Shown here one piece after another: positions 1-64,000 of a DNA stretch of 64,000 nt. A program made the position numbers and the translations under genes. Each line of letters opens with the position of its first letter. Position 1 is the stretch's first letter. Under the pieces are notes generated by a model. That model did no database searches. It saw nothing but the letters and a program-made list of their open reading frames with translations, and had not been told where the DNA came from. This stretch comes from Thermomicrobium sp. (GTDB taxonomy: Bacteria; Chloroflexota; Chloroflexia; Thermomicrobiales; Thermomicrobiaceae): positions 1 through 64,000 of the forward strand of contig JANXBE010000002.1 in the NCBI GenBank assembly GCA_025060175.1, read 5' to 3'.

Positions 1-2
1 TG

Positions 3-242
3 CGCCTCGACCTCACCGCCGATCCGCTGCCAGGTCGGCTGGAGGCGTTCTCGACGCACGGCATCGCGCTGCGCCACGCGCTCGCACTCGCACGGATGCT
101 AGGCGACGTACCGCCGAAGGTGGCCTTCTACGGGATCGTCGGTCGCAACTTCGCCCACGGTACCGAACTGTCGCCGGAAGTCGCAGCCGCTGCTCGCCGT
201 CTTCTCCGACGTTTACGCCGTCTCTGCATCTGGCGACGGTAG
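3..242 (+). CDS. Hydrogenase maturation protease, C-terminal part
   Basis: This is a partial gene that enters from the left edge; 79 codons are visible before TAG. The reading frame contains EAFSTHGIALRHALALARML followed by VAFYGIVG and ELSPEVAAA. This is the typical second half of the HyaD/HybD/HycI (M52) endopeptidases, which clip the C-terminal tail of the [NiFe]-hydrogenase large subunit after nickel insertion. The His in STHG is probably the conserved metal ligand (inference). The family is usually about 150-170 residues, so roughly half lies outside the window. Structural hydrogenase genes would be expected further to the left. It ends convergently with secA, about 50 bases away. Confidence 0.75.
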   Translation, partial: RLDLTADPLPGRLEAFSTHGIALRHALALARMLGDVPPKVAFYGIVGRNFAHGTELSPEVAAAARRLLRRLRRLCIWRR

Positions 243-290
243 GGGCACGCACCGCAGCGTCGCGGTGCAACGTACGGAGGACCGTGACGC

Positions 291-2900
<2,610 letters not shown>

Positions 2901-3030
2901 GGGCGAGTCTCCTACCATGGTCGAACACGGATGCGTTGGGTGCACCCGTTCCAGTCAAGTCTACCGCCCGACCGAGCAGGCTGACGACTTTGGCCGAACG
3001 CGCGAAGACTGCGACGAAGGGAGAACAACG

Positions 3031-3417
3031 ATGACCGGAAACGAGTCGGTCCTCGACCGTTGGCTACCCGTTGTCCATCGCAACGAGTTCATTCTCCTCG
3101 GATTCGCCACGCATCTGTCCTTCAACGTCGTCGCTGCCTTGGCGTTCCGGCTCGCTGCTGCGAGCAGCAGCTGGCCGGCATTCCTGGCGTGGCAGGTCGT
3201 CGGCAATCTGGCGGGGTTCGTGACCGTCCTCGCCCTGACCGTCCTCCTTCGCTTCCTTCCGCTCTCTCTCGTCTATCCGCTTACCACGGGACTGGCGGTG
3301 ATCGGCGTGCAGGTCCTGGCTGCGCACCTTCTCTTGCATGAACCACTCGCGCCCCGCGTCTGGTTGGGCACTGGCTTGATCGTCGCCGGAATCCTGCTCG
3401 TCGGTGCACGGATGTAG
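3031..3417 (+). CDS. Small multidrug-resistance (EmrE-like) membrane protein
   Basis: The product is 128 residues with about four hydrophobic segments. A Glu (RNEFILLG) precedes the first helix, and the C-terminal half has the SMR/DMT-like pattern PLTTGLAVIGVQVLAAHLLL followed by GTGLIVAGILLVG. Members of this family are proton-coupled exporters or small flippase-like subunits in the cytoplasmic membrane; the substrate cannot be told. The ATG at 3031 has GAAGGGAGA just upstream. Its last 14 bases overlap the first possible start of the next gene, which suggests co-transcription. Length fits SMR proteins (105-120) with a slightly longer N terminus. Confidence 0.6.
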   Translation: MTGNESVLDRWLPVVHRNEFILLGFATHLSFNVVAALAFRLAAASSSWPAFLAWQVVGNLAGFVTVLALTVLLRFLPLSLVYPLTTGLAVIGVQVLAAHLLLHEPLAPRVWLGTGLIVAGILLVGARM

Positions 3418-3787
3418 AGCGGTGCGGAAGCGTCGCAGTTCCCCCACAGGCGCCGACGGTCTCTTCGCCGAGCGCGTCTTCGCGATCGTCCGGCAGATCC
3501 CACCTGGTCGAGTGACGACGTACGGGCGAATCGCCCGCGCCGCTGGCGCGCGTCGTTCTGCACGGATGGTCGGGTGGCTCCTCCATCATGCTCCACCGGA
3601 CGTCGCCGCAGTAGCGCACCGGGTGGTCAACCGGCATGGAGACCTCACCGGCGGTTGGGCTTGGGGGCACCCCGCCGTGATGCGAGCACTGCTCGAGCAC
3701 GAGGGAGTCACGTTCGTCGACGAATTCCGGGTAGACTTGGCTCGCCACCTCTGGGATCCGCAGAGCGACCTCGATGACGATGCCTGA
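3404..3787 (+). CDS. Alkyltransferase-like protein (MGMT DNA-binding domain without acceptor Cys)
   Basis: The product is 127 residues or fewer and has the Ada/MGMT C-terminal fold: QIPPGRVTTYGRIARAAGARR, then SARMVGWLLHHAP, then VAHRVVNRHGDLTGG. In methyltransferases the last segment reads PCHRV, with the alkyl-accepting Cys. Here Ala occupies that place, so the protein cannot self-alkylate. Known ATL proteins bind O6-alkylguanine and hand the lesion to nucleotide excision repair; that role is inferred from the family. The start may be the ATG at 3404, which overlaps the preceding gene, or an in-frame GTG at 3422. Confidence 0.75.
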   Translation: MHGCRAVRKRRSSPTGADGLFAERVFAIVRQIPPGRVTTYGRIARAAGARRSARMVGWLLHHAPPDVAAVAHRVVNRHGDLTGGWAWGHPAVMRALLEHEGVTFVDEFRVDLARHLWDPQSDLDDDA

Positions 3788-3853
3788 CCGCGTGCACTGG
3801 ACAGGACGATCCGAGGGACGACACGTCGAGGCAGCGAGCACGTGGGCGTTCGC

Positions 3854-4060
3854 TCACCCGCCACCGACGAAATGGACAACTTCCAGAACGTCCCCGTCCT
3901 GGATCACCTGGTGCTCGTACGCCTCGCGCGGAAGAATCGTACCGTTGTGCTCCACTGCGACCAGCCGCGGGTCGATGCCGCGCTGTCGCAGCAGCTCAGC
4001 CAGCGTCCGCACTCCATCGAGTTCGACGCGTTTCCCGTTCAACACGACGCGGATCACCAT
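3854..4060 (-). CDS. thiS: Sulfur-carrier protein ThiS
   Basis: ThiS is the ubiquitin-like carrier that, as a C-terminal thiocarboxylate, donates sulfur to ThiG in thiazole synthesis. The product is 68 residues (MVIRVVLNGKRVEL...) with the family features LAELLRQRGIDPRLVAVEHNG and a C terminus VHFVGGG. The terminal Gly-Gly is the site of adenylation and thiolation. The ATG at 4060 gives the canonical start. The first 65 bases overlap the 3' end of tenI in another frame, so translation is probably coupled. It is the last gene of the thiD-thiG-thiE-tenI-thiS operon. No thiF adenylyltransferase is in the window. Confidence 0.9.
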   Translation of the reverse strand: MVIRVVLNGKRVELDGVRTLAELLRQRGIDPRLVAVEHNGTILPREAYEHQVIQDGDVLEVVHFVGGG

Positions 4061-4694
4061 GCCGCAACACCTCGTCCACTTCCTGCCGATACGCGACCAC
4101 AGCCCCGACCGGGTCATCCGCGCCCAGCACTCCGCGGATCACCGCAACCCCGTATGCACCTGCTACCAGTACCTCCGCCACGCGGGCGGGCGTGATCCCG
4201 CCGACCGCGATCACCGGGACGGACACCGCGCCAGCCACAGCACGCAGCTCGGCCAAGCCTCGGCCGGGCGCGCCCGGCTTGCTGTCCGTCTCGAACACGT
4301 TCCCAAACAGGAGATAGTCGCACCCCTCCCGGACCGCTTCCTGCGCTGCTTCGACGCTGTGCACCGAACGACCGACCAGACGGCCTCCGCCCAGCAAGCG
4401 GCGCACCATCGCGACGCGAAGACCGTGCTCCGGGAGATGGACGCCGTCAGCTTCACTCAGGACCGCGAGATCGACCCGGTCGTTCACCACGAGTATCCGC
4501 GGGGGAGCGACGAGGCGGCGGAACGTACACGCCACGGTCAACAGTTCCGAAGCCGGAGCCTGACGTGACCGGACGTGGATGGCCTCCACGCCAGCCTCCA
4601 AGAGCGCAGGAAGGAGCACAGTTAGTCGCTCCCAGGAACAGACCGATGGCTCGCTGATCAGATGCAGGCGCGGTACCCATCGCTGCGTCGTCAC
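3996..4694 (-). CDS. tenI: Thiazole tautomerase / ThiE-like protein (TenI type)
   Basis: The product is 232 residues with a TIM-barrel fold of the ThiE/TenI family: ILVVNDRVDLAVLSEADGVHL, VGRSVHSVEAA, YLLFGNVFETDSKPGAPGRG and VIAVGGITPARVAEV. The ETDSKPGAPGRGL segment resembles TenI, which aromatises the thiazole product of ThiG, more than ThiE. The ThiE phosphate-site pattern AIQLR.K is replaced by AIHVRSR. It starts with GTG at 4694, whose bases overlap the thiE stop codon (GTGA). The 3' end runs 65 bases into thiS. Position beside thiG and thiS supports a thiazole-branch role. A second thiamin-phosphate synthase is the alternative. Confidence 0.75.
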   Translation of the reverse strand: MTTQRWVPRLHLISEPSVCSWERLTVLLPALLEAGVEAIHVRSRQAPASELLTVACTFRRLVAPPRILVVNDRVDLAVLSEADGVHLPEHGLRVAMVRRLLGGGRLVGRSVHSVEAAQEAVREGCDYLLFGNVFETDSKPGAPGRGLAELRAVAGAVSVPVIAVGGITPARVAEVLVAGAYGVAVIRGVLGADDPVGAVVAYRQEVDEVLRHGDPRRVERETRRTRWSADAG

Positions 4695-5353
4695 CGCAGT
4701 CCCGCCGCCTCGTCCACGACCTGCCGTAAGCGTGCCGCGGCAGCGCGCACGTCGTCAGCTCCGACGACGGCCGAGATTACCGCCACGCCGACCGCACCGG
4801 CCCGGATCACCGCACCGGCATTGTCGACGGTGATGCCACCGATGCCGACGACGGGAATCCGCACCGCCCGGGCGATCCGCTCCAGATGCCCGAGTCCGAC
4901 CGCTGGTCCGGCGTCGAGCTTGGTCCTCGTCGGAAACACGGGGCCAACGCCCAAGTAGTCGGCACCAGCTGCTTCCGCGTCGATCGCCTGCTCGAGTGTC
5001 TCTGGTGAGAAACCGATCACCATGTCCTGTCCGACCAGCTGACGAGCATCCGCCACAGGCACGTCGTTCACCCCCAGATGGACGCCGTCCGCCTCGAGCA
5101 CGAGCGCGAGATCGACCCGGTCGTTCACGACGAAGAGCACGTTGGACTGACGACACAGTTCCCGGAGTTCGCGCCCGACCCGGAGCGCCTCACTCAACGG
5201 GCCGGTCTTCCATCGCAACTGGATCGCGGTGGCGCCGCCAGCGATCGCCTCCCGCGCGATCTCGCTTTCCGGCCGACCGCGCGCCAGTCCACGGTCGGTG
5301 ATCACGTAGAGTCGCAGGGCGTCTCGCAGCCGTGGACCGCGCCACGCGGTCAT
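4691..5353 (-). CDS. thiE: Thiamine-phosphate synthase
   Basis: ThiE joins HMP-pyrophosphate and thiazole phosphate to give thiamin phosphate. The product is 220 residues with all family blocks in order: LYVITDR near the N terminus, GGATAIQLRWKTG, VLFVVNDRVDLALVLEADGVHLG, GFSPETLEQA, ADYLGVGPVFPTRTK and VVGIGGITVDNAG. The ATG at 5353 is 9 bases after the thiG stop, and the stop overlaps the tenI start. It lies in the thiamin operon controlled by the TPP riboswitch near 7.1-7.2 kb. Confidence 0.95.
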   Translation of the reverse strand: MTAWRGPRLRDALRLYVITDRGLARGRPESEIAREAIAGGATAIQLRWKTGPLSEALRVGRELRELCRQSNVLFVVNDRVDLALVLEADGVHLGVNDVPVADARQLVGQDMVIGFSPETLEQAIDAEAAGADYLGVGPVFPTRTKLDAGPAVGLGHLERIARAVRIPVVGIGGITVDNAGAVIRAGAVGVAVISAVVGADDVRAAAARLRQVVDEAAGLR

Positions 5354-5362
5354 ACCAGACTC

Positions 5363-6172
5363 CTAGCGGACGACACCCTCGAGCGGCGAACTCGCCGAGG
5401 CATATGGCTTCTTCGGAATGCGACCAGCCAGATACCCGAGCCGCCCGGCCTCGACCGCCAGCCGCATCGCACGGGCCATCGCCACCGGATCACCAGCCTG
5501 TGCGATCGCGGTATTGATGAGGCAGGCATCGGCACCCAGTTCCATCGCGAGCGCTGCGTCGGACGGCGCGCCGATCCCTGCATCCACGACCACCGGGACG
5601 GTCGCCTGCTCGACGATGATCTGCAACCACCGGAAGTCGGGTAAACCTTGCCCGGAGCCGATGGGAGACGCCAGCGGCATCACCGTCGCGCACCCGATCG
5701 CTTCGAGCTGCTTGGCGAGCACTGGGTCCTGGTTGATGTAGGGCAGGACGACGAACCCCTCTTTGACGAGGATCTTCGCCGCCTCGAGGGTGCCGATCGG
5801 ATCGGGCAAGAGATACTTCGGATCGGGGATCACTTCCAACTTCACCCAATTGGAGAGGCCCATGGCGCGGGCGAGGCGCGCGACCCGGATCGCTTCCTCC
5901 GCCGTCCGACAGCCGGCGGTATTGGGAAGAATCTGATACCTGGTCCAGTCGATGACTTCCAGGATACTGCGACTCTGCGGATCGTCGAAGTCGATGCGCC
6001 GGAGCGCGACGGTCACCATCTCGCAACCAGAGGCCTCCAAGGCAGCGAGCATCTCTTCGTTCGAGCGCCACTTCCCGGTGCCGAGGATCAGACGGGAGCG
6101 AAACTCGCGATCGGCGATCCGCAGTGGCCGATCCTCGGCGATCTGGCGTCCGCGGTCCGCTTCCGCCATCAT
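5363..6172 (-). CDS. thiG: Thiazole synthase ThiG
   Basis: ThiG builds the thiazole phosphate ring from deoxyxylulose 5-phosphate, dehydroglycine and ThiS thiocarboxylate. The product is 269 residues with [58 protein letters not shown] (Schiff-base Lys region), [13 protein letters not shown] and [20 protein letters not shown]. Two adjacent ATGs occur. The first (6172) overlaps the thiD stop as ATGA and has GGAGGAGGT upstream, so it is taken as the start. A glycine oxidase or ThiH to supply dehydroglycine is not present in the window. Confidence 0.97.
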
Positions 6173-7002
6173 GACACCTCCTCCTCCTGCAACACGGGTG
6201 CCCACCAGCGATGGAAGTGGTGCACCGGCGAGCGGCCCCGCCCGATCTGGAACGCGGCCTCCAGCGCCCGGTGCAGGAACTGCTTGGCGCGCCAGACCGC
6301 GTCCGGCACGTCCACACCGCGGGCGAGGTACGCAGCGATCGCTGCCGAAAACGTACAGCCCGTACCGTGGGTATGCGGTGTCGGCACGCGAGGTAGAGCG
6401 AAGCGCTCGAATCCCTGCCCATCGTACAGCAAGTCGATCACCGCATCGCCATCCACGTGCCCACCCTTGAGGACGACGTAGCGCGGACCGAAGGAGTGGA
6501 TCACCCGCGCAGCCTCGCGCATCTCCTCCTCGCTCCGCACCGGACGACCGCAGAGCACCTCGGCCTCCGGAGCGTTCGGTGTGACGATGAACGCGAGCGG
6601 GAGAAGCAGCTCGCGGAGTGCCGCGACCGCATCGTCCCGCAATAACCGATCGCCGCTCTTGGCAACCATCACCGGATCGACGACGAGTCGATCGATGTTG
6701 TGCCGTCGCACACCCGCCACGACCGTCTCGATGATGGCAGCCGAACTCAGCATCCCAGTCTTGGCCGCCTGGGCTCCGATGTCCTCCATGACGGCGTCGA
6801 TCTGCGCCGCCACCACCTCGGGGGGAACTTCGTGGACGGCCGTGACCCCGAGCGTATTCTGCGCCGTGATCGCCGTGATCACGGTCGATCCGTAGACACC
6901 GAGCGCACTGAAGGTCTTGAGATCGGCTTGAATACCGGCTCCGGCTCCAGAGTCGGAACCGGCGATCGTGAGTGCCTTCGGAACGCTCTCGTTCCCAGTC
7001 AT
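6169..7002 (-). CDS. thiD: Hydroxymethylpyrimidine (phosphate) kinase
   Basis: ThiD phosphorylates HMP and HMP-phosphate to give HMP pyrophosphate. The product is 277 residues: [20 protein letters not shown] at the N terminus, [50 protein letters not shown] and the anion-hole/catalytic [17 protein letters not shown]. The ATG at 7002 has GGGAGGTGGCG directly upstream. It is the first gene of the operon, about 50 bases downstream of an intrinsic terminator that follows the TPP riboswitch. Its stop overlaps the thiG start. Confidence 0.96.
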
Positions 7003-7051
7003 CGCCACCTCCCGCGAGTCGACCAGTGCATGTGACGAGTCGGCGGAGACG

Positions 7052-7079
7052 AAAATCCGCCGGCCCCACGGGGCGGCGG
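7052..7079 (-). terminator. Riboswitch-linked intrinsic terminator before thiD
   Basis: Read on the minus strand, CCGCCGCCCC and GGGGCCGGCGG form a GC-rich stem with one bulge, followed by ATTTTC. The hairpin sits between the TPP aptamer and the thiD ribosome-binding site. TPP binding is therefore likely to cause premature termination. The U run is short (four). Confidence 0.75.
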
Positions 7080-7103
7080 GTGGGGGAAGAGCTGCGGAGC
7101 GGT

Positions 7104-7195
<92 letters not shown>

Positions 7196-7375
7196 GTCAG
7201 GCCAAGGCTAGCACGCCGCCGGCATGGACCGCAACCGGTCGTCAGCATGGCCGTGCAGGCGCATCGGAGTCGGCGATGTCTCCCCTCGACCGATCACCAC
7301 GAGGCAGAAGCGGGTCGTATCGATATACTTCCGCCCGGGCAACCCGGTGTGTGGCCGGATGTGGAGGAGGAGCGC

Positions 7376-8593
7376 ATGACGAGCCTTCCTCGGTGGATGG
7401 ATCGACGTTTCGCCACCCGTGCGGTCCACGCCGGTGAACGGCCTGCACCCCGCGACGTCGTTCCGACAGTGACACCGATCTATGCCGCATCCACGTTCCT
7501 CTACCGTGATATCGAACGGATGGACGCTGCACTCGCCGGCGCCGAGGGCGTCTTCGTGTACGGGCGATACGGTAACCCGACGACCGAAGCGCTGGAGACA
7601 GCGATCGCTGCGCTCGAGGAGCAGGAGGCCGCGCTCGCGTTCGGCTCGGGCATGGCTGCTCTGCACGCCACGATCCTGTCCTGCGTCGAGACCGGTGACC
7701 GTATCGTCGCGTCGCGCGACCTCTACGGCCAGACGATCAGTTTGCTCCGGGCCATCTTCAGTCCACTGGGGATCGAGACGACCTTCGTCGACGTGCTGGA
7801 CCTGGATCAGGTCGAAGCTGCTCTCCGACGGGGTCGTGTCCGGCTCGTCCTCTGTGAGACCATTTCCAACCCCCTCCTCCGCGTGACGGACCTCCCGGCC
7901 CTCACCGAACTCGCCCACCGCTACGGCGCGCGGGTTGCGGTCGACAATACCTTCGCCACTCCGTATTTGGTCCGTCCCGGGACGTTCGGAGCCGACTACG
8001 TCATCCATAGCGCGACCAAATACCTGGGTGGCCACGGAGACGTCACGGCCGGGCTGGTCGCGACCGCAGCGGAGCGACGCTGGGAGCTCAACGAGATCAA
8101 CAAGACAGTGGGCAGTATCCTCGGCCCCTTCGAGGCGTATCTGGTCCTGCGAGGGTTAAAGACCTTACCGCTCCGCATGCGCGCCCAATGCGAGAACGCG
8201 ATCCGCGTCGCCAATTGGCTCGTCACCCACCCTGCGATCGAACGTGTCTACTTTCCCGGGCTCCCCACGCACCCCAGTCACGACACCGCTGTCCGGCTGT
8301 TCCCGCCCGGCGAGTTCGGTGCGATGGTGGCCTTCGACATTCGGGGAGCGACGCGGGACCGGATCTTTACCTTCTTGCAGAGCCTGGAACTGATCATCCC
8401 GGCAACCACGCTCGGCGATGTCTACTCGGAAGTGCTCTACCCTGTTATGGCGTCCCACCGCGGTCTCTCGCCTGAGGAGCGACAGGCGATGGGAATCGGC
8501 GAAGGGCTGGTCCGCCTCTCGGTCGGTATCGAGGACGCGGAGGACATCATCGCCGACCTGGAGCGAGCCCTGGCGCAGATCGCGGAGGCATGA
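7376..8593 (+). CDS. Cys/Met-metabolism PLP enzyme (cystathionine gamma-synthase/-lyase or O-acetylhomoserine sulfhydrylase family)
   Basis: The product is 405 residues of the trans-sulfuration PLP family: FATRAVHAGE at the N terminus, TPIYAASTF, GRYGNPTTEALE, AFGSGMAAL, ETISNPLLRV, VDNTFATPYL and the PLP lysine in HSATKYLGGHGD. SVGIEDAEDIIADLE closes the protein. The family includes MetB, CGL, MetY and methionine gamma-lyase, and motifs alone do not separate them. With an O-acylhomoserine-forming metX elsewhere in the window, a sulfhydrylase or synthase role in methionine formation is plausible. The ATG at 7376 has GGAGGAGG upstream. A TATACT hexamer at 7324 is a possible -10. It is divergent from the thiamin operon. 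Confidence 0.9.
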   Translation: MTSLPRWMDRRFATRAVHAGERPAPRDVVPTVTPIYAASTFLYRDIERMDAALAGAEGVFVYGRYGNPTTEALETAIAALEEQEAALAFGSGMAALHATILSCVETGDRIVASRDLYGQTISLLRAIFSPLGIETTFVDVLDLDQVEAALRRGRVRLVLCETISNPLLRVTDLPALTELAHRYGARVAVDNTFATPYLVRPGTFGADYVIHSATKYLGGHGDVTAGLVATAAERRWELNEINKTVGSILGPFEAYLVLRGLKTLPLRMRAQCENAIRVANWLVTHPAIERVYFPGLPTHPSHDTAVRLFPPGEFGAMVAFDIRGATRDRIFTFLQSLELIIPATTLGDVYSEVLYPVMASHRGLSPEERQAMGIGEGLVRLSVGIEDAEDIIADLERALAQIAEA

Positions 8594-9017
8594 TCGACCC
8601 CGGTCCGTCTGGGGCGTTGACGTCGCTGCTCCCGATCCGCTCCCTCTCCTCGTCACCGGCCAGCCACCAGCCGGTGCGAGCATCTCCTCACCATCGACCG
8701 AAGGCGAGGGAGTCGAAGCCGAGCCGCCGTCCCCCAGGCTATCGTTCCCTGACCGGCGCTCAGCTGCAGCGACCGGTCGGGGCTCGCGGGCGCCCGTCCG
8801 ATAGCGCGGCCTGACGGCACCCGCGCAGTTGCCGGCGCTGACGCGCTGAACCGCGGCAGCGCTGCGCGCCGTCGATTGGCGCAGCCGAGCGGTTCCCGCA
8901 CCGACCGTGCAGGCTCGTTTGGACCCAACCGCGGCGCACCATGCTTGACGCCCTCCAGTCCACGCGGTACACAGCGGCTGACGAGACGCACGGCCAAGCG
9001 GCGAGCGGAGCGAAACG
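8594..9017. other. Intergenic tract, no gene seen
   Basis: These 424 bases separate two PLP-enzyme genes. Short open frames exist on both strands but are Arg/Pro/Ser-rich, lack ribosome-binding sites and resemble no family. No tRNA, riboswitch core or clear terminator was recognised. Confidence 0.5.
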
Positions 9018-10217
9018 ATGGGTGAAGCCTGGAGCATCGAGGCCATTCGCGCAGCGATGCCGGCGGTCCGCGAGTCCGTCTACCTGAATACCGGCACCTA
9101 CGGACCGCTTCCGAGCATCGTCCTGGAGGCGATGCGAGCGACCGCTGAACGCGAGTGGGCTGCGGGTCGGATCACACTGGAGAACTACGAGCGGATCGCG
9201 GAACTCAAGCACGCCGCACGCCGAGAGGTGGCTGCACTGCTCAGGTGCCGCCCAGACCAGATCGCACTGACGCGCCATACCACGGACGGCATCAACCTGG
9301 CAGTGATGGGACGGAACTGGCAGGCGGGCGACGAGCTCGTCACGACGGACATGGAGCACCCCGGCGCTCAGGGACCGATCTTCAACGTCGCGCGCCGGTA
9401 CGGCGTCATCGTGCGGACAGCACGACTCGGGACCGGCGCCGGTGACAGCGTGCATGCTGTCGCGCGCTGCATCGGCCCGCGGACACGGATGGTCGTCCTC
9501 TCCCACCTGACCTGGAATACGGGCGCGCTGCTCCCGATCGCCGAAATCACCGAACTGGCGCATCGCGTGGGCGCGCTCGTCGTCGTCGATGGAGCCCAAT
9601 CCGCTGGCTCGATCCCAGTCGACGTGATAGCACTCGGAGTCGACGTGTACGCCATTCCGGGACAGAAGTGGCTCTGTGGTCCCGAAGGCACCGGCGCAGT
9701 CTACGTCTCGGACGATGCACTGGATCAGCTCCAGTTGACGATCGTCGGCTACGCGTCGCTCGTCCAGGGTGCAGTCGAGCCGATCGGCGGCTATCTGCTC
9801 CCGAAACCGACCGCTGAACGGTTCGAGGTCGGCGGGATGCACATGCCGGCCATCGCCGGTCAAGTGGCAGCGCTCCGCTGGCTCCGAGAGGAACTCGGTT
9901 ACGAATGGATCTTCGGCCGGATCGCGCAACTGGGCCAGACCGCTCGGCGACGACTCGAGGAGGTCCCTGGGGTGACCGTTTTGACGCCCCCAGACCGGAT
10001 GGCTGGGCTTCTGACCTTCACCGTCGATGGTTGCGATCCGCAGCAGCTGGTGCAGGCCTTGGCACGCCGCAACGTCATCGTCCGCTGGATCACCCACCCG
10101 TACGCGATCCGTCTTTCGACAGGCTTCTACAACGATGAGAGCGATCTCGATCGCTTCATCGAGGCACTCCTCGATGCCCGACGAGAGCTCGCGAGCGCGC
10201 AGGAAACCGTCCGATGA
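9018..10217 (+). CDS. Class V aminotransferase (cysteine-desulfurase/epimerase-like)
   Basis: The product is 399 residues with the fold-type I PLP pattern: VYLNTGTYGPLP near the N terminus, TRHTTDGINLAVMG, EHPGAQGP, SHLTWNTGALLPI, VVVDGAQSAGSIPVD and the PLP-lysine region AIPGQKWLCGPEGTGAVYV. The family includes isopenicillin-N epimerases, EgtE and cysteine desulfurase-like lyases. The catalytic Cys loop of SufS (RAGHHC) is replaced by IRLSTGFYN, so this is probably not a desulfurase. ATG follows AGCGGAGCGAAACG. Its stop overlaps an ATG of the damaged deacetylase gene downstream, suggesting they once formed an operon. Substrate unknown. Confidence 0.85.
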   Translation: MGEAWSIEAIRAAMPAVRESVYLNTGTYGPLPSIVLEAMRATAEREWAAGRITLENYERIAELKHAARREVAALLRCRPDQIALTRHTTDGINLAVMGRNWQAGDELVTTDMEHPGAQGPIFNVARRYGVIVRTARLGTGAGDSVHAVARCIGPRTRMVVLSHLTWNTGALLPIAEITELAHRVGALVVVDGAQSAGSIPVDVIALGVDVYAIPGQKWLCGPEGTGAVYVSDDALDQLQLTIVGYASLVQGAVEPIGGYLLPKPTAERFEVGGMHMPAIAGQVAALRWLREELGYEWIFGRIAQLGQTARRRLEEVPGVTVLTPPDRMAGLLTFTVDGCDPQQLVQALARRNVIVRWITHPYAIRLSTGFYNDESDLDRFIEALLDARRELASAQETVR

Positions 10218-11042
10218 CGCGAGGAGCTGCGGTCCCACCGACCTGGCCAGCTGGCCCCGTGCTGCACTCGTCGTGTCGATCGACGTCGACGGTGAATACG
10301 GCGTCATCGCGCAGCACGGTCCATCCGATCGGTACTGGCGCTCCCAGCCATGTACGACCTCGACGCAGGCTTGGCACGCCTCCTCGATGTCCTCGCTGAC
10401 GACGCCATCAACGCCACCTTCCGTTGGGTCGGGCTCGCCGCCCAGGAGCACCCGGACCCGGTGCGCGCATGCTTCGAGGCGGGTCATGAAATCGCGGCGC
10501 ATGGCTGGGATCATCGAACGTCCGACCGGATGACGCGCGAGCAGCAGCGGGAGGATCTGCTCCGCAGCCGGGACGTGCTCGCCGACATTACCGGGACACT
10601 CCCAGTGGGGCACAAATCGCCATTCTGGCAGTCGACACCGGACACGGTCGGACTACTCCAGGAACTCGGCCTCCGGTGGAACATGGATCGCGCATTCGGT
10701 GACGTACCGGTGGCGATGCGCCCCGATCCGCACCGAGAGCCGGTCATTCAGCTGCCGCCTTCCCGCTGGTGGGATGACTATACCTTCTTCGTCGAGCACG
10801 CCTTGCCCCCGCGGCTCGTCGCCGAGTTCTGGCGCGAAGACTGGGAAGTACTCCGAGCGGAAGGAAAACTCATGTGCCTGACGCTTCACCCGTGGATCTG
10901 CGGCCGCCCTGGTCCCTCGCGCGCCCTCACCCAGTTCCTCGACTTCGTGATCGCGCTCGGTGACGGCTGGATCGCCCGAGCCGACCACGTCGCACGCTGG
11001 TGGCGCGAACGGGAGCGCGATCTCGCCATGAAGGAACCCTGA
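10174..11042 (+). pseudogene. Polysaccharide-deacetylase-like protein, frameshifted
   Basis: The NodB-type deacetylase signature is split between two frames. The N-terminal strand ALVVSIDVDGEYGV...DRYWRSQ lies in one frame (codons in phase with 10174) and ends abruptly near 10346. The continuation MYDLDAGLARLLDVLADD, INATFRWVG, HEIAAHGWDHR, GHKSPFWQS and the tail run from 10350 to the stop at 11042 in another frame. One missing base at CAG|CC (10345-10349) explains it, since CAG GCC ATG TAC restores WRSQAMYDL. The start may be the ATG at 10174. Alternatively it is the ATG at 10214, which overlaps the aminotransferase stop but would need a second frameshift. Intact homologues would be cytoplasmic, metal-dependent amide hydrolases. 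Confidence 0.7.
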
Positions 11043-12589
11043 CCTCGATCAGAACACCAGATTCCGACTAAGTGGTCGACGGCATCGACGCGGCTCTCGC
11101 GTCCATCGCGGCGCGAGACGACGTCGCCGCCGACCGCGACCGAGAAACACCGTCGAGTCAACACTGACGCCGGCGCCGTCGAGCGTCCGATCCCACCAAC
11201 CAGTCATTCCGAGACGGCATACCGAACGCACCGCACTCGCCGCGTGCCCCTCGATCCCTGCTCGACTCGCTCGTCGTCTCCCATGGCGATGCGCTGCTTG
11301 GGTGCGCTCCAGGAACGCTCGACTCTCGGAAACACGGAGGAGGCGCGCTGACCATCGGGCTCTCCCTGCGCCACGACGCTACGCGGCTGCCCGAGCGCAC
11401 GGCATCCCAGTCAGTCGCGGACCCCGTCCGTGGGCCGAGCGAGCAGACCGCTCGACTCCGACCGCAGGTCTCCGTGCTCCTGCGGGGCCTCCGTTCGCGC
11501 ACCCACTCCCCTTCCCCCGCGAACGGCACCCGACACCGAGCGCAGTGACCGCCGCGACACCCCACGATCGCTCCCGGTACAGTCCCCGACGGTACCACCC
11601 GAGTCGTCGCCGCTACCCGCGTTCGTGCGCTGCGAACCGAAGGCGCACGAGTCCTCGGGCTGGAACGGACCGCGTCACTGCTGCGAGCACGCTCCGGTTA
11701 TCCCCTCACTCGAATCCCGTGGACGCGCACACAACTCGATTCGCTCCGTCGACCGCACTCCGGCCACGAGCAAGTCGAACCGCCATCGCGCGAGACCTCG
11801 CCCGGGCGGTTCGGCTTTCGCGTTCGCATTCTGGCAGGCGGAACGATCGCGCTCGTCGAGGAACTCCTCACCGCGGGATCGCCAGTGATCGCACCGCACC
11901 GGCTCGATCGGAACACGGACGCGAGCGGACACTCCTGCGTCGTCGCGACGACTGTACTCGTGGCGTCCTGTTCAAGAACGCTTCCGAGCCCGGAGCCCGC
12001 ATCGCATCGTCCGCGGCGGAGTTCGAAGACCGCTGGCGCGTCACCGATGTCTCTCCCATGCTGATCTACCAGAGGGAAACCCATGGCCACCGCGCCGTCT
12101 CTCGCGAGAACGCGGAGGGACGACGGAACGTCGAACGCTCAACGCACCCGGTTCGTCCGTTGCTCGCGCAGGAGCCGACCGATGTGTCTCTCTGATGCGC
12201 GCTTCGCACCACCGAAGACCTCGGCAGGAATCGCACCGCGGCACTCGCCGCAGAGGACGGTCACCATCGGTCTGGCCCCGAAGGTCCTCTGGGGTCAGCG
12301 CTGGCTCGTCGGTGCAGCCGTCGATGTGCGCGACGCCACGAAGGCGCTGGAGATCGCCGCTGCCCAGATCGCCAACGCCGGTGTCCTCGGTGCCAGGCAC
12401 GACGAACGAGACCGTGTCCTCGAAGGGCGCAGGAAGCGGAGCCCAGTGGTCGCCGCGGCCCGTCGCGCCCTCGACGACGATGCGAACCTGGAGGCAGCTC
12501 GCGATGTGCTCGCTCGTCTCACCTTCCAGCCGTAGCGTCCAGTCGTGGAAGATGGTACGCTGCCGCACAGGAGTGAACGGAGCAGAAGG
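11043..12589. other. Long tract without convincing genes; possible gene remnants
   Basis: In this 1.55-kb region open frames are plentiful only because stop codons are rare at this GC content. They are Arg/Ser/Pro-rich or have weak third-position bias. Two stretches look more protein-like. Plus-strand 11549-12061, stop-free with no good start, contains GGTIALVEELLTAGSPVIAP and SGHSCVVA, reminiscent of C39-type peptidase sequences. Minus-strand 12139-12267 is a 42-codon frame beginning MVTVLCGECRGAIPAEVFGG. Over 12180-12540 both strands are open in register, so coding strand cannot be decided. No ncRNA core was recognised. Confidence 0.4.
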
Positions 12590-14197
12590 ATGCACGCTGA
12601 CCTGCTGTTGTACGGCGGGCATGTGGTTACCGCTGTCGCTGGAGCGCCACCGGCCAGCGCCGTCGCAGTGCTCGGTGACCGGATCCTCGCGGTGGGAAAC
12701 GACGAGGATCTCCGTCCGCTCGTCGGCCCAAGGACCGAGACGATCCCGCTCCGGGGGCGCACCGTGACTCCTGGATTCAACGATGCACACTGCCATCCGA
12801 TGGCTCTCGGGCTGAGCCTGGGTGAGGTCGACGCGCGCACGCCACCCAACCGCACGATCGCCGATATCGTCCAACGGATCGCGGCGCGCGCCAGTGCTCG
12901 ACCGCCCGGAACCTGGATCGTCGCCCGCGGCTACGATCAGGCGCACCTCGCCGAGGGACGACATCCGACCCGTGACGATCTCGACAACGCGACGATCCAC
13001 CATCCGGTCCTGCTCATCCGTGCCTGTGGCCACGTCGGGGTGGCGAACAGCTACGCGCTCCGCCTCGCCGAAATCGGCCCCGGCACGCCCGATCCTCCTG
13101 GTGGGACGATCGACCGCGCTGCAGACGGGACACCGACCGGGGTGTTGCGGGAAGCGGCCTTGACACTGGTCCGGGAACGTCTGCCAGCGCCGACCGTCGA
13201 TGAGCTCGTCGAAGCGATCCGTCGTGCCGGAGAGACGTTCCTCCAGCACGGCGTGACCAGCGTCCAAGAAGCCGGGATTCGGCGGTCCGCGGAGTTCCTG
13301 GCTTACCAGACGCTCGCTGCGCGGGGGGAACTCCCAGTCCGCACCTCGCTGATGATCCTGATCGATCACCTCCTCGAATCCTGTCGCTCTGTGGGAATCC
13401 GAACGGGTACCGGTGATGCGTGGCTCCGTATCGGCCCGGCCAAACTGTTTCTGGACGGAAGCATCGGTGGTCGCACGGCGCGGATGTCGCAACCGTATGT
13501 GGATCGGCCAGACACGTGCGGGTTGTGGATGGACGATCCACACGAGTTGAAGCGCAAGATCGTGGCTGCCCACCGGGCGGGATTCCAGTGTTGCGCCCAT
13601 GCGATCGGCGACGCTGCCATCGAGCTCCTGCTCGACGCGTTCGAGGAGGCGCTCGAGCAGGAACCTCGTCCGGATCACCGCCACCGGATCGAGCACTGTA
13701 GCATCCTCCGGCCGGACCTCATCGATCGCATCGCGCGACTCGGCGCCATTCCGATTCCCGGCACTACGTTCCTGCACGACTTCTTCGAGGTCTACCGGAC
13801 CGGTCTCGGAACGGATCGACTCCGCTATGCCTATGCCCTGCGAACCTTCTTCGACCGCGGGATCGTGGCAGCAGCGAGTAGCGATACCCCGGTCTGCTCG
13901 CCGAACGCTCTCCTCGGTATCCAGACGATGGTGACGCGGCGAAGTGCGAGCGGCGAACTCGTCTGGCCCGAAGAACGGGTCACCCTCGAGGAAGCGATCC
14001 GCGCCTACACTCTGCATGGCGCCATCGCCAGCTTCGAGGAGCGTCTGAAGGGAACACTCGAGCCGGGCAAGCTGGCTGATCTGGTCGTCCTGGAGACCGA
14101 CCTGCGCGATGTCGCCCCTGACGAGCTCGCATCGGTCCGCGTCGATTACACCGTCGTCGGCGGACGCGTCGTTCACGAGCGTCCCGGCACCGCCTGA
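12590..14197 (+). CDS. Amidohydrolase family 3 (YtcJ-like), first copy
   Basis: The product is 535 residues. Metal-site motifs of the amidohydrolase superfamily are all present: GFNDAHCHPMALG (HxH) near residue 63, CAHAIGDAAIELLLDAFEEA, HRHRIEHCSIL and AASSDTPVCSPN. The C-terminal GKLADLVVLETD belongs to the composite beta domain. The GTWIVARGYDQAHLAEGRHP segment is typical of the YtcJ/LAF3 branch. Enzymes of this branch hydrolyse N-acyl or cyclic amide bonds; the substrate is unknown. The ATG at 12590 has GGAG eleven bases upstream. It is followed 24 bases later by a clearly related gene, so the pair is a tandem duplication. Confidence 0.88.
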   Translation: MHADLLLYGGHVVTAVAGAPPASAVAVLGDRILAVGNDEDLRPLVGPRTETIPLRGRTVTPGFNDAHCHPMALGLSLGEVDARTPPNRTIADIVQRIAARASARPPGTWIVARGYDQAHLAEGRHPTRDDLDNATIHHPVLLIRACGHVGVANSYALRLAEIGPGTPDPPGGTIDRAADGTPTGVLREAALTLVRERLPAPTVDELVEAIRRAGETFLQHGVTSVQEAGIRRSAEFLAYQTLAARGELPVRTSLMILIDHLLESCRSVGIRTGTGDAWLRIGPAKLFLDGSIGGRTARMSQPYVDRPDTCGLWMDDPHELKRKIVAAHRAGFQCCAHAIGDAAIELLLDAFEEALEQEPRPDHRHRIEHCSILRPDLIDRIARLGAIPIPGTTFLHDFFEVYRTGLGTDRLRYAYALRTFFDRGIVAAASSDTPVCSPNALLGIQTMVTRRSASGELVWPEERVTLEEAIRAYTLHGAIASFEERLKGTLEPGKLADLVVLETDLRDVAPDELASVRVDYTVVGGRVVHERPGTA

Positions 14198-14221
14198 CGG
14201 ACGGCGGAGGAGTGGGGACGG

Positions 14222-15817
14222 ATGAAAGCGGAACTAGTGCTCCGAAACGGTACGATTCTGACGCTCGATCCAGCTCGGCCGCAGGCGACCGCGGTCAGTC
14301 TCTGGCACGGTCGCATCCTCGCCGTCGGTGACGACGAGCAGATCGCCGATGACATCGGACCCGGCACGCGCGTGGTCGACCTCGCGGGAGCGGTAGTCTT
14401 GCCCGGCTTCGACGACGCCCACTGCCATCCACTCGGCTTCGGTCTGTCGCTCGAGTGGATCGACGTGTCACCCGATGCCGCGCCGACGCTCGACGCCGTC
14501 TTGCAACGCCTCCACACCGCCGCGCTCGCGCTTCCTCCGGGACGCTGGATCCTTGCCCGCGGCTACGACGAGACGCGCCTCGACGTGCAGCGACACCCGA
14601 CTCGCTGGGAACTCGATCGGGTCACAGGTGACCATCCGGCGCTCGTCGTGCGGACCTGCGGCCACATGGCGGTCGCGAACAGTGCAGCACTGGCACTGGC
14701 GGGCATCACGCGTGACACCGTCGACCCGGCAGGCGGTCGGATCGTCCGCGATGCCTCGGGCGAACCGACCGGGCTGCTGCAAGAACGGGCCCAGGAGTTC
14801 GTGCGGCAGCTCGTGCCCGAACCGACCGTGCAAGACCTCGAGCGTGCTCTGCGCCGTGCTGGCGAGCGCTTCCTCGCGCACGGTATCACGTCGGTCACCG
14901 AGGCCGGGATCGGCCGGCCGGAAGAACTCCAGGCCTATCAGAACCTTCGACAGCGTGGCGACCTGCCGGTCCGCTCGCGGGTGATGCTCTACATCGATCA
15001 GATGCTGGAACCGGCTGAACGACTCGGTCTACGCGCAGGCTTCGGCGATCAGTGGCTCCGGATCGGGCCGCTCAAATTGCTCCAGGATGGAGCAGGAGGC
15101 GCACGGACCGCGGCGATGAGCGTCCCCTATCCCGGCGAACCGGACAATTTCGGGATCGCCGTGTACACACAGGAGCAGCTGGACGACGCCTTCCTCCGGG
15201 TCGCCCGCTTGGGAAGCCAAGCTGCCGCCCATGCGATCGGCGATCGGGCCATCGACATGGTCCTCACCGCGTACGAGCGGGCACTCCGTCACTACCCGAT
15301 TCCCGACCATCGTTGGCGCATCGAGCACTGCGGCTTGTTGCGACCCGACCTGCTCGACCGCATGGCACGACTCGGTGTCGTCGCAGTTCCGCAACCCGCC
15401 TTCGGCTTCTACCTCGGCGACGCGTACCGTCGCAATTTCAGCGACGAGTGGCTTGCCCTCGCCTATCCCACGCGTAGTTGGTTGGAACGTGGGATTCCGG
15501 TCGCGTTCAGTTCCGATACCCCGGTGATTCCGCCCGATCCGTGGGTGGGAATCCGCGCAGCTGTCCGCCGGCGCACCCGCACTGGCCAGCCGTTCGGTCC
15601 AGCACAAGGGATCGACATCCTCGAGGCGCTACGCCTCTATACGGCCGGTGGGGCATATGCGAGTTTCGAGGAACGGGAGAAGGGACGCATCGCGCGCGGG
15701 TATCTGGCCGACCTTGTCGTCGTCGACCGCGACCCGCGTACCGTGGACCCCGACGAGTTGCCGACGCTACGCACCGTCATGACGATCGTCGATGGCCGGA
15801 TCGTGTGGGAAGCGTGA
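14222..15817 (+). CDS. Amidohydrolase family 3 (YtcJ-like), second copy
   Basis: The product is 531 residues and collinear with the preceding gene: GFDDAHCHPLGFGLSLEWID, AAHAIGDRAIDMVLTAYERA, HRWRIEHCGLL, AFSSDTPVIPPDP and GYLADLVVVDRDP. By eye roughly two-fifths of positions match the upstream copy, so the duplication is old and the two probably differ in substrate. The metal ligands (HxH, two later His, Asp) are kept. The ATG at 14222 has GGAGGAGTGGGG upstream. It is 24 bases downstream of its paralogue and likely in the same transcript. Confidence 0.88.
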   Translation: MKAELVLRNGTILTLDPARPQATAVSLWHGRILAVGDDEQIADDIGPGTRVVDLAGAVVLPGFDDAHCHPLGFGLSLEWIDVSPDAAPTLDAVLQRLHTAALALPPGRWILARGYDETRLDVQRHPTRWELDRVTGDHPALVVRTCGHMAVANSAALALAGITRDTVDPAGGRIVRDASGEPTGLLQERAQEFVRQLVPEPTVQDLERALRRAGERFLAHGITSVTEAGIGRPEELQAYQNLRQRGDLPVRSRVMLYIDQMLEPAERLGLRAGFGDQWLRIGPLKLLQDGAGGARTAAMSVPYPGEPDNFGIAVYTQEQLDDAFLRVARLGSQAAAHAIGDRAIDMVLTAYERALRHYPIPDHRWRIEHCGLLRPDLLDRMARLGVVAVPQPAFGFYLGDAYRRNFSDEWLALAYPTRSWLERGIPVAFSSDTPVIPPDPWVGIRAAVRRRTRTGQPFGPAQGIDILEALRLYTAGGAYASFEEREKGRIARGYLADLVVVDRDPRTVDPDELPTLRTVMTIVDGRIVWEA

Positions 15818-15876
15818 CGAGCAGTAAGCTGTGGCAGGAAAGCGACGAGGGCAATCCGACGGGAGGGAAGAGCGCG

Positions 15877-16563
15877 ATGGCAGTGACGGTTCGCTATCTC
15901 GGCCATGCAGCATTCGCCCTGGAAGCGGACGGGAAGCAAGTGGTGGTCGACCCCTTCCTCACCGGCAATCCGAAAGCCGCAGCACGACCGGACGAACTCG
16001 ATCCGGTCGCGATCCTGCTGACTCATGCCCATGCGGATCATGTCGGTGATGCACTGGCGATCGCGAAGCGCACTAAAGCCCCGGTCATCGCCACGTTCGA
16101 ACTCGCGAGCTGGCTCCAACAACAGGGAGCGGAGGCGATCCCAGCGAACCACGGTGGGACGGTCAAGTTCGACGGAGGATCGGTCAAACTCGTTCCAGCC
16201 TGGCACACCTCGAGCTACGGTGAACAGTTCCTCGCACCTGGCGTGCCAGCTGGCCTGGTCGTACGGTTCGGCGGGAAAACCGTCTACTTCGCTGGAGATA
16301 CCTGCCTGTTCGGGGACATGGCGCTGATCGGTGAGGAGGGACTCGACCTGGCTGTGCTACCGATCGGCGATCGTTTCACGATGGGACCTGGGGACGCTGT
16401 CAAGGCGGTCAAACTGTTGAAACCGCACGTCGTCATCCCGTGTCACTACAACACCTTCCCGATCATCGAGCAGGACCCACAGGCCTTCGCGCGGGCGGTC
16501 GAAGAGCAGACATCGGCCCGGTGCGTCGTCCTCCAACCGGGTGAGCGGTTCGTACTGGAGTGA
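15877..16563 (+). CDS. Metal-dependent hydrolase, UPF0173 (metallo-beta-lactamase fold)
   Basis: The product is 228 residues. It has VRYLGHAAFALEADGKQVVV at the N terminus, the zinc motif LTHAHADHVGDA, PAWHTSSYG, YFAGDTCLFGDMALIGE and VVIPCHYNTFPIIEQDP. These define the UPF0173 (YtkL) subgroup of MBL-fold hydrolases, whose biological substrate is not settled. The ATG at 15877 has GGGAGGG eight bases upstream. The gene follows the amidohydrolase pair by about 60 bases and the next gene starts 3 bases after its stop. Confidence 0.92.
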   Translation: MAVTVRYLGHAAFALEADGKQVVVDPFLTGNPKAAARPDELDPVAILLTHAHADHVGDALAIAKRTKAPVIATFELASWLQQQGAEAIPANHGGTVKFDGGSVKLVPAWHTSSYGEQFLAPGVPAGLVVRFGGKTVYFAGDTCLFGDMALIGEEGLDLAVLPIGDRFTMGPGDAVKAVKLLKPHVVIPCHYNTFPIIEQDPQAFARAVEEQTSARCVVLQPGERFVLE

Positions 16564-16566
16564 TCC

Positions 16567-17151
16567 GTGGACCGAGCGGACGAGTACCGTCGGCGTGCGT
16601 CCGAGTGGGCACGCTGGATCCTCACCCATCCGGGCGTCGTCTTCCTCGATACCGAGACGACCGGGATCGGCCAGAGCGACGAGGTGATCGAGATCGCGAT
16701 CCTCGATGCCACCGGGCGAATGCTTTTGCAAGCCATCAGCAAGCCGTCATGCTCGGTCGATCCCGGCGCAGCCTCTGTCCACGGTCTCGACGACACGCTG
16801 CTCGCGTCCGCACCCGCCTGGCCGGTGGTCTACCGAGATGTGCTCGCTGTCCTCCGCACCGTGGACCATGTGGTCACGTACAATGCCGACTTCGACCGTC
16901 GGCTGATCGCACAGACGTGTGCCCGCTACGATCTGCGATTCCCGTCGCTCCAGTGGCACTGTGCGATGCGCCGCTTCGCGGACTACGCGGGGCGTCCGCT
17001 GGTCGAGTCCTGGCGTGCCTACCACCGCTTGTCCGAGGCCCTCGAGCGTCTGGGCATTCCCCATCCCGGGAGTCACCGTGCCGCCAACGATGCGGAAGCG
17101 TGCCGCCGACTGGTGCACGCCATGGCCAGAGGGTTGCCACGACGGTACTAG
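16567..17151 (+). CDS. DnaQ-type 3'-5' exonuclease
   Basis: The product is 194 residues with the DEDDh exonuclease motifs: VVFLDTETTGIGQSDEVIEIA (ExoI) near residue 25, YNADFDRRLI (ExoII) and HRAANDAEACRRLV (ExoIII with the catalytic His and Asp). The domain matches the proofreading/RNase T-like family, but no other domain is attached, so a stand-alone nuclease is inferred rather than the Pol III epsilon subunit. It starts with GTG 3 bases after the preceding stop. The preceding gene's 3' end would have to supply the ribosome-binding site. Confidence 0.85.
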   Translation: MDRADEYRRRASEWARWILTHPGVVFLDTETTGIGQSDEVIEIAILDATGRMLLQAISKPSCSVDPGAASVHGLDDTLLASAPAWPVVYRDVLAVLRTVDHVVTYNADFDRRLIAQTCARYDLRFPSLQWHCAMRRFADYAGRPLVESWRAYHRLSEALERLGIPHPGSHRAANDAEACRRLVHAMARGLPRRY

Positions 17152-17187
17152 GACGCGAGCGTTCCAGGAGCGACCGACGATCGAGAC

Positions 17188-17583
17188 ATGACCGCGTCGA
17201 GGGAGGGCTCATCGATGGGACAGCCGCCGTCTGGAACCGGCCCGGCGCTGGACCGCGAGGCTATGACCGCAGAAATGACCCGCACCACCTTTCAACGGCG
17301 GGTGGTGACTCGTCTGGCACCCGACGACGTGCTGGAACGGGCGATCGCCTTTTTCCAAGCGCGCGGGTATCGCGCCGGGCGAACCGGCCGTCCACACCAG
17401 GTGTACGTCATCGGGAAAGCCGAGGGAACGCTGCCGCGGGTGACAGCAGAGATTCTCGCCCAGCCGAACGTTGGACGGGGTGGCGTGACCCTCGTCACGG
17501 TCAGCGGGTTCGGCCCCCGTCTCCGCGAGCACCTGGCGGCGTTCGTCCAGGAGCTGCGTCGGGAGCGTCGTTCGTCCCCTTAA
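17188..17583 (+). CDS. Hypothetical protein
   Basis: No family was recognised. The frame encodes up to 131 residues. The first 30 or so are low-complexity, and translation may really begin at a later ATG (17215 or within MTAEMTRTTF near 17260). The body VVTRLAPDDVLERAIAFFQARGYRAG, GRPHQVYVIGKAEG, RVTAEILAQPNVGRGGVTLVTV and LREHLAAFVQEL reads like a small alpha/beta domain with strong third-position GC, so it is probably a real gene. It converges on the sufU-like gene with a 4-base overlap of stops. Confidence 0.6.
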   Translation: MTASREGSSMGQPPSGTGPALDREAMTAEMTRTTFQRRVVTRLAPDDVLERAIAFFQARGYRAGRTGRPHQVYVIGKAEGTLPRVTAEILAQPNVGRGGVTLVTVSGFGPRLREHLAAFVQELRRERRSSP

Positions 17584-18083
17584 GCGCCGCGGGGATCGAC
17601 GCCTGGGCTCCGCTGCTCCACCGCTTCGCCGGTCACGATCCCGAAGCGCTGGTTCTCCTCCTCGACCTGCTCCAGGCCCGCATCGCGTCGCAGTCGGTCG
17701 CGGAGGTACTTGGTCGCTGCCGCCTTGAGTGTCCCGAGCGCGAGCGTCGCGCAGCGCGGTCGGAGCTTGACGGCTTCCTCGCCGATGAGTTCCGCCATCA
17801 GGTGATAGTCGGTGGCGAGGATCCGTTCGAGTGTCCAGCGCTCCTCGTTCACGAGCTCCAGCAGGATATCAGCAGCCGCTTGACTGATGGTGCAGCCTTC
17901 GCCTTCGAACGATGCTTCCGCGACCACCTGCCCTGCGTCGTCGACCTTCAGATAGATCGTCACGATGTCGCCACATCCTGGATTGCCGCCTGGCATGGCC
18001 ACGTCGGCGTCGGCGATCGCATGCCGGTGTCGCGGATGCCGGAAGTGCTCGACGAGCTGTTCCAGGAGTTCTTGCTTGTCCAT
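17580..18083 (-). CDS. SufU/IscU-type iron-sulfur scaffold, second copy
   Basis: The product is 167 residues of the NifU_N/SufU family. The three Cys sites are present: GNPGCGDIVTIYLKV, FEGEGCTISQAAADILLELV and LRPRCATLALGTLKAA. A tail of about 30 residues (LEQVEEENQRFG...) extends beyond the fold. It begins MDKQELLEQLVEHFRHPRHR; the ATG at 18083 has GAAGGGG upstream. It is transcribed away from the suf operon and diverges from the adjacent Fur-family gene across a Fur-box-like palindrome. Family members transfer sulfur or zinc-bound persulfide between SufS and SufB; why two copies exist here is unknown. Confidence 0.88.
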   Translation of the reverse strand: MDKQELLEQLVEHFRHPRHRHAIADADVAMPGGNPGCGDIVTIYLKVDDAGQVVAEASFEGEGCTISQAAADILLELVNEERWTLERILATDYHLMAELIGEEAVKLRPRCATLALGTLKAAATKYLRDRLRRDAGLEQVEEENQRFGIVTGEAVEQRSPGVDPRGA

Positions 18084-18140
18084 GCCGACCCCTTCGACGG
18101 TTGACGAATCCCGAGTGACGCGGTAAGGTATAGCACAGGT

Positions 18141-18159
18141 GAGAACGAGAATCATTCTC
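18141..18159. promoter_or_regulatory. Fur-box-like operator
   Basis: The 19-mer GAGAACGAGAATCATTCTC contains the palindrome GAGAATCATTCTC and matches 15 of 19 positions of the classical Fur box. It lies in the 98-base gap between divergent sufU-like and fur-family starts. On the minus strand a TATACC hexamer at 18127-18132 would place this site over the -35 region. Autoregulation plus control of the scaffold gene is inferred. Confidence 0.7.
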
Positions 18160-18181
18160 ACGTGGGAGTGAGTTCCGAATC

Positions 18182-18613
18182 ATGCTGCCGAACCGCTTTC
18201 GGATGACGCCACAGCGGATGGCGATCTTGGCCGAGGTGCAGAGTGCGGAGCGGCATCTGACCGCAGCCGAGATCTTCGAGCGGGTGCGCCGCAAGTATCC
18301 AACCATCGCCTATGGGACGGTGTACCGGACACTGCACCTGCTGGCCAAGCATGGTTTGATCCAGGAATATCCGTTCGGTGACAGCGCGAGTCGGTTCGAC
18401 CGGCGGACGGATCGGCATGATCACGTGCACTGCGTGCGCTGCGGGGAACTCGTTGACGTCGAGGTGCCGATCGCGCTGCTGGCTCGTCAGGTCGCTGCGG
18501 AGCAGACAGGGTTCAGGATCCTCGATCACCAGACGGTTTTCACCGGCATCTGCCCGACGTGCCAAGAGCAACGTGGTCTCGATGAGCTCGGCCGAACGGG
18601 CACTCGCCGGTGA
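18182..18613 (+). CDS. Fur-family transcriptional regulator
   Basis: The product is 143 residues: an N-terminal winged helix (MTPQRMAILAEVQSAERHLT, AEIFERVRRKYPTIAYGTVY, RTLHLLAKHGLIQEY) and a C-terminal dimerisation/metal domain. That domain has HDHVHCVRCGELVDVEV and GICPTCQEQ, which supply the structural CxxC pairs. Motifs do not distinguish Fur, PerR and Zur. Position next to suf genes, with a Fur-box-like site just upstream, favours iron or oxidative control of Fe-S assembly. The ATG at 18182 is preceded by GGGAG at fair spacing. Confidence 0.9.
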   Translation: MLPNRFRMTPQRMAILAEVQSAERHLTAAEIFERVRRKYPTIAYGTVYRTLHLLAKHGLIQEYPFGDSASRFDRRTDRHDHVHCVRCGELVDVEVPIALLARQVAAEQTGFRILDHQTVFTGICPTCQEQRGLDELGRTGTRR

Positions 18614-18728
18614 GGAGCATCGGCAGTTCGCGGAGAGGGGGCGTTCGGGTACCACATTTCGAAACAGGATGGTAGAGTAAGTCGAGAGCGGGCAGACGAC
18701 GGATCGAACGAAGGAGGGAACATCGAGC

Positions 18729-19514
18729 ATGGCCGAGCAGACACCGCTCTTCGCGATCGAGAATCTTCGGGCGGGGATCGAGGGCAAGGAGATCCTCCGC
18801 GGGGTGAACCTGGTGATCGAACGAGGAGAAATCCATGCGTTGATGGGGCCGAACGGTTCCGGAAAGAGCACCCTCGCGTACGTGATCGCCGGTCACCCGA
18901 ACTACGAGGTGTACGAGGGACGCATCCTCTACAAGGGGGAGAACATCCTCGAGTTGCCACCGGACGAGCGCGCTCGCATGGGCCTCTTCCTGGCTTTCCA
19001 GTATCCGACCGCGATTCCCGGCGTGACGATGGCGAACTTCTTGCGTCTGGCAGTCAACTCGGTGCGCAAGGCCCGCTACGGCGAGGACAAGGCCCTCAGC
19101 CCGCGAGAGTTCCGGCGACTGCTCCGCGAAAAGCTGCAGATGCTCCGTATGGAAGAGTCCTTCGCCTCGCGTTATCTCAACGAGGGATTCTCGGGAGGCG
19201 AGAAGAAGCGAGCCGAAATCCTGCAGATGGCGCTGCTCGAGCCGGAGTTCGCCGTCCTGGACGAGACGGACTCGGGATTGGACATCGATGCCTTGCGGAC
19301 GGTGTCCGACGGGGTGAATCGGCTCTTCAACCCCACCATGGCACTCCTCGTCATCACGCACTATCAACGCATCCTCAATTACATCCGACCGCAGTTCGTC
19401 CATGTGATGCTGGACGGCAAGATCGCTGTGTCCGGCGGTCCAGAACTGGCGGAGGAACTCGAAGAGAAGGGATACGACTGGGTCAAGTCCCGGTTCGCTG
19501 AGGCTGCGTCCTAA
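18729..19514 (+). CDS. sufC: Fe-S assembly ATPase SufC
   Basis: SufC is the cytoplasmic ABC-type ATPase of the SufBCD complex, which assembles Fe-S clusters. The product is 261 residues with Walker [11 protein letters not shown] near residue 40 and a Q-loop in [12 protein letters not shown]. The signature [15 protein letters not shown] is followed by Walker [12 protein letters not shown] and the switch His in VITHYQRIL. There are no membrane segments, as expected. The ATG at 18729 follows GAAGGAGGGAAC. It heads sufC-B-D-S-U-T. TAGAGT near 18672, preceded by a TTTCGAAA stretch, is a possible promoter or operator region. Confidence 0.98.
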
Positions 19515-19542
19515 AGTGGTCTCGTCAAAGGAGGAACCAACC

Positions 19543-20958
19543 ATGGTGATACCAGAGATCGAACTCAAGCGACTCGGAAGCGAATACGCAGAGAAGTATG
19601 GCTTTCGCGACCCAGAGCAGTATGTGTTCAAGGCACGCAAGGGTCTCGATCGGGAGGTCGTGGAACAGATCTCCTGGATCAAGAACGAGCCGGACTGGAT
19701 GCGCGAGTTCCGTCTCAGGGCACTCGAGTACTTCCAGCGCCGACCGATGCCCACCTGGGGCGCCGATCTCTCGGAGCTGAACTTCGATGAGATCGTCTAC
19801 TACATCAAGCCGACGGAGCGACAAGGATCGAGTTGGGAAGAACTTCCGGAACACATCCGGCGCACCTTCGACCGCCTGGGGATCCCGGAAGCCGAGCGGA
19901 AGTTCCTCGCCGGTGTCGGTGCGCAGTACGAGTCCGAGGTCGTCTACCATTCCTTGCGGGAAGAACTCAAGCGCCTCGGCGTGATCTTCGTCGACATGGA
20001 TACCGCCGTGCGCGAGTATCCAGACCTCGTCAAGCAGTATTTCGGCACCATCATCCCCCCGAACGACAACAAGTTCGCAGCGCTCAATTCAGCGGTCTGG
20101 TCCGGTGGCTCGTTCGTGTACGTCCCAGAGGGGGTCCGTGTCGAGGTCCCGCTCCAAGCGTACTTCCGCATCAACGCGGAGAACGTTGGACAGTTCGAGC
20201 GGACGCTGATCATCGTCGAGCCGGGCGCGTACGTACACTACGTCGAAGGGTGCACCGCGCCGATCTACAGCGCCGCCTCCTTGCACAGCGCGGTCGTCGA
20301 GATCATCGTGAAGGAAGGCGCCCGCTGCCGGTACACGACGATCCAGAACTGGTCGAAGAACGTGTACAACCTCGTGACCAAGCGGGCTGCAGCCTACCGC
20401 GACGCCACCATGGAGTGGGTCGACGGCAACCTCGGGTCCAAGGTCACGATGAAGTACCCAGCGGTCTGGCTCATGGAGCCGGGGGCGCGCGGTGAGGTGC
20501 TGTCCGTCGCGTTCGCCGGGGACGGCCAGCATCAGGATGCCGGTGGCAAGATGGTGCACGTCGCGCCGTACACCTCGTCGCAGATCATCTCCAAGTCGAT
20601 CTCCAAGGGGACCGGGCGAGCCAGCTATCGCGGACTCGTCAAGGTTCACCGGGGCGCGCACCACGTCCGAGCGAACGTCGTGTGCGATGCCTTGCTGCTG
20701 GACGAGCACAGCCGCACGGACACCTACCCCTACATGGAGATCGAGGAAGAGCAGGTCTCGATCGGCCACGAGGCGACGGTGAGCAAAGTGGCCGAAGAGC
20801 AGCTCTTCTATCTCCAGAGCCGAGGGCTCAGCGAGGCCGAGGCGATGAGCATGATCGTCAACGGCTTCATCGAGCCGATCACGAAGGAGCTCCCCCTCGA
20901 ATATGCAGTCGAGCTCAATCGCCTGATCGCGCTCGAGATGGAAGGTTCGGTCGGATGA
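19543..20958 (+). CDS. sufB: Fe-S assembly scaffold subunit SufB
   Basis: SufB is the scaffold subunit of SufBCD on which clusters are built. The product is 471 residues with [20 protein letters not shown] at the N terminus and [40 protein letters not shown] carries the Cys used in persulfide transfer, and [17 protein letters not shown] follows. It ends with the family C-terminal helices. The ATG at 19543 has AAAGGAGG eight bases upstream. An in-frame GTG at 19516 lacks such a site. It follows sufC by 28 bases. Confidence 0.98.
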
Positions 20959-20965
20959 CACGACA

Positions 20966-20990
20966 GTGGCACAGGACGCTCCTGTGCCAC
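20966..20990 (+). repeat. Perfect intercistronic hairpin between sufB and sufD
   Basis: GTGGCACAGGA and TCCTGTGCCAC are exact complements with a 3-base loop, starting 8 bases after the sufB stop and ending 22 bases before the sufD start. No U run follows (CGCTCTC), so it is not a typical terminator. It could protect the upstream mRNA end, attenuate partly, or be a processing site. Confidence 0.75.
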
Positions 20991-21012
20991 CGCTCTCAAC
21001 CGAGGGGAACCG

Positions 21013-22350
21013 ATGAGCACGAGAGTCACGGAACGGACACAGGGATTCTCCCGCGAAGCCGTCGAAGAACTGTCGGCCGTGCTGGGCGAACCGTCCTGGC
21101 TTCGCGAGCGCCGTTTGGCTGCGTGGGAGATCTACGAGCGCACGCCGATGCCGAGTCGGACCGACGAGGAATGGCGTCGGACCGATATCCGTCGCTTACC
21201 CATCGACGCGGTTCGCCCCTATGCCGGTCTCGGCCAGCGGGTACAGGGGCCCGAGGAGCTTCCGGTCGAACTTGCAGCCACGCTCGGCGATGCGGCGCTG
21301 CGCTCCGGGCTGTTGACGCAAATCGACGGGTCGGTCGTCTATGCCCAGCTGGATCCTGACCTTGCCCAGCGCGGCGTGATCTTCACCGACCTCACGACCG
21401 CTGCGCGAGAGGTGCCAGACCTGGTCCAGCGCTTCTTCATGACCGAGGCGGTCACGCCGGAAGAGAACAAGTTCGCGGCGTTGCACGGCGCCTTCTGGAG
21501 CAGTGGAACGTTCCTCTACGTCCCGAAAGGGGTCGAGGTTGCGCTCCCGCTCCGTAGCTTCGTCTGGGGGCAGACCGCTGGCTCAGCTATCTTCGCGCAT
21601 ACCTTGCTCATCGCGGAAGCAGGTGCCAGCGTGGTATTGATCGACACGTGGGCTTCCCCGACGGTGGAGGAACCGCTCATCGCTGCGAACGTCGTGGAGA
21701 TCATCGCCCAGGAAGCAGCGCAGGTCCGCTACATCCAGCTGCAAGACTGGGGTCGCAACGTCTGGAATTTCACGACGCAGCGCGGCGTCCTGCACCAGGA
21801 CGCTGTAGTCAACACGCTCAACGTCAGTCTCGGTTCCCGCTTGAGCAAGGCATTCATCGCGAGTAACCTCGTCGGCCCCGGCGCCACGGCCGAAATGCTC
21901 GGGCTCTACTTCGCCGATGATTCCCAGCACCTCGATCACCAGACGCGCCAATGGCACATCGCGCCGTACGCCACGAGCGATCTCCTGTACAAGGGAGCGC
22001 TCAAGGATCGCGCGCGGACGGTGTTCAGCGGGCTCATCAAGGTGTTCCCGCAAGCACAACGAACCGACGCGTATCAGGCCAACCGGAATCTGATCCTCTC
22101 GTCGACCGCTCGTGCCGATACCATCCCCAACCTCGAAATCGGTGCCAACGACGTCCGCTGCACGCATGGTGCGACCGTGGGCCAAGTCGAGGAGGAGTAC
22201 ATCTTCTACCTGATGAGCCGTGGCATCAGCCGACCGGAGGCGGTCAAGTTGATCGTCGACGGCTTCTTCGACGAGGTGATCGAGCGCGTTCCGGTCAGTG
22301 AAGTGCAGGAAACGGTCCGCAGCGCTATCGCACGGAAGATCGGTCTATGA
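21013..22350 (+). CDS. sufD: Fe-S assembly protein SufD
   Basis: SufD pairs with SufB in the SufBC2D complex. The product is 445 residues and homologous to SufB through the beta-helix core. It has the N-terminal PSWLRERRLAAWEIYERTPM, DEEWRRTDIRRLP, ENKFAALHGAFWSSGTFLYV, ADDSQHLDHQTRQWHIAPYA (SufD-type), KGALKDRARTVFSGLIKV and the C-terminal DGFFDEVIERVPV. The SufB Cys-containing segment is absent, as expected. ATG follows GAGGGGAACCG. The stop overlaps the sufS start (ATGA). Confidence 0.97.
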   Translation: MSTRVTERTQGFSREAVEELSAVLGEPSWLRERRLAAWEIYERTPMPSRTDEEWRRTDIRRLPIDAVRPYAGLGQRVQGPEELPVELAATLGDAALRSGLLTQIDGSVVYAQLDPDLAQRGVIFTDLTTAAREVPDLVQRFFMTEAVTPEENKFAALHGAFWSSGTFLYVPKGVEVALPLRSFVWGQTAGSAIFAHTLLIAEAGASVVLIDTWASPTVEEPLIAANVVEIIAQEAAQVRYIQLQDWGRNVWNFTTQRGVLHQDAVVNTLNVSLGSRLSKAFIASNLVGPGATAEMLGLYFADDSQHLDHQTRQWHIAPYATSDLLYKGALKDRARTVFSGLIKVFPQAQRTDAYQANRNLILSSTARADTIPNLEIGANDVRCTHGATVGQVEEEYIFYLMSRGISRPEAVKLIVDGFFDEVIERVPVSEVQETVRSAIARKIGL

Positions 22351-23603
22351 CCGCATCGAAGCCTGTCCAGCTCGATGTCGCTCGGATCCGCGCCGATTTC
22401 CCCATCTTCCAACGGACGGTGCGGGACGGGAAGCCGCTCGTCTACTTGGACAGCGCCGCAACCTCGCAGAAGCCGGTGAGCGTCATCGAGGCGCTCGCCG
22501 GCTTCTATCGCACGAGCAACGCCAATATCCATCGCGGAATCTACGAACTGAGCGAGGAGGCGTCGATCCGCTACGAGGAAGCACGGGCTCGGGTCGCCCG
22601 ATTCATCGGGGCTGCCCGTTCGGAGGAAATCGTCTTCGTGCGCAACACGACTGAAGCGATCAACATGGTCGCTCGGACGTGGGGAGCCAGTCGCCTGCGT
22701 GCCGGGGATGTCGTTGTGACGACGGTTCTCGAGCACCACTCCAATATCGTCCCCTGGCACCAACTCGCTGCCGAACGCGGCATCGTCGTGCGTTTCGTCG
22801 ATATCGACGACACGGGACGCCTCCGCCTGGACCAACTGGAGACGTTCCTGCGCAACGAGCCCGTCAAGCTCGTCGCGGTGACCCACGTCTCGAACGCGCT
22901 GGGGACGATCAATCCGGTGCGGGAGATCGCCCGTCTGGCGCACGAGGCGGGTGCCCTCCTCCTCATCGACGGAGCGCAGAGCGTTCCGCACCTTCCGATC
23001 GACGTCCGGGAACTCAGCATCGACTTCTTGGCCTTTTCAGGCCACAAGATGTTGGGGCCCTTCGGCATCGGTGTGCTCTGGGCCCGCTACGAACTGCTCT
23101 CGGCGTTGCCACCCTTCCTCGGCGGCGGCGGGATGATCCGAACCGTCACTACCGAGGGCTTCACGCCGGGAGACGTACCAGCCCGCTTCGAGGCCGGCAC
23201 GCCGAGCGTGGCCGACGCCGTCGCGCTCGGCGCTGCCGTCGAATACTTGGAAGCGATCGGCCTCGCTGCTATCCGACAGCACGAGGTCAGCTTGCTCGAC
23301 TATGCCCTCCCGCGTCTGGCCGAGATTCCGGGCATTCGTCTTTACGGGCCAGTGGGCGCGGACCGAGCTGGTGTCATCAGCTTTACGCTCGGGGACATTC
23401 ATCCGCACGACGTCGCCGCGATCCTCGACACCCACGGCGTCGCGGTCCGCGCTGGTCATCACTGTACGCAACCGCTCATGCGCCGACTCGGCGTCACCGC
23501 GACGACGCGCGCCAGCTTCTACCTCTACAATTGGGAAGCGGACGTTGACCGACTCGTGGCAGCGCTCCGCGAAGCGTGCCGCGTCTTCGGTGTCGCAGGG
23601 TGA
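22347..23603 (+). CDS. sufS: Cysteine desulfurase SufS
   Basis: SufS takes sulfur from cysteine as an enzyme persulfide for Fe-S assembly. The product is 418 residues: VYLDSAATSQKP, NIHRGIYELSEEA, EEIVFVRNTTEAINMVA, EHHSNIVPW, DGAQSVPHLPID and the PLP lysine in FSGHKMLGPFGIG. AVRAGHHCTQPLM carries the catalytic Cys of group II desulfurases. It starts at an ATG overlapping the sufD stop. The next gene encodes SufU, the usual sulfur acceptor in bacteria without SufE. Confidence 0.98.
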   Translation: MTASKPVQLDVARIRADFPIFQRTVRDGKPLVYLDSAATSQKPVSVIEALAGFYRTSNANIHRGIYELSEEASIRYEEARARVARFIGAARSEEIVFVRNTTEAINMVARTWGASRLRAGDVVVTTVLEHHSNIVPWHQLAAERGIVVRFVDIDDTGRLRLDQLETFLRNEPVKLVAVTHVSNALGTINPVREIARLAHEAGALLLIDGAQSVPHLPIDVRELSIDFLAFSGHKMLGPFGIGVLWARYELLSALPPFLGGGGMIRTVTTEGFTPGDVPARFEAGTPSVADAVALGAAVEYLEAIGLAAIRQHEVSLLDYALPRLAEIPGIRLYGPVGADRAGVISFTLGDIHPHDVAAILDTHGVAVRAGHHCTQPLMRRLGVTATTRASFYLYNWEADVDRLVAALREACRVFGVAG

Positions 23604-23622
23604 TTCGAGCGGAGGACACCCC

Positions 23623-24003
23623 GTGTCCGACCTCTACCGCGAACAGATCCTCGACCATTACCAGAACCCGAGGAACTACGGTACCCTCGACCATCCCGAT
23701 CGCAGTTTCGAGGATTCGAACCCGCTGTGCGGAGATCGGATCCGCATCGACTTGAAGATCGCTGACGACCGGATCGTCGACATCCGCTTCAGTGGCCGAG
23801 GATGTGCCATCAGTCAGGCTTCCGCCTCGATCTTGACCGAGCTGGTGAAAGGGAAGTCACTCGACGAAGTGCGGGAGCTCGGCGCGCAGGACCTGCTCGA
23901 CGAACTCGGCGTCCCCATCAGTCCAGCGCGCCGCAAGTGCGCACTGCTGAGCCTCAAGGTCCTCAAAGCTGCAGCGTATGGGCTGAACGAGTGGCCGAGC
24001 TGA
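23623..24003 (+). CDS. sufU: Sulfur acceptor/scaffold SufU
   Basis: SufU accepts persulfide sulfur from SufS. The product is 126 residues: LYREQILDHYQNPRNYGTLD at the N terminus, NPLCGDRIRIDLKIAD, GRGCAISQASASILTELVKG and RRKCALLSLKVLKAA give the three zinc/sulfur Cys. The GTG at 23623 was chosen because GGAGGA lies seven bases upstream and the protein then starts where the family does. It is 20 bases downstream of sufS. It is shorter than the second copy at 17.6-18.1 kb, which carries an extra tail. Confidence 0.95.
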   Translation: MSDLYREQILDHYQNPRNYGTLDHPDRSFEDSNPLCGDRIRIDLKIADDRIVDIRFSGRGCAISQASASILTELVKGKSLDEVRELGAQDLLDELGVPISPARRKCALLSLKVLKAAAYGLNEWPS

Positions 24004-24063
24004 GACACTCGCGGCCGGTCCGTCACGGCGACACCAGCCGTCGGGTGCCACGAGGAGGAAACG

Positions 24064-24384
24064 ATGGCGCGTTTTACCGAAGAGGACGTCCGTGAGCGCT
24101 TGAAGCAGGTCATCGACCCGGAACTCGGGATCGACGTAGTCAATTTGGGCCTCATCTACGGTATCGACCTCGTCGATCGCGAGGACGGAAAAACCGATGT
24201 CGTCGTCACGATGACGCTGACGACGTTCGGCTGTCCATTGGGACCGATCTTGACCGAAGAGGTCAACTATGCGCTGCGTGACCTGCCGGATTTGGGGAGC
24301 GTCGACATCAACCTCGTCTGGAGTCCACCCTGGACCCCGGACATGATGAGCGAAGAAGCGAAGGACGCCTTGGGGATCTGGTGA
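24064..24384 (+). CDS. sufT: SufT-like MIP18/DUF59 protein
   Basis: The product is 106 residues of the MIP18/PaaD (DUF59) family: VIDPELGIDVVNLGLIYGID, then VTMTLTTFGCPLGPILTEEV with the conserved Cys, and VDINLVWSPPWTPDMMSEEA. SufT-type proteins at the ends of suf operons assist Fe-S maturation. ATG follows GAGGAGGAAACG. Its stop overlaps the GTG start of the following lipoprotein gene, which may simply ride on the suf transcript. Confidence 0.92.
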   Translation: MARFTEEDVRERLKQVIDPELGIDVVNLGLIYGIDLVDREDGKTDVVVTMTLTTFGCPLGPILTEEVNYALRDLPDLGSVDINLVWSPPWTPDMMSEEAKDALGIW

Positions 24385-25334
24385 AGCGCTGCGTCGCTCG
24401 CCGCTGTCTCGTTGGCCTGGTTGCCGTCCTCGGCTGGCCTCTCCTGCTGCTCGCCTGTCGCGGGCCGGCCACCTATCCGACACCTCCGGTGACGGTGACA
24501 CCGTCGCCGATCGCCATGACCGCGACGGTCGCACCGAGCCCCACACCCACTCCGCACGCGGTGCCGAGTCCGGCACCGACTCCCACGGCTGAAGCCACCG
24601 CCCTCCTCTCGCCGTCCCCGACGACGGCTGTTCCGACTCCGCCCCCGAGCACACCTACGCCGACCGCACCTGCCTCGACCCCGACCCCCGCCCAGAGTGG
24701 GCTCCGCGCGACCGTCATCGAGCGGCTGCCGACCGACCAACCCGTCATCGCGCTCACCTTCGATTGCGGTGCCGACCGCGGTTATGCGGAGACCATTCTC
24801 GACGAACTGGCTCGACGGGGCATTCGCGCGACGTTCGGCATGACCGGCGCCTGGGCCCGCGCCAACCCCGATCTGGTCGGACGCATGCTCCAGGAAGGAC
24901 ACGTCCTCATCAACCACAGCGATACGCACCCGTCGTTCACGGGCTTCTCGACGGGGCGTCCAGCCCTCCCAGTGGACCGACGGCTCGCGGAATTGCGCGG
25001 TGCGGAAGAGGCCGTTGCCCTGGTCTCGGGCAGCCGAGAGACGATGCGACCGTACTTCCGTCCCCCCTATGGTGACTACGATCGTGCGCTGCTCGAACAG
25101 CTCCCGACCGCTGGGTACACGGTCGTGGTGCTCTGGACCGTCGACTCCCTCGGTTGGCGCGGCATCGCGCCGGAGCAGGTCGTCGACCGGGTAGTGCGAG
25201 CGGCCGCGCCCGGCGCCATCGTCCTGCTCCACGTCGGCGCGCAGTCGACCGATGCGGCCGCTCTCCCGGCCTTGATCGATGCCCTCGAGCGCGAAGGATA
25301 CCGTTTCCTGACGGTTCGCGACGTGCTCGACTGA
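24381..25334 (+). CDS. Polysaccharide-deacetylase lipoprotein with Pro/Thr linker
   Basis: The product is 317 residues. The first 27 residues form a signal peptide ending in the lipobox LLLLAC, so the protein is anchored to the outer face of the membrane. Residues about 30-105 are a Thr/Pro/Ser spacer. The NodB domain follows: VIALTFDCGADRGYAETILD, GIRATFGMTG, INHSDTHPSF (HxxxH), YFRPPYGDYDRAL and VLLHVG. Such enzymes remove acetyl groups from peptidoglycan or exopolysaccharide. GTG overlaps the sufT stop as GTGA. It is the intact counterpart of the frameshifted deacetylase at 10.2-11.0 kb but from a different subfamily. Confidence 0.88.
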   Translation: MKRCVARRCLVGLVAVLGWPLLLLACRGPATYPTPPVTVTPSPIAMTATVAPSPTPTPHAVPSPAPTPTAEATALLSPSPTTAVPTPPPSTPTPTAPASTPTPAQSGLRATVIERLPTDQPVIALTFDCGADRGYAETILDELARRGIRATFGMTGAWARANPDLVGRMLQEGHVLINHSDTHPSFTGFSTGRPALPVDRRLAELRGAEEAVALVSGSRETMRPYFRPPYGDYDRALLEQLPTAGYTVVVLWTVDSLGWRGIAPEQVVDRVVRAAAPGAIVLLHVGAQSTDAAALPALIDALEREGYRFLTVRDVLD

Positions 25335-25419
25335 AGACCGGAGTCGTCTGTCAGGGAAAGTTGGACAGTTCGGCGCGGTCGATCGTCCGCAAGAGGACCG
25401 TCTGGCATACTTCGCACAG

Positions 25420-25440
25420 GAGCTGACGAGCGTTCAGCTC
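25420..25440. repeat. Inverted repeat upstream of cupredoxin gene
   Basis: GAGCTGA and TCAGCTC flank a 7-base loop. It lies 70 bases before the cupredoxin start and 86 bases after the deacetylase stop. No U run follows on either strand, so it could be a weak terminator or an operator. Confidence 0.45.
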
Positions 25441-25511
25441 CCGTTGTACGGGAACGGGCGGAGTCCGAACGTAGGATCGACCCGATGTCTGCGAGGTGAG
25501 GAGGTACCTCC

Positions 25512-25934
25512 ATGGAACGCGTCCATGACGGTCGCTTGACGCGACGCGCGCTCGTCCGACGCTTCGGCGGACTCGCGCTCGCGGTTCCGGTGATGAGTGC
25601 ACTGCTCGCTGCCTGCGGCGGTGGTGGCGGTGGCGGCGGCGGGAGCACGAGCGGAGGTGGCAAGATCACGATCGAGATGAGCGAATATAAGTACAACCCT
25701 GCGACCATCACCGTATCCCCGGGCGCGAGCGTGACGGTCACGCTGAAGAACGTCGGATCCCTCCAGCACGACTATCACATCGACGGCATCAACGCGACCT
25801 CACCTCTGGTCGATCCGGGGAAGTCTATCGACTGGACTTTCACCGCACCGAGTCAGGCCGGGACCTACGACACCTGGTGCACCGTTGCCGGTCACAAGGA
25901 ACTCGGCATGGTGGGCAAGCTGGAGGTCAAGTAA
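25512..25934 (+). CDS. Cupredoxin (plastocyanin/halocyanin-like) lipoprotein
   Basis: The product is 140 residues. The N terminus has twin Arg (LTRRALVRR), a hydrophobic stretch and lipobox ALLAAC, followed by a nine-Gly run. This suggests Tat export and lipid anchoring. The mature domain has the type 1 copper ligands: His in LQHDYHIDG, then Cys, His and Met in YDTWCTVAGHKELGM. It should carry single electrons outside the membrane; the partner (respiratory or nitrite/oxidase complex) is not in the window. ATG follows GAGGAGGTACCTCC. Confidence 0.9.
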   Translation: MERVHDGRLTRRALVRRFGGLALAVPVMSALLAACGGGGGGGGGSTSGGGKITIEMSEYKYNPATITVSPGASVTVTLKNVGSLQHDYHIDGINATSPLVDPGKSIDWTFTAPSQAGTYDTWCTVAGHKELGMVGKLEVK

Positions 25935-25968
25935 ATCGTCCATCGTCGCGTCGGTGCGAACGGTGAAG

Positions 25969-25991
25969 GCGGCTGGGGTTCTCCCAGCCGC
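25969..25991 (+). terminator. Hairpin after cupredoxin gene
   Basis: GCGGCTGGG, a 5-base loop and CCCAGCCGC give a 9-bp stem starting 35 bases after the cupredoxin stop. It is followed by TGTGCATTGTCG, a weak U tract. It probably ends that transcript before the GT20 gene. Confidence 0.6.
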
Positions 25992-26152
25992 TGTGCATTG
26001 TCGTGCACCGTCGACTTCCACTGTGTTACGATGTCCGTAGCTTGAGGAACCGGAGCGCGTCGGTCTCACCGCCGGTCCAGAGCCGCGCGAGGCTCGGAGT
26101 TCGCTTCCCTGTCCGCTGGTCGATCATGGGCTCGACGGGAGGGGAGGACGCG

Positions 26153-27736
26153 ATGGGATCCTACCACCGGGACGGTCGAGTGGACGCGCATCTCCCGCAC
26201 GCCGTGCGGGACCTCCTCGAGCGCTCGACGCTCGTCATCGTCTCCAACCGCGGTCCCGTGGAATTCCATCACACGAGTGACGGTGAACTCGTCACCAAAC
26301 GCGGCACCGGCGGTGTCATCACCGCCATGAGCGCCGCGGCCCGATACGCGGACGCGATCTGGGTCGCTTGTGCCATGACGAATGCGGATCGAGCCTGTGC
26401 CGAGCGGATGCGTCAGCAGGGTGCACCCTTCATCGAACTGCCCGACTACCCCGACTTCCGTCTGCGCTTCGTCGTGCCGGATCCGGAAGCCTATCACGGG
26501 TACTACAACCGGATCGCGAACCCGCTCCTGTGGTTTCTCCAGCACTATCTCTGGGACACCCCGCGAGCGCCAGACGTGGACCACCGAACATGGCAGGCCT
26601 GGCATGATGGCTACGTCGTCGTCAATCGCCTCTTTGCCGAAGAAGTCACTGCGGTCGCAGCCGCCTCGGCTCGCGAACCGATCATCCTGCTCCAGGATTA
26701 TCACTTGTATCTCGCACCGGCGTTCATCCGCGAACGCTGCCCCGACCTGCTCTTGCACCACTTCGTCCACATCCCATGGCCCGATCAGGACTACTGGAGA
26801 CTCTTACCGTCGGAGATGCGTCGCGCGATCTGCGAAGGCCTGCTGGCGAACGACATCGTCGGCTTCCAAACACCACGCCACGCACGGAGTTTCCTCAACA
26901 CGGTGGACGCCAATCTTTCCGACGCCGAGGTCGACTACCGACGGTGGGAAGTCTCCTTCCGCGGTCGGACCACCCGCGTCGGTGTCTACCCTATCTCGAT
27001 CGACCCCGAACTGGTGCGAGCGGTCGCGGCGAGTGAAGACGCCCGCCGGCACGAGGAGCACTTGCAGGCCTATCGCAACGAGTTCACGATCCTTCGGGTC
27101 GACCGCGCTGAGCCCAGCAAGAACGTCGTCCGCGGCTTCCTCGCGTATGACCGCCTGCTGGAGGCACACCCGGAACTGATCGGTCGCGTGAACTTCCTCG
27201 CCTTTCTGGTACCGACCCGACTGGAGGTCGCCGAGTACATCAACTACTTGGACGAGATCAACGCCGTCGTCGGTCGCATCAACGCGAAGTACGCGAACGC
27301 CGCTCAGGTCGAGGGAATCCACTGGCAACCGGTCCATCTCTTCGTCGGAGACGATTATCCGCGGGCTCTCGCAGCCATGAAGTTCTACGATGTGCTGCTG
27401 GTCAACGCCATCTTCGACGGCATGAACTTGGTCGCCAAAGAAGGGGCCCTCTTGAACGAACGCGACGGCGTCATCGTTCTGTCAGAGGGAGCGGGAGCCT
27501 ACCAGCAGCTCGGTCAGTGGGCGCTGACCGTCTCGCCCACCGACATCGAGGGGACGGCCGAGGCGCTCTGGCGCGGACTCACGATGCCGGCAGCCGAGCG
27601 GGCACGCCGGGCAGAACTGTTACGAGCGCACGTACTCGAACACGATCTCCGCCGCTGGCTCTTCGATCAGCTTCACGATATCGCCAAACGCCGTTCCGAA
27701 CGACAGCCGCAACGGCTGATCGCACCGTCCTCGTGA
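26153..27736 (+). CDS. Glycosyltransferase family 20 (alpha,alpha-trehalose-phosphate synthase-like)
   Basis: OtsA-type enzymes transfer glucose from a nucleotide sugar to glucose 6-phosphate, giving trehalose 6-phosphate. The product is 527 residues: VIVSNRGPVEFH at the N terminus, TGGVITAMS, YYNRIANPLLWFLQHYLWD, LQDYHLYLAPAFIRE, HFVHIPWPDQDYWRLLP, VGFQTPRHARSFL, RVDRAEPSKNVVRGFLAYDR and DGMNLVAKEGALLNERDG. The last carries the nucleotide-sugar-binding loop. No OtsB phosphatase domain is attached or adjacent. The ATG at 26153 has GGAGGGGAGGACGCG upstream. The ATG at 26126 is an alternative. Glucosylglycerol-phosphate synthase is another GT20 activity that cannot be excluded. Confidence 0.88.
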   Translation: MGSYHRDGRVDAHLPHAVRDLLERSTLVIVSNRGPVEFHHTSDGELVTKRGTGGVITAMSAAARYADAIWVACAMTNADRACAERMRQQGAPFIELPDYPDFRLRFVVPDPEAYHGYYNRIANPLLWFLQHYLWDTPRAPDVDHRTWQAWHDGYVVVNRLFAEEVTAVAAASAREPIILLQDYHLYLAPAFIRERCPDLLLHHFVHIPWPDQDYWRLLPSEMRRAICEGLLANDIVGFQTPRHARSFLNTVDANLSDAEVDYRRWEVSFRGRTTRVGVYPISIDPELVRAVAASEDARRHEEHLQAYRNEFTILRVDRAEPSKNVVRGFLAYDRLLEAHPELIGRVNFLAFLVPTRLEVAEYINYLDEINAVVGRINAKYANAAQVEGIHWQPVHLFVGDDYPRALAAMKFYDVLLVNAIFDGMNLVAKEGALLNERDGVIVLSEGAGAYQQLGQWALTVSPTDIEGTAEALWRGLTMPAAERARRAELLRAHVLEHDLRRWLFDQLHDIAKRRSERQPQRLIAPSS

Positions 27737-27815
27737 GGGGTCGGTCCGCCGCCGGACTCGTCATCCGCTTTGGTACAACTCTCGCCAGTGACAGGGCGAA
27801 CGCGGGAGGGGAACC

Positions 27816-30023
27816 GTGTTCGAGCGCATCGGCCGTTTCGCGTATCGTCGGCGTTGGTTCGTTCTAGCGATCTGGCTGCTCGCCGTCGCGGCAGCGGTGC
27901 CGTTCTTGCCGCGAGTCTCCAGCGCACTCGAGGTCGGCGGATTCTCCAGTCCCCACACGGAAGCGGCACGAACGCGGGAACTCCTCCGCGAGCGCATACC
28001 CGGATACAGCCCGAGCTCTCTCCTGGTGCTCTTTTCCCACCCGACACTCCGACCCACCGATCCCGCCTTCGTGCAACAGGCACAGCAAGCGCTCCGGGCC
28101 GTCCCCTCGATCCCACACGTCACCGCCATTCACTGGTTCACCGAGAATCCGAGTCAGATCGCACCGGACGGATCGCTGGCCTATGCTGTGGTCGACCTCG
28201 ATCTCCAACCGGAGGAGGCTCAGCGCGTCCTGGATGACATCGAGGCGGCGATCGTCCCGACGGACCTTCGCGTGCAGCTGGCCGGCGCTCCGGCGTTCTA
28301 CGCCGATCTGGAGAAGGTCACCGAGCGAGACCTCCGGCGGGCGGAACTGATCGCCTTCCCGTTCGCTCTCGCAGCACTCCTCTTCGTCTTCGGGAGCGTC
28401 GTCGCCGCAGCGGTTCCGCTCTTCATCGGGGGCGTCACCGTCGCACTCGTGCTCGGGTTGGTCTACGCGCTCACGCGCGTCACCGAACTCTCCATCTTCA
28501 CCCTCAACGTCGCCACCTTGCTGGGGCTCGGTCTTTCGATCGACTACTCGCTCTTCCTCGTCAGCCGTTTCCGAGAGGAACTCGCCGCACACGGCCTCGA
28601 GGAGGCCACGGCACGGACCACAGCGACGGCTGGCCGAGCGGTGTTCTTCTCCGGGCTGACCGTCTTGATCGGCCTGTCCGGGCTCGGTTTCTTCGAGTTC
28701 CTCTTCATGCGGTCGGTCGGTCTCGCGGGTGGTCTGGTCGTCCTCGTCGCGGTCGCTGCGAGCCTGACCCTGTTGCCAGCGGTACTCGGCATCCTCGGGC
28801 CACGCCTCGACGCACTGCGTGTACTCCGGCGGGGACCGGAAACGGGGCGCTTCTGGCACGGCGTGACTGCCTTCGTGATGCAGCGCCCGTTGCACGTCGC
28901 GATCCCAGTGATCGCGGTGCTCGTCGTGCTGGGCCTACCGTTCCGACACGTTCGGCTGAGTTCGCCAGACGCGACGATCCTCCCCACGTCGACCCCGTCC
29001 CGGCAGGCCCTCGAGGAGTTCCGACGTGCTTTCGGTGACGGGGCACTGTCACCCTTGGTGCTCGCTGTCGAAACCGAGCGACCGGTCAATGACCCGCAAA
29101 CGATCGCAGCGCTCTACGACTTTACGCGGCGACTCGCGGCGGACCCACGAGTGACGCGCATCACGAGCATCGTGACCATCGACCCGCGGATCACGCTCGC
29201 ACAGTACCAGATGCTCTATGCGGACCCCACCCGCCTCCCGGATCCCATCCTGCGACAGGCCTATCAGCAATTGGCCGGTGACCATCTGACTGCGATCTAC
29301 GTCTACACGGACAGCCTGCCAGCGAGCGACCGCGCCAAGCAGTTGCTCCACGACATCCGCGCGATGGACCCGGGACCAGGACTCACCGTGTGGGTCGACG
29401 GAGGCACCGCCGAAATCGTCGATGTCGTCGCTCGGATGTACAGCGAGTTTCCCTACGCCGCCCTCACCGTCGTGGTCGCCACCTACGTCGTTCTGTTCCT
29501 TTTGCTCCGATCGATCTTCCTTCCACTCAAAGCGATCGTGCTCAACGTGCTGAGTTTGACGGCGAGCTACGGAGCACTCGTCTACGTGTTCCAAGACGGT
29601 CACTTCAGTTCACTCTTGCGTTTTTCCCCGCTCGGTTTCACCGAGGCCTCGCTTCCCATCGTGATGTTCTGCATTCTCTTCGGTGTCTCGATGGACTATG
29701 AAGTGTTCCTGCTGAGTCGCATGCGCGAAGCGTGGGATCAGACTGGTGACAATCGCATCGCCGTGGCGACCGGTTTGGCGCGCAGCGGCCGGATCATCAC
29801 CGGAGCCGCCTTGATCCTCGTCGTGGTCGCGGCCGCGTTCGTCACGGCCGATGTCGTCCTCATCAAAGCGCTCGGACTCGGCATCGCCTTGGCTATCGCT
29901 CTCGACGCGAGTATCGTCCGCGTCGTACTGGTTCCAGCCACGATGCGACTACTCGGCCAATGGAACTGGTGGGTCCCGAAACGAATGGCGCGTACGCTCG
30001 AGTCAGTACGGGTGGAGCACTGA
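27816..30023 (+). CDS. MMPL/RND-family membrane transporter
   Basis: The product is 735 residues with the MMPL layout: one N-terminal helix (WFVLAIWLLAVAAAVPFLP), a large extracellular loop, five to six helices around 190-340, then the same plan repeated. Key motifs are GLGLSIDYSLFLVSRFREEL in the first half and LFGVSMDYEVFLLSRMREAW in the second, carrying the Asp-Tyr pairs of the proton relay. Family members export lipids, pigments or drugs. GTG start after GGAGGGGAACC. The next gene begins directly after its stop, so the two are co-transcribed and may act on the same hydrophobic substrate (inference). Confidence 0.9.
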   Translation: MFERIGRFAYRRRWFVLAIWLLAVAAAVPFLPRVSSALEVGGFSSPHTEAARTRELLRERIPGYSPSSLLVLFSHPTLRPTDPAFVQQAQQALRAVPSIPHVTAIHWFTENPSQIAPDGSLAYAVVDLDLQPEEAQRVLDDIEAAIVPTDLRVQLAGAPAFYADLEKVTERDLRRAELIAFPFALAALLFVFGSVVAAAVPLFIGGVTVALVLGLVYALTRVTELSIFTLNVATLLGLGLSIDYSLFLVSRFREELAAHGLEEATARTTATAGRAVFFSGLTVLIGLSGLGFFEFLFMRSVGLAGGLVVLVAVAASLTLLPAVLGILGPRLDALRVLRRGPETGRFWHGVTAFVMQRPLHVAIPVIAVLVVLGLPFRHVRLSSPDATILPTSTPSRQALEEFRRAFGDGALSPLVLAVETERPVNDPQTIAALYDFTRRLAADPRVTRITSIVTIDPRITLAQYQMLYADPTRLPDPILRQAYQQLAGDHLTAIYVYTDSLPASDRAKQLLHDIRAMDPGPGLTVWVDGGTAEIVDVVARMYSEFPYAALTVVVATYVVLFLLLRSIFLPLKAIVLNVLSLTASYGALVYVFQDGHFSSLLRFSPLGFTEASLPIVMFCILFGVSMDYEVFLLSRMREAWDQTGDNRIAVATGLARSGRIITGAALILVVVAAAFVTADVVLIKALGLGIALAIALDASIVRVVLVPATMRLLGQWNWWVPKRMARTLESVRVEH

Positions 30024-31109
30024 ATGCGCCGACGAGTCTTTCTCTCCTGGTTGGCTGCAGCGATCGCCGGATGCCGTACGCCGGAACCTCAGTCGCCGGG
30101 GATGCCGCCGACGGCCGTCCCCAGCCCGCGGCCAGCCAGTCTATTCTTGACGCCGGTGCCCGCGATCGAAGCGGTCGTCTTTCCACGCGACTACGGTTCG
30201 CACGATGTCCTCACCGAATGGTGGTACTACACCGGTCACCTGGTCACCCGTGTCCAGGAGCGGTTCGGCTTCGAGTTCGTCATCTTCCAGGTACAGCGGT
30301 ACGGATACCCGGTCCTCTACGCAGCGCACGCGGCCCTGACGCTGATCGACCGACACGCCTTCCGCTGGGACGAACGCGCCATCGCTCTCCCGTCTCGACA
30401 GGCTTCCTGGCCACTGCACCTCACGGTGAGCGACTGGATGCTCGAGAGTGACGGCTCGGTCGACCGATTGTTCGCTCGGAGCCATGCGTTCAGCCTTCAG
30501 TTGACACTGACACCGCAGCGGCCGCCGATCCTGCACGACGGCGACGGCTACTTCACGTGGGCTCCTGAAACCGGTTCGTACTACTACTCTCGAACTCGTC
30601 TTAGCGTCGACGGTATGGTACTGCTGGACGGCGACACGTTGACGGTATCCGGTCTCGCTTGGAACGACCACCAGTGGGGAAACTTCCTCCTCGGCACTGG
30701 CGGATGGGACTGGTTCGGACTGCAACTGCATGACGGTACGGACCTCATGCTGTGGCAGTCGCGCGATGCGCGACAACGCCCAATCCAGTCCAGCGGGACA
30801 CTGGTCCACCCCGACGGTTCGGTGGAAACGCTCGACGCGCAACGGCTGCGGATCGTGGTCGACGGCACCTGGACGAGCCCGCACTCCGGAGCGACCTATC
30901 CGAGCGGCTGGCGCATCGTCGTGCACTCCGACGAGCTGGAGCTCGTGGTAACCCCGTTCGTGCTGGATCAGGAACTCCAGACGATACGCTCCACCGGCGT
31001 CATCTACTGGGAAGGAGCGGTCGATGTCCGCGGGCGGCGTCGGAGCGATCCTGTCGAGGGAAGCGGATACGTCGAACTGACCGGCTATGCGGCGCCCCCG
31101 AGCCCCTGA
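30024..31109 (+). CDS. AttH/CrtC-like (carotenoid 1,2-hydratase-related) lipoprotein
   Basis: The product is 361 residues. A short signal with twin-Arg start MRRRVFLSWLAAAIAGC ends in a lipobox-like AGC, so it is probably exported. The AttH/CrtC domain begins DVLTEWWYYTGHLVT and continues GFEFVIFQVQR, the hallmark of this lipocalin-like family. It also has GLAWNDHQWGNF, DWFGLQLHDGTDLMLWQ and a late GVIYWEGAVDV. CrtC adds water to carotenoid ends; many AttH homologues have unknown substrates. It abuts the MMPL gene with no gap. A pigment or lipid processing and export pair is a reasonable guess, not shown. Confidence 0.82.
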   Translation: MRRRVFLSWLAAAIAGCRTPEPQSPGMPPTAVPSPRPASLFLTPVPAIEAVVFPRDYGSHDVLTEWWYYTGHLVTRVQERFGFEFVIFQVQRYGYPVLYAAHAALTLIDRHAFRWDERAIALPSRQASWPLHLTVSDWMLESDGSVDRLFARSHAFSLQLTLTPQRPPILHDGDGYFTWAPETGSYYYSRTRLSVDGMVLLDGDTLTVSGLAWNDHQWGNFLLGTGGWDWFGLQLHDGTDLMLWQSRDARQRPIQSSGTLVHPDGSVETLDAQRLRIVVDGTWTSPHSGATYPSGWRIVVHSDELELVVTPFVLDQELQTIRSTGVIYWEGAVDVRGRRRSDPVEGSGYVELTGYAAPPSP

Positions 31110-31231
31110 ATGCCACCAAGGACGCGGAGGAACCTGCTGTCTTCAGGCGCGCGTGCGTGCAGCATCTCGTGGTGCGATGCCTCGGCCTCTCGCCCAACGC
31201 GGAAAGCAAGACGCGTTCCAGCAGCCGCGGC

Positions 31232-31260
31232 TTGACGGCGGCCACGCGCTCGGATAGAAT
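31232..31260 (+). promoter_or_regulatory. Sigma-70-type promoter of metX
   Basis: TTGACG (31232-31237), a 17-base spacer and TAGAAT (31255-31260) lie 25 bases before the SAM riboswitch. The predicted transcript start is near 31267. Confidence 0.8.
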
Positions 31261-31284
31261 TGCCGCCAACAATCGAGAGGCCGG

Positions 31285-31394
31285 CGCTCATCTCGAGCGG
31301 TGGAGGGAACGGCCCGACGAAACCCGGCAACCAGCGCAGCTCCTGCGCCAGGTGCCAATGCCGGCGGAGTATGAAGACTCCGCACGATGAGCGC
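31285..31394 (+). promoter_or_regulatory. SAM-I (S-box) riboswitch upstream of metX
   Basis: The closing stem GCGCTCATC/GATGAGCGC is a perfect 9 bp. Inside are the conserved S-box blocks GAGCGGTGGAGGGA, CGGCCCGACGAAACC, CGGCAACCAGC and CAGGTGCCAATGCC. A variable hairpin CGGAGTATGAAGACTCCG follows. It lies between a consensus promoter and a U-tailed terminator, and the downstream gene makes O-acylhomoserine. High S-adenosylmethionine should switch transcription off. Confidence 0.97.
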
Positions 31395-31415
31395 GGTCCT
31401 TGCAGTGCTGCAAGT

Positions 31416-31442
31416 CCCTCCACCACCGCGTGGAGGGTTTTT
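31416..31442 (+). terminator. SAM-riboswitch terminator
   Basis: CCCTCCAC, a 6-base loop and GTGGAGGG are followed by TTTTT. The hairpin is 21 bases after the aptamer and about 95 bases before the metX start, so it is the expression platform. Confidence 0.93.
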
Positions 31443-31536
31443 CATGATCCCTCCACTGGAACGATCGACGCTGAACGGACGCACGAGGACTGTGCGTTCC
31501 TGGCACGCTGGCCGGGTGGTGAGCGGAGGGAGAGCA

Positions 31537-32649
31537 GTGACGACGACCGTACCGTGTACCTACCGCATCGCGCGGATCGCCACTCCAGAGCAACCGTTCG
31601 TGACCGAGCAGGGCGATCTCCTGCCGGTCGTCGACATCGCTTACGAGACCTGGGGCACGCTCAGCCCCGAGCGCGACAACGTCGTCGTCATCTGTCATGC
31701 CCTGACCGGGAGCAGCCACGTCGCACCGCACGGACCTGGCGATCAGCCGGGCTGGTGGGATCCGATGGTCGGCCCAGGTCGTCCCATCGACACCGATCGC
31801 TTCTTCGTCGTCTGTGCCAATGTGCTCGGCAGCTGTTATGGGTCGACCGGTCCGCGGTCGATCGATCCTCGGACCGGTCGCCGATACAATCTGCGCTTTC
31901 CCCTCATCACCGTGCGCGATATCGTCCGGACGCAGGCGCTGCTCCTGGACCGACTCGGCATCGAACGGGTCTACGCGGTGATCGGTGGATCACTCGGTGG
32001 CATGCAAGTGCTCGAGTGGGCTGCTCTCTATCCCGACCGAGTCGAGCGGATCGTCCCCATCGCGGTGGGCGGGCAGTTCACCGACCAAGGAATCGCGTAC
32101 AACGAAGTGCAACGGCGTGCGATCATGCTCGATCCCGCATGGCGGAACGGAGAGTACGAAGACGGGGAGGGTCCCCGTTTCGGTCTCGCCATCGCTCGGA
32201 TGCTGGGCATGATCACGTATCAGTCCGACGAGCTGATGTCTGCACGTTTCCAGCGCCGCACGGAAGCGCGGTACACGGAGTGGCCAGAGTTCCTCGGTCG
32301 CTACGACGTCGAGGGATACCTCCACTACCAAGGGGACAAACTGGTTCGCCGTTTCGATGCCAACAGCTACCTCTATCTCACCCGAGCGATGGATTCGCAC
32401 GACTTGGGACGTGGGCGTGGCGGATACCATGCGGGACTCGCCTCGATCCGGGCGCGGACCCTCGCGATCGGTATCCGTTCCGATATCCTGTTCTGGCCGA
32501 GCCAGGTGCGTTCGCTGGTCCGAGACCTGCAGGCCCTCGGGGTGGATGCTCGCTACTGGGAACTCGATTCCCCGAACGGCCACGACGCGTTCCTGAAGGA
32601 CTTCGACCAGATCGGACCGGTCATCGCGCAGTTCCTCGCCGAGCCCTGA
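31537..32649 (+). CDS. metX: Homoserine O-acetyltransferase
   Basis: MetX acylates homoserine to open the methionine branch. The product is 370 residues of the alpha/beta-hydrolase type: LPVVDIAYETWGTLSPERDN, ICHALTGSSHV, GSCYGSTGPRSIDP, FPLITVRDIVRTQALLLDRL, nucleophile Ser in IGGSLGGMQVLEWA, Asp in IGIRSDILFWPSQ and His in DSPNGHDAFLKD. The GTG at 31537 was chosen for GGAGGG six bases upstream; earlier in-frame ATGs lie in or near the riboswitch terminator. The acyl donor (acetyl or succinyl) cannot be read reliably by eye. It is controlled by the SAM riboswitch. Confidence 0.95.
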   Translation: MTTTVPCTYRIARIATPEQPFVTEQGDLLPVVDIAYETWGTLSPERDNVVVICHALTGSSHVAPHGPGDQPGWWDPMVGPGRPIDTDRFFVVCANVLGSCYGSTGPRSIDPRTGRRYNLRFPLITVRDIVRTQALLLDRLGIERVYAVIGGSLGGMQVLEWAALYPDRVERIVPIAVGGQFTDQGIAYNEVQRRAIMLDPAWRNGEYEDGEGPRFGLAIARMLGMITYQSDELMSARFQRRTEARYTEWPEFLGRYDVEGYLHYQGDKLVRRFDANSYLYLTRAMDSHDLGRGRGGYHAGLASIRARTLAIGIRSDILFWPSQVRSLVRDLQALGVDARYWELDSPNGHDAFLKDFDQIGPVIAQFLAEP

Positions 32650-32760
32650 CGAGCCCGCGCACCTCCGACCCTCTGCACTTCCCGGTGTGGACCTACCCGA
32701 AGGGTTCGGGAACAGCGTCCTACGCCCGCGCGGTACCGGTCGTAGCGGGCGGACCGCCGC

Positions 32761-33759
32761 TCACGGCGCTGCTGCGACGGACGGGAGTAACGCGTCGCCG
32801 AACCGAACGGCATCGATCACGTCGGCGACGATCGCACTGGCCGTCGGAGTCGGCCCGGCTCCTGGCCCATAGAGCACGATCGTTCCCACCCGATCACCCG
32901 TCAACTCGATCGCATTCAAGTTGCGGCGAACGTGGGCGAGGAGATCACTCCCGGGGACGAAGACAGGTTCCACCCGGAGACGCCAGTCACCGTCGCTGCC
33001 TTCGGCATGCGCGATCAGCTTGATCGCTCCACCCCTGGCCCGCGCATCGAGGATCTGATCCGGAGTGATGGTCGTGATGCCGCGCCGCACGACGGCCTCC
33101 GGCCGAATGTGCCTGGAGGCGGCGAGCGAAGCGAGGATGCTCAGCTTGTACGCCGCGTCATGACCCTCCACATCGGCGGTCGGATCGGGTTCCGCGTACC
33201 CGAGACGCTGTGCTTCGCGCAGCGCTTCCTGGTACGGTATTCCCTCTTCCGCCATCGCAGTGAGGATGAAGTTGGTCGTTCCGTTCACGATACCCCGGAT
33301 GCGCTCGATCCGATTCACGGTGAGCAGTTGCCGCAGACTCACCATCAACGGGATCCCCGCACCGACACTCGCCTCGAAGAGCAACGCCCGGCGCGCTCGT
33401 CGAGCCGTCGCCACCAGTTCGGCAAGATGTTTGCTCACTGCCTCCTTGTTCGCCGTCACGACGTGTTTTCCAGCTTCCAAGGCGTCCTTGATGTACGTGG
33501 CTGCCGGCTCCTCCCCGCCCATCACCTCGACGACGACGTCGACCGATGGGTCTTCCAGAATGGGCTCGATGGTCGTGGTCGCTGCCTGAGCCGGCAAACC
33601 GACACCGACGACACGCTCGCGGTGGCGCGCTAGTCCCCAGCGGACCTCTAGGCGAAAACCGGTGCGTTGCGCCAGCGACTCTCGCTCTTCGACGATCGTC
33701 CGCCAGACGGCGCTGCCGATCGTCCCGACACCGAGCAAAGCGATCCCGATCGTCGTCAT
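32761..33759 (-). CDS. hom: Homoserine dehydrogenase, short form without ACT domain
   Basis: It reduces aspartate semialdehyde to homoserine. The product is 332 residues: NAD(P)-binding GIALLGVGTIGSAVWRTI, VVEVMGGEEPAATYIKDALE, VVTANKEAVSKH, FEASVGAGIPLM, IVNGTTNFILTAM and GYAEPDPTADVEGHDAAYKL with the catalytic Lys region. Most bacterial enzymes add a C-terminal ACT domain for threonine feedback. Here the protein ends after the catalytic domain, so allosteric threonine control at this step may be absent. The ATG at 33759 follows GAGGAACC. It is divergent from asd. A possible minus-strand promoter is TTGCAC (33858-33853), 18 bases, TACCCT (33834-33829). Confidence 0.95.
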   Translation of the reverse strand: MTTIGIALLGVGTIGSAVWRTIVEERESLAQRTGFRLEVRWGLARHRERVVGVGLPAQAATTTIEPILEDPSVDVVVEVMGGEEPAATYIKDALEAGKHVVTANKEAVSKHLAELVATARRARRALLFEASVGAGIPLMVSLRQLLTVNRIERIRGIVNGTTNFILTAMAEEGIPYQEALREAQRLGYAEPDPTADVEGHDAAYKLSILASLAASRHIRPEAVVRRGITTITPDQILDARARGGAIKLIAHAEGSDGDWRLRVEPVFVPGSDLLAHVRRNLNAIELTGDRVGTIVLYGPGAGPTPTASAIVADVIDAVRFGDALLPSVAAAP

Positions 33760-33783
33760 GGAATGGTTCCTCTCGTCACATGC

Positions 33784-33812
33784 TTGACCGCTGCGTGGTC
33801 GCCTGGTACAGT
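33784..33812 (+). promoter_or_regulatory. Promoter of the asd leader
   Basis: TTGACC (33784-33789), a 17-base spacer and TACAGT (33807-33812) predict a start near 33819, upstream of the Thr-rich leader peptide. It overlaps the 5' leader of the divergent hom transcript. Confidence 0.7.
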
Positions 33813-33884
33813 CAGTCCAGGCGCAGACAGGGTAGGCGAGCCCGGGCGCCTCGTGCAAGAGGACGATCGCGGGAGACGAACGCC

Positions 33885-33959
33885 GTGCGGACAGCGATGC
33901 GGACTCGAACGACAACGACCGCGACTCGCTGGGTCGGCGTGCGCTCGGCAAGCCCGTGA
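33885..33959 (+). CDS. Threonine-rich attenuator leader peptide of asd
   Basis: This short reading frame has 24 codons from GTG (33885), with GGGAG nine bases upstream; ATG at 33897 is an alternative start. Seven codons are Thr, including four in a row (ACG ACA ACG ACC, 33909-33920) in the segment RTRTTTTATRW. TGA at 33957 lies 25 bases before an intrinsic terminator. Bases 33936-33948 inside the frame can pair, with one mismatch, with 33974-33986, which overlaps the terminator's 5' arm. This is the layout of ribosome-stalling transcription attenuation as in the E. coli thr leader. Scarce charged tRNA-Thr would stall ribosomes and favour the antiterminator. It precedes asd, whose product leads to threonine. 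Confidence 0.8.
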   Translation: MRTAMRTRTTTTATRWVGVRSASP

Positions 33960-33984
33960 TCGTGCGGTCAGATCCGAGCGGACG

Positions 33985-34020
33985 CCGGCAGAGGATCGAC
34001 CCTCTGCCGGTTTTGTTGTT
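33985..34020 (+). terminator. Attenuator terminator upstream of asd
   Basis: CCGGCAGAGG and CCTCTGCCGG form a 10-bp stem with a loop of about six bases, followed by TTTTGTTGTT. It ends 26 bases before the asd start, after the Thr-rich leader frame. It is the conditional terminator of the proposed attenuator. Confidence 0.92.
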
Positions 34021-34046
34021 CGCGGGTTTCGAGAAGGGAGGTCGCT

Positions 34047-35099
34047 GTGCCCGAACGTATCGATGTCGCGATCCTCGCCGCGACGGGAAGCGTCGGGCAG
34101 CGCTTCGTCCAGCTGCTCGCCGGCCACCCGTGGTTTCGCATCGCTGAACTCGTGGCGAGCGATCGCTCGGCTGGAAAGCGTTATGCCGACGCAGTCAACT
34201 GGCGACTCAGCGCGAGCCCCCCGGAAGAGGTTCGTGACCTCGTCGTCAAGCACATCGAGCAACCGATCCGCAGTCCGATCGTCTTCTCGGCTCTTCCTGG
34301 CGGGGTCGCCGGCGAGGTCGAGGCGATGCTCGCCGCCGAAGGCAAGAAGGTCTTCACGAACGCTCGCGACCACCGCATGGATCCGGACGTTCCCCTGCTG
34401 ATTCCGGAGGTCAATCCGGATCATGCCCGTGCGATCGAGTTGCAGCGCCGATCACGCGGCTGGCGAGAGGGATTCATCGTCGCGAACCCGAATTGCTCCA
34501 CGATCCACTTGGTCCTGGCCCTCAAGCCGATTTACGACGCCTTCGGCATCACACGAGGTATCGTGACGACCCTGCAGGCCGCCTCGGGGGCCGGTTATCC
34601 GGGCGTTCCCTCGCTCGACCTCATCGACAACGTAATTCCCTTCATCGGGGGCGAGGAGGAGAAGATCGAAGCCGAATCGCGCAAGATCCTGGGCACGTGG
34701 GCCGACGGTCGCTTCGAGGACGCGCCGCTGACTCTGAGTGCTCACTGCAACCGGGTTCCGGTACGCGACGGACACATGGAGACCGTCAGCCTCGAACTCG
34801 GGCGCCGTGCCAGCCCGGCCGAGGTCGCAGACGTGTTACGCTCCTTCCGCGCCCGCCCGCAAGAGCTCGAACTGCCGAGTGCACCGCGACAGCCCGTCAT
34901 CGTGCTGGAACAGGACGATCGCCCCCAACCGGTCCTCGACCGAGACCTGGAGCACGGCATGGCATCGGTCGTCGGCCGCATTCGCCCCTGCCCGGTGTTC
35001 GACGTCCGATTCGTCGTCCTCGGTCACAACACCGTTCGGGGCGCGGCCGGAGCGTCCGTACTGAATGCGGAGCTGTTCTACCGGGAAGGTTTGCTCTAA
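34047..35099 (+). CDS. asd: Aspartate-semialdehyde dehydrogenase (archaeal/eukaryal type)
   Basis: Asd converts aspartyl phosphate to aspartate semialdehyde, the common precursor of lysine, methionine, threonine and isoleucine. The product is 350 residues: VAILAATGSVGQRFVQLLAG at the N terminus, VFSALPGGVAGEVE, the active-site Cys in FIVANPNCSTIHLVLAL, TLQAASGAGYPGVPSLDLID, HCNRVPVRDGHMETVSLEL and LGHNTVRGAAG. The ANPNCST and SAHCNRVPV pattern is that of the longer archaeal/fungal subfamily. GTG start with GAAGGGAGG upstream. Transcription appears attenuated by a threonine leader. Confidence 0.96.
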   Translation: MPERIDVAILAATGSVGQRFVQLLAGHPWFRIAELVASDRSAGKRYADAVNWRLSASPPEEVRDLVVKHIEQPIRSPIVFSALPGGVAGEVEAMLAAEGKKVFTNARDHRMDPDVPLLIPEVNPDHARAIELQRRSRGWREGFIVANPNCSTIHLVLALKPIYDAFGITRGIVTTLQAASGAGYPGVPSLDLIDNVIPFIGGEEEKIEAESRKILGTWADGRFEDAPLTLSAHCNRVPVRDGHMETVSLELGRRASPAEVADVLRSFRARPQELELPSAPRQPVIVLEQDDRPQPVLDRDLEHGMASVVGRIRPCPVFDVRFVVLGHNTVRGAAGASVLNAELFYREGLL

Positions 35100-35114
35100 C
35101 GACGACGAGCGACT

Positions 35115-35148
35115 CCGCCGGCCGGGTACAGTCGTGCCCGGCCGGCGG
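35115..35148. terminator. Bidirectional hairpin between asd and cimA
   Basis: CCGCCGGCCGGG, a 10-base loop and CCCGGCCGGCGG form a perfect 12-bp stem in the 52-base gap between convergent stops. There is no U run on either strand. It probably separates the two transcripts. Confidence 0.75.
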
Positions 35149-35151
35149 ACG

Positions 35152-36771
35152 TCATGATCCGGCCGTGACCAGGACCGGTATGCGCGCCGCGACCGCCGGT
35201 CGCGTGACGAGCGGGTAGGACAAGCTATCGGCCAGTGCGAGCCAGGACGCTTCGATGATGTTGGTCGACGAGCCGACCGTGTTCCAGCTGCCGTGTGCGT
35301 CCCCAGAACGGATCCACACGCGGACCTTGGCGCCCGTACCGTGGTGATCGTCGAGCACGCGCACCTTGTAGTCCTCCAGCTCCACCGCAGCGATCTCCGG
35401 ATAGAACTCTTGAAGTGCCTTCCGCGTTGCCTGGTCCAACGCGTTCACCGGTCCGTTGCCTTCGGCCGCCGTGTGGAACACCTGTCCACCGATGCGCAGC
35501 TTCACCATCGCCTCTGCCAGCATGCCACGGCCGTTGCGGTACTCCGTCAACACCGTGTAGTCCAGCACTTCGAACGGTGGCCGATAGTCCGGAAGGTTCC
35601 GTCGGATCAGCAGCTCGAGTGAGGCATCCGCGTCCTCGAACCAGTACCCTTGAAACTCCAGTTCTTTGATCTGCTCGAGAACACGTCGCACGATCTCCGG
35701 TTTGTCCCCGAGTTCGATACCGAAGCTCCGCGCCTTCACTACGATGTTGCTGCGCCCGCTCAACTCGCTCACGAGCACGTGCCGCGTATTCCCGACCACC
35801 TCCGGGGGAATGTGCTCGTAGGCTGAGGGGTGCTTCGCGATGGCATTGACATGGAGTCCTGCCTTGTGCGTGAACGCAAAGGCACCGACGAAAGGCAAGC
35901 GGGGATCGTGGGTGAGATTGGCGACTTCCGCCACGTACCGTGAGGTCTCCGTCAGCTTCTGCAAGTGGCCCGGCGGCAGACAACGATAGCCTAACTTGTA
36001 CTCGAGGATCGGGATGACCGAACACAGGTTGGCATTGCCGATCCGCTCGCCGAGTCCGTTCATCGTTCCCTGCACGTGCGTCACGCCGGCGAGAACCGCC
36101 GCGACGGTATTGGCGACCGCCAGCTCGCAGTCGTTGTGCGTGTGGATCCCGACCGTGCACGAGACGGCCTGCAGCGCGTGTCGTACCGCTCGCACAAGTG
36201 GATCGGTGAGCGTCCCGCCGTTGGTATCGCAGAGCACCACCGCGTCAGCGCCCGCATCGCAGGCGGCCCGCAGCACTGCCAAGGCGTAGTGCGGATCTTC
36301 GGCATAGCCGTCGAAGAAGTGCTCAGCATCGAAAATCACTTCGCGCCCGGCACGCTTGAGGTACGCGACCGACTCTGCGACCATCCGCAGGTTTTCCTCG
36401 AGCGTCGTCCCCAGAACCTGCAGGACCTGAAACGGTGAAGACTTCCCGACGATCGTCACCGTCGGTGTGTCGGCCTCCAACAGCAAGCGCAGATTGGCAT
36501 CGTCTTCGACGGCGATGCCCGCCCGCCGAGTACTGCCGAACGCTGCGATGCGCGCATGGCGCCAGCTTTCGTGGCGCGCTCGTTCGAAGAACGCCATGTC
36601 CTTGGGATTCGATCCTGGCCATCCTCCCTCGATGTATGCGACCCCGAGCGCATCGAGGGCACGTGCGATCTTGAGCTTGTCCTCTGTCGTCAGCGAAATA
36701 CCCGAACCTTGCGTCCCGTCTCGCAACGTCGTGTCGTAGATCACCACACGTCGGTCGCTTGGTTCCGCCAT
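35152..36771 (-). CDS. cimA: (R)-citramalate synthase
   Basis: CimA condenses pyruvate and acetyl-CoA to citramalate, the threonine-independent entry to isoleucine. The product is 539 residues: VVIYDTTLRDGTQGSGISLT near the N terminus, YIEGGWPGSNPKDMAFFE, VGKSSPFQVLQVLG, FDAEHFFDGY, LCDTNGGTLTDP, GIHTHNDCELAVANTVAAV, QGTMNGLGERIGNANL and FVGAFAFTHKAGLHVNAIAK. A LeuA-type allosteric domain follows from about residue 390 to the end. EGGWPGSNPKD and the DAEHFFDGY block separate it from 2-isopropylmalate synthase. The ATG at 36771 follows GGAGGGGG; a GTG 15 bases upstream is the alternative. A leader peptide rich in Ile codons precedes it. Confidence 0.94.
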   Translation of the reverse strand: MAEPSDRRVVIYDTTLRDGTQGSGISLTTEDKLKIARALDALGVAYIEGGWPGSNPKDMAFFERARHESWRHARIAAFGSTRRAGIAVEDDANLRLLLEADTPTVTIVGKSSPFQVLQVLGTTLEENLRMVAESVAYLKRAGREVIFDAEHFFDGYAEDPHYALAVLRAACDAGADAVVLCDTNGGTLTDPLVRAVRHALQAVSCTVGIHTHNDCELAVANTVAAVLAGVTHVQGTMNGLGERIGNANLCSVIPILEYKLGYRCLPPGHLQKLTETSRYVAEVANLTHDPRLPFVGAFAFTHKAGLHVNAIAKHPSAYEHIPPEVVGNTRHVLVSELSGRSNIVVKARSFGIELGDKPEIVRRVLEQIKELEFQGYWFEDADASLELLIRRNLPDYRPPFEVLDYTVLTEYRNGRGMLAEAMVKLRIGGQVFHTAAEGNGPVNALDQATRKALQEFYPEIAAVELEDYKVRVLDDHHGTGAKVRVWIRSGDAHGSWNTVGSSTNIIEASWLALADSLSYPLVTRPAVAARIPVLVTAGS

Positions 36772-36802
36772 AGCCCCCTCCGTCACACTGCTCCGAACGT
36801 TC

Positions 36803-36831
36803 GGCGGCCTCCCCGCGTCGGGGAGGCCGCC
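36803..36831 (-). terminator. Attenuator hairpin upstream of cimA
   Basis: On the minus strand GGCGGCCTCCCCG, a 3-base loop and CGGGGAGGCCGCC form a perfect 13-bp stem. It lies between the Ile-rich leader frame and the cimA ribosome-binding site. No U tract follows (GAACGTTCGG), so termination efficiency is uncertain. Its 5' arm (36827-36820, GCCTCCCC) can also pair with GGGGAGGC at 36885-36878 inside the leader frame. Confidence 0.75.
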
Positions 36832-36857
36832 TCGTCACTCTCGCCTTCTCGATATCG

Positions 36858-36959
36858 CTACTCGCTCCTGGACCCGAGCCTCCCCAACGCCGAGAGCCCC
36901 GCCACGCGGGGCCGAAGAATCGCGATGATCGCAATCGTCGTCATGCGATGGCGAGCCAC
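36858..36959 (-). CDS. Isoleucine-rich attenuator leader peptide of cimA
   Basis: The frame has 33 codons from GTG at 36959 (AGGAG about ten bases upstream), or 28 from ATG at 36944. The segment MTTIAIIAILRPRVAG has four Ile codons within six positions. It starts about 22 bases after the transcript start predicted from a TTGACA/TAGGCT promoter. A first hairpin GCCCCGC/GCGGGGC (36912-36896) lies within the frame. GGGGAGGC (36885-36878) can pair with the 5' arm of the terminator-like hairpin downstream. Isoleucine starvation would stall ribosomes on the Ile codons and favour the alternative pairing. CimA makes the isoleucine precursor, which fits end-product attenuation. Confidence 0.78.
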   Translation of the reverse strand: MARHRMTTIAIIAILRPRVAGLSALGRLGSRSE

Positions 36960-36987
36960 GAGCGAGACGCTCCTCGTCGTCTCTCTC

Positions 36988-37016
36988 AGCCTACTCGCTC
37001 GAGAGCGACCTGTCAA
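36988..37016 (-). promoter_or_regulatory. Promoter of the cimA leader
   Basis: On the minus strand TTGACA (37016-37011), a 17-base spacer and TAGGCT (36993-36988) predict a start near 36981. The -35 is a perfect consensus. It makes cimA independent of the upstream ThDP-enzyme gene. Confidence 0.8.
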
Positions 37017-37188
37017 TCCGTGCCAGTTCCCACTGCACCGCATTCCCGCGCCTGAACGACCCCGCTGACGCGACACTCGTGCGTGGCCTCGCCACATCTC
37101 CTTGACGAGCCACGCCGCTCGAGGTACCGACATCCCGGTGATCGCGCGTGCGCGCACGCTCGCCGCTCGTGACCAACTACAGGATCGG

Positions 37189-38796
37189 TCATCCGACCGG
37201 GAACTCGATGGGCACCTCGATGACCGTGGGGTGCGTACGCTGGAGCGCTGTCACGATCGCTTCGCTGAGGTCTTCGGGCGTCGTGACGCGCACGGCTGGT
37301 ACACCGTACGCCGCCGCGAGTCGCTGAAAGTCTGGATTCACCAGATCGACCGCGATGAAACGCCGCCGATAGGACCGAGCCTGCTCATCCTTGACTGCGG
37401 TGTAGCTCGCATCGTTGAAGAGGACGATCGGGACGCCGACCGCGAACTGGACAGCCGTGCCTAACTCCTGCATCGTGAACTGGAAACCGCCGTCACCGAC
37501 CAGGGCGACGACGTTCGCCTCCGGTCGGGCGATCTTCGCACCGATCGCCGCTGGAACCGCGAAGCCGAGGGTGCCATAGCCGGTCGGGAAGAGGTACGTG
37601 CGTGGGCGATAGACTGGGTAGTGTCGGTTCCCGACGTAGGCCATCATGGTCATGTCGTTCACGAGAATCCCATCGCGAGGCAAGGCAGCGCGGATCGCGT
37701 GCAGCCACACCGCCTGCGGCGCACCCCATGCCTGGCGCAGTGCTGCACGCTTGCAGTCCTGGAGTTCCTCGATAGCCCAGCCTGCGCGGGACACGCCACG
37801 TGTGGCCAGCGCCTCCCGCAGAGCGCGGACAGTCGCCCGCGCGTCGGCCACGATCGGGATGGTCGGGGAATACTGGCGGAGAACCTCCTGCGCATCGATA
37901 TCGACACGCACTCGACGCGCGGGCAACGGCAGACGACCGTTCTGCGTGTCCTGGGCACCCAGTTTGGATCCGACGATCAGCGCTAGATCCGCTCGACGCA
38001 GCAGTCGGTCGACGGCATTGTCCGGTTCCCACAGATTGCCCAAGCAGCGAGGATGATCCTCCGGTACGGCGCCTTTCCCCTGGAGTGACGTGATCACCAC
38101 CGCGCCGAGACGATCCGCAAGCTCGGTCAGCTCTTCTTCCGCACCGCTCGCCACTGCCCCGCCACCGCAGTAGAGGACGATGCGCTCCGATCGCTCGATC
38201 GCAGCGACCGCGAACTCGATCGCTGCGCTGTCCGGCTCCGGCCGTGCCGGCACCGGCGGCTCCAGCGAAGCGAGGTCGATCTCTCCTACCCCCCGCAAGA
38301 CGTCGAGCGGGATCTCGACATGCGTCGGGCGCGGTCTGCCACCCAGGGCACGTGCGTACGCCAGTCGCACCAGCTCCGGAACTTCGGCCACGCTGCGCGC
38401 CTGCTCAGCCCACGCGGTCAGCGCACGCATGATTCCGAGCTGGTCCTTGCAATCGTGCAAGTGGCCCAGCATGCGCCCCTGCCACGCTCGTTCGACGTTG
38501 GAAGCGATCACCACCACCGGCGAGGAGTCGGCATAGGCTTCCCCGATCGCCGTCGCGATGTTCGTGACTCCCGGCCCGGTGATCACGATCGCGACGCCAG
38601 GCTTCCCCGAGACCCGTGCGTAGCCGTCCGCCATGAACCCAGCACCTTGTTCGTGCCGCGCTAAGACATGCCGAATCGGGGATTCGACGAGCGCATCGTA
38701 GATCTCGAGGGTGTGCACTCCGGGAATCCCGAAGACACATTCCACCCCCAGGCGTTCGAGGGTGCGGACCACAGCCTCTCCACCGCGCACACGCAT
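37189..38796 (-). CDS. ThDP-dependent enzyme, acetolactate-synthase-like
   Basis: The product is 535 residues with the three domains of the ALS/pyruvate-oxidase family. The ThDP-activating Glu is in VLARHEQGAGFMADGYARVS near residue 50. The central domain has VLYCGGGAVASGAEEELTEL. The cofactor-binding motif is in ALVGDGGFQFTMQELGTAVQ ... VLFND. The family covers IlvB, AruI-type 2-ketoacid decarboxylases and relatives. The absence of an adjacent ilvH regulatory gene makes a biosynthetic acetolactate synthase uncertain, although cimA is next door. The ATG at 38796 has GGGAG eight bases upstream; an ATG at 38811 is the alternative. TATAAT on the minus strand (38846-38841) is a likely -10. Confidence 0.85.
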   Translation of the reverse strand: MRVRGGEAVVRTLERLGVECVFGIPGVHTLEIYDALVESPIRHVLARHEQGAGFMADGYARVSGKPGVAIVITGPGVTNIATAIGEAYADSSPVVVIASNVERAWQGRMLGHLHDCKDQLGIMRALTAWAEQARSVAEVPELVRLAYARALGGRPRPTHVEIPLDVLRGVGEIDLASLEPPVPARPEPDSAAIEFAVAAIERSERIVLYCGGGAVASGAEEELTELADRLGAVVITSLQGKGAVPEDHPRCLGNLWEPDNAVDRLLRRADLALIVGSKLGAQDTQNGRLPLPARRVRVDIDAQEVLRQYSPTIPIVADARATVRALREALATRGVSRAGWAIEELQDCKRAALRQAWGAPQAVWLHAIRAALPRDGILVNDMTMMAYVGNRHYPVYRPRTYLFPTGYGTLGFAVPAAIGAKIARPEANVVALVGDGGFQFTMQELGTAVQFAVGVPIVLFNDASYTAVKDEQARSYRRRFIAVDLVNPDFQRLAAAYGVPAVRVTTPEDLSEAIVTALQRTHPTVIEVPIEFPVG

Positions 38797-38859
38797 CGTC
38801 GCCGCTCCCATACCATCCCTGCCGACCGCACAGCGCGGCGATTATACCGGTTGCCTCCG

Positions 38860-39417
38860 ACGTATGGATCACCCGGCGTGACCAGGGCGATCGGCGTGCG
38901 ACGCGGCCCCGCCTTCGGCGATCGCCACCGAGATCCATCGGAGCGGGTGGGACTTACCCGTTCCTGTGTCCAACGTGGTCTGCGCCTGACTTCTTGAGAG
39001 CGAGTGGTCGGCAACCGCGTTCGCGCGATGGATCCTCAGCTCGCAGTGCACCGTGTGCCGCATGAGTCGAAGGTATCCGTGGCACCGAGCCCACCGCCGA
39101 GAGCGCGACCGCCGAGTCGCTCGTGCACCGCAGCGCCGTCTGCCACGTGCGGGGAACCGGAAGCGCGCGGTTCGACTCCAGCGCCATGCGTTGGCCGATC
39201 CGAACGCCGCAAAGACGAATGGCCAGGTCGCTGGCGCCGACCGCACGAGCGATCCCCGGGGCAACCCGGCGCGACCGTCGAAAACCGTCGCGCCTGTCCC
39301 GAGGACAGGGGCGATCCGGCACAGCGACCTTGCGATCAGCCACGCCTGTCACCGTGGAGTCCGGAGGTCAAAGCACGTTCGCGTCGCGACGATGCTCGCC
39401 CGCTGCCAGCTGCCCGG
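38860..39417. other. Intergenic tract, no gene seen
   Basis: About 560 bases lie between the promoter region of the ThDP-enzyme gene and the stop of the MBL-fold gene. Open frames on both strands are Arg/Ala/Pro-rich without ribosome-binding sites or family motifs. A GTCCCGAGGACAGGGGCGAT-like GC-rich stretch near 39295-39315 may fold, but no RNA class was recognised. Confidence 0.5.
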
Positions 39418-40086
39418 TCAGCCAGGGAGACCCTGCGGCTCCAGGATGCGCACCTCAGCCAGATCGCCCACCAACTCGGCGAAGCGCTGGGCGTCGGCGA
39501 TGGAACCGACCACGGCGCCGTAATGCATCGGGAAGACGATGCGCGGCCGCAGCATGCGCACCGCCTCCACGGCCTCCTCAGCAGTCATCACGTAGGTACC
39601 GCTCACGGGGAGAAATGCGTAGTCCACCGGGCCGATCGCAGCCATTTCCGGGATGGCGTCCGTGTCACCAGCGAAGTACCAGGAGACGCCAGCCGCTCGA
39701 CACACAAAGCCGACATGGTCACGCTCTCGCGGATGGAACGGCACCCCGGGGCTGCGAAACTTGTTCAGGTTATACGCCGGAAACGCCCGCACCTCCAACC
39801 CGCGGTACTCGACGCTGTCACCGGGACGAATGACATGAACGGGCGGAGTCAGCTCCGCGGTGCTCGCCGCCGTCGGGTTCGCGACGACGAACGTCCGCTC
39901 TGGGTCGCGAACCTTCGCGATGTCCGCTGGAGAACAATGGTCGAAATGGTCATGGCTGATCAGGATCACGTCGGCAAGTGGTTCACCAGGCGGAATCCTG
40001 AACGGATCGTGATAGATCCGCAGCCCATCCACCTCGAGACGAAAGGACGACTGTGCATACCACGTGACCTCGAACACCGTCCTCAT
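39418..40086 (-). CDS. Metallo-beta-lactamase-fold hydrolase (UlaG-like)
   Basis: The product is 222 residues from MRTVFEVTWYAQSSF. Zinc motif ILISHDHFDHCSPADIAKV lies near residue 52, followed by FPAYNLNKF, WYFAGDTDAIPEMAAIG and VFPMHYGAVVGSIADAQRFA. It belongs to the same broad fold as the UPF0173 protein at 15.9 kb but is a different subgroup; the substrate is unknown. The ATG at 40086 directly follows GAGGGGG; an upstream ATG (40122) is less likely. No operon partner is evident. Confidence 0.85.
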   Translation of the reverse strand: MRTVFEVTWYAQSSFRLEVDGLRIYHDPFRIPPGEPLADVILISHDHFDHCSPADIAKVRDPERTFVVANPTAASTAELTPPVHVIRPGDSVEYRGLEVRAFPAYNLNKFRSPGVPFHPRERDHVGFVCRAAGVSWYFAGDTDAIPEMAAIGPVDYAFLPVSGTYVMTAEEAVEAVRMLRPRIVFPMHYGAVVGSIADAQRFAELVGDLAEVRILEPQGLPG

Positions 40087-40260
40087 CCCCCTCGTTCCGT
40101 AGCAGCGCGCCGCGACTCGCAACGACTCAGTCCACCATCAGAGCGACCCACGTCAGCCGTCGCGCCCCGCGTGCACTACGCTTCGGAAGCCTCGTCTGCA
40201 CAGGACCGCGCGGGCTCCGGTGCGACCGCGGATCCTTCCCGGTCGCGTCACTCCCCTGCG

Positions 40261-40524
40261 CTAGATCACGTGCTCCAGTCTCCCGGCAGGTCGAGGAGCG
40301 ACAGCGCCGAGGAGACGCTCGAGCGCCATGATATGGCTGCAGGTCCCCACGCCAAGCGCCTGGAACGAATGGCATGTGCAGGACCACATGCCATCCTCGA
40401 AGCGGACATCATAGAGGTCGTGATCACCCCGGAACCGGACGTGCAGCGACCGAATGTCCACCCGCTCCGGCTCGGCCGCATAGCGACGGGCCTTCTCGAT
40501 CTTCCCGATCAGGCTCGAGTTCAT
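40261..40524 (-). CDS. Small SWIM zinc-finger protein
   Basis: The product is 87 residues. The C-terminal half has the SWIM pattern CTCHSFQALGVGTCSHIMALER (C-x-C-xn-C-x-H). SLIGKIEKARRYAAEPERV and HDLYDVRFEDGMWSC precede it. SWIM domains bind zinc and mediate nucleic-acid or protein contacts, often beside helicases or recombinases; here it stands alone. The ATG at 40524 has GGAG seven bases upstream. Transcription likely starts near 40674, leaving a 150-base leader that contains a terminator and a possible 29-codon frame. Confidence 0.85.
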   Translation of the reverse strand: MNSSLIGKIEKARRYAAEPERVDIRSLHVRFRGDHDLYDVRFEDGMWSCTCHSFQALGVGTCSHIMALERLLGAVAPRPAGRLEHVI

Positions 40525-40565
40525 GGCCCCACTCCTTTCGACCCCACAGCCCTCAGGCCCCGCTG

Positions 40566-40608
40566 CCCCAAAACACTCGGGCACCAGGACGCACGATCCC
40601 GGTGCCCG
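40566..40608 (-). terminator. Terminator in the leader of the SWIM gene
   Basis: On the minus strand CGGGCACC and GGTGCCCG pair around a loop of about 15 bases, followed by AGTGTTTTGGGG. It lies 42 bases upstream of the SWIM start and 66 bases after the predicted transcript start, so transcription may be conditionally terminated. A frame starting at ATG 40642 (GAGAGGA upstream, MNGGPNIQERAAG...) runs through it. Confidence 0.6.
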
Positions 40609-40680
40609 CCGCTCGCTCCTGTATGTTCGGACCTCCGTTCATGGCGGGGTCCTCTCGTTCTCCGAGGAGTGATTACGCGT

Positions 40681-40709
40681 ATTATACTGGCGCGGTAGGG
40701 GTCGGGCAA
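40681..40709 (-). promoter_or_regulatory. Promoter of the SWIM gene
   Basis: On the minus strand TTGCCC (40709-40704), a 17-base spacer and TATAAT (40686-40681) predict a start near 40674. Confidence 0.75.
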
Positions 40710-40874
40710 CACTGGCGAACCGGTGCGCTCCGATCGCGCCCGCGACGCTGTCGCACGACCGACACAGCACGCCATTCGACGTGGCGGTGACACCATGCGC
40801 GGATCCGCGGTGACCAGCGGCAACGCGCTCGCTGCGGTCTCCGAGGGAGGCGTTTCACTCGCCCCGGGGGACGG

Positions 40875-41519
40875 ATGAGCACGAGCGTTGCGATCCTCGC
40901 CGGCGGCCAGAGTCGTCGGATGGGCCGGGACAAGGCCCTCCTCGACTTTCACGGCGAACCCCTCTTGGGCCGGGTGCTCCGACGGGTGCGACCACTGACC
41001 GACGATCTCTTCATCGTGGCGAGCGACCGTCCAGCCTACCTGCAGTTCGGCGTCCCAGTCGTGCCCGATCGGATCCCGGACGCTGGCCCGCTCGGAGGCA
41101 TCTACAGTGCGCTGCTCTCCGCTCGACACGAGTATTGCCTGGTTCTCTCCTGTGACCTCCCGTTCGTCGATCCCCTACTCCTCCAGGGACTGTTGGCGCT
41201 TCCCCGCGACTACGATGTCCTCGTTCCGCTCCGCGCGCAGCGCACGGGCCAAGGCGGATCGGAGACCTTCGAGACGCTGCACGCGGTCTACGCCAAGTCC
41301 TGTCTTCCTGCCATCGAGCGGCAGCTCGCTCGTGGCCAGTTCAAGATCGTCGGATTCTTCTCGGAGGTGCGGGTACGGCCCGTCCCGGAGGAAGAGTTGC
41401 GCCGCTACGATCCCGAACTCCGTTCCTTCCTGAACGCCAACACGCCGGAAGCGTACCGCTGGGCGCTCGAGCAAGAGGCGCAGGGATGGACCGCTCGAGC
41501 CGATGAGACCGACCAGTGA
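40875..41519 (+). CDS. mobA: Molybdenum cofactor guanylyltransferase MobA-like
   Basis: MobA attaches GMP to molybdopterin for molybdoenzymes of the DMSO-reductase family. The product is 214 residues: VAILAGGQSRRMGRDKALL near the N terminus, VVPDRIPDAGPLGGIYSALL, YCLVLSCDLPFVDPLLLQGL and FLNANTPEAY. These are the nucleotide-, magnesium- and product-binding blocks of the family. ATG follows GGGGGACGG. No other cofactor gene is adjacent. MobA- and MocA-type transferases overlap in motifs, but DAGPLGGI and NANTPE favour MobA. Confidence 0.88.
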   Translation: MSTSVAILAGGQSRRMGRDKALLDFHGEPLLGRVLRRVRPLTDDLFIVASDRPAYLQFGVPVVPDRIPDAGPLGGIYSALLSARHEYCLVLSCDLPFVDPLLLQGLLALPRDYDVLVPLRAQRTGQGGSETFETLHAVYAKSCLPAIERQLARGQFKIVGFFSEVRVRPVPEEELRRYDPELRSFLNANTPEAYRWALEQEAQGWTARADETDQ

Positions 41520-42505
41520 GGTGTCGCTCTCCGGCGCGTGGGCACCGCCGGGTCTCCGGTGTCGCCGAACCGATCTCCCGCCGGCCCTCCCTCGCCACTC
41601 CATGCATCGCCTAGCTGGCGCGTCGACCCGCGAGGCACGGGGGAACACGCCCACCGCCAGGCGCGCCACCGTGGACGGACGAGGCTGCGTCCGGTAGCGG
41701 AGCGGCGCGAACCGGTTCCTGCGCGTTCCACCCGTGTGTGGCCCCCGCAGCGGTTCCCGTTGATCCCTGTCGGGCCCCGACGAGCCGACCGCTTTCCGCC
41801 TGCGCGGCTCCGCCGGCCAGGATGGCCTGACGGTAGTGCCGGTTTCCGGGGCCTTCCTTCTCGTTCCGACCGCTGTGAGACTCGCTACCTGCACCGTGGT
41901 GCCGTTCAGCTCGCGACGACGCAGCCTGTCGCCTCGCTCCACGACAACTCGCCCGCATTGACGGTGCCCGAGGGACAGTACCGATGGTGACGACGGTTCC
42001 GCCAGACCGCCCTCGCTGGCCGGTCGGTCGCTGCTGCGATCAGCGTTCTCGACAGCGCGCCCCCGCACCGGTGCAACCGACGCCTCTCCGCTCCAGTCAG
42101 TGATCCGCCGACCGATTGGACGCGCACCGACCGGCGGTGACCGGTCGAACGCTGCACGACCGGTCGGCCGGTGAGGGAATCCGGTGCCTGCGTCATCCCT
42201 CGGGAACGCGCGCTCCGGCTCGACGCGAAGTGCGCCCGCTCGACGGCCCCGCAGCGGGAATACCCGAGGCGAGAACGGTTCGCTTCCCTAGAGCAGCGCA
42301 CGTCCTGCGCCGACCGCGCGTCTGCTGCCACAATCAGCGTGTCGCGCCCTCTTCGGCTCGTGCGCTCTGGGACGAGTCCAGAGCACGCCGCGAGGCTCGA
42401 CTGGGTCACTCCACCGGGCACTCCTCGCGAGCGACGTGCGAGCCGAAGCTCGACGCGACAGCGCATGCGGCAGAGCGCTGCGAACGAGAGGAGAGCGCAG
42501 GAGGG
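41520..42505. other. Nearly 1-kb tract without a recognisable gene
   Basis: Between mobA and the SAM hydrolase gene the frames are Arg/Ala/Pro/Ser-rich on both strands, with poor third-position GC contrast and no family motifs. No riboswitch core, tRNA or strong U-tailed terminator was found. Its length is unusual beside the tight packing elsewhere. Confidence 0.5.
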
Positions 42506-43318
42506 ATGGCACCGCGCTGGCGAGCGAACGGTCTCGTCACCTTCCTCAGCGACTATGGACTTCAGGACAGCTACGTCGCCCAAGTGAAAGGCGTGATTCT
42601 CAGTCACGCGCCACAGGCGACGCTCATCGACGTCACGCATCTGGTCCCACCGCAAGATATTTTGGAAGGTGCCTTCCAACTCGCCACGGTCTGGCGCTCC
42701 TTCCCACCGGGAACCATTCATCTGGCGGTCGTCGATCCGGGGGTCGGAACGGCGCGTCGGGCGGTCTTACTCGGCGCGGAGAACCACTTCTTCGTCCTGC
42801 CGGACAACGGCCTGGCGACGTTCGTCCTCGCCGACGCCGCGTCCGTTCTGGCGTGGCACCTGGATCGCCCTGCGTTCTTCCGCTCACCTGTGGCGCCGAC
42901 CTTCCATGGCCGCGACGTCTTCGCACCGATCGTCGCAGCACTCCTGAGCGGATACGAACCTGCGGTACTCGGCACACCGATCGATGCCAGCGATTTGATC
43001 CGTCTCCCCATTCCGATCATCCGGAGGGAAGACGCTCGCACCGTCGGGCCGGTGGTCTCCATCGATCGGTTCGGCAACTGTCGGACGCTCATCCGAAGGG
43101 AACAGCTCCCTGGTCCTCCCGATCGTCTCGTCGTGCAGTGCAACGCGCTCGTCATCCGTGGACTCGCGCGCACCTTCGCTGACGTTCCACCCGGGCATCC
43201 CCTCGCCCTCATCGGTAGCCATGGTGGACTGGAACTCGCCGTGCGCGACGGGAACGCTGCCGACGTGTGGGCAATCCGACGCGGCGACCTCGTCGAGATT
43301 CGCATCGAGGGCTCGTAG
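42506..43318 (+). CDS. SAM hydroxide adenosyltransferase (DUF62 family)
   Basis: The product is 270 residues. The family blocks are LVTFLSDYGLQDSYVAQVKG at the N terminus, HLVPPQDILEGAFQL, VVDPGVGTARRAVLL, LPDNGLATFVL, APTFHGRDVFAPI (with the Arg-Asp-His triad region) and SIDRFGNCRTL. DUF62 enzymes hydrolyse S-adenosylmethionine to adenosine and methionine using water; they are relatives of fluorinase and chlorinase, whose halide-binding loop differs. The ATG at 42506 has AGGAGAG and AGGAGG just upstream. Confidence 0.93.
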   Translation: MAPRWRANGLVTFLSDYGLQDSYVAQVKGVILSHAPQATLIDVTHLVPPQDILEGAFQLATVWRSFPPGTIHLAVVDPGVGTARRAVLLGAENHFFVLPDNGLATFVLADAASVLAWHLDRPAFFRSPVAPTFHGRDVFAPIVAALLSGYEPAVLGTPIDASDLIRLPIPIIRREDARTVGPVVSIDRFGNCRTLIRREQLPGPPDRLVVQCNALVIRGLARTFADVPPGHPLALIGSHGGLELAVRDGNAADVWAIRRGDLVEIRIEGS

Positions 43319-43365
43319 CTGCGTGCTATACTGCCAGCAGTGCATGCGGTAGGAGTTCGGGCAGC

Positions 43366-43623
43366 ATGGGAAGAGTTCAGACGACCAGATCCCGTCGCAA
43401 GTCCACCCGGCGCACCGGCCGCGCGACGGGAGGCAGCCAGCCGCAACCCCGGGTCGAGACGCCCGCGAGGAGCGAGTCAACCGGCACGTCGCTGACGATC
43501 GTGAGCCCGTGGGGACGCGTGGACGAGGAGTATGCCCTGATCCGCGCTGACCTGAAGCGGCTCGCGTGGGTCACCACTGTCTTGCTCGCGCTTCTCGCCG
43601 CGCTGACCGTCCTGTTGCGTTGA
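43366..43623 (+). CDS. Small membrane protein with basic N terminus
   Basis: No family was recognised. The product is 85 residues: an Arg/Thr-rich first third, a short ordered segment (LTIVSPWGRVDEEYALIRAD LKRLAW split around residue 60) and one C-terminal transmembrane helix, VTTVLLALLAALTVLL. A tail-anchored protein with a cytosolic basic domain is inferred. ATG follows TAGGAGTTCGGGCAGC. TATACT at 43327-43332 is a possible -10, with no clear -35. Confidence 0.6.
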   Translation: MGRVQTTRSRRKSTRRTGRATGGSQPQPRVETPARSESTGTSLTIVSPWGRVDEEYALIRADLKRLAWVTTVLLALLAALTVLLR

Positions 43624-43635
43624 ACCGAGAAGCGA

Positions 43636-43659
43636 GCGCCGGACCCGCGGGTCCGGCGC
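43636..43659. terminator. 24-base perfect palindrome between convergent genes
   Basis: GCGCCGGACCC, GC and GGGTCCGGCGC form an uninterrupted palindrome 12 bases after the small membrane gene and about 35 bases before the stop of the TPR gene. No U run follows on either strand. It is most likely a bidirectional terminator of the stem-only type. Confidence 0.65.
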
Positions 43660-43692
43660 GAGAGCACGCACTGGCGGTTCGGAGACCGCTCT

Positions 43693-44574
43693 CTAACTAC
43701 CGATCGTCTCGTCGAGATCGAATTCCACAGCCAACGCATCTTCGTCGACCGTACTGAGCAGCTCCTCCGTTGCCTCGGCTTCTTCTTCGGGTTCCACCAC
43801 CTCCTCGACCGGCAGGAGCTCCTCTTCCTCGGCGTAAAGTTCCTCTTCCTCGAATTCTTCGCGTCCGAACGTCTCTGGGAGGTAGGGTCGCGGCGGCGCG
43901 ATCTTCGGCTGCGGCGGGAAGGACGGAACGTTCACGAGGTGCGCGGCACGGTAAACCTCCCGGAGGATGATGCGCAGGGTATCGCCAGTGAGTTGGACGA
44001 CGTACGCGCGGTACTGGTTCCCCTCGCGAGCGAACCGTAGCACGCGCCGGGCCAGCCGCCCCTCGAGTTGTCCGAGCGGAGTCCCGTCCGCGTCGACCAC
44101 GAACACCGCGTCGTCCCGAAAGTCCAAGAGGACTTCCTGGCCGGGAAACAGCCGTGCCAGAACGAAAGCTGCGGCCGGACGCAACAGATCGGTCACATAG
44201 GTACGCCCCATCTCTTCCATGAAGACATCCGGGCGGGGTGCGGACCGACCCAGGGGCATCGGGATCACCCCGTCCGTCGACTGCCCTGCCAACCACTCCA
44301 GGCGCGTGATGTTGCGCTGGGCGATCGAGTTCGCTGGTTCGATCTCCAGAGCTCGCTGATAGGCCGCCCGCGCCTCCGCCACTCGACCCAACTCGGCATA
44401 CGCATGCCCGAGCCGGTTCCACGCAGCCACGTCGCGCGGCGCCACCTCGGTGATCCGCCGATTGAGCTCGACCGCTCGTTCCCATTGCCCCTGAAACGCA
44501 GCCTGCTTGGCTGCTTGCGTCAGTCGCCGGAGGAGTCGACGCTCGTGACTACTCTGACTGGAAAGCGCTGACAT
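43693..44574 (-). CDS. TPR-repeat protein with acidic C terminus
   Basis: The product is 293 residues. Residues about 15-95 hold tetratricopeptide repeats (QAAFQGQWERAVELNRRI, VAAWNRLGHAYAELGRVAEA RAAYQRALEIEP). The middle part, FVLARLFPGQEVLLDFRDD through LRIILREVYRAAH, is an unrecognised domain. The last 60 residues are strongly acidic (EEFEEEELYAEEEELLPVEE). It is probably a cytoplasmic adaptor; partners unknown. The ATG at 44574 begins MSALSSQSS. The gene follows miaB by about 26 bases and may share its transcript. Confidence 0.75.
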   Translation of the reverse strand: MSALSSQSSHERRLLRRLTQAAKQAAFQGQWERAVELNRRITEVAPRDVAAWNRLGHAYAELGRVAEARAAYQRALEIEPANSIAQRNITRLEWLAGQSTDGVIPMPLGRSAPRPDVFMEEMGRTYVTDLLRPAAAFVLARLFPGQEVLLDFRDDAVFVVDADGTPLGQLEGRLARRVLRFAREGNQYRAYVVQLTGDTLRIILREVYRAAHLVNVPSFPPQPKIAPPRPYLPETFGREEFEEEELYAEEEELLPVEEVVEPEEEAEATEELLSTVDEDALAVEFDLDETIGS

Positions 44575-44600
44575 CGTTCCGCTCTGCCTCCGTTCGTCTC

Positions 44601-45977
44601 TCAGTGTGCAACGCCGGCGGGCTCTGGCGCCCCGACGACCGCTGGCTCGCCGAGCAGATACCACGGACTGACCTCGGTAATGCGGACCGGGACGAGCCGA
44701 CCGCGCCATTCACCTGCTGCCTCGAAAAACACGAGCGTGTTACCCCGGGTACGGCCGCGCCACCGACCGCGTGCCACGCCATCGACTAACACTTCGACCG
44801 TTCGCCCCAGGTAACGCTGGTTCCGCTCGCGTGCGATCCGCTCCTGCAGTTCCTCGATCGCCCGATGTCGTCGACGCTTTTCCTCGCGCGGCACATCGTC
44901 TACCCAACGCGCCGACAGCGTGCCCGGTCGTGGCGAGTACATCGCGACGTGTACCTTATCGAACCGGATCTCCTCCAGGAGTCGATAGGTATTCAGGAAC
45001 TGCTCCTCAGATTCTCCTGGGAACCCGACGATGATGTCGGTCGAGAGCGTTACGTCTGGAATCCACTCGCGGATGCGCGCGATCCGTTCTCGATACTCCT
45101 GCACCGAGTAGTTGCGCCGCATTCGCCGCAGCACTTCGTCGTCGCCTGCCTGTACCGGCAGGTTGACATGTTCGCAGACCTTCGGCAAGTCAGCGATCGC
45201 CCGGATCAACTTGTCGCTGAAGTACTTCGGATGCGATGTCAAGAACCGGATCCGTTCGATACCAGGCACCTCGTGGACATGAGCCAGAAGGTCCGCAAGA
45301 TCCGGTTGCCCAGGCAAATCATGGCCGTAGGCGTTCACCGTTTGTCCCAGCAAGGTGACTTCCCGCACACCCTGCTCTGCCAACCGGGTGACCTCGGCGA
45401 CGACGTGTTCCACCGGCCGACTCCGTTCGCGCCCTCGCCGGTACGGGACGATGCAATAGGAGCAGACGAAGTTGCATCCGTAGATCACCGGCACGAACGC
45501 CGTCACTTCCGGATCGGCCTGCCCCTCGGGGTAGTAGTGCGGAAGTTCGACCAGATCGATATCGACCTCGCTGAGTTCCGGTATCAGTCGAGTCAAACGC
45601 GCGAAGTCCGACGGCCCATACCAGAGATCGACCCACGGAAAGCGTTCCGCGAGCCGCTCCTCCTGCCCCGTCACCAGGCACCCCGTCACCGCGATGCGCA
45701 CCTCCGGACGCCGGCGCTTCAGGCGAGCCAGCGCCCCGATGTATCCCAGGGCCTTGTCCTCGGCCTGTTGGCGCACCACGCAGGTGTTGACGATAACGAG
45801 ATCGGCCTCCCACTCGTGCGCTGCCGGAAGGTACCCGGCCTGGCGCAGCAGGGCAGCCGCCTTCGCGGACTCGGCTTCGTTCATCTGGCAGCCGATCGTC
45901 CAGATGTGAAAGCGCTTGACCGCGGGCAGCTCCTCCGCCGACGCGCTCGACCATGGTTGAAGCTGGATGCGTTGCAT
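44601..45977 (-). CDS. miaB: tRNA-2-methylthio-N6-dimethylallyladenosine synthase
   Basis: MiaB adds the methylthio group to i6A37 of tRNAs reading UNN codons. The product is 458 residues. The UPF0004 domain has its three Cys (TIGCQMNEAES, VNTCVVRQQAEDKALG, VTGCLVTGQEERL). The radical-SAM cluster motif is GCNFVCSYCIVPYRRG near residue 170, followed by LGQTVNAYG and NLPVQAGDDEVLRRMRRNY. A C-terminal TRAM domain is present (VEVLVDGVARGRWRGRTRGN). The ATG at 45977 follows GGGAGGCTCC. Confidence 0.95.
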   Translation of the reverse strand: MQRIQLQPWSSASAEELPAVKRFHIWTIGCQMNEAESAKAAALLRQAGYLPAAHEWEADLVIVNTCVVRQQAEDKALGYIGALARLKRRRPEVRIAVTGCLVTGQEERLAERFPWVDLWYGPSDFARLTRLIPELSEVDIDLVELPHYYPEGQADPEVTAFVPVIYGCNFVCSYCIVPYRRGRERSRPVEHVVAEVTRLAEQGVREVTLLGQTVNAYGHDLPGQPDLADLLAHVHEVPGIERIRFLTSHPKYFSDKLIRAIADLPKVCEHVNLPVQAGDDEVLRRMRRNYSVQEYRERIARIREWIPDVTLSTDIIVGFPGESEEQFLNTYRLLEEIRFDKVHVAMYSPRPGTLSARWVDDVPREEKRRRHRAIEELQERIARERNQRYLGRTVEVLVDGVARGRWRGRTRGNTLVFFEAAGEWRGRLVPVRITEVSPWYLLGEPAVVGAPEPAGVAH

Positions 45978-46173
45978 GGAGCCTCCCACCACAGGCGCCC
46001 GGCGCCCGTGTCCTCGTACAGTCTATCAGTATAGCCGACACCGAGGACCGAGCCGTCTCGGTCGCCGAGCGCTCGGACTGTGCTACGATACAGATGAGGG
46101 GGTGGACGACGAGTCGAACGCCGTCTTGGCGACGCGGCACCGACGCGTCCGTTCGGCTCTGCGAGGAGGCACT

Positions 46174-46950
46174 ATGACGCAACGACGCTGCGGAACCTGT
46201 CGTTACTTCGAAGAAGGTGGCTTGGCTGGATCTGGTTGGTGTCGTCATCCGCAGCGCCGGGATCTCCAGCAGATGGTGTTCGTCCGGCGAGGCGAACTCG
46301 CCTGCCGAACGGGTTGGGATGGGGACCTCTGGGAACCGCGCGACACGGAGCAGCGGCCGGTCCTGGCTGTCGTCTCCGGTTCATGGGCTCGTCACTCGGA
46401 CGGCTCCTCGACGGCTCACGACCCACCCCCTTCCGCTGCGCTAGAGGACGAACTTCCTCCGTTCTCACCCCCGCGCACGGCGATTCCATCGCTCGACCAT
46501 CTCCCCTCCGTCGACGAACGGCTCGACCGAGAGGGACAGAGCGGTGAGACCGAACCCTTCCCCTCAGTCGCCGTCAGCGAGACATGGTCAGAGCCCTCGT
46601 CGGCAACTCGTTCCGATGAGGTCCTGCCCGAGGACGTCCCGCCGGATGCCCCAGCGCTGCTCGCGTCCCTTCCACGCCTGTGCCGGACCTGCCGTGACTT
46701 CCGACCCCTCGGGGACGGACGGATGGGCTGGTGCAACAACAGCTTCGCCTTTCCGGAACGGACGATGGTCCATGCCGAAACGCTCGCCTGCGCCGGAACC
46801 ATCGGCTCTTGGTGGCTCCCGAGCGACGAGTGGTGGCTACGGCAGGCCGATATTTCCCACCACGGCCAGCCCACACCGCACGTCGATGCCTTCCTCCGCC
46901 AGCTCCTGCGCGAGCGTCAGCAGGAGCGACGACGTCGTGCCAGTTCCTGA
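46174..46950 (+). CDS. Protein with duplicated Cys-rich (zinc-ribbon-like) modules
   Basis: No named family. The product is 258 residues with two similar modules joined by an acidic, Ser/Pro-rich linker of about 100 residues. Module 1 (residues 1-45) has CGTCRYFEEGG, GWCRHPQRRD and LACRTGWD. Module 2 (about 170-225) has CRTCRDFRPLGDG, GWCNNSFAFPE and LACAGTIGSWW. Each module has the spacing CxxC-x(n)-GWC-x(n)-LAC, consistent with four-Cys metal sites. ATG follows GAGGAGGCACT. It is divergent from miaB and ends 11 bases before the rodZ-like gene, so a link to cell envelope or gene regulation is possible. Confidence 0.7.
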   Translation: MTQRRCGTCRYFEEGGLAGSGWCRHPQRRDLQQMVFVRRGELACRTGWDGDLWEPRDTEQRPVLAVVSGSWARHSDGSSTAHDPPPSAALEDELPPFSPPRTAIPSLDHLPSVDERLDREGQSGETEPFPSVAVSETWSEPSSATRSDEVLPEDVPPDAPALLASLPRLCRTCRDFRPLGDGRMGWCNNSFAFPERTMVHAETLACAGTIGSWWLPSDEWWLRQADISHHGQPTPHVDAFLRQLLRERQQERRRRASS

Positions 46951-46961
46951 GGCAGTCGACG

Positions 46962-47819
46962 ATGGGTGAGTTCGGAGAGCTCCTCCGCAACGCCCGTGCC
47001 TACCGAGGAGTTTCGCTCCACGACGCCGAGCGAGCGACACGCATCAGTCGGCGCTATCTCGCCGCGCTCGAGCAGGAGGCGTTCGAGCATCTTCCGCCAC
47101 TGACCTACGCTCGCGGTATCGTCAGGATCTACGCCCAGTACCTCGGCCTCGATCCAGTCGCGGTGCTCGCCAAGTTCGAAGACGCACACGGTCAGCGGAG
47201 CCTCGGCTTCCGGGTGGTGCCGAGCGCGCGGACCGTTCAGGAACCACTCATGCACTGGGCGCCGAACTTCGCGGTCATCGCCTTCATGCTCGCCATCTCA
47301 GCGATCGTCTTCGCGCTCGTCTACACGACCTATCTCGCCCCGCGGGAGACGGTAGGCCCACCGTCGCTCGCCTCGACGAGCGAACCAGCGGCACCCCCCA
47401 GCACCACGACACCCGGTTCGACACCAACCACCGCAGAAATCGGTACCCCATCCCCACCGGCCGGCGTGTCGAGTCAGCCATCCCCCACGCTCGAGAACCC
47501 GACGAGCCCTGTCCACGCAACCGCTCCGGCATCCCCGACGCCGCCCCCCGCGTCCCAGGCGCCTGCGCCTGCTGCGACACCATCGACAAGGACCGAGCAT
47601 GTCTTCGAGATCGTCGTGGTCGGCCGTGTGTGGGTGCAAGCGACGGTCGACGGGCAGACAGTAGTCGCCGAAGTCTTGGACGCAGGAGCGCGGCGCGTCT
47701 TTCGAGGCAGCACGATGACCGTCTCTTCGGGGAACGCGCCGCTGGTTCGCGTGCTCGTGGACGGCGAAGACCGAGGTCCGCTCGGCCAACGATGGGACGA
47801 CACCGCGTCCTATCCGTGA
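46962..47819 (+). CDS. RodZ-like protein (HTH, one membrane helix, periplasmic domain)
   Basis: The product is 285 residues. Residues 1-80 form the HTH_25 domain (LLRNARAYRGVSLHDAERAT, ISRRYLAALEQEAFEHLPP, YARGIVRIYAQYLGLD). One transmembrane helix lies near 110-130 (FAVIAFMLAISAIVFALVYT). A Pro/Thr/Ser linker is followed by a DUF4115-like beta domain (VVVGRVWVQATVDGQTVV ... LVRVLVDGEDRGPLGQ). RodZ ties MreB to the membrane in rod-shaped cells; mreB is not in the window. ATG at 46962 with GAGGCAG upstream. Confidence 0.85.
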   Translation: MGEFGELLRNARAYRGVSLHDAERATRISRRYLAALEQEAFEHLPPLTYARGIVRIYAQYLGLDPVAVLAKFEDAHGQRSLGFRVVPSARTVQEPLMHWAPNFAVIAFMLAISAIVFALVYTTYLAPRETVGPPSLASTSEPAAPPSTTTPGSTPTTAEIGTPSPPAGVSSQPSPTLENPTSPVHATAPASPTPPPASQAPAPAATPSTRTEHVFEIVVVGRVWVQATVDGQTVVAEVLDAGARRVFRGSTMTVSSGNAPLVRVLVDGEDRGPLGQRWDDTASYP

Positions 47820-47830
47820 GTGACCGCTGG

Positions 47831-48757
47831 TCACGACCGTTCGCGAGATCCCTCGCCCACTCCCCAGGAGAACGCCGGAACAGCGGCGACCAGAGCCCCA
47901 GGCTGCACCGTCACGCGCAGCTCGTCCGCATCGGTACACCGATCCCCATCGATTTCGACCGGGGCCGGTACTGACGAACGGATCGCCACTGCTTGGCCAC
48001 GCCACCGCTCGACGAAGCGGGACTGCCACAACCGCCCGAGCGCAGCCCAACCGAACAGCTCCGCCCATGCAACCAGGTTCGGCGGTCGCAGGCAGAGGAC
48101 GTCGAGCTGACCGTCGCTCGGATCGATCGACGGCCCCAAGCGAAAGTGCGGATGAACGAGGAACGGACCGTTCGCGACCAGGATCGTGCGCGCGACGACC
48201 CGCCGCACCCGACCGTCGATGTCCACCTGGAACGACCACGGGCCATCGCGCAGGTGACGCAAGCCAGGAAGCACGTAGCTTCGCCAGGCGAAAAAGCGCT
48301 TCACGCTAGGTGATGCGTCATCGACGATCAACGCATCGATGCCGATTCCGCCGAGAAACAGGAGAACGCGGTCGGGAGCCACCCGACCGACATCGAGACG
48401 GCGCCAGCGCAGCGGCCCGACCAGCGCCCGGGCCGCCCGCACTGGTCCATCCGGGAACCCCAAGAGTCGGGCCACATGGTTCGTCGATCCCCCGGGAAGC
48501 ACAGCGAACCGAGCCGACGTCCCAATGACCCCCGCTGCGACACGGCTCGCCGTTCCGTCCCCGCCCAACGCGACGACGAGTTCCGCCTGCTGCGCCGCCG
48601 TTCGGGCGAGGTCTCCGATCTCCTTCGGCTCCGAGCCGACGAAGACAGCGACCTGGAAGCGCTGTGCCAGGATGCGCAAGACCTGCTCGACGAGAGGCGG
48701 ACGGACACGGCCAGCAGCGGCGTTGACGACGAGCGCTAGAGACGGGTACGCCCTCAT
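47831..48757 (-). CDS. Diacylglycerol/sphingosine kinase-like lipid kinase
   Basis: The product is 308 residues. The DAGK catalytic domain opens LALVVNAAAGRVRP, with ELVVALGGDGTASRVAAGVI and AVLPGGSTNHVARLLGFPDG, the ATP-binding and catalytic blocks shared with YegS/DgkB. The C-terminal domain (FLGGIGIDALIVDDASPSVK and later) completes the fold. It probably phosphorylates a membrane lipid. The start overlaps the stop of the baeRF gene (ATGA), so the two are translationally coupled. It converges on the rodZ-like gene. Confidence 0.85.
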   Translation of the reverse strand: MRAYPSLALVVNAAAGRVRPPLVEQVLRILAQRFQVAVFVGSEPKEIGDLARTAAQQAELVVALGGDGTASRVAAGVIGTSARFAVLPGGSTNHVARLLGFPDGPVRAARALVGPLRWRRLDVGRVAPDRVLLFLGGIGIDALIVDDASPSVKRFFAWRSYVLPGLRHLRDGPWSFQVDIDGRVRRVVARTILVANGPFLVHPHFRLGPSIDPSDGQLDVLCLRPPNLVAWAELFGWAALGRLWQSRFVERWRGQAVAIRSSVPAPVEIDGDRCTDADELRVTVQPGALVAAVPAFSWGVGEGSRERS

Positions 48758-49926
48758 GTCGTCGCCGGTGCTTCTAGCCGATAGCGCAGGATCGCCCCGA
48801 TGCCACCGTACGGCTGGAGTCGACCACGGAGTTCCGGCTCGGCGAGGAAGACCAGGTTCGCATTCTGCCGATACGCCTCGGCATACACCTCCGGGACGAT
48901 GTTTTCGCGGGCGCGGAGCGGTCCGCCGCAGAACTGGCACTCCGCGCCGACTGTTCCGATCGACTGGATGGCTCCGCACCGGAGGCAGTAGCGGCCAGGC
49001 GCGCTCACGGTGTCGTCCACGAGCAACGCGTTGACGTTCCGCATCTGCACCGCCTCGACGACTCGCTCCAAGCCGACGACGGCCATATCTTGACTGAGCG
49101 CTTCGTCCAGTACCAAGTCGACATAGCGTTCGCGCTCGCGACGCTGCCACGCTTCGATGATGCGTCGCGTCTCTTCGGCGACCTGCTTCGTCGTCGACTC
49201 CATCAAACAGTTGAAGGAACCGACGAACCGCTCACGCAGGTACGGGTGGAGACCGTCGACGAAGTCCCTTACGACCTCGTCCGGGCCTCCGACGACGAGA
49301 AAGCGGAACGGTTCCTGCTCGAACAGCTGGAAGAGCACCTGCCCCACACGGTGGAAATGTTGCCGGACGTGGTCCTCGATGTGGCGCGCGAAGCGAGCCT
49401 GTGACCACCCGCCTTGCCCGTGTTGGCCCGGCACCTCGTCGTCCAGCCGAACCGCGATCTCGCGGAAGGACACCAAGTGACCAGCGAAAATTCTCGCCCG
49501 ATCGCGGGAAATCAGACAAGTGCAGAGCGGTTCGAACAGCTCGACCACACGGACCAGCCGACCGATCACCGGCCGGAAGTCCAAATCGCTTTCGTTGCCG
49601 ACGTCGCGTGGCACATGATACACGCGCCACAGACCAGCACGACTGCTCGCGAAGAGTGCGACTCCCTGGCCGAACTCGCCACCGTGATCACGGAAGAACT
49701 CACGAATCCGAGCGACATCGTCGTCGACCGCCTGCATCTGCGCACGCGTGAGACCCATCCGTTGCTTCGCTGATTCCAACTCACGGAGCAAGTTCTTCAG
49801 ACGGATGGAGTAATGATCGTCGGTGATATGCTCCTGATCGACTCGAAGGTAGAGACTGATGATCGGCCATTCGTCGTTGCGAAACGCCCCCAACTCCTCG
49901 ACGTCGCGTCGCGAGATGTCCACCAC
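48754..49926 (-). CDS. Bacterial archaeo-eukaryotic release factor (baeRF) family protein
   Basis: The product is 390 residues and related to eRF1/Pelota domains 2-3 as in the baeRF families. It has WPIISLYLRVDQEHITDDHY, ESAKQRMGLTRAQMQAV, GVALFASSRAGLWRVYHVP, CLISRDRARIFAGHL, GQHGQGGWSQARFARHIEDH (the GGQ-like loop region) and FRFLVVGGPDEVVRDFVDGL. A C-terminal zinc-binding segment CLRCGAIQSIG...CQFCGG follows. Ribosome-rescue or stress roles are suggested for the family; a precise function is unproven. GTG start at 49926 (or the adjacent GTG) after GGGGGGTAC. Confidence 0.78.
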   Translation of the reverse strand: MVDISRRDVEELGAFRNDEWPIISLYLRVDQEHITDDHYSIRLKNLLRELESAKQRMGLTRAQMQAVDDDVARIREFFRDHGGEFGQGVALFASSRAGLWRVYHVPRDVGNESDLDFRPVIGRLVRVVELFEPLCTCLISRDRARIFAGHLVSFREIAVRLDDEVPGQHGQGGWSQARFARHIEDHVRQHFHRVGQVLFQLFEQEPFRFLVVGGPDEVVRDFVDGLHPYLRERFVGSFNCLMESTTKQVAEETRRIIEAWQRRERERYVDLVLDEALSQDMAVVGLERVVEAVQMRNVNALLVDDTVSAPGRYCLRCGAIQSIGTVGAECQFCGGPLRARENIVPEVYAEAYRQNANLVFLAEPELRGRLQPYGGIGAILRYRLEAPATT

Positions 49927-49968
49927 GTACCCCCCGTCACACCCTCCCGGACGATCCGACTCGCTGCT

Positions 49969-50115
49969 TCATCCGCGTTCGCTCGGACGCTCCTCCGGCC
50001 CGAACAAACGCTCGACGACGTAGTTCGCCAACCAGGTGGCAGCAGCCGCGAATAGCAAGTTGAGCACGCCACGCACCAGATTCCGCAACACCGGATTCAT
50101 CCCTCTCCGTGGCAT
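49969..50115 (-). CDS. Short membrane protein (48 residues)
   Basis: No family was recognised. The frame from ATG 50115 (GGGGGAGG five bases upstream) encodes MPRRGMNPVLRNLVRGVLN, then one hydrophobic segment (LLFAAAATWLANYVVERLF) and a charged tail. It lies between the small membrane gene near 50.4 kb and the baeRF gene, all on the minus strand, with short gaps. The good ribosome-binding site and operon position support it as real. Confidence 0.55.
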   Translation of the reverse strand: MPRRGMNPVLRNLVRGVLNLLFAAAATWLANYVVERLFGPEERPSERG

Positions 50116-50224
50116 CACGGCCTCCCCCACCCGGGAGCGCTCCTCTCCCAGCAGTCTACCACGAGCTTCGCCGAGCTCTGCCCCGCACCGCACTCCCTCG
50201 CAGCTGACTCCGCGCGTGTAGCGA

Positions 50225-50563
50225 TCACGCCCGACGTCGCGCAGCCTCTCGCCACCAACCCGCCAGGATCCCCAGCAGCCCGAGCGCGAGCGTCCCGCTC
50301 GTCACTACGGCACAGAGGTCGACCAGGAGCGGCCACCGATCCATCCCCGGGAGTACGATGAAGGGCCAGGCCAACCACCGATGGATCGTCCCTAGGACTC
50401 CACTCGCGTCACCGACGACCTGTTCCAAGACCCAGGCTGCCCACCGCGCGGCCAGGAGTGTCCAGTAGACCGAGACGGCGACCATGATCCACTCGGCCAA
50501 CCGCGGTGCGAGTTGCGCAGGACGGCGCGGTCGCCGGGATCGGATCGTGGGCGTCGTGCTCAC
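50225..50563 (-). CDS. Small membrane protein (112 residues)
   Basis: The product has three predicted transmembrane segments (AEWIMVAVSVYWTLLAARWA, WLAWPFIVLPG, LCAVVTSGTLALGLLGILAG). The pattern is loosely like YggT/DUF proteins but is not assigned. GTG at 50563 overlaps the coaBC stop (GTGA), so it is translated from the coaBC message. AGGAG lies 11 bases upstream. Function unknown. Confidence 0.65.
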   Translation of the reverse strand: MSTTPTIRSRRPRRPAQLAPRLAEWIMVAVSVYWTLLAARWAAWVLEQVVGDASGVLGTIHRWLAWPFIVLPGMDRWPLLVDLCAVVTSGTLALGLLGILAGWWREAARRRA

Positions 50564-51762
50564 GTGGAAAGACGCTCCTTCACAAGGGCCTCGACCGCGT
50601 CCCAGATCAGCTCGGCCACCTCCTCTTTCGGGAGTTCCGGCAGCCTCTCCGGCGGACGGCCCGGTCGTAGCAGCGTCACCTGCGCCGAGTCGGCACCCAT
50701 CGTCCGACGTGCGTCGTTCAGTACCAAGAGGTCGAGACCTTTCCGCGTCAGCTTCTCACGCGCATGCTCCACGAACCGCTCCGTCTCAGCCGCGAAGCCA
50801 ACTTTCAGCAGGCCTCGTCGGTGGACCGTCGCGAGGATATCCACGGTCGGCTCGAGTTCGAGTAGGAGCGGGCCGTCACGCTTCTTCAGCTTCTCCGGCG
50901 CGACCGTCCTCGGGCGAAAGTCAGCGACCGCTGCGCACATCACCAGTACGTCCGCCGACCGGGTCGCCTCAGCGACAGCATCGAGCATCTCTGCCGCCGT
51001 CTCCACCGCGACTGTCGAAACTCCGTAGGGCACCGCGAGACAGGTCGGTCCGGTCACCAATGTCGTCTGCGCTCCTCGATCACGCGCCACCTCTGCCAGT
51101 GCGTATCCCATCTTGCCGCTGGAGTGGTTGCTCAGGAACCGCACGGGATCGAGCGGTTCTCGCGTGGGCCCGGCCGTCACCACGACACGGCGACCAGCGA
51201 GCGTTCCCCGTTGCCCGAGGACGGTACGGATCGCACCGAGGAGTTCATCCGGCTCCACCATGCGTCCCTCACCGACCAAACCCGAGGCGAGCGGTCCGAA
51301 ACCCGGGCCAACGATCACCACCCCGCGCGCTCGCAGGACGGCCAAGTTCTCCTGCGTCGCAGGGTGGCGGAACATGTGATGGTCCATCGCCGGCGCCACG
51401 AGCAGCGGGCTCGGACAGGCCAAAGCGGTCAAGGTCACTGCATCGTCAGCGAGACCGTGGGCAAGCTTGGCCAGCACATCTGCCGTCGCCGGGGCGATGA
51501 CCATCAGATCGGCGGAAGCACCCACCGTGACATGCCCGGCCTGTTCACCCTCCCACACGCCGATCGTCGTGACTTGCACTGGCCGCCTGGTCAGGGCCTG
51601 GAAGGTCAGAGGACCGACGAAGTCAGTAGCGGCGCGCGTCATCACCACATCGACGACGGCGCCCATCCGAACCAGACGACGGACGAGTTCGACCACCTTG
51701 TAGGCCGCGATGCCACCAGTGACGCCGACAACGATTCGTTTTCCGCTCAGGATCCTCGGCAC
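50560..51762 (-). CDS. coaBC: Bifunctional phosphopantothenoylcysteine synthetase/decarboxylase
   Basis: CoaBC performs two steps of coenzyme A synthesis. The product is 400 residues. The N-terminal flavoprotein CoaC has VVGVTGGIAAYKVVELVRRL, TADVLAKLAHGLADDAV and PAMDHHMFRHPATQENL (active-site His and substrate clamp). C-terminal CoaB starts near residue 185: VVVTAGPTREPLDPVRFLSN, HSSGKMGYALAEVARDRGA, VLVMCAAVADFRP and LKKRDGPLLLEL. GTG start at 51762, overlapping the upstream DUF2085 gene by 16 bases. Confidence 0.96.
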   Translation of the reverse strand: MPRILSGKRIVVGVTGGIAAYKVVELVRRLVRMGAVVDVVMTRAATDFVGPLTFQALTRRPVQVTTIGVWEGEQAGHVTVGASADLMVIAPATADVLAKLAHGLADDAVTLTALACPSPLLVAPAMDHHMFRHPATQENLAVLRARGVVIVGPGFGPLASGLVGEGRMVEPDELLGAIRTVLGQRGTLAGRRVVVTAGPTREPLDPVRFLSNHSSGKMGYALAEVARDRGAQTTLVTGPTCLAVPYGVSTVAVETAAEMLDAVAEATRSADVLVMCAAVADFRPRTVAPEKLKKRDGPLLLELEPTVDILATVHRRGLLKVGFAAETERFVEHAREKLTRKGLDLLVLNDARRTMGADSAQVTLLRPGRPPERLPELPKEEVAELIWDAVEALVKERLST

Positions 51763-52358
51763 GCGTCCTCCCTACTCTCCACCTCCGCCGCAACCGCCTG
51801 TCGCTCGCGCGCGGCCAGCACGGCGCGTATTTCAGCGAACCCCAACTCCAGCCGAGGATAGACGAACCAGACGGTCGCCAGCGCGAACGCCATGCCGGTC
51901 ACGATCCGAAGTTGCCAGGTACTTTCCCGGAGACCGACGAGCTGGGTCGTGCCGTCGATCGCCATGGGTAACGCCAGCACCAGTGCACCGCGCCAGGAAA
52001 GCGGCGCCAAGTGATGCCGCACGAGCGCATAGACGGAGCCGAGCAGGAATATCCCCGTATAGATCGCGAAATCACGCTGGCAGTAGGCCATCGGCTCCCC
52101 GAACAACCAGAAGCTGCGACGCGCATCCTGATGGCAGACGAAGCGGTACAGAACATAGATCACCTCAGCGAGGAGTGGCTGTCCATGGGCGCGCAGCCAG
52201 GGAGCCAGGAGAGGCAGCACGGCGAACAGCCCGGTGAGGAGGTTCAGCGTAAGGAGCCAGTGACGCGCCCAGACCCCGACCGCACGATCGACGGCCCGTT
52301 CGAAAGTTGTCCGCTCCCTGACGGAGCTGACCTCGCCGAGCTTGTTTCGGCCTTCCAT
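51747..52358 (-). CDS. DUF2085 integral membrane protein
   Basis: The product is 203 residues with about five membrane helices. The DUF2085 signature is clear: VLYRFVCHQDARRSFWLFG, AYCQRDFAIYTGIFLLG, PMAIDGTTQLVGLRESTWQL and RIVTGMAFALATVWFVYPRL. The conserved Cys-His and Cys pairs may bind a metal; function is unknown. The ATG at 52358 has only a weak ribosome-binding site. It heads the DUF2085-coaBC-small membrane protein group and starts just upstream of, and opposite to, the tRNA-Glu promoter. Confidence 0.85.
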   Translation of the reverse strand: MEGRNKLGEVSSVRERTTFERAVDRAVGVWARHWLLTLNLLTGLFAVLPLLAPWLRAHGQPLLAEVIYVLYRFVCHQDARRSFWLFGEPMAYCQRDFAIYTGIFLLGSVYALVRHHLAPLSWRGALVLALPMAIDGTTQLVGLRESTWQLRIVTGMAFALATVWFVYPRLELGFAEIRAVLAARERQAVAAEVESREDACRGS

Positions 52359-52383
52359 AGGCAGGCGCTCGTTCGACGACGCT

Positions 52384-52413
52384 TTGACGACTGTCCCCGC
52401 AAAAGTTTATACT
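52384..52413 (+). promoter_or_regulatory. Promoter of tRNA-Glu
   Basis: TTGACG (52384-52389), an 18-base spacer and TATACT (52408-52413) lie 22 bases upstream of the mature tRNA 5' end, typical for a stable-RNA promoter. Confidence 0.85.
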
Positions 52414-52435
52414 GTGAGGGATTGCGTGGGCGCTC

Positions 52436-52509
52436 GCCCCCATCGTCTAGAGGCCTAGGACACCACCCTTTCAAGGTGGAGATCGCGGGTTCGAATCCCG
52501 CTGGGGGCA
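52436..52509 (+). tRNA. tRNA-Glu (anticodon TTC)
   Basis: The 74 bases fold as a cloverleaf. The acceptor arms GCCCCCA and TGGGGGC are perfect and A is the discriminator. The anticodon stem CCACC/GGTGG closes loop CTTTCAA with anticodon TTC (52470-52472). The T arm is GCGGGTTCGAATCCCGC. CCA is not encoded (ACTCC follows). Confidence 0.97.
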
Positions 52510-52852
52510 CTCCGTATCGCGCGCTTCACTCGTGGTGGCAGTCGAGCATCGGTCGACGTGCGCTCTCACCTCGAACCCTGGAACCTCTCGGGCTGGCGTC
52601 GGGTCGAACAGGCTCGTGGACGAGTGGCGCGCCAGACCGGATTCCGTGCGACACCAACGCTGTGCGGACGGTTGCGCCACGGAGCCGGGACGCGCAGCCT
52701 GTACAGGGTCGTCGCGCGCTGGGAGCCCTGTCCGGCATGCCAACGGTAGTGCCAGTGTTGGCGTGGAGCGCTCCCTGTCAGCCCGCCCAGGTAAGGGCTG
52801 GGTGGCTCGCGAGTCGGGCGGTTCGAACGATCGGAGCCGAGGAGGCTAGCGG
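52510..52852. other. Intergenic tract after tRNA-Glu
   Basis: About 340 bases lie between the tRNA and the nucleotidyltransferase gene. Frames on both strands are short and Arg-rich. One plus-strand frame ends with EPCPACQR before 52749 but has no convincing start. No U-tailed terminator is evident after the tRNA. Confidence 0.45.
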
Positions 52853-53845
52853 ATGCACGTCGTCATTCCGGTCGCTGGTCTAGGAACCAGGCTCCGTCCC
52901 CACACGTGGAGCAAGCCGAAGCCGTTGGTCACTGTCGCTGGCAAGCCGATTCTCGGCCACGTCCTCGACCGCTTGCTGCGGCTGCCGCTCGACCGTGTCG
53001 TGTTCGTCACCGGCTACCTGGGCGAGCAGATCGAGCAGTTCGTGCGACAGCACTATCGGTTCGATGCCGTCTTCGTCGAGCAGCCGGAACCGCTCGGCCA
53101 ATCGCATGCCCTCTTGCAAGCCTCGGGGCTCGTCGACGGCCCGACGCTCGTCGTGTTCCCCGATCTGATCTTCGATGCCAACCTCGAAGCACTGGTGGGG
53201 TGCCCCTGGGACGGTGTCGTCTTCGTCAAGGAAGTTGACGACCCTCGTCGATTCGGCGTCGTCATCGTCGAATCCGGGCGCATCGTTCGACTGGTCGAGA
53301 AACCAACCGACCCGGTCAGTCGCCTCGCTGTGGTCGGCGTCTACTACTTCCGCTCGTTCGCCGATCTTCTGGAAGCCATCGAAGAACAGATCGCGATGGA
53401 TCGACGACGTGGGAACGAATATTATCTCGCGGAGGCGATTCAGATCCTCATCGACCGCGGGCGGACGATCGTGCCGCAACCGGTCACTGTCTGGGAGGAT
53501 TGCGGGACCGTCGACGCGCTCCTGCAAACCAACCGCTTCCTCCTCGACCGGCGTGCCGAGCCGCCACCGGCCATCCCGACGAGCGTCGTCGTTCCTCCCG
53601 TCGTCATCGATCCGACCGCGACGATCGAGCATGCCGTCGTCGGTCCGTACGTCAGCATCGGTCCTCACGCTGTCGTCGCACACGCGATCGTGACCGATTC
53701 GATCATCGACGAAGGCGCACGGATCGAGAACGTCATGCTGCATCGCTCGATCGTCGGACGGCAGGCACGCGTCAGGGGCGACTTCCTCCGCGTGAACGTC
53801 GGAGACTCCTCCGAGATTTCTTTCGCCCAGCTGGAGGATGGGTGA
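52853..53845 (+). CDS. NDP-sugar nucleotidyltransferase (RmlA-like) with left-handed beta-helix
   Basis: The product is 330 residues. The Rossmann-like nucleotidyltransferase domain has VVIPVAGLGTRLRPHTWSKP KPL near residue 3, LGQSHALLQASGL, VVFPDLIFDANLEAL, RLVEKPTDPVSRLAVVGVYY and WEDCGTVDALLQTN. From about residue 235 hexapeptide repeats follow (VVIDPTATIEHAVVGPYVSI GPHAVVAHAIVTDS). It activates a sugar 1-phosphate, probably glucose, for surface polysaccharide; the exact base and sugar are unknown. ATG follows GAGGAGGCTAGCGG. prmA starts 3 bases after its stop. Confidence 0.88.
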   Translation: MHVVIPVAGLGTRLRPHTWSKPKPLVTVAGKPILGHVLDRLLRLPLDRVVFVTGYLGEQIEQFVRQHYRFDAVFVEQPEPLGQSHALLQASGLVDGPTLVVFPDLIFDANLEALVGCPWDGVVFVKEVDDPRRFGVVIVESGRIVRLVEKPTDPVSRLAVVGVYYFRSFADLLEAIEEQIAMDRRRGNEYYLAEAIQILIDRGRTIVPQPVTVWEDCGTVDALLQTNRFLLDRRAEPPPAIPTSVVVPPVVIDPTATIEHAVVGPYVSIGPHAVVAHAIVTDSIIDEGARIENVMLHRSIVGRQARVRGDFLRVNVGDSSEISFAQLEDG

Positions 53846-53848
53846 ACG

Positions 53849-54766
53849 GTGGCTCGCTGGCTCGAAGTCGCGGTCGATGCTGACCTGGAATCTGCCGATG
53901 CGGTCGCGGAAATCTTCGCACAGTACGGATACCAGCAGGGTGTCGCGATTCTCCAACCCGTCCTCCAAGATCCTGCTGGGGAGCAGGTCACGATCGATCC
54001 CAACGCACTCGTCCGGGTCATGACGTATCTGCCACTGGACGAACAGGTCGATGCCACAGTCGAGGCGTTACGGATCGCATTGTGGCATCTCGGCCAGTTG
54101 GGAACCGTCGGTGCGCTCCGACTCCGAACGCTGTCCGAGGACGACTGGGCAGAGGCGTGGAAGCAACACTTCCCGGTTACCCGCATCGGCCAGCGGATCG
54201 TCATCCGTCCCTCCTGGCTGCCGTACACGCCGCATCCGGACGACGTGGTCATCGAGCTCGATCCCGGTATGGCGTTCGGCACCGGCCTGCATCCGACGAC
54301 CCAACACTGCCTCCGCTGGATCGAGCAGCTCGTTCGACCGGGGCAGAGCGTACTCGATGCCGGTGCCGGCTCCGGCATTCTCAGCATCGCTGCTCTCAAA
54401 CTCGGGGCAACCGCGGTCACCGCGCTGGAACTCGACCCGGTCGCGAGCGAGGTCCTCCATGCCAATCTCGGGCGGAACGGGGTTCTGGACCGGGCGACTG
54501 TCCGGGTCGCTGACGTGACCAGGGATCTCGCCGAGCGCGAGCGCTACGACCTCGTTCTGGCGAACATCGTCGCCCGCGTCTTGATCGAAGCCGCCCCACG
54601 CCTGGTCCGCGCCGCTCGCTCGGGAGCCTTGATCGCCTTGAGCGGTATCATCGCGACAGCGGAAGCCGACGTGCGCGACCGGTACCGACGTCTCGGCGTC
54701 GAACTCGTGGAACGCCAGCAGGATGGCGACTGGGTCAGCCTCCTCTACCGCCGGACGTCCGCATGA
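53849..54766 (+). CDS. prmA: Ribosomal protein L11 methyltransferase
   Basis: PrmA methylates ribosomal protein L11. The product is 305 residues: an N-terminal substrate domain, EDDWAEAWKQHFPVTRIGQR, the family block IELDPGMAFGTGLHPTTQHC LRWIE, SAM-binding VLDAGAGSGILSIAALKLGA and VLANIVARVLIEAAPRLVRA. GTG start right after the preceding stop. Its own stop overlaps the rsmE start (ATGA), the common prmA-rsmE arrangement. Confidence 0.95.
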   Translation: MARWLEVAVDADLESADAVAEIFAQYGYQQGVAILQPVLQDPAGEQVTIDPNALVRVMTYLPLDEQVDATVEALRIALWHLGQLGTVGALRLRTLSEDDWAEAWKQHFPVTRIGQRIVIRPSWLPYTPHPDDVVIELDPGMAFGTGLHPTTQHCLRWIEQLVRPGQSVLDAGAGSGILSIAALKLGATAVTALELDPVASEVLHANLGRNGVLDRATVRVADVTRDLAERERYDLVLANIVARVLIEAAPRLVRAARSGALIALSGIIATAEADVRDRYRRLGVELVERQQDGDWVSLLYRRTSA

Positions 54767-55560
54767 GTAGACTCGGCCACCGTTTCTTCGTCCCGTTCGC
54801 GCTCGAGCTCGGGAGCGAGGTCGAACTACCGGAGTCGATCGCACGCCAAGCCACACGCGTCCTCCGCCTGCGTCCCGGTGATTCGATCGTGTTGTTCGAC
54901 GGCCGTGACCTGGACTTTCTCGCCGAACTGCAACACGTCACGCACAACGCAGTGCGCGTCAGCATCCGGGACGCACAACCATCGCGTCCACTGCCTCCGC
55001 CACCAATCACGCTCCTCCAAGCTCTGCTGCGACACGACCACTTCGAGCTCGTGGTCGAGAAGGCCACTGAACTCGGGGTCGTCCGGATCGTTCCGCTCCG
55101 GACCCAGCGATCCGTCGTGCACCTCGACACCCGGAGCACCGAGCACCGACTGCAACGCTGGTACCGGATCGCCGTCGAAGCGAGCGAGCAATGCGGTCGA
55201 GGCGTTCTCCCGATCATCGACCCACCATGCGATCTCGTATCGGCGCTCGAGCGCCTCCGGTCGCAGCGCCTCCTCGCCTTGTGGGAAGCGCGCACCGCTC
55301 CGCCGATCGCCCAGGACCACTTCAGCGCGGTCGAACCGCTCGCCCTCGCGATCGGCCCCGAGGGAGGGTGGACGAGCGACGAGATCGAACTCCTCAGTCG
55401 CTCCGGGGCGGATCTTCGCTCGCTCGGTCCCTTGATTCTCCGCTCCGAGACCGCTGCCATCGCCGGGATTGCTGCCGTACGCGCGCGTACCGTCGTCGAT
55501 CCTCCAGCACCCATCACCTGCGCCGCACCTGACGCACCTCGAGCGTCCGCAGGCGGTTGA
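54763..55560 (+). CDS. rsmE: 16S rRNA (uracil-1498-N3)-methyltransferase
   Basis: RsmE methylates U1498 of 16S rRNA. The product is 265 residues of the SPOUT class: RFFVPFALELGSEVELPESI, QATRVLRLRPGDSIVLFDG, LLQALLRHDHFELVVEKATELGV (split over the motif), SEQCGRGVLP, LAIGPEGGWTSDEIELL and LGPLILRSETAAIAGIAAV, the knot region. It follows prmA with a 4-base overlap. Its last 47 bases overlap the 3' end of the ABC-class ATPase gene on the other strand. Confidence 0.95.
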   Translation: MSRLGHRFFVPFALELGSEVELPESIARQATRVLRLRPGDSIVLFDGRDLDFLAELQHVTHNAVRVSIRDAQPSRPLPPPPITLLQALLRHDHFELVVEKATELGVVRIVPLRTQRSVVHLDTRSTEHRLQRWYRIAVEASEQCGRGVLPIIDPPCDLVSALERLRSQRLLALWEARTAPPIAQDHFSAVEPLALAIGPEGGWTSDEIELLSRSGADLRSLGPLILRSETAAIAGIAAVRARTVVDPPAPITCAAPDAPRASAGG

Positions 55561-57232
55561 GGGCAGCGGCCAGCTCGTATCGACGCGGACGAGCGAAGTC
55601 ACCAGGATGCCCCCGGAACGGGGACAGAAGGTCGAGTCCTTCGCGTTCGATCGCTTCTTCGAGCGCGTCTAGGACTTCCGCCAGTGTCCGTTGCCCATCG
55701 AAGAAGCCATGCTCGAGAGCATACGCGAGCGCCGACCCGATGGCCCGGGTTTGGCTCGGGTCGACGATCTGCTCCACCTGGCGAAGATCGATCGACTCGG
55801 CACCGAACGCGACTTCCTCGGTCCCGTATGCGCGGACACGGGTGCGCTCGCGCCGCCGTGGATCGATACTCTCCGGCAGCGGGATCCGCGGCACCACGCC
55901 CGGCCACGGATCTGACGCCTCGAAGCGACCGATCCCGTGGCGGCTGGCCAGTTCGCGAGCCCGCGCGGTGACATCGATCGGCCGATAGGAACGCATCCAG
56001 ATGACGGTGTCCGCGACGTGCAGGTACTCTCCTGCCCCGCCCATCACGAGCACCGTCGAGACCCCGGCCTCCCGCGAGAGCTGCCGGACGCGGTCGATGA
56101 ACGGGACGATCGGCTCGGCCTCCGCCGGAATCAGTTCCCGCATCAGGTGATCCCGAATCATGAAGTTGGTCGCGCACGTATCCTCGTCCATGAGCAGGAC
56201 ACGTGCACCCACCTCGATCGCCTCGAGGATGTTGGCGGCCTGGGACGTCGAGCCACTCGCGTCATCGCTCGTGAAGCAGGTCGTGGAGCGTCCGAGCGGC
56301 AGAGTACGAATGAAAGCGGACAGGTCGACACCGACGACGCGACGTCCGTCCTCTGCACGGATCACCACCGCATCGCTCCGCGTCACGACCCGTTCCCGAC
56401 CGTCACCGGGAATGTGGTTGTAGACACCGCGTGCCAGCGCCTCGAGCAGCGTCGACTTCCCATGGAAACCGCCACCGACGATCAGCGTCACGCCCTCGGG
56501 AATCCCCATGCCACGCACCCGTCCACTGTGGGGCGTCTGCAACTCCTGCTCCAGGCTCGGCGGAGCCTCGAACGGAATCGCGCCGACCGAGAGTGGTTCC
56601 TGGCTGATGCCGCTGCGTCGAGGCAGCACAGCGCCCCGACCGACGAACGCGACGAGCCCGTGCTGGGGGAGCTGTTCACGCAGCGCCTCTGCGTCTTCGA
56701 CGACCGCGATGAACCGCTCGGCTTCGGCGAGCCCGTTCGGGTCCAGCCACAGCGTCCGGCGTGCGATTTCCGGGAGCAAGTCGGCCAAGAGTTCCTCCGC
56801 GACATCGGCGAGGATCGTCCGCCCAGCAGCCGGAAGCCCCACAGAAAGGCGCAACTCGACTCGATCCGGGGTCACACGGCAGGCGGTGCGTTCGAGGACT
56901 TCTTGACCGCCAGCGTCGATCGAGAGGAGACCGGAGCGCCCCGTTCCCCCGCGAGGTCGTTTCGACCGTTCGATCATCTGCCGCGCTCGACGCGCCAGGA
57001 AGTCCTCGAGGGCCACGCGGCGGGTCCGACTCGTCACGGCGGGCAACGTCAGCCGCTGCCGCTCGACGATCACCCGAACCCGAGACGGGGGCGCGTAGGG
57101 GTCACCCTGCACATGATCGACCGCCAACATGATTTCTCCGGCTCGGTAGAGGCCACGGATTTCCTCGTAGGCCTTGTAACCACGCCGGTCGATTCGTCGA
57201 AGGGTCGAGCGCAGCACGCTCACGTCCCGCAC
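55514..57232 (-). CDS. Predicted ATPase of the ABC class
   Basis: The product is 572 residues and matches the ABC_ATPase (COG3044-type) family: LRRIDRRGYKAYEEIRGLYR at the N terminus, VDHVQGDPYAPPSRVRVIVE, P-loop LIVGGGFHGKSTLLEALARG VYNHIPGDGRE, DDASGSTSQAANILEAIEVG and Walker B VLLMDEDTCATNFMIRD. It lacks membrane segments; the physiological role is not known. The GTG at 57232 was chosen for GGGGGAGGGA just upstream. TATACT on the minus strand (57266-57261) is a possible -10. It converges on rsmE with a 47-base overlap of coding ends. Confidence 0.88.
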   Translation of the reverse strand: MRDVSVLRSTLRRIDRRGYKAYEEIRGLYRAGEIMLAVDHVQGDPYAPPSRVRVIVERQRLTLPAVTSRTRRVALEDFLARRARQMIERSKRPRGGTGRSGLLSIDAGGQEVLERTACRVTPDRVELRLSVGLPAAGRTILADVAEELLADLLPEIARRTLWLDPNGLAEAERFIAVVEDAEALREQLPQHGLVAFVGRGAVLPRRSGISQEPLSVGAIPFEAPPSLEQELQTPHSGRVRGMGIPEGVTLIVGGGFHGKSTLLEALARGVYNHIPGDGRERVVTRSDAVVIRAEDGRRVVGVDLSAFIRTLPLGRSTTCFTSDDASGSTSQAANILEAIEVGARVLLMDEDTCATNFMIRDHLMRELIPAEAEPIVPFIDRVRQLSREAGVSTVLVMGGAGEYLHVADTVIWMRSYRPIDVTARARELASRHGIGRFEASDPWPGVVPRIPLPESIDPRRRERTRVRAYGTEEVAFGAESIDLRQVEQIVDPSQTRAIGSALAYALEHGFFDGQRTLAEVLDALEEAIEREGLDLLSPFRGHPGDFARPRRYELAAALNRLRTLEVRQVRRR

Positions 57233-57289
57233 GCCAGTCCCTCCCCCATGGCATGTCGAGAGTATAGTGAGCCCCCGGTTCGACTGGTC

Positions 57290-57902
57290 AGTGACTCTTC
57301 GCGGCAGCAACGCGTTCACGGGCTGCGACTGGCGCTGCGACCGCGTCGGACACCACTCCGGACGAAGCGGGCGATTCCCGATCCGACGCTGCAGACCATG
57401 CCTCGCGCCTCACCGCCTCGGCTACTCCATCGATCCCGAGATGTTGGATACGCGACACGACCGACCTGCCCGGCAGCATCGAGAACGCGCCCGCTTAGGA
57501 TCGGTGAGGCACTCGGATGGCCGCGAGATGACCAGGGCGGTACGGATCGGAGGTGCGGACCAGGGTTAGGCTCCGACCACGCGTCGGGAGCCCGGTTCTC
57601 CGTGGAGCGTGGCGAGGTCCACTCTCCTCTGGCCGAAGGAGGCCCGGGAGCTCCGCGTGGACGGTCCCCTCCGACGAACCCGGTGCTCTCGCCCGGCGTC
57701 CACGTCCAACGGAGCCTTCGGCGAAACGCCGCCGCGACGCCGCGACGGCCTCGGCACGCGGTTTCAGGCTCGGCCGCGATGCGCGATCCGCAAGCGCGCG
57801 CAGTCGCGTGCCCTGATCACCGGCTCCTCACGCCCTCTCGCCAGGCACGAACGAGTGTCGGCGACCTCAAATGCTCGTCGCTGTGCCGCGCGTGCGACCG
57901 TC
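57290..57902. other. Intergenic tract, no gene seen
   Basis: About 610 bases lie upstream of the ABC-class ATPase gene and downstream of the membrane gene. Frames are Arg/Pro/Ala-rich on both strands and no start or family is convincing. No RNA class was recognised. Confidence 0.5.
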
Positions 57903-58349
57903 TCAGGCTCCGCCGGGATGCAGGCGCGAGCCGAGGAAGAATGCGAGTTGCCCGAGCGCCAACGCGATCAGTGCGAGGCCGAGCAATCCAGCCATGACCC
58001 GGCGCGGAAGACCGGCCCGCAGTCCCAGGAAGAGCGAGGCGACGAGGGGGGCTCCCATCAGGCCGGCGTATTGGGCGAACTCCACGAGCCAGTTGCGGAG
58101 ACCCGGTGCGCTGAGTCCCAGACCCCGCTCACCAGCCGGTAGCACCAGCAGCGACAACATCAGTCCGCCGACCGGGATCAGCGTCGCGATGATCTTGTCG
58201 ACCAGCCGCCAGCGTGGCGTCGCCCACGTGACCAGCACACCGACCGGCCATAGCACTGCGATCGAGCCCACGGCCACGACCGTCAGAATGTCCTGGTCGG
58301 TCCACTCGCGCTGGCGTTGGGACGCTTGGGCTCGGAGTTGGTGACCCAT
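57903..58349 (-). CDS. Membrane protein, hypothetical
   Basis: No named family. The product is 148 residues with four hydrophobic segments (ILTVVAVGSIAVLWPVGVLV, IIATLIPVGGLMLSLLVLP, YAGLMGAPLVASLFLGL, MAGLLGLALIALALGQLAFF). It starts 24 bases downstream of the rho stop on the same strand, so it is probably the last gene of a rho transcript. Regular third-position GC and helix pattern support it. Confidence 0.7.
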   Translation of the reverse strand: MGHQLRAQASQRQREWTDQDILTVVAVGSIAVLWPVGVLVTWATPRWRLVDKIIATLIPVGGLMLSLLVLPAGERGLGLSAPGLRNWLVEFAQYAGLMGAPLVASLFLGLRAGLPRRVMAGLLGLALIALALGQLAFFLGSRLHPGGA

Positions 58350-58373
58350 CGGAACTCGCCCCCCCGACCCTGC

Positions 58374-59675
58374 TTACAGGTCCTTGTGCAAGGTCGCCAG
58401 GAACTCGGCATTGTTCTGCGTGCGCGCCAACCGACCGAGTACCAGTTCGGTGCCGTCCGTGCCGCCGAGCATGGAGACCATTCGGCGCATAGTCCAGACC
58501 TGGCGCAAGGTCTGCTCGTCCAGCAAGAGTTCCTCGCGTCGCGTGCCCGAGCGCTGGATATCGATCGCTGGGAAGATGCGTCGTTCCGCGAGCTTGCGGT
58601 CCAGGTGGAGTTCCATGTTGCCGGTTCCCTTGAATTCTTCGTAGATCACATCGTCCATTCGGGAACCGGTATCCACGAGACAGGTCGCGATGATGGTGAG
58701 ACTCCCACCACCCTCGATGTTGCGCGCGGCGCCGAAGAAGCGCTTCGGCGGATAGAGCGCGACCGGGTCGATACCGCCGGACAACGTCCGTCCGCTCGGT
58801 GGGACGCTCAAGTTGTACGCGCGGGCCAAGCGCGTGATGGAGTCGAGGAGGATCACGACGTCCATCCCGCACTCGACCAAGCGCTTGGCGCGCTCGAGCG
58901 TCATTTCGGCCACGCGGATATGATCCTCGACGGGCTCGTCGAACGTCGAGGAGATGACCTCGCCGTCCACCGAACGCCGCATGTCGGTCACTTCCTCCGG
59001 CCGCTCGCCGATCAGCAGCACGATGAGATGGATGTCCTTGTAGTTGGTGGTGATCCCGTTGGCGATGTGCTTGAGCAAGACCGTCTTCCCGGCCTTGGGC
59101 GGTGAGACGATCAGGCCGCGCTGCCCCCGTCCGATCGGTGCGACCAGGTTCACCAGTCTCGTCGACAGGATGTGCGGTTCGGTCTCGAGGTTGATCAGCT
59201 CCATCGGGAAGATCGGGGTCAGGGTGTCGAAGCTGGGTCGTCGTCGGGCGAATTCCGGATCCATGCCGTTGACGGCGTCGACGCGGAGCAAGCTGTAGTA
59301 CTTCTCATTCTCCTTCGGCGGCCGCACCTGTCCGGCGACCCAGTCACCTTGCCGAAGCCCGAAGCGTCGGATCTGCGACTGCGAGACGTAGACGTCGTTC
59401 GGCCCGGGCAGGTAGCGCTCACCACGCAGAAAACCGAAGCCATCCTCGGTGATTTCCAGGACACCCTCGCCGAAGATCGCCCCGTCGCGCTCCGTCTGGG
59501 CGCGCAGGATCCGGTTCACGAGCTCCATCTTCCGGAGGCGACCTGCGTTGGGCACGCCGAACTCGCGAGCGAGCGCCTGCAGCTCTTCGAGACTCTTCTC
59601 TTGGAGCTCAGCAGCCGTGAGTGCCGGAACTTCCTTGACCTCTTCCACCACTGTCGTCGGGGTCACGGGATCCAT
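58374..59675 (-). CDS. rho: Transcription termination factor Rho
   Basis: Rho is the hexameric RNA helicase that ends transcription. The product is 433 residues from MDPVTPTT. It has the Rho_N helix-extended-loop ([20 protein letters not shown]) and a cold-shock RNA-binding domain ([38 protein letters not shown]). The RecA core follows: P-loop [20 protein letters not shown], Walker [18 protein letters not shown]-loop [20 protein letters not shown] and an Arg-finger region. GAGGAGG lies nine bases before the ATG at 59675. A GTG at 59711 also has AGGAG at good spacing and would add 12 residues. A leader of some 300 bases precedes it. Confidence 0.97.
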
Positions 59676-60007
59676 CGTAACCGTCCTCCTCGAGTTGGAT
59701 CGTTTTGCCACGCGCTTCTTCTCCTCCGTTAGGTGCAGGACCGACTACGAGCCACGCCCCGGTAGCCGACAGACGCGTGCGCGCACCGCGGAGCGGCGAA
59801 CGAAGCCGGTGCCTGACGACAGACTCATGCCGAACTGTGCCGGTCGCTGTACGGACAACGAGAACCTCTTAGCCAGTCAGTGATTGGTGTGAGAAGTCTT
59901 TGGTCTCCACTGCGGATGACCGAGCCATCGATGACCGGGGTACCGTGCAGAGGCACTGGACGCGGGTTACCCGCGACACCTACTGTACCACGCCGTACAC
60001 CCCCTCG
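59676..60007. other. Leader of rho and 3' region of glpX
   Basis: About 330 bases. CGCGGGT/ACCCGCG (59961-59975) is a tight hairpin 33 bases beyond the glpX stop without a U run and may help end the glpX transcript. The remainder should hold the rho promoter and a long leader, as in other bacteria where rho is autoregulated. No clear hexamer pair was found. Confidence 0.45.
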
Positions 60008-60988
60008 TCAAACGGTTTCGGCCTGATACTCCTGCACTTTCGCGAGCCGATGCTCCGCCTCGATGCGTCGGATCGTTCCGGTGCGGGAGCGCATCACGAT
60101 CGAGTGCGTTCGCGCGCCGTGCCGCGTGAAGCGCACACCCTCCACCAAGTCCCCCGTCGTGATGCCGGTCATCGCGAAGAAGACGTTGTCGGAACGCACC
60201 AGGTCGTCGGCAGTGAAGACGCGCTCGAGGTCCAGTCCCTGTGCGAGCGCGCGTCCTCGTTCCTCCTCGTCTCGCGGGAAAAGGGTGCACTGGATCGCGC
60301 CGCCGACGCACTTCAGTGCAGCTGCCGCGACCACGGCCTCCGGCGAGCCGCCGATCCCCATCAGCACATCGACGCCGGACTCGGGAAATGCCGTCATGAC
60401 CGCTCCTGCAACGTCCCCATCCGTGATGAGACGGATCCGCGCCCCGGTCCGCCGTATCTCCTCGATCAGTTGCTGATGCCGTGGCCGATCCAGCACCACC
60501 ACCGTCAGCAGCCGGACGCTCATTCGCTTGGCTTCCGCGATCCGGTGCAGGTTCTCTGTCGGCGACAACCGGATGTCGATCGCATCGGCAGCTTCCGGCC
60601 CGACCGCGATCTTGTTCATATAGACGATTCCCGGCGGATAGTACATCGAACCCCGTTCGGCGAGTGCCACGACCGAGACCGCACCCGGCATCCCGTTGGC
60701 GCACAGCCGCGTCCCATCGATCGGATCGACGGCCAGATCCCCCTCCGGCGGATCACCGGTGCCGACCTCCTCGCCGATGTACAACATCGGCGCCTGGTCC
60801 TTCTCTCCTTCTCCGATGACGACCACTCCCTTCATCTGGACCGTCGAGAGCATCCGGCGCATCGCCCGCACCGCCGCGGCATCGGCGGCATTCTTGTCAC
60901 CGCGTCCCACCCATTGCGCGGCTGCCAACGCCGCCGCTTCCGTGGTACGGACGAGCTCCATAGCCAGGTTCCGATCCAAACGGTCCAT
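60008..60988 (-). CDS. glpX: Class II fructose-1,6-bisphosphatase GlpX
   Basis: GlpX dephosphorylates fructose 1,6-bisphosphate in gluconeogenesis. The product is 326 residues: [115 protein letters not shown] and [18 protein letters not shown]. The metal-binding Asp/Glu residues of the inositol-monophosphatase-like fold are present. The ATG at 60988 lies 4 bases after the stop of the exonuclease-helicase gene, so the two are co-transcribed. Confidence 0.96.
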
Positions 60989-60992
60989 GGAA

Positions 60993-63920
60993 TCACCCAC
61001 CTTCCCCACGCGCGACGCTACCAGCCAACCGTCCTTGCTGACGAACCAGCCATTCCTGCGCGAGTCGTGGAATCTGCACCGTCGTCGTCTGACGAACTGT
61101 GCAGGGAGGCAGCGAGGTGACGAAGGCATGACCGTACCGACGCTTCACCACGCGTCGATCCAAAACGACGCACACACCATAGTCACGGGTACTGCGGATC
61201 AAGCGACCGAACCCTTGCTTGAAGCGGAGGACTGCCTGCGGCACTGCGTACTCGTGGAACGGGTCGTGGTACGCCTCGCAGCGAGCAGCGAACACCGGGT
61301 CGCTCGGCACGGCAAAGGGAAGCTTGGCGATCACAAGGACACTGAGCGCCTCCCCTGGCACATCGATCCCCTCCCAGACCGCATTCGTGCCGAGCACGGC
61401 TGTCTCGGGGCGCGCCTTCAGACGCTCGATCAGCTGGCGCGGACTGCCGTCGATCCGCTGTCCCAGAACGAGGATGCCTTCCTGCTCCAAGGGCCGCTTG
61501 ATCGCCCGGTACGCGGCCTGCAAGGCGCTGTGCGACGTGAACAGCACCAACGCCCGACCGCGCGTCGCCCGGAGAAGCGCGAGTAAGGTCTCGTTCAACT
61601 GCCGTTGGTACCCGGGTTCGCCCGGTTCCGCGATATCCTCCGCCAGGCAGAGCAGCGTCGAACTCGCGTAATCGAACGGCGAGTCGACCACCAGTTCGTC
61701 AGCATCCGGGAGCCCGAGTTGCTGCCGGATGAACGCGAACGATCGTTCCACCGTCAAGGTCGCTGACGTGAGAACGCAAGTGTCCAGCCGCGAGAAAAGC
61801 AACTCGTTGAGGAGCGAGGCGACCTCTAACGGTGCCATATGCAGACTGACCTGCGCTGGCTGTGCACGCCAGGTCAACCAGTAGACCCGCTCGGGCCGCG
61901 GAGCGAACAGCACTTCCTGCACGCGATCGTGCAGTTCCCGCGCTCGACGCTCCAGGACATCCAGCTCGGTCGCCAACTCGCTCACCTCGTCGCGGCTGTG
62001 CTCAGGGAGCTGGTCGACGTGCGCACTGGCCCATTGGAGAGCCGAGAGCACGGTGCGGAGATGCGTCGCCAGTGCCTGCCCAACTTCTTCGACCGCCGCC
62101 CAGATCGACTCAGCCCGCAGGCCAGCCGTGATCCGCAGCTGACGGTCATAGGCCCCGTTTTCGCCTGGATGACGCTGCGCGAGCTCGGCGAGGAGGAGAA
62201 ACAGGTTCTCGGCGTGCTGCTGCAACGCCTCGATGCGCGGCCACCACTCGCTCAACTTGTCGGCCAGCTCGCGTGCGACGGTCCGCGCGGTCGCGTCCGG
62301 CAATCCGGCCAGCGCCGACCAGAGTTCGCCGAATACGCCAGCGAACCGACCGAGGTGATCCATGCTCAGCACCCGCCGGAGTAACTCGCGCACGTCGTCC
62401 TGCCCGACCTGAAAGCCGAACTGCTGCGTCGCCTCGTCGATCAGGTGGTGCGCCTCGTCGACGATCAGATGTCGGTACGACGGTAGGACCCGATTCTCGG
62501 CCAAGAGGTCGGACAGGAGGAGCGCGTGATTGACGATCACGACGTGCGCTCCCTCAGCCGTCGCGCGAGCTCGATAGAGGAAGCACTGGTTCCGCCGATG
62601 GAAGAGGCAGCGAGTGGGCACGCAGGCCCCTTCCGACTCCGCCACCTGCGCCCAGGCGGCCTGCTCCTCCGCGGTCAGATAGAGCTCGGCCCGGTCTCCC
62701 GTCTCCGTCTGCGGTAACCACGCCGTGATCTTCGCTGCGAGCAGTGCCTCAGCAGGGTGATGGAACGGCTCGCGCTGACGGAGGAACCAGCGACGCAAGC
62801 ACAGGTAGTTGGAACGCCCCTTCAAGACCGTCGCCCGAAATCCTGCTGCGTTGGCCAAGCGCGGTTCCTCTTCCGCCATCGCTTCCAGCGCGCGGCGCAA
62901 GAACGGCAGGTCTTTGGCGAACAGCTGGTCCTGCAGCGCGAGCGTCCCGGTCGAGACGACGACCGTCTCGCCGCGTTCGACGGCGTGGAGAACCGCCGGC
63001 AACAGGTACGCGAGCGACTTGCCCGTGCCGGTCCCGGCCTCGACCAGCAGCTGCCCCCCCTCGTTGAAGGTGCGCACGACCGCTTGGGCCATGCGCGCCT
63101 GTCCAGCCCGATTCTCGTAGCCTGGGAGCGCACGCGCCAACGCCCCTGCCGGACCGTACAGACGAGCGATCCATTCCGGATCGAAGCGTGGAGTCTTGCC
63201 CGTCGCTTCCAGCCGTGGTGGTCGTTCGCGCGGCAAGAGAAAGAGCATCTCCGCTGCGTTTTGTACACCCGGCACGGCACTCCGCAGCCGTTCCGTGAGG
63301 ACCCCTCCGAGCTGGCCGATACCCCGCTCTGTCAGTTCCCGATACATCGCCTCGAAGACGTCCGCCTCCGGCCAACCAGCCTGCTGGGTGTACTCCGCGA
63401 GCCGGCGCAGCGTCTCCGGGTCGTACTCGCGCAACATGTCGCACAAGCCGAGGAACACCGCCATCGTCGTTTCGACATCGGCCATGGCCCGGTGCTGCTG
63501 CTGGACCGAAATGCCCAGACGCGCCGCGATCCCTGCCAGCGAATATGCCGGCAGATCAGGCAACAGGATCGTCGCCAGACGGAAGGTGTCGTAGACCCGG
63601 TTGCGCAACGCCAAGTCATGCGCCGCGAGCATCTGGAGGTCGTACTCCGGCGATTGGCCGACGATCGGATAGTTCTGCACGAACTGCCGGAGACGGGGGG
63701 CGACCTCTTTGAACAGCGGTGCCTGCCGGAGATCACGCATCGTGAGCCCGGTCAAGCTGGAGACCGCCAGGGGTATGGGGCGTCGCGGTTGCACGAGGGT
63801 CTCGAATCGTTCCAGAACGCGCTCGTCCCGGAACTTGACTGCCGCGACTTCGATGATCTCGTCCCGCTCCGGATCCATCCCCGTCGCCTCGAGATCGAGC
63901 GCGACGTAGATCCGCGCCAT
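60993..63920 (-). CDS. DinG-type helicase fused to a DnaQ-like exonuclease
   Basis: The product is 975 residues. Residues 1-165 are a DEDDh exonuclease ([54 protein letters not shown]). From about 255 comes the XPD/DinG helicase: Walker [21 protein letters not shown], Cys-containing segments NYLCLRRWF and [18 protein letters not shown] likely to bind an Fe-S cluster, DEAH box in [17 protein letters not shown], and motifs [19 protein letters not shown] and [11 protein letters not shown]. Such fusions occur in Firmicutes and Chloroflexota. DNA repair or 3'-flap removal is inferred. The ATG at 63920 follows GAGGTG. Confidence 0.94.
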
Positions 63921-63948
63921 GCTTCGTGACACCTCTCGCTCGATTCCA

Positions 63949-63999
63949 TCATGCGACCGGGAAGCGCTCGACCAGCGCAACGAGCTGGAGCAAACCCAA
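63949..63999 (-). CDS. C-terminal end of an upstream gene (partial)
   Basis: Sixteen codons and TGA are visible at the right edge in the frame LGLLQLVALVERFPVA. Strong third-position GC and the 28-base spacing to the next gene suggest the end of an upstream operon member. Too short to identify. Confidence 0.35.
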   Translation of the reverse strand: MGLLQLVALVERFPVA

Positions 64000-64000
64000 T

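Follow-up and report, generated by a model that had tools for sequence, protein, structure and literature searches.

A probable translation-coupled transcription attenuator in the leader of a stand-alone SWIM zinc-finger gene of Chloroflexota

The window (the whole 64,000-nucleotide stretch of Thermomicrobium sp. DNA analysed here) encodes a stand-alone SWIM zinc-finger protein of 87 amino acids on the minus strand (40261–40524, ATG at 40524). The protein matches the Pfam SWIM family (PF04434) with 22.9 bits, against a curated cut-off of 19.6, and the CxC...CxH pattern is present. Its Shine-Dalgarno sequence, GAAAGGAG (40532–40539), was read from the sequence, and upstream of it lies a leader of several parts, all on the minus strand. 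A sigma-70-type promoter, TTGCCC-17-TATAAT (40681–40709), agrees with the consensus at 10 of 12 positions, and from its location transcription is expected to start at about 40674. Downstream, a second Shine-Dalgarno sequence, GAGAGGA (40650–40656; duplex of −9.6 kcal/mol with a generic 16S tail), precedes a short upstream open reading frame (uORF; MNGGPNIQERAAGTGIVRPGARVFWGSGA) of 29 codons plus stop (40553–40642), which begins with the ATG at 40642 and closes with a TGA ending at 40553.

The uORF crosses a G+C-rich hairpin of 13 pairs (nine of them G-C) with a 5-nt loop (40578–40608, dG −25.0), which shows compensatory changes in relatives and is followed by the tail AGTGTTTTGG (40568–40577), a weak, displaced U-tract. 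A further hairpin, P1 (GGACCCCG / CGG-A-GGUCC; 40629–40652), holds the uORF ATG in its loop and is a feature of the leader family described below. The preliminary description of this DNA had listed the promoter, the GAGAGGA-preceded 29-codon frame across a hairpin and the 87-residue SWIM protein, and all three are present; the leader stem that it reported is there as well, but is longer than first described. The nearest recognised gene upstream of the leader (MobA-like, 40875–41519) is on the opposite strand, so the hairpin probably does not mark where some minus-strand gene farther upstream ends. Rfam places no element at the leader; at the gathering score, the window contains only a SAM riboswitch, a TPP riboswitch and one tRNA.

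The window alone is no proof of a terminator, since a scan of a 2-kb stretch finds one terminator-like site against 0.7 on average in shuffles (sd 0.8), and the fold of the leader has a z of −1.93, matched by seven of 200 shuffles. The same scan finds two promoter-like sites against a shuffle mean of 0.1. The leader passes the strict rule used throughout this study (a hairpin with dG ≤ −12 whose 8 following bases include 5 or more T, located within 200 nt); its U-run, which begins 4 bases past the stem and has GGGG after it, is weak, short and displaced. The SAM aptamer (31285–31393, plus strand) leads into a hairpin whose stem is directly followed by a clean TTTTT, and the TPP aptamer (7090–7198, minus strand) has a terminator-like hairpin with the tail ATTTTCG. 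Compared by eye with these riboswitch terminators of the same window (TTTTT and ATTTT), the U-run of the SWIM leader is displaced.

Among seven leaders of the window genus, two (G000 and G006) have a terminator by the strict rule and two more (G003 and G004) by the relaxed rule only; neither scan finds a terminator in the other three (G001, G002 and G005), and the uORF start region is kept there. Because of these failures and the displaced U-run, the element in the window may be weak or decaying. The case for the predicted terminator is carried by its conservation in relatives, not by the statistics of the window. Three loci of the genus (L006, L007 and L008) retain the uORF start and its hairpin, with no terminator found by the scans. 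At two loci (L004 and L005, from genomes G006 and G003) the uORF is open, stop-free and in frame with SWIM, and could be an N-terminal extension of the protein.

We found SWIM matches in 40 of the 41 genomes searched (the window's own counted) and in at least 60 public-collection contigs titled Chloroflexota or one of its subgroups. A draw of 400 genomes from the phylum gave matches in 303; among the 283 of these 400 with at least 90% completeness and at most 5% contamination, 220 have one. When the upstream regions of 90 loci were read, promoter, Shine-Dalgarno sequence, short frame, and hairpin with U-tract proved recurrent, but not universal. A scanner for bulge-free stems detected hairpins in 37 of 89 leaders (22 of 890 shuffles) and was replaced, as it missed many. 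The looser replacement was positive in 69 of 89 leaders, but also in 119 of 356 shuffles and in 70 of 300 regions lying ahead of other ORFs (taken from 424), and we therefore rely on the strict form.

The strict rule identifies terminators in 60 of the 89 leaders of the first set, against 15 of 178 shuffled leaders. In the hold-out set of 96 leaders fetched later, which are non-identical to first-set leaders but possibly kin and were first examined in the same script that set the thresholds, it identifies 61, against 15 of 192 shuffled leaders. The comparison of leaders of SWIM orthologues that the preliminary description proposed thus yields strict terminators in 121 of the 185 leaders collected across the phylum (184 distinct). 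They are absent in 64, including five of the seven of the window genus, and the stem sequences differ from clade to clade. One first-set leader (L032) repeats another (L020); without it, there are 120 terminators in 184 leaders.

In 30 of the 60 terminator-bearing leaders of the first set (186 of 1800 shuffles) and in 24 of the 61 of the hold-out set (189 of 1830 shuffles), the uORF with the best Shine-Dalgarno sequence has its stop codon no more than 6 nt from the hairpin foot; the shuffle rate is about 10.3%. An offset of +2 between stop and foot is the commonest in each set. When every genus contributes a single leader, using the genus labels of the 400-genome draw (73 leaders, 42 with a terminator), the count is smaller but still above chance (15/42; binomial p 1e-5). 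Among other terminators in the same DNA, a stop at the foot occurs in just 20 of 449, compared with 54 of 121 in SWIM leaders (53 of 120 without the repeat; Fisher p about 1.7e-25 for 54/121, kinship ignored). The chosen uORF stops away from the foot in the other 67, among them the window's, which reads into the hairpin. The frame across the hairpin noted in the preliminary description is therefore one of two forms.

A Shine-Dalgarno duplex of −6 kcal/mol or better is found in 101 of 121 terminator-bearing leaders and 184 of 449 other terminators; because an SD-led frame also arises in 46–47% of shuffled leaders, this is weak evidence by itself. The distance from the SD-led start to the hairpin foot is 25–55 nt in 91 of 121 leaders (90 without the repeat), as against 52 of 449 other terminators, a range that was noticed on both leader sets jointly before this comparison was made. 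It holds in 91 of the 101 leaders with a duplex of −6 or better, and the window's uORF, with 34 nt from ATG to foot, falls within it. Stop-at-foot frames (91%, n = 47) and read-in frames (96%, n = 47) share this spacing, which is seen in 27.7% of shuffles (n = 1142). Such a common spacing suits the idea that the decisive event is the arrival of a ribosome at the foot.

Stop-at-foot frames most commonly have 12 codons, and they end in TGA (21), TAA (17) or TAG (16). Tepidiforma flava and a Candidatus Chloroploca strain are among the members with this form. Their peptides have common beginnings within groups (MGAK, MKTCVTT, M-IPLA) and different ends, the stop staying at the foot while the ends vary (e.g., MKTCVTTWLRGV, -CG and -VV). 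By inspection, we saw no conserved arrest sequence at the peptide ends, either within related groups or between clades, and no run of regulatory codons among the peptides listed. Nor did we find an antiterminator pairing with the 5′ arm of the terminator in the 80 nt upstream of it (mean z +0.25, n = 121, one leader below −2). Eight uORFs (L088, L089, L090, L103, L107, L115, L142 and L149) start with ATG CGA GTN (MRV) and differ in the rest of the peptide; three (L057, L137 and L141) start with ATG CGG GTT.

In the leader family of the window (f1), the hairpin that holds the uORF start folds in all 20 leaders given; a 21st (L009) was left out because no matching start was seen. The five pairs of the P1 core are kept in 100% of the 11 leaders counted, four of them invariant and one alternating between GC (7) and CG (4). 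Conservation of the terminator stem, which the preliminary description had named as a point to check, is found in 11 leaders of the family: the stem is 91.7% paired, and three pairs are changed on both sides. The covariation score of 0.222 is higher than in any shuffle (0.103) or any slid version (no more than 0.086). Two of five covariation measures, both-side changes and further pair types, are not above shuffles (251/500 and 287/500, respectively). A P1-like start hairpin is not general in the phylum (54 stop-at-foot leaders, mean z −0.5, 18 below −1). Within f1, the start-codon hairpin may tune initiation at the uORF.

We also scanned both strands for the composite of a terminator, an SD-led uORF stopping at its foot and a −10 box. 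The scan covered the window and, apart from L001, every locus of 1500 nt or more (the collected DNA, shorter loci included, amounts to 630,345 bases). All 29 matches fall in SWIM leaders, some of them fetched twice (L020/L032, L022/L110 and L065/L111); since the loci were fetched around SWIM genes, this says little on other genes elsewhere. The next ORF is SWIM in 25 of the 29, and at the other four (L018, L019, L022 and L110) a chance ORF is reported next, with coordinates still inside the SWIM leader. It is the comparison of leaders that shows promoter, Shine-Dalgarno sequence, start-to-foot spacing, stop at the foot, terminator and, in the scanned DNA, the link to SWIM.

A promoter with at least 9 of 12 consensus matches precedes the uORF in 74 of the 89 leaders tested and 3 of 89 shuffles. 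The gap between hairpin and SWIM start is shorter than 45 nt in 60 of 121 leaders, which leaves little room for a second promoter. A scored promoter is present in 101 of the 121 leaders with a terminator, and just one of these 101 lies within 60 nt of SWIM. In the group lacking a strict terminator, 29 of 64 leaders carry a scored promoter; it lies within 60 nt of SWIM in 16 of them and farther away in 13. Given these 16, the whole leader seems to be missing in at least as many cases.

From these observations, we consider it likely that the SWIM leader is a translation-coupled transcription attenuator, and ribosomes on the uORF probably decide SWIM transcription in many Chloroflexota. RNA polymerase would make a leader with a short uORF and then the intrinsic terminator. 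A promptly initiating ribosome would be at the hairpin foot as polymerase crosses the U-tract. Located at the stop codon at the foot, or passing through the hairpin in the read-through forms such as that of the window, this ribosome would cover the 5′ arm and block the hairpin, and polymerase would continue into the SWIM gene. With no ribosome at the foot, the hairpin would form and leave a leader RNA of about 105–110 nt, in the window with its 3′ end near 40567. The switch would be the position of the ribosome, not the sequence of the peptide and not an antiterminator RNA. We propose occlusion by position given the lack of an antiterminator within 80 nt and the reach of the ribosome past a stop codon, which a passage of PMC4833913 puts at up to 12 nt; cover of this length suffices to occupy most of the 5′ arm. 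An E. coli study (PMC5021804) states that close coupling of a ribosome keeps intrinsic terminator hairpins from forming.

Actual termination and its occlusion by the ribosome are steps that we infer from the layout. The core idea of the preliminary description, control of the terminator by uORF translation, is well supported by the leader comparison, whereas its direction and conditionality are deductions. Because both forms of the uORF have the same spacing, translation would most simply mean "on", and we give this sense a little better than an even chance. The opposite sense is somewhat doubtful: in healthy cells, a ribosome that finishes the short frame would leave, letting the terminator form and switching SWIM off, and slow or stalled ribosomes near the stop would hold the hairpin open and switch it on, as in antibiotic- or stress-sensing systems. 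The layout is the same as that of msrDL-msrD, where, in the text available from PMC10314930, a ribosome stalled at the uORF stop obstructs a Rho-independent terminator and the gene is transcribed; similarly, part of PMC12218461 describes a small gene of Sinorhizobium meliloti that is induced by tetracycline via a uORF, though Rho-dependently. Such stalling is at odds with the unconserved peptide ends, among which we saw no recurring arrest motif by inspection, and with the equally spaced read-in frames, which would melt the hairpin whenever translated and are a better fit to translation as the "on" state.

Autogenous control, in which SWIM protein bound to its leader (for example, to P1 of f1) would block the uORF or stabilise the terminator, would suit a zinc-finger protein and the maintenance of P1 in f1 with one compensatory pair; since P1 is not phylum-wide and the terminator stems vary between clades, we regard it as unlikely. 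Quite unlikely, too, is fixed attenuation, with the terminator as a constant reduction of SWIM expression or a shield from upstream transcription and the uORF incidental. The terminator does appear dispensable in some lineages, as 64 of 185 leaders lack a strict one and, among these, 16 carry a promoter immediately ahead of SWIM, but both the start-to-foot spacing and the stop at the foot are far above shuffles and the 449 other terminators. An SD-led frame followed by a terminator also resembles a gene, and the uORF might be an independent micro-gene with SWIM served by another promoter. The short gap between terminator and SWIM start (below 45 nt in half of the terminator-bearing leaders, 60/121), the unconserved peptide ends and the rarity of a stop within 6 nt of other terminators make this highly improbable. 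The translation-coupled attenuator remains the reading that we prefer.

Attenuators of the trp/his type also combine a leader frame with an intrinsic terminator. The SWIM leaders differ from these: we saw no stretch of regulatory codons in the listed peptides, and the search within 80 nt upstream turned up no alternative antiterminator. From what the available text of PMC10314930 tells, msrDL-msrD shares with 54 of 121 SWIM leaders (the window's not included) a short uORF with its stop codon at the terminator, but has a six-residue arrest peptide, senses macrolides and depends on a peptide-driven stall, whereas SWIM leaders have unconserved peptide ends, mostly 12 codons in the stop-at-foot form and a zinc-finger protein as target. 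In the Listeria hflXr leader rli80, as presented in part of PMC6310831, a uORF (14 residues) likewise precedes a terminator and read-through depends on the ribosome; rli80 differs in having an antiterminator, an anti-antiterminator RNA and an RLR motif, while no antiterminator was found within 80 nt in SWIM leaders. The S. meliloti duf1127 leader resembles them in that a uORF precedes a small gene whose function is unclear. According to the same partial text of PMC12218461, its first uORF codons can pair with the ribosome-binding site of the uORF and sensing of translation status has been proposed; termination there is Rho-dependent, whereas in SWIM leaders the terminator is intrinsic and lies at the end of the uORF or inside it. 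Among titles and abstract openings on stand-alone bacterial or Chloroflexi SWIM proteins and on leader attenuation in Chloroflexi, a coverage outside which most subscription papers fall, none was apparent on the SWIM leader.

If the attenuator reading is true, a whole phylum has retained a translation sensor linked to a single uncharacterised, widespread protein. The leader would be a simple natural system for asking when ribosome position alone can overcome an intrinsic terminator, and would give access to the function of the stand-alone SWIM protein. More tentatively, we envisage a phylum-wide switch tied to this one small zinc-finger protein in which ribosome position alone is the antitermination signal, with no arrest peptide, regulatory codons or antiterminator RNA, and in which SWIM reports or responds to the state of translation and might act on ribosomes.

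In an alignment of 55 SWIM sequences chosen from 90 loci, Cys49, Cys51, Cys62 and His64 are invariant, as are Met1, Ile9, Lys11, Ala12, Tyr15, Arg21 and Gly33. A structure model has a mean pLDDT of 88.6; fold comparison of this model gave nothing at E ≤ 0.001 (best Z 2.8), which does not imply a new fold, and a sequence profile search found no solved relative. No relatives were confirmed among viral contigs, and none of the window's protein in plasmids. Among the neighbours of SWIM at 60 loci (L032–L091), one cluster is widespread (25 loci); it is FolC-like by eye and lies downstream on the opposite strand in the eight members inspected. Any other neighbour cluster is found at eight loci or fewer. 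Tandem SWIM proteins occur at four loci, with 180 residues in L085 and L086 and 165 in L087 and L091; in the latter two, both CxC cysteines of the second copy are replaced, by Ser and Ala.
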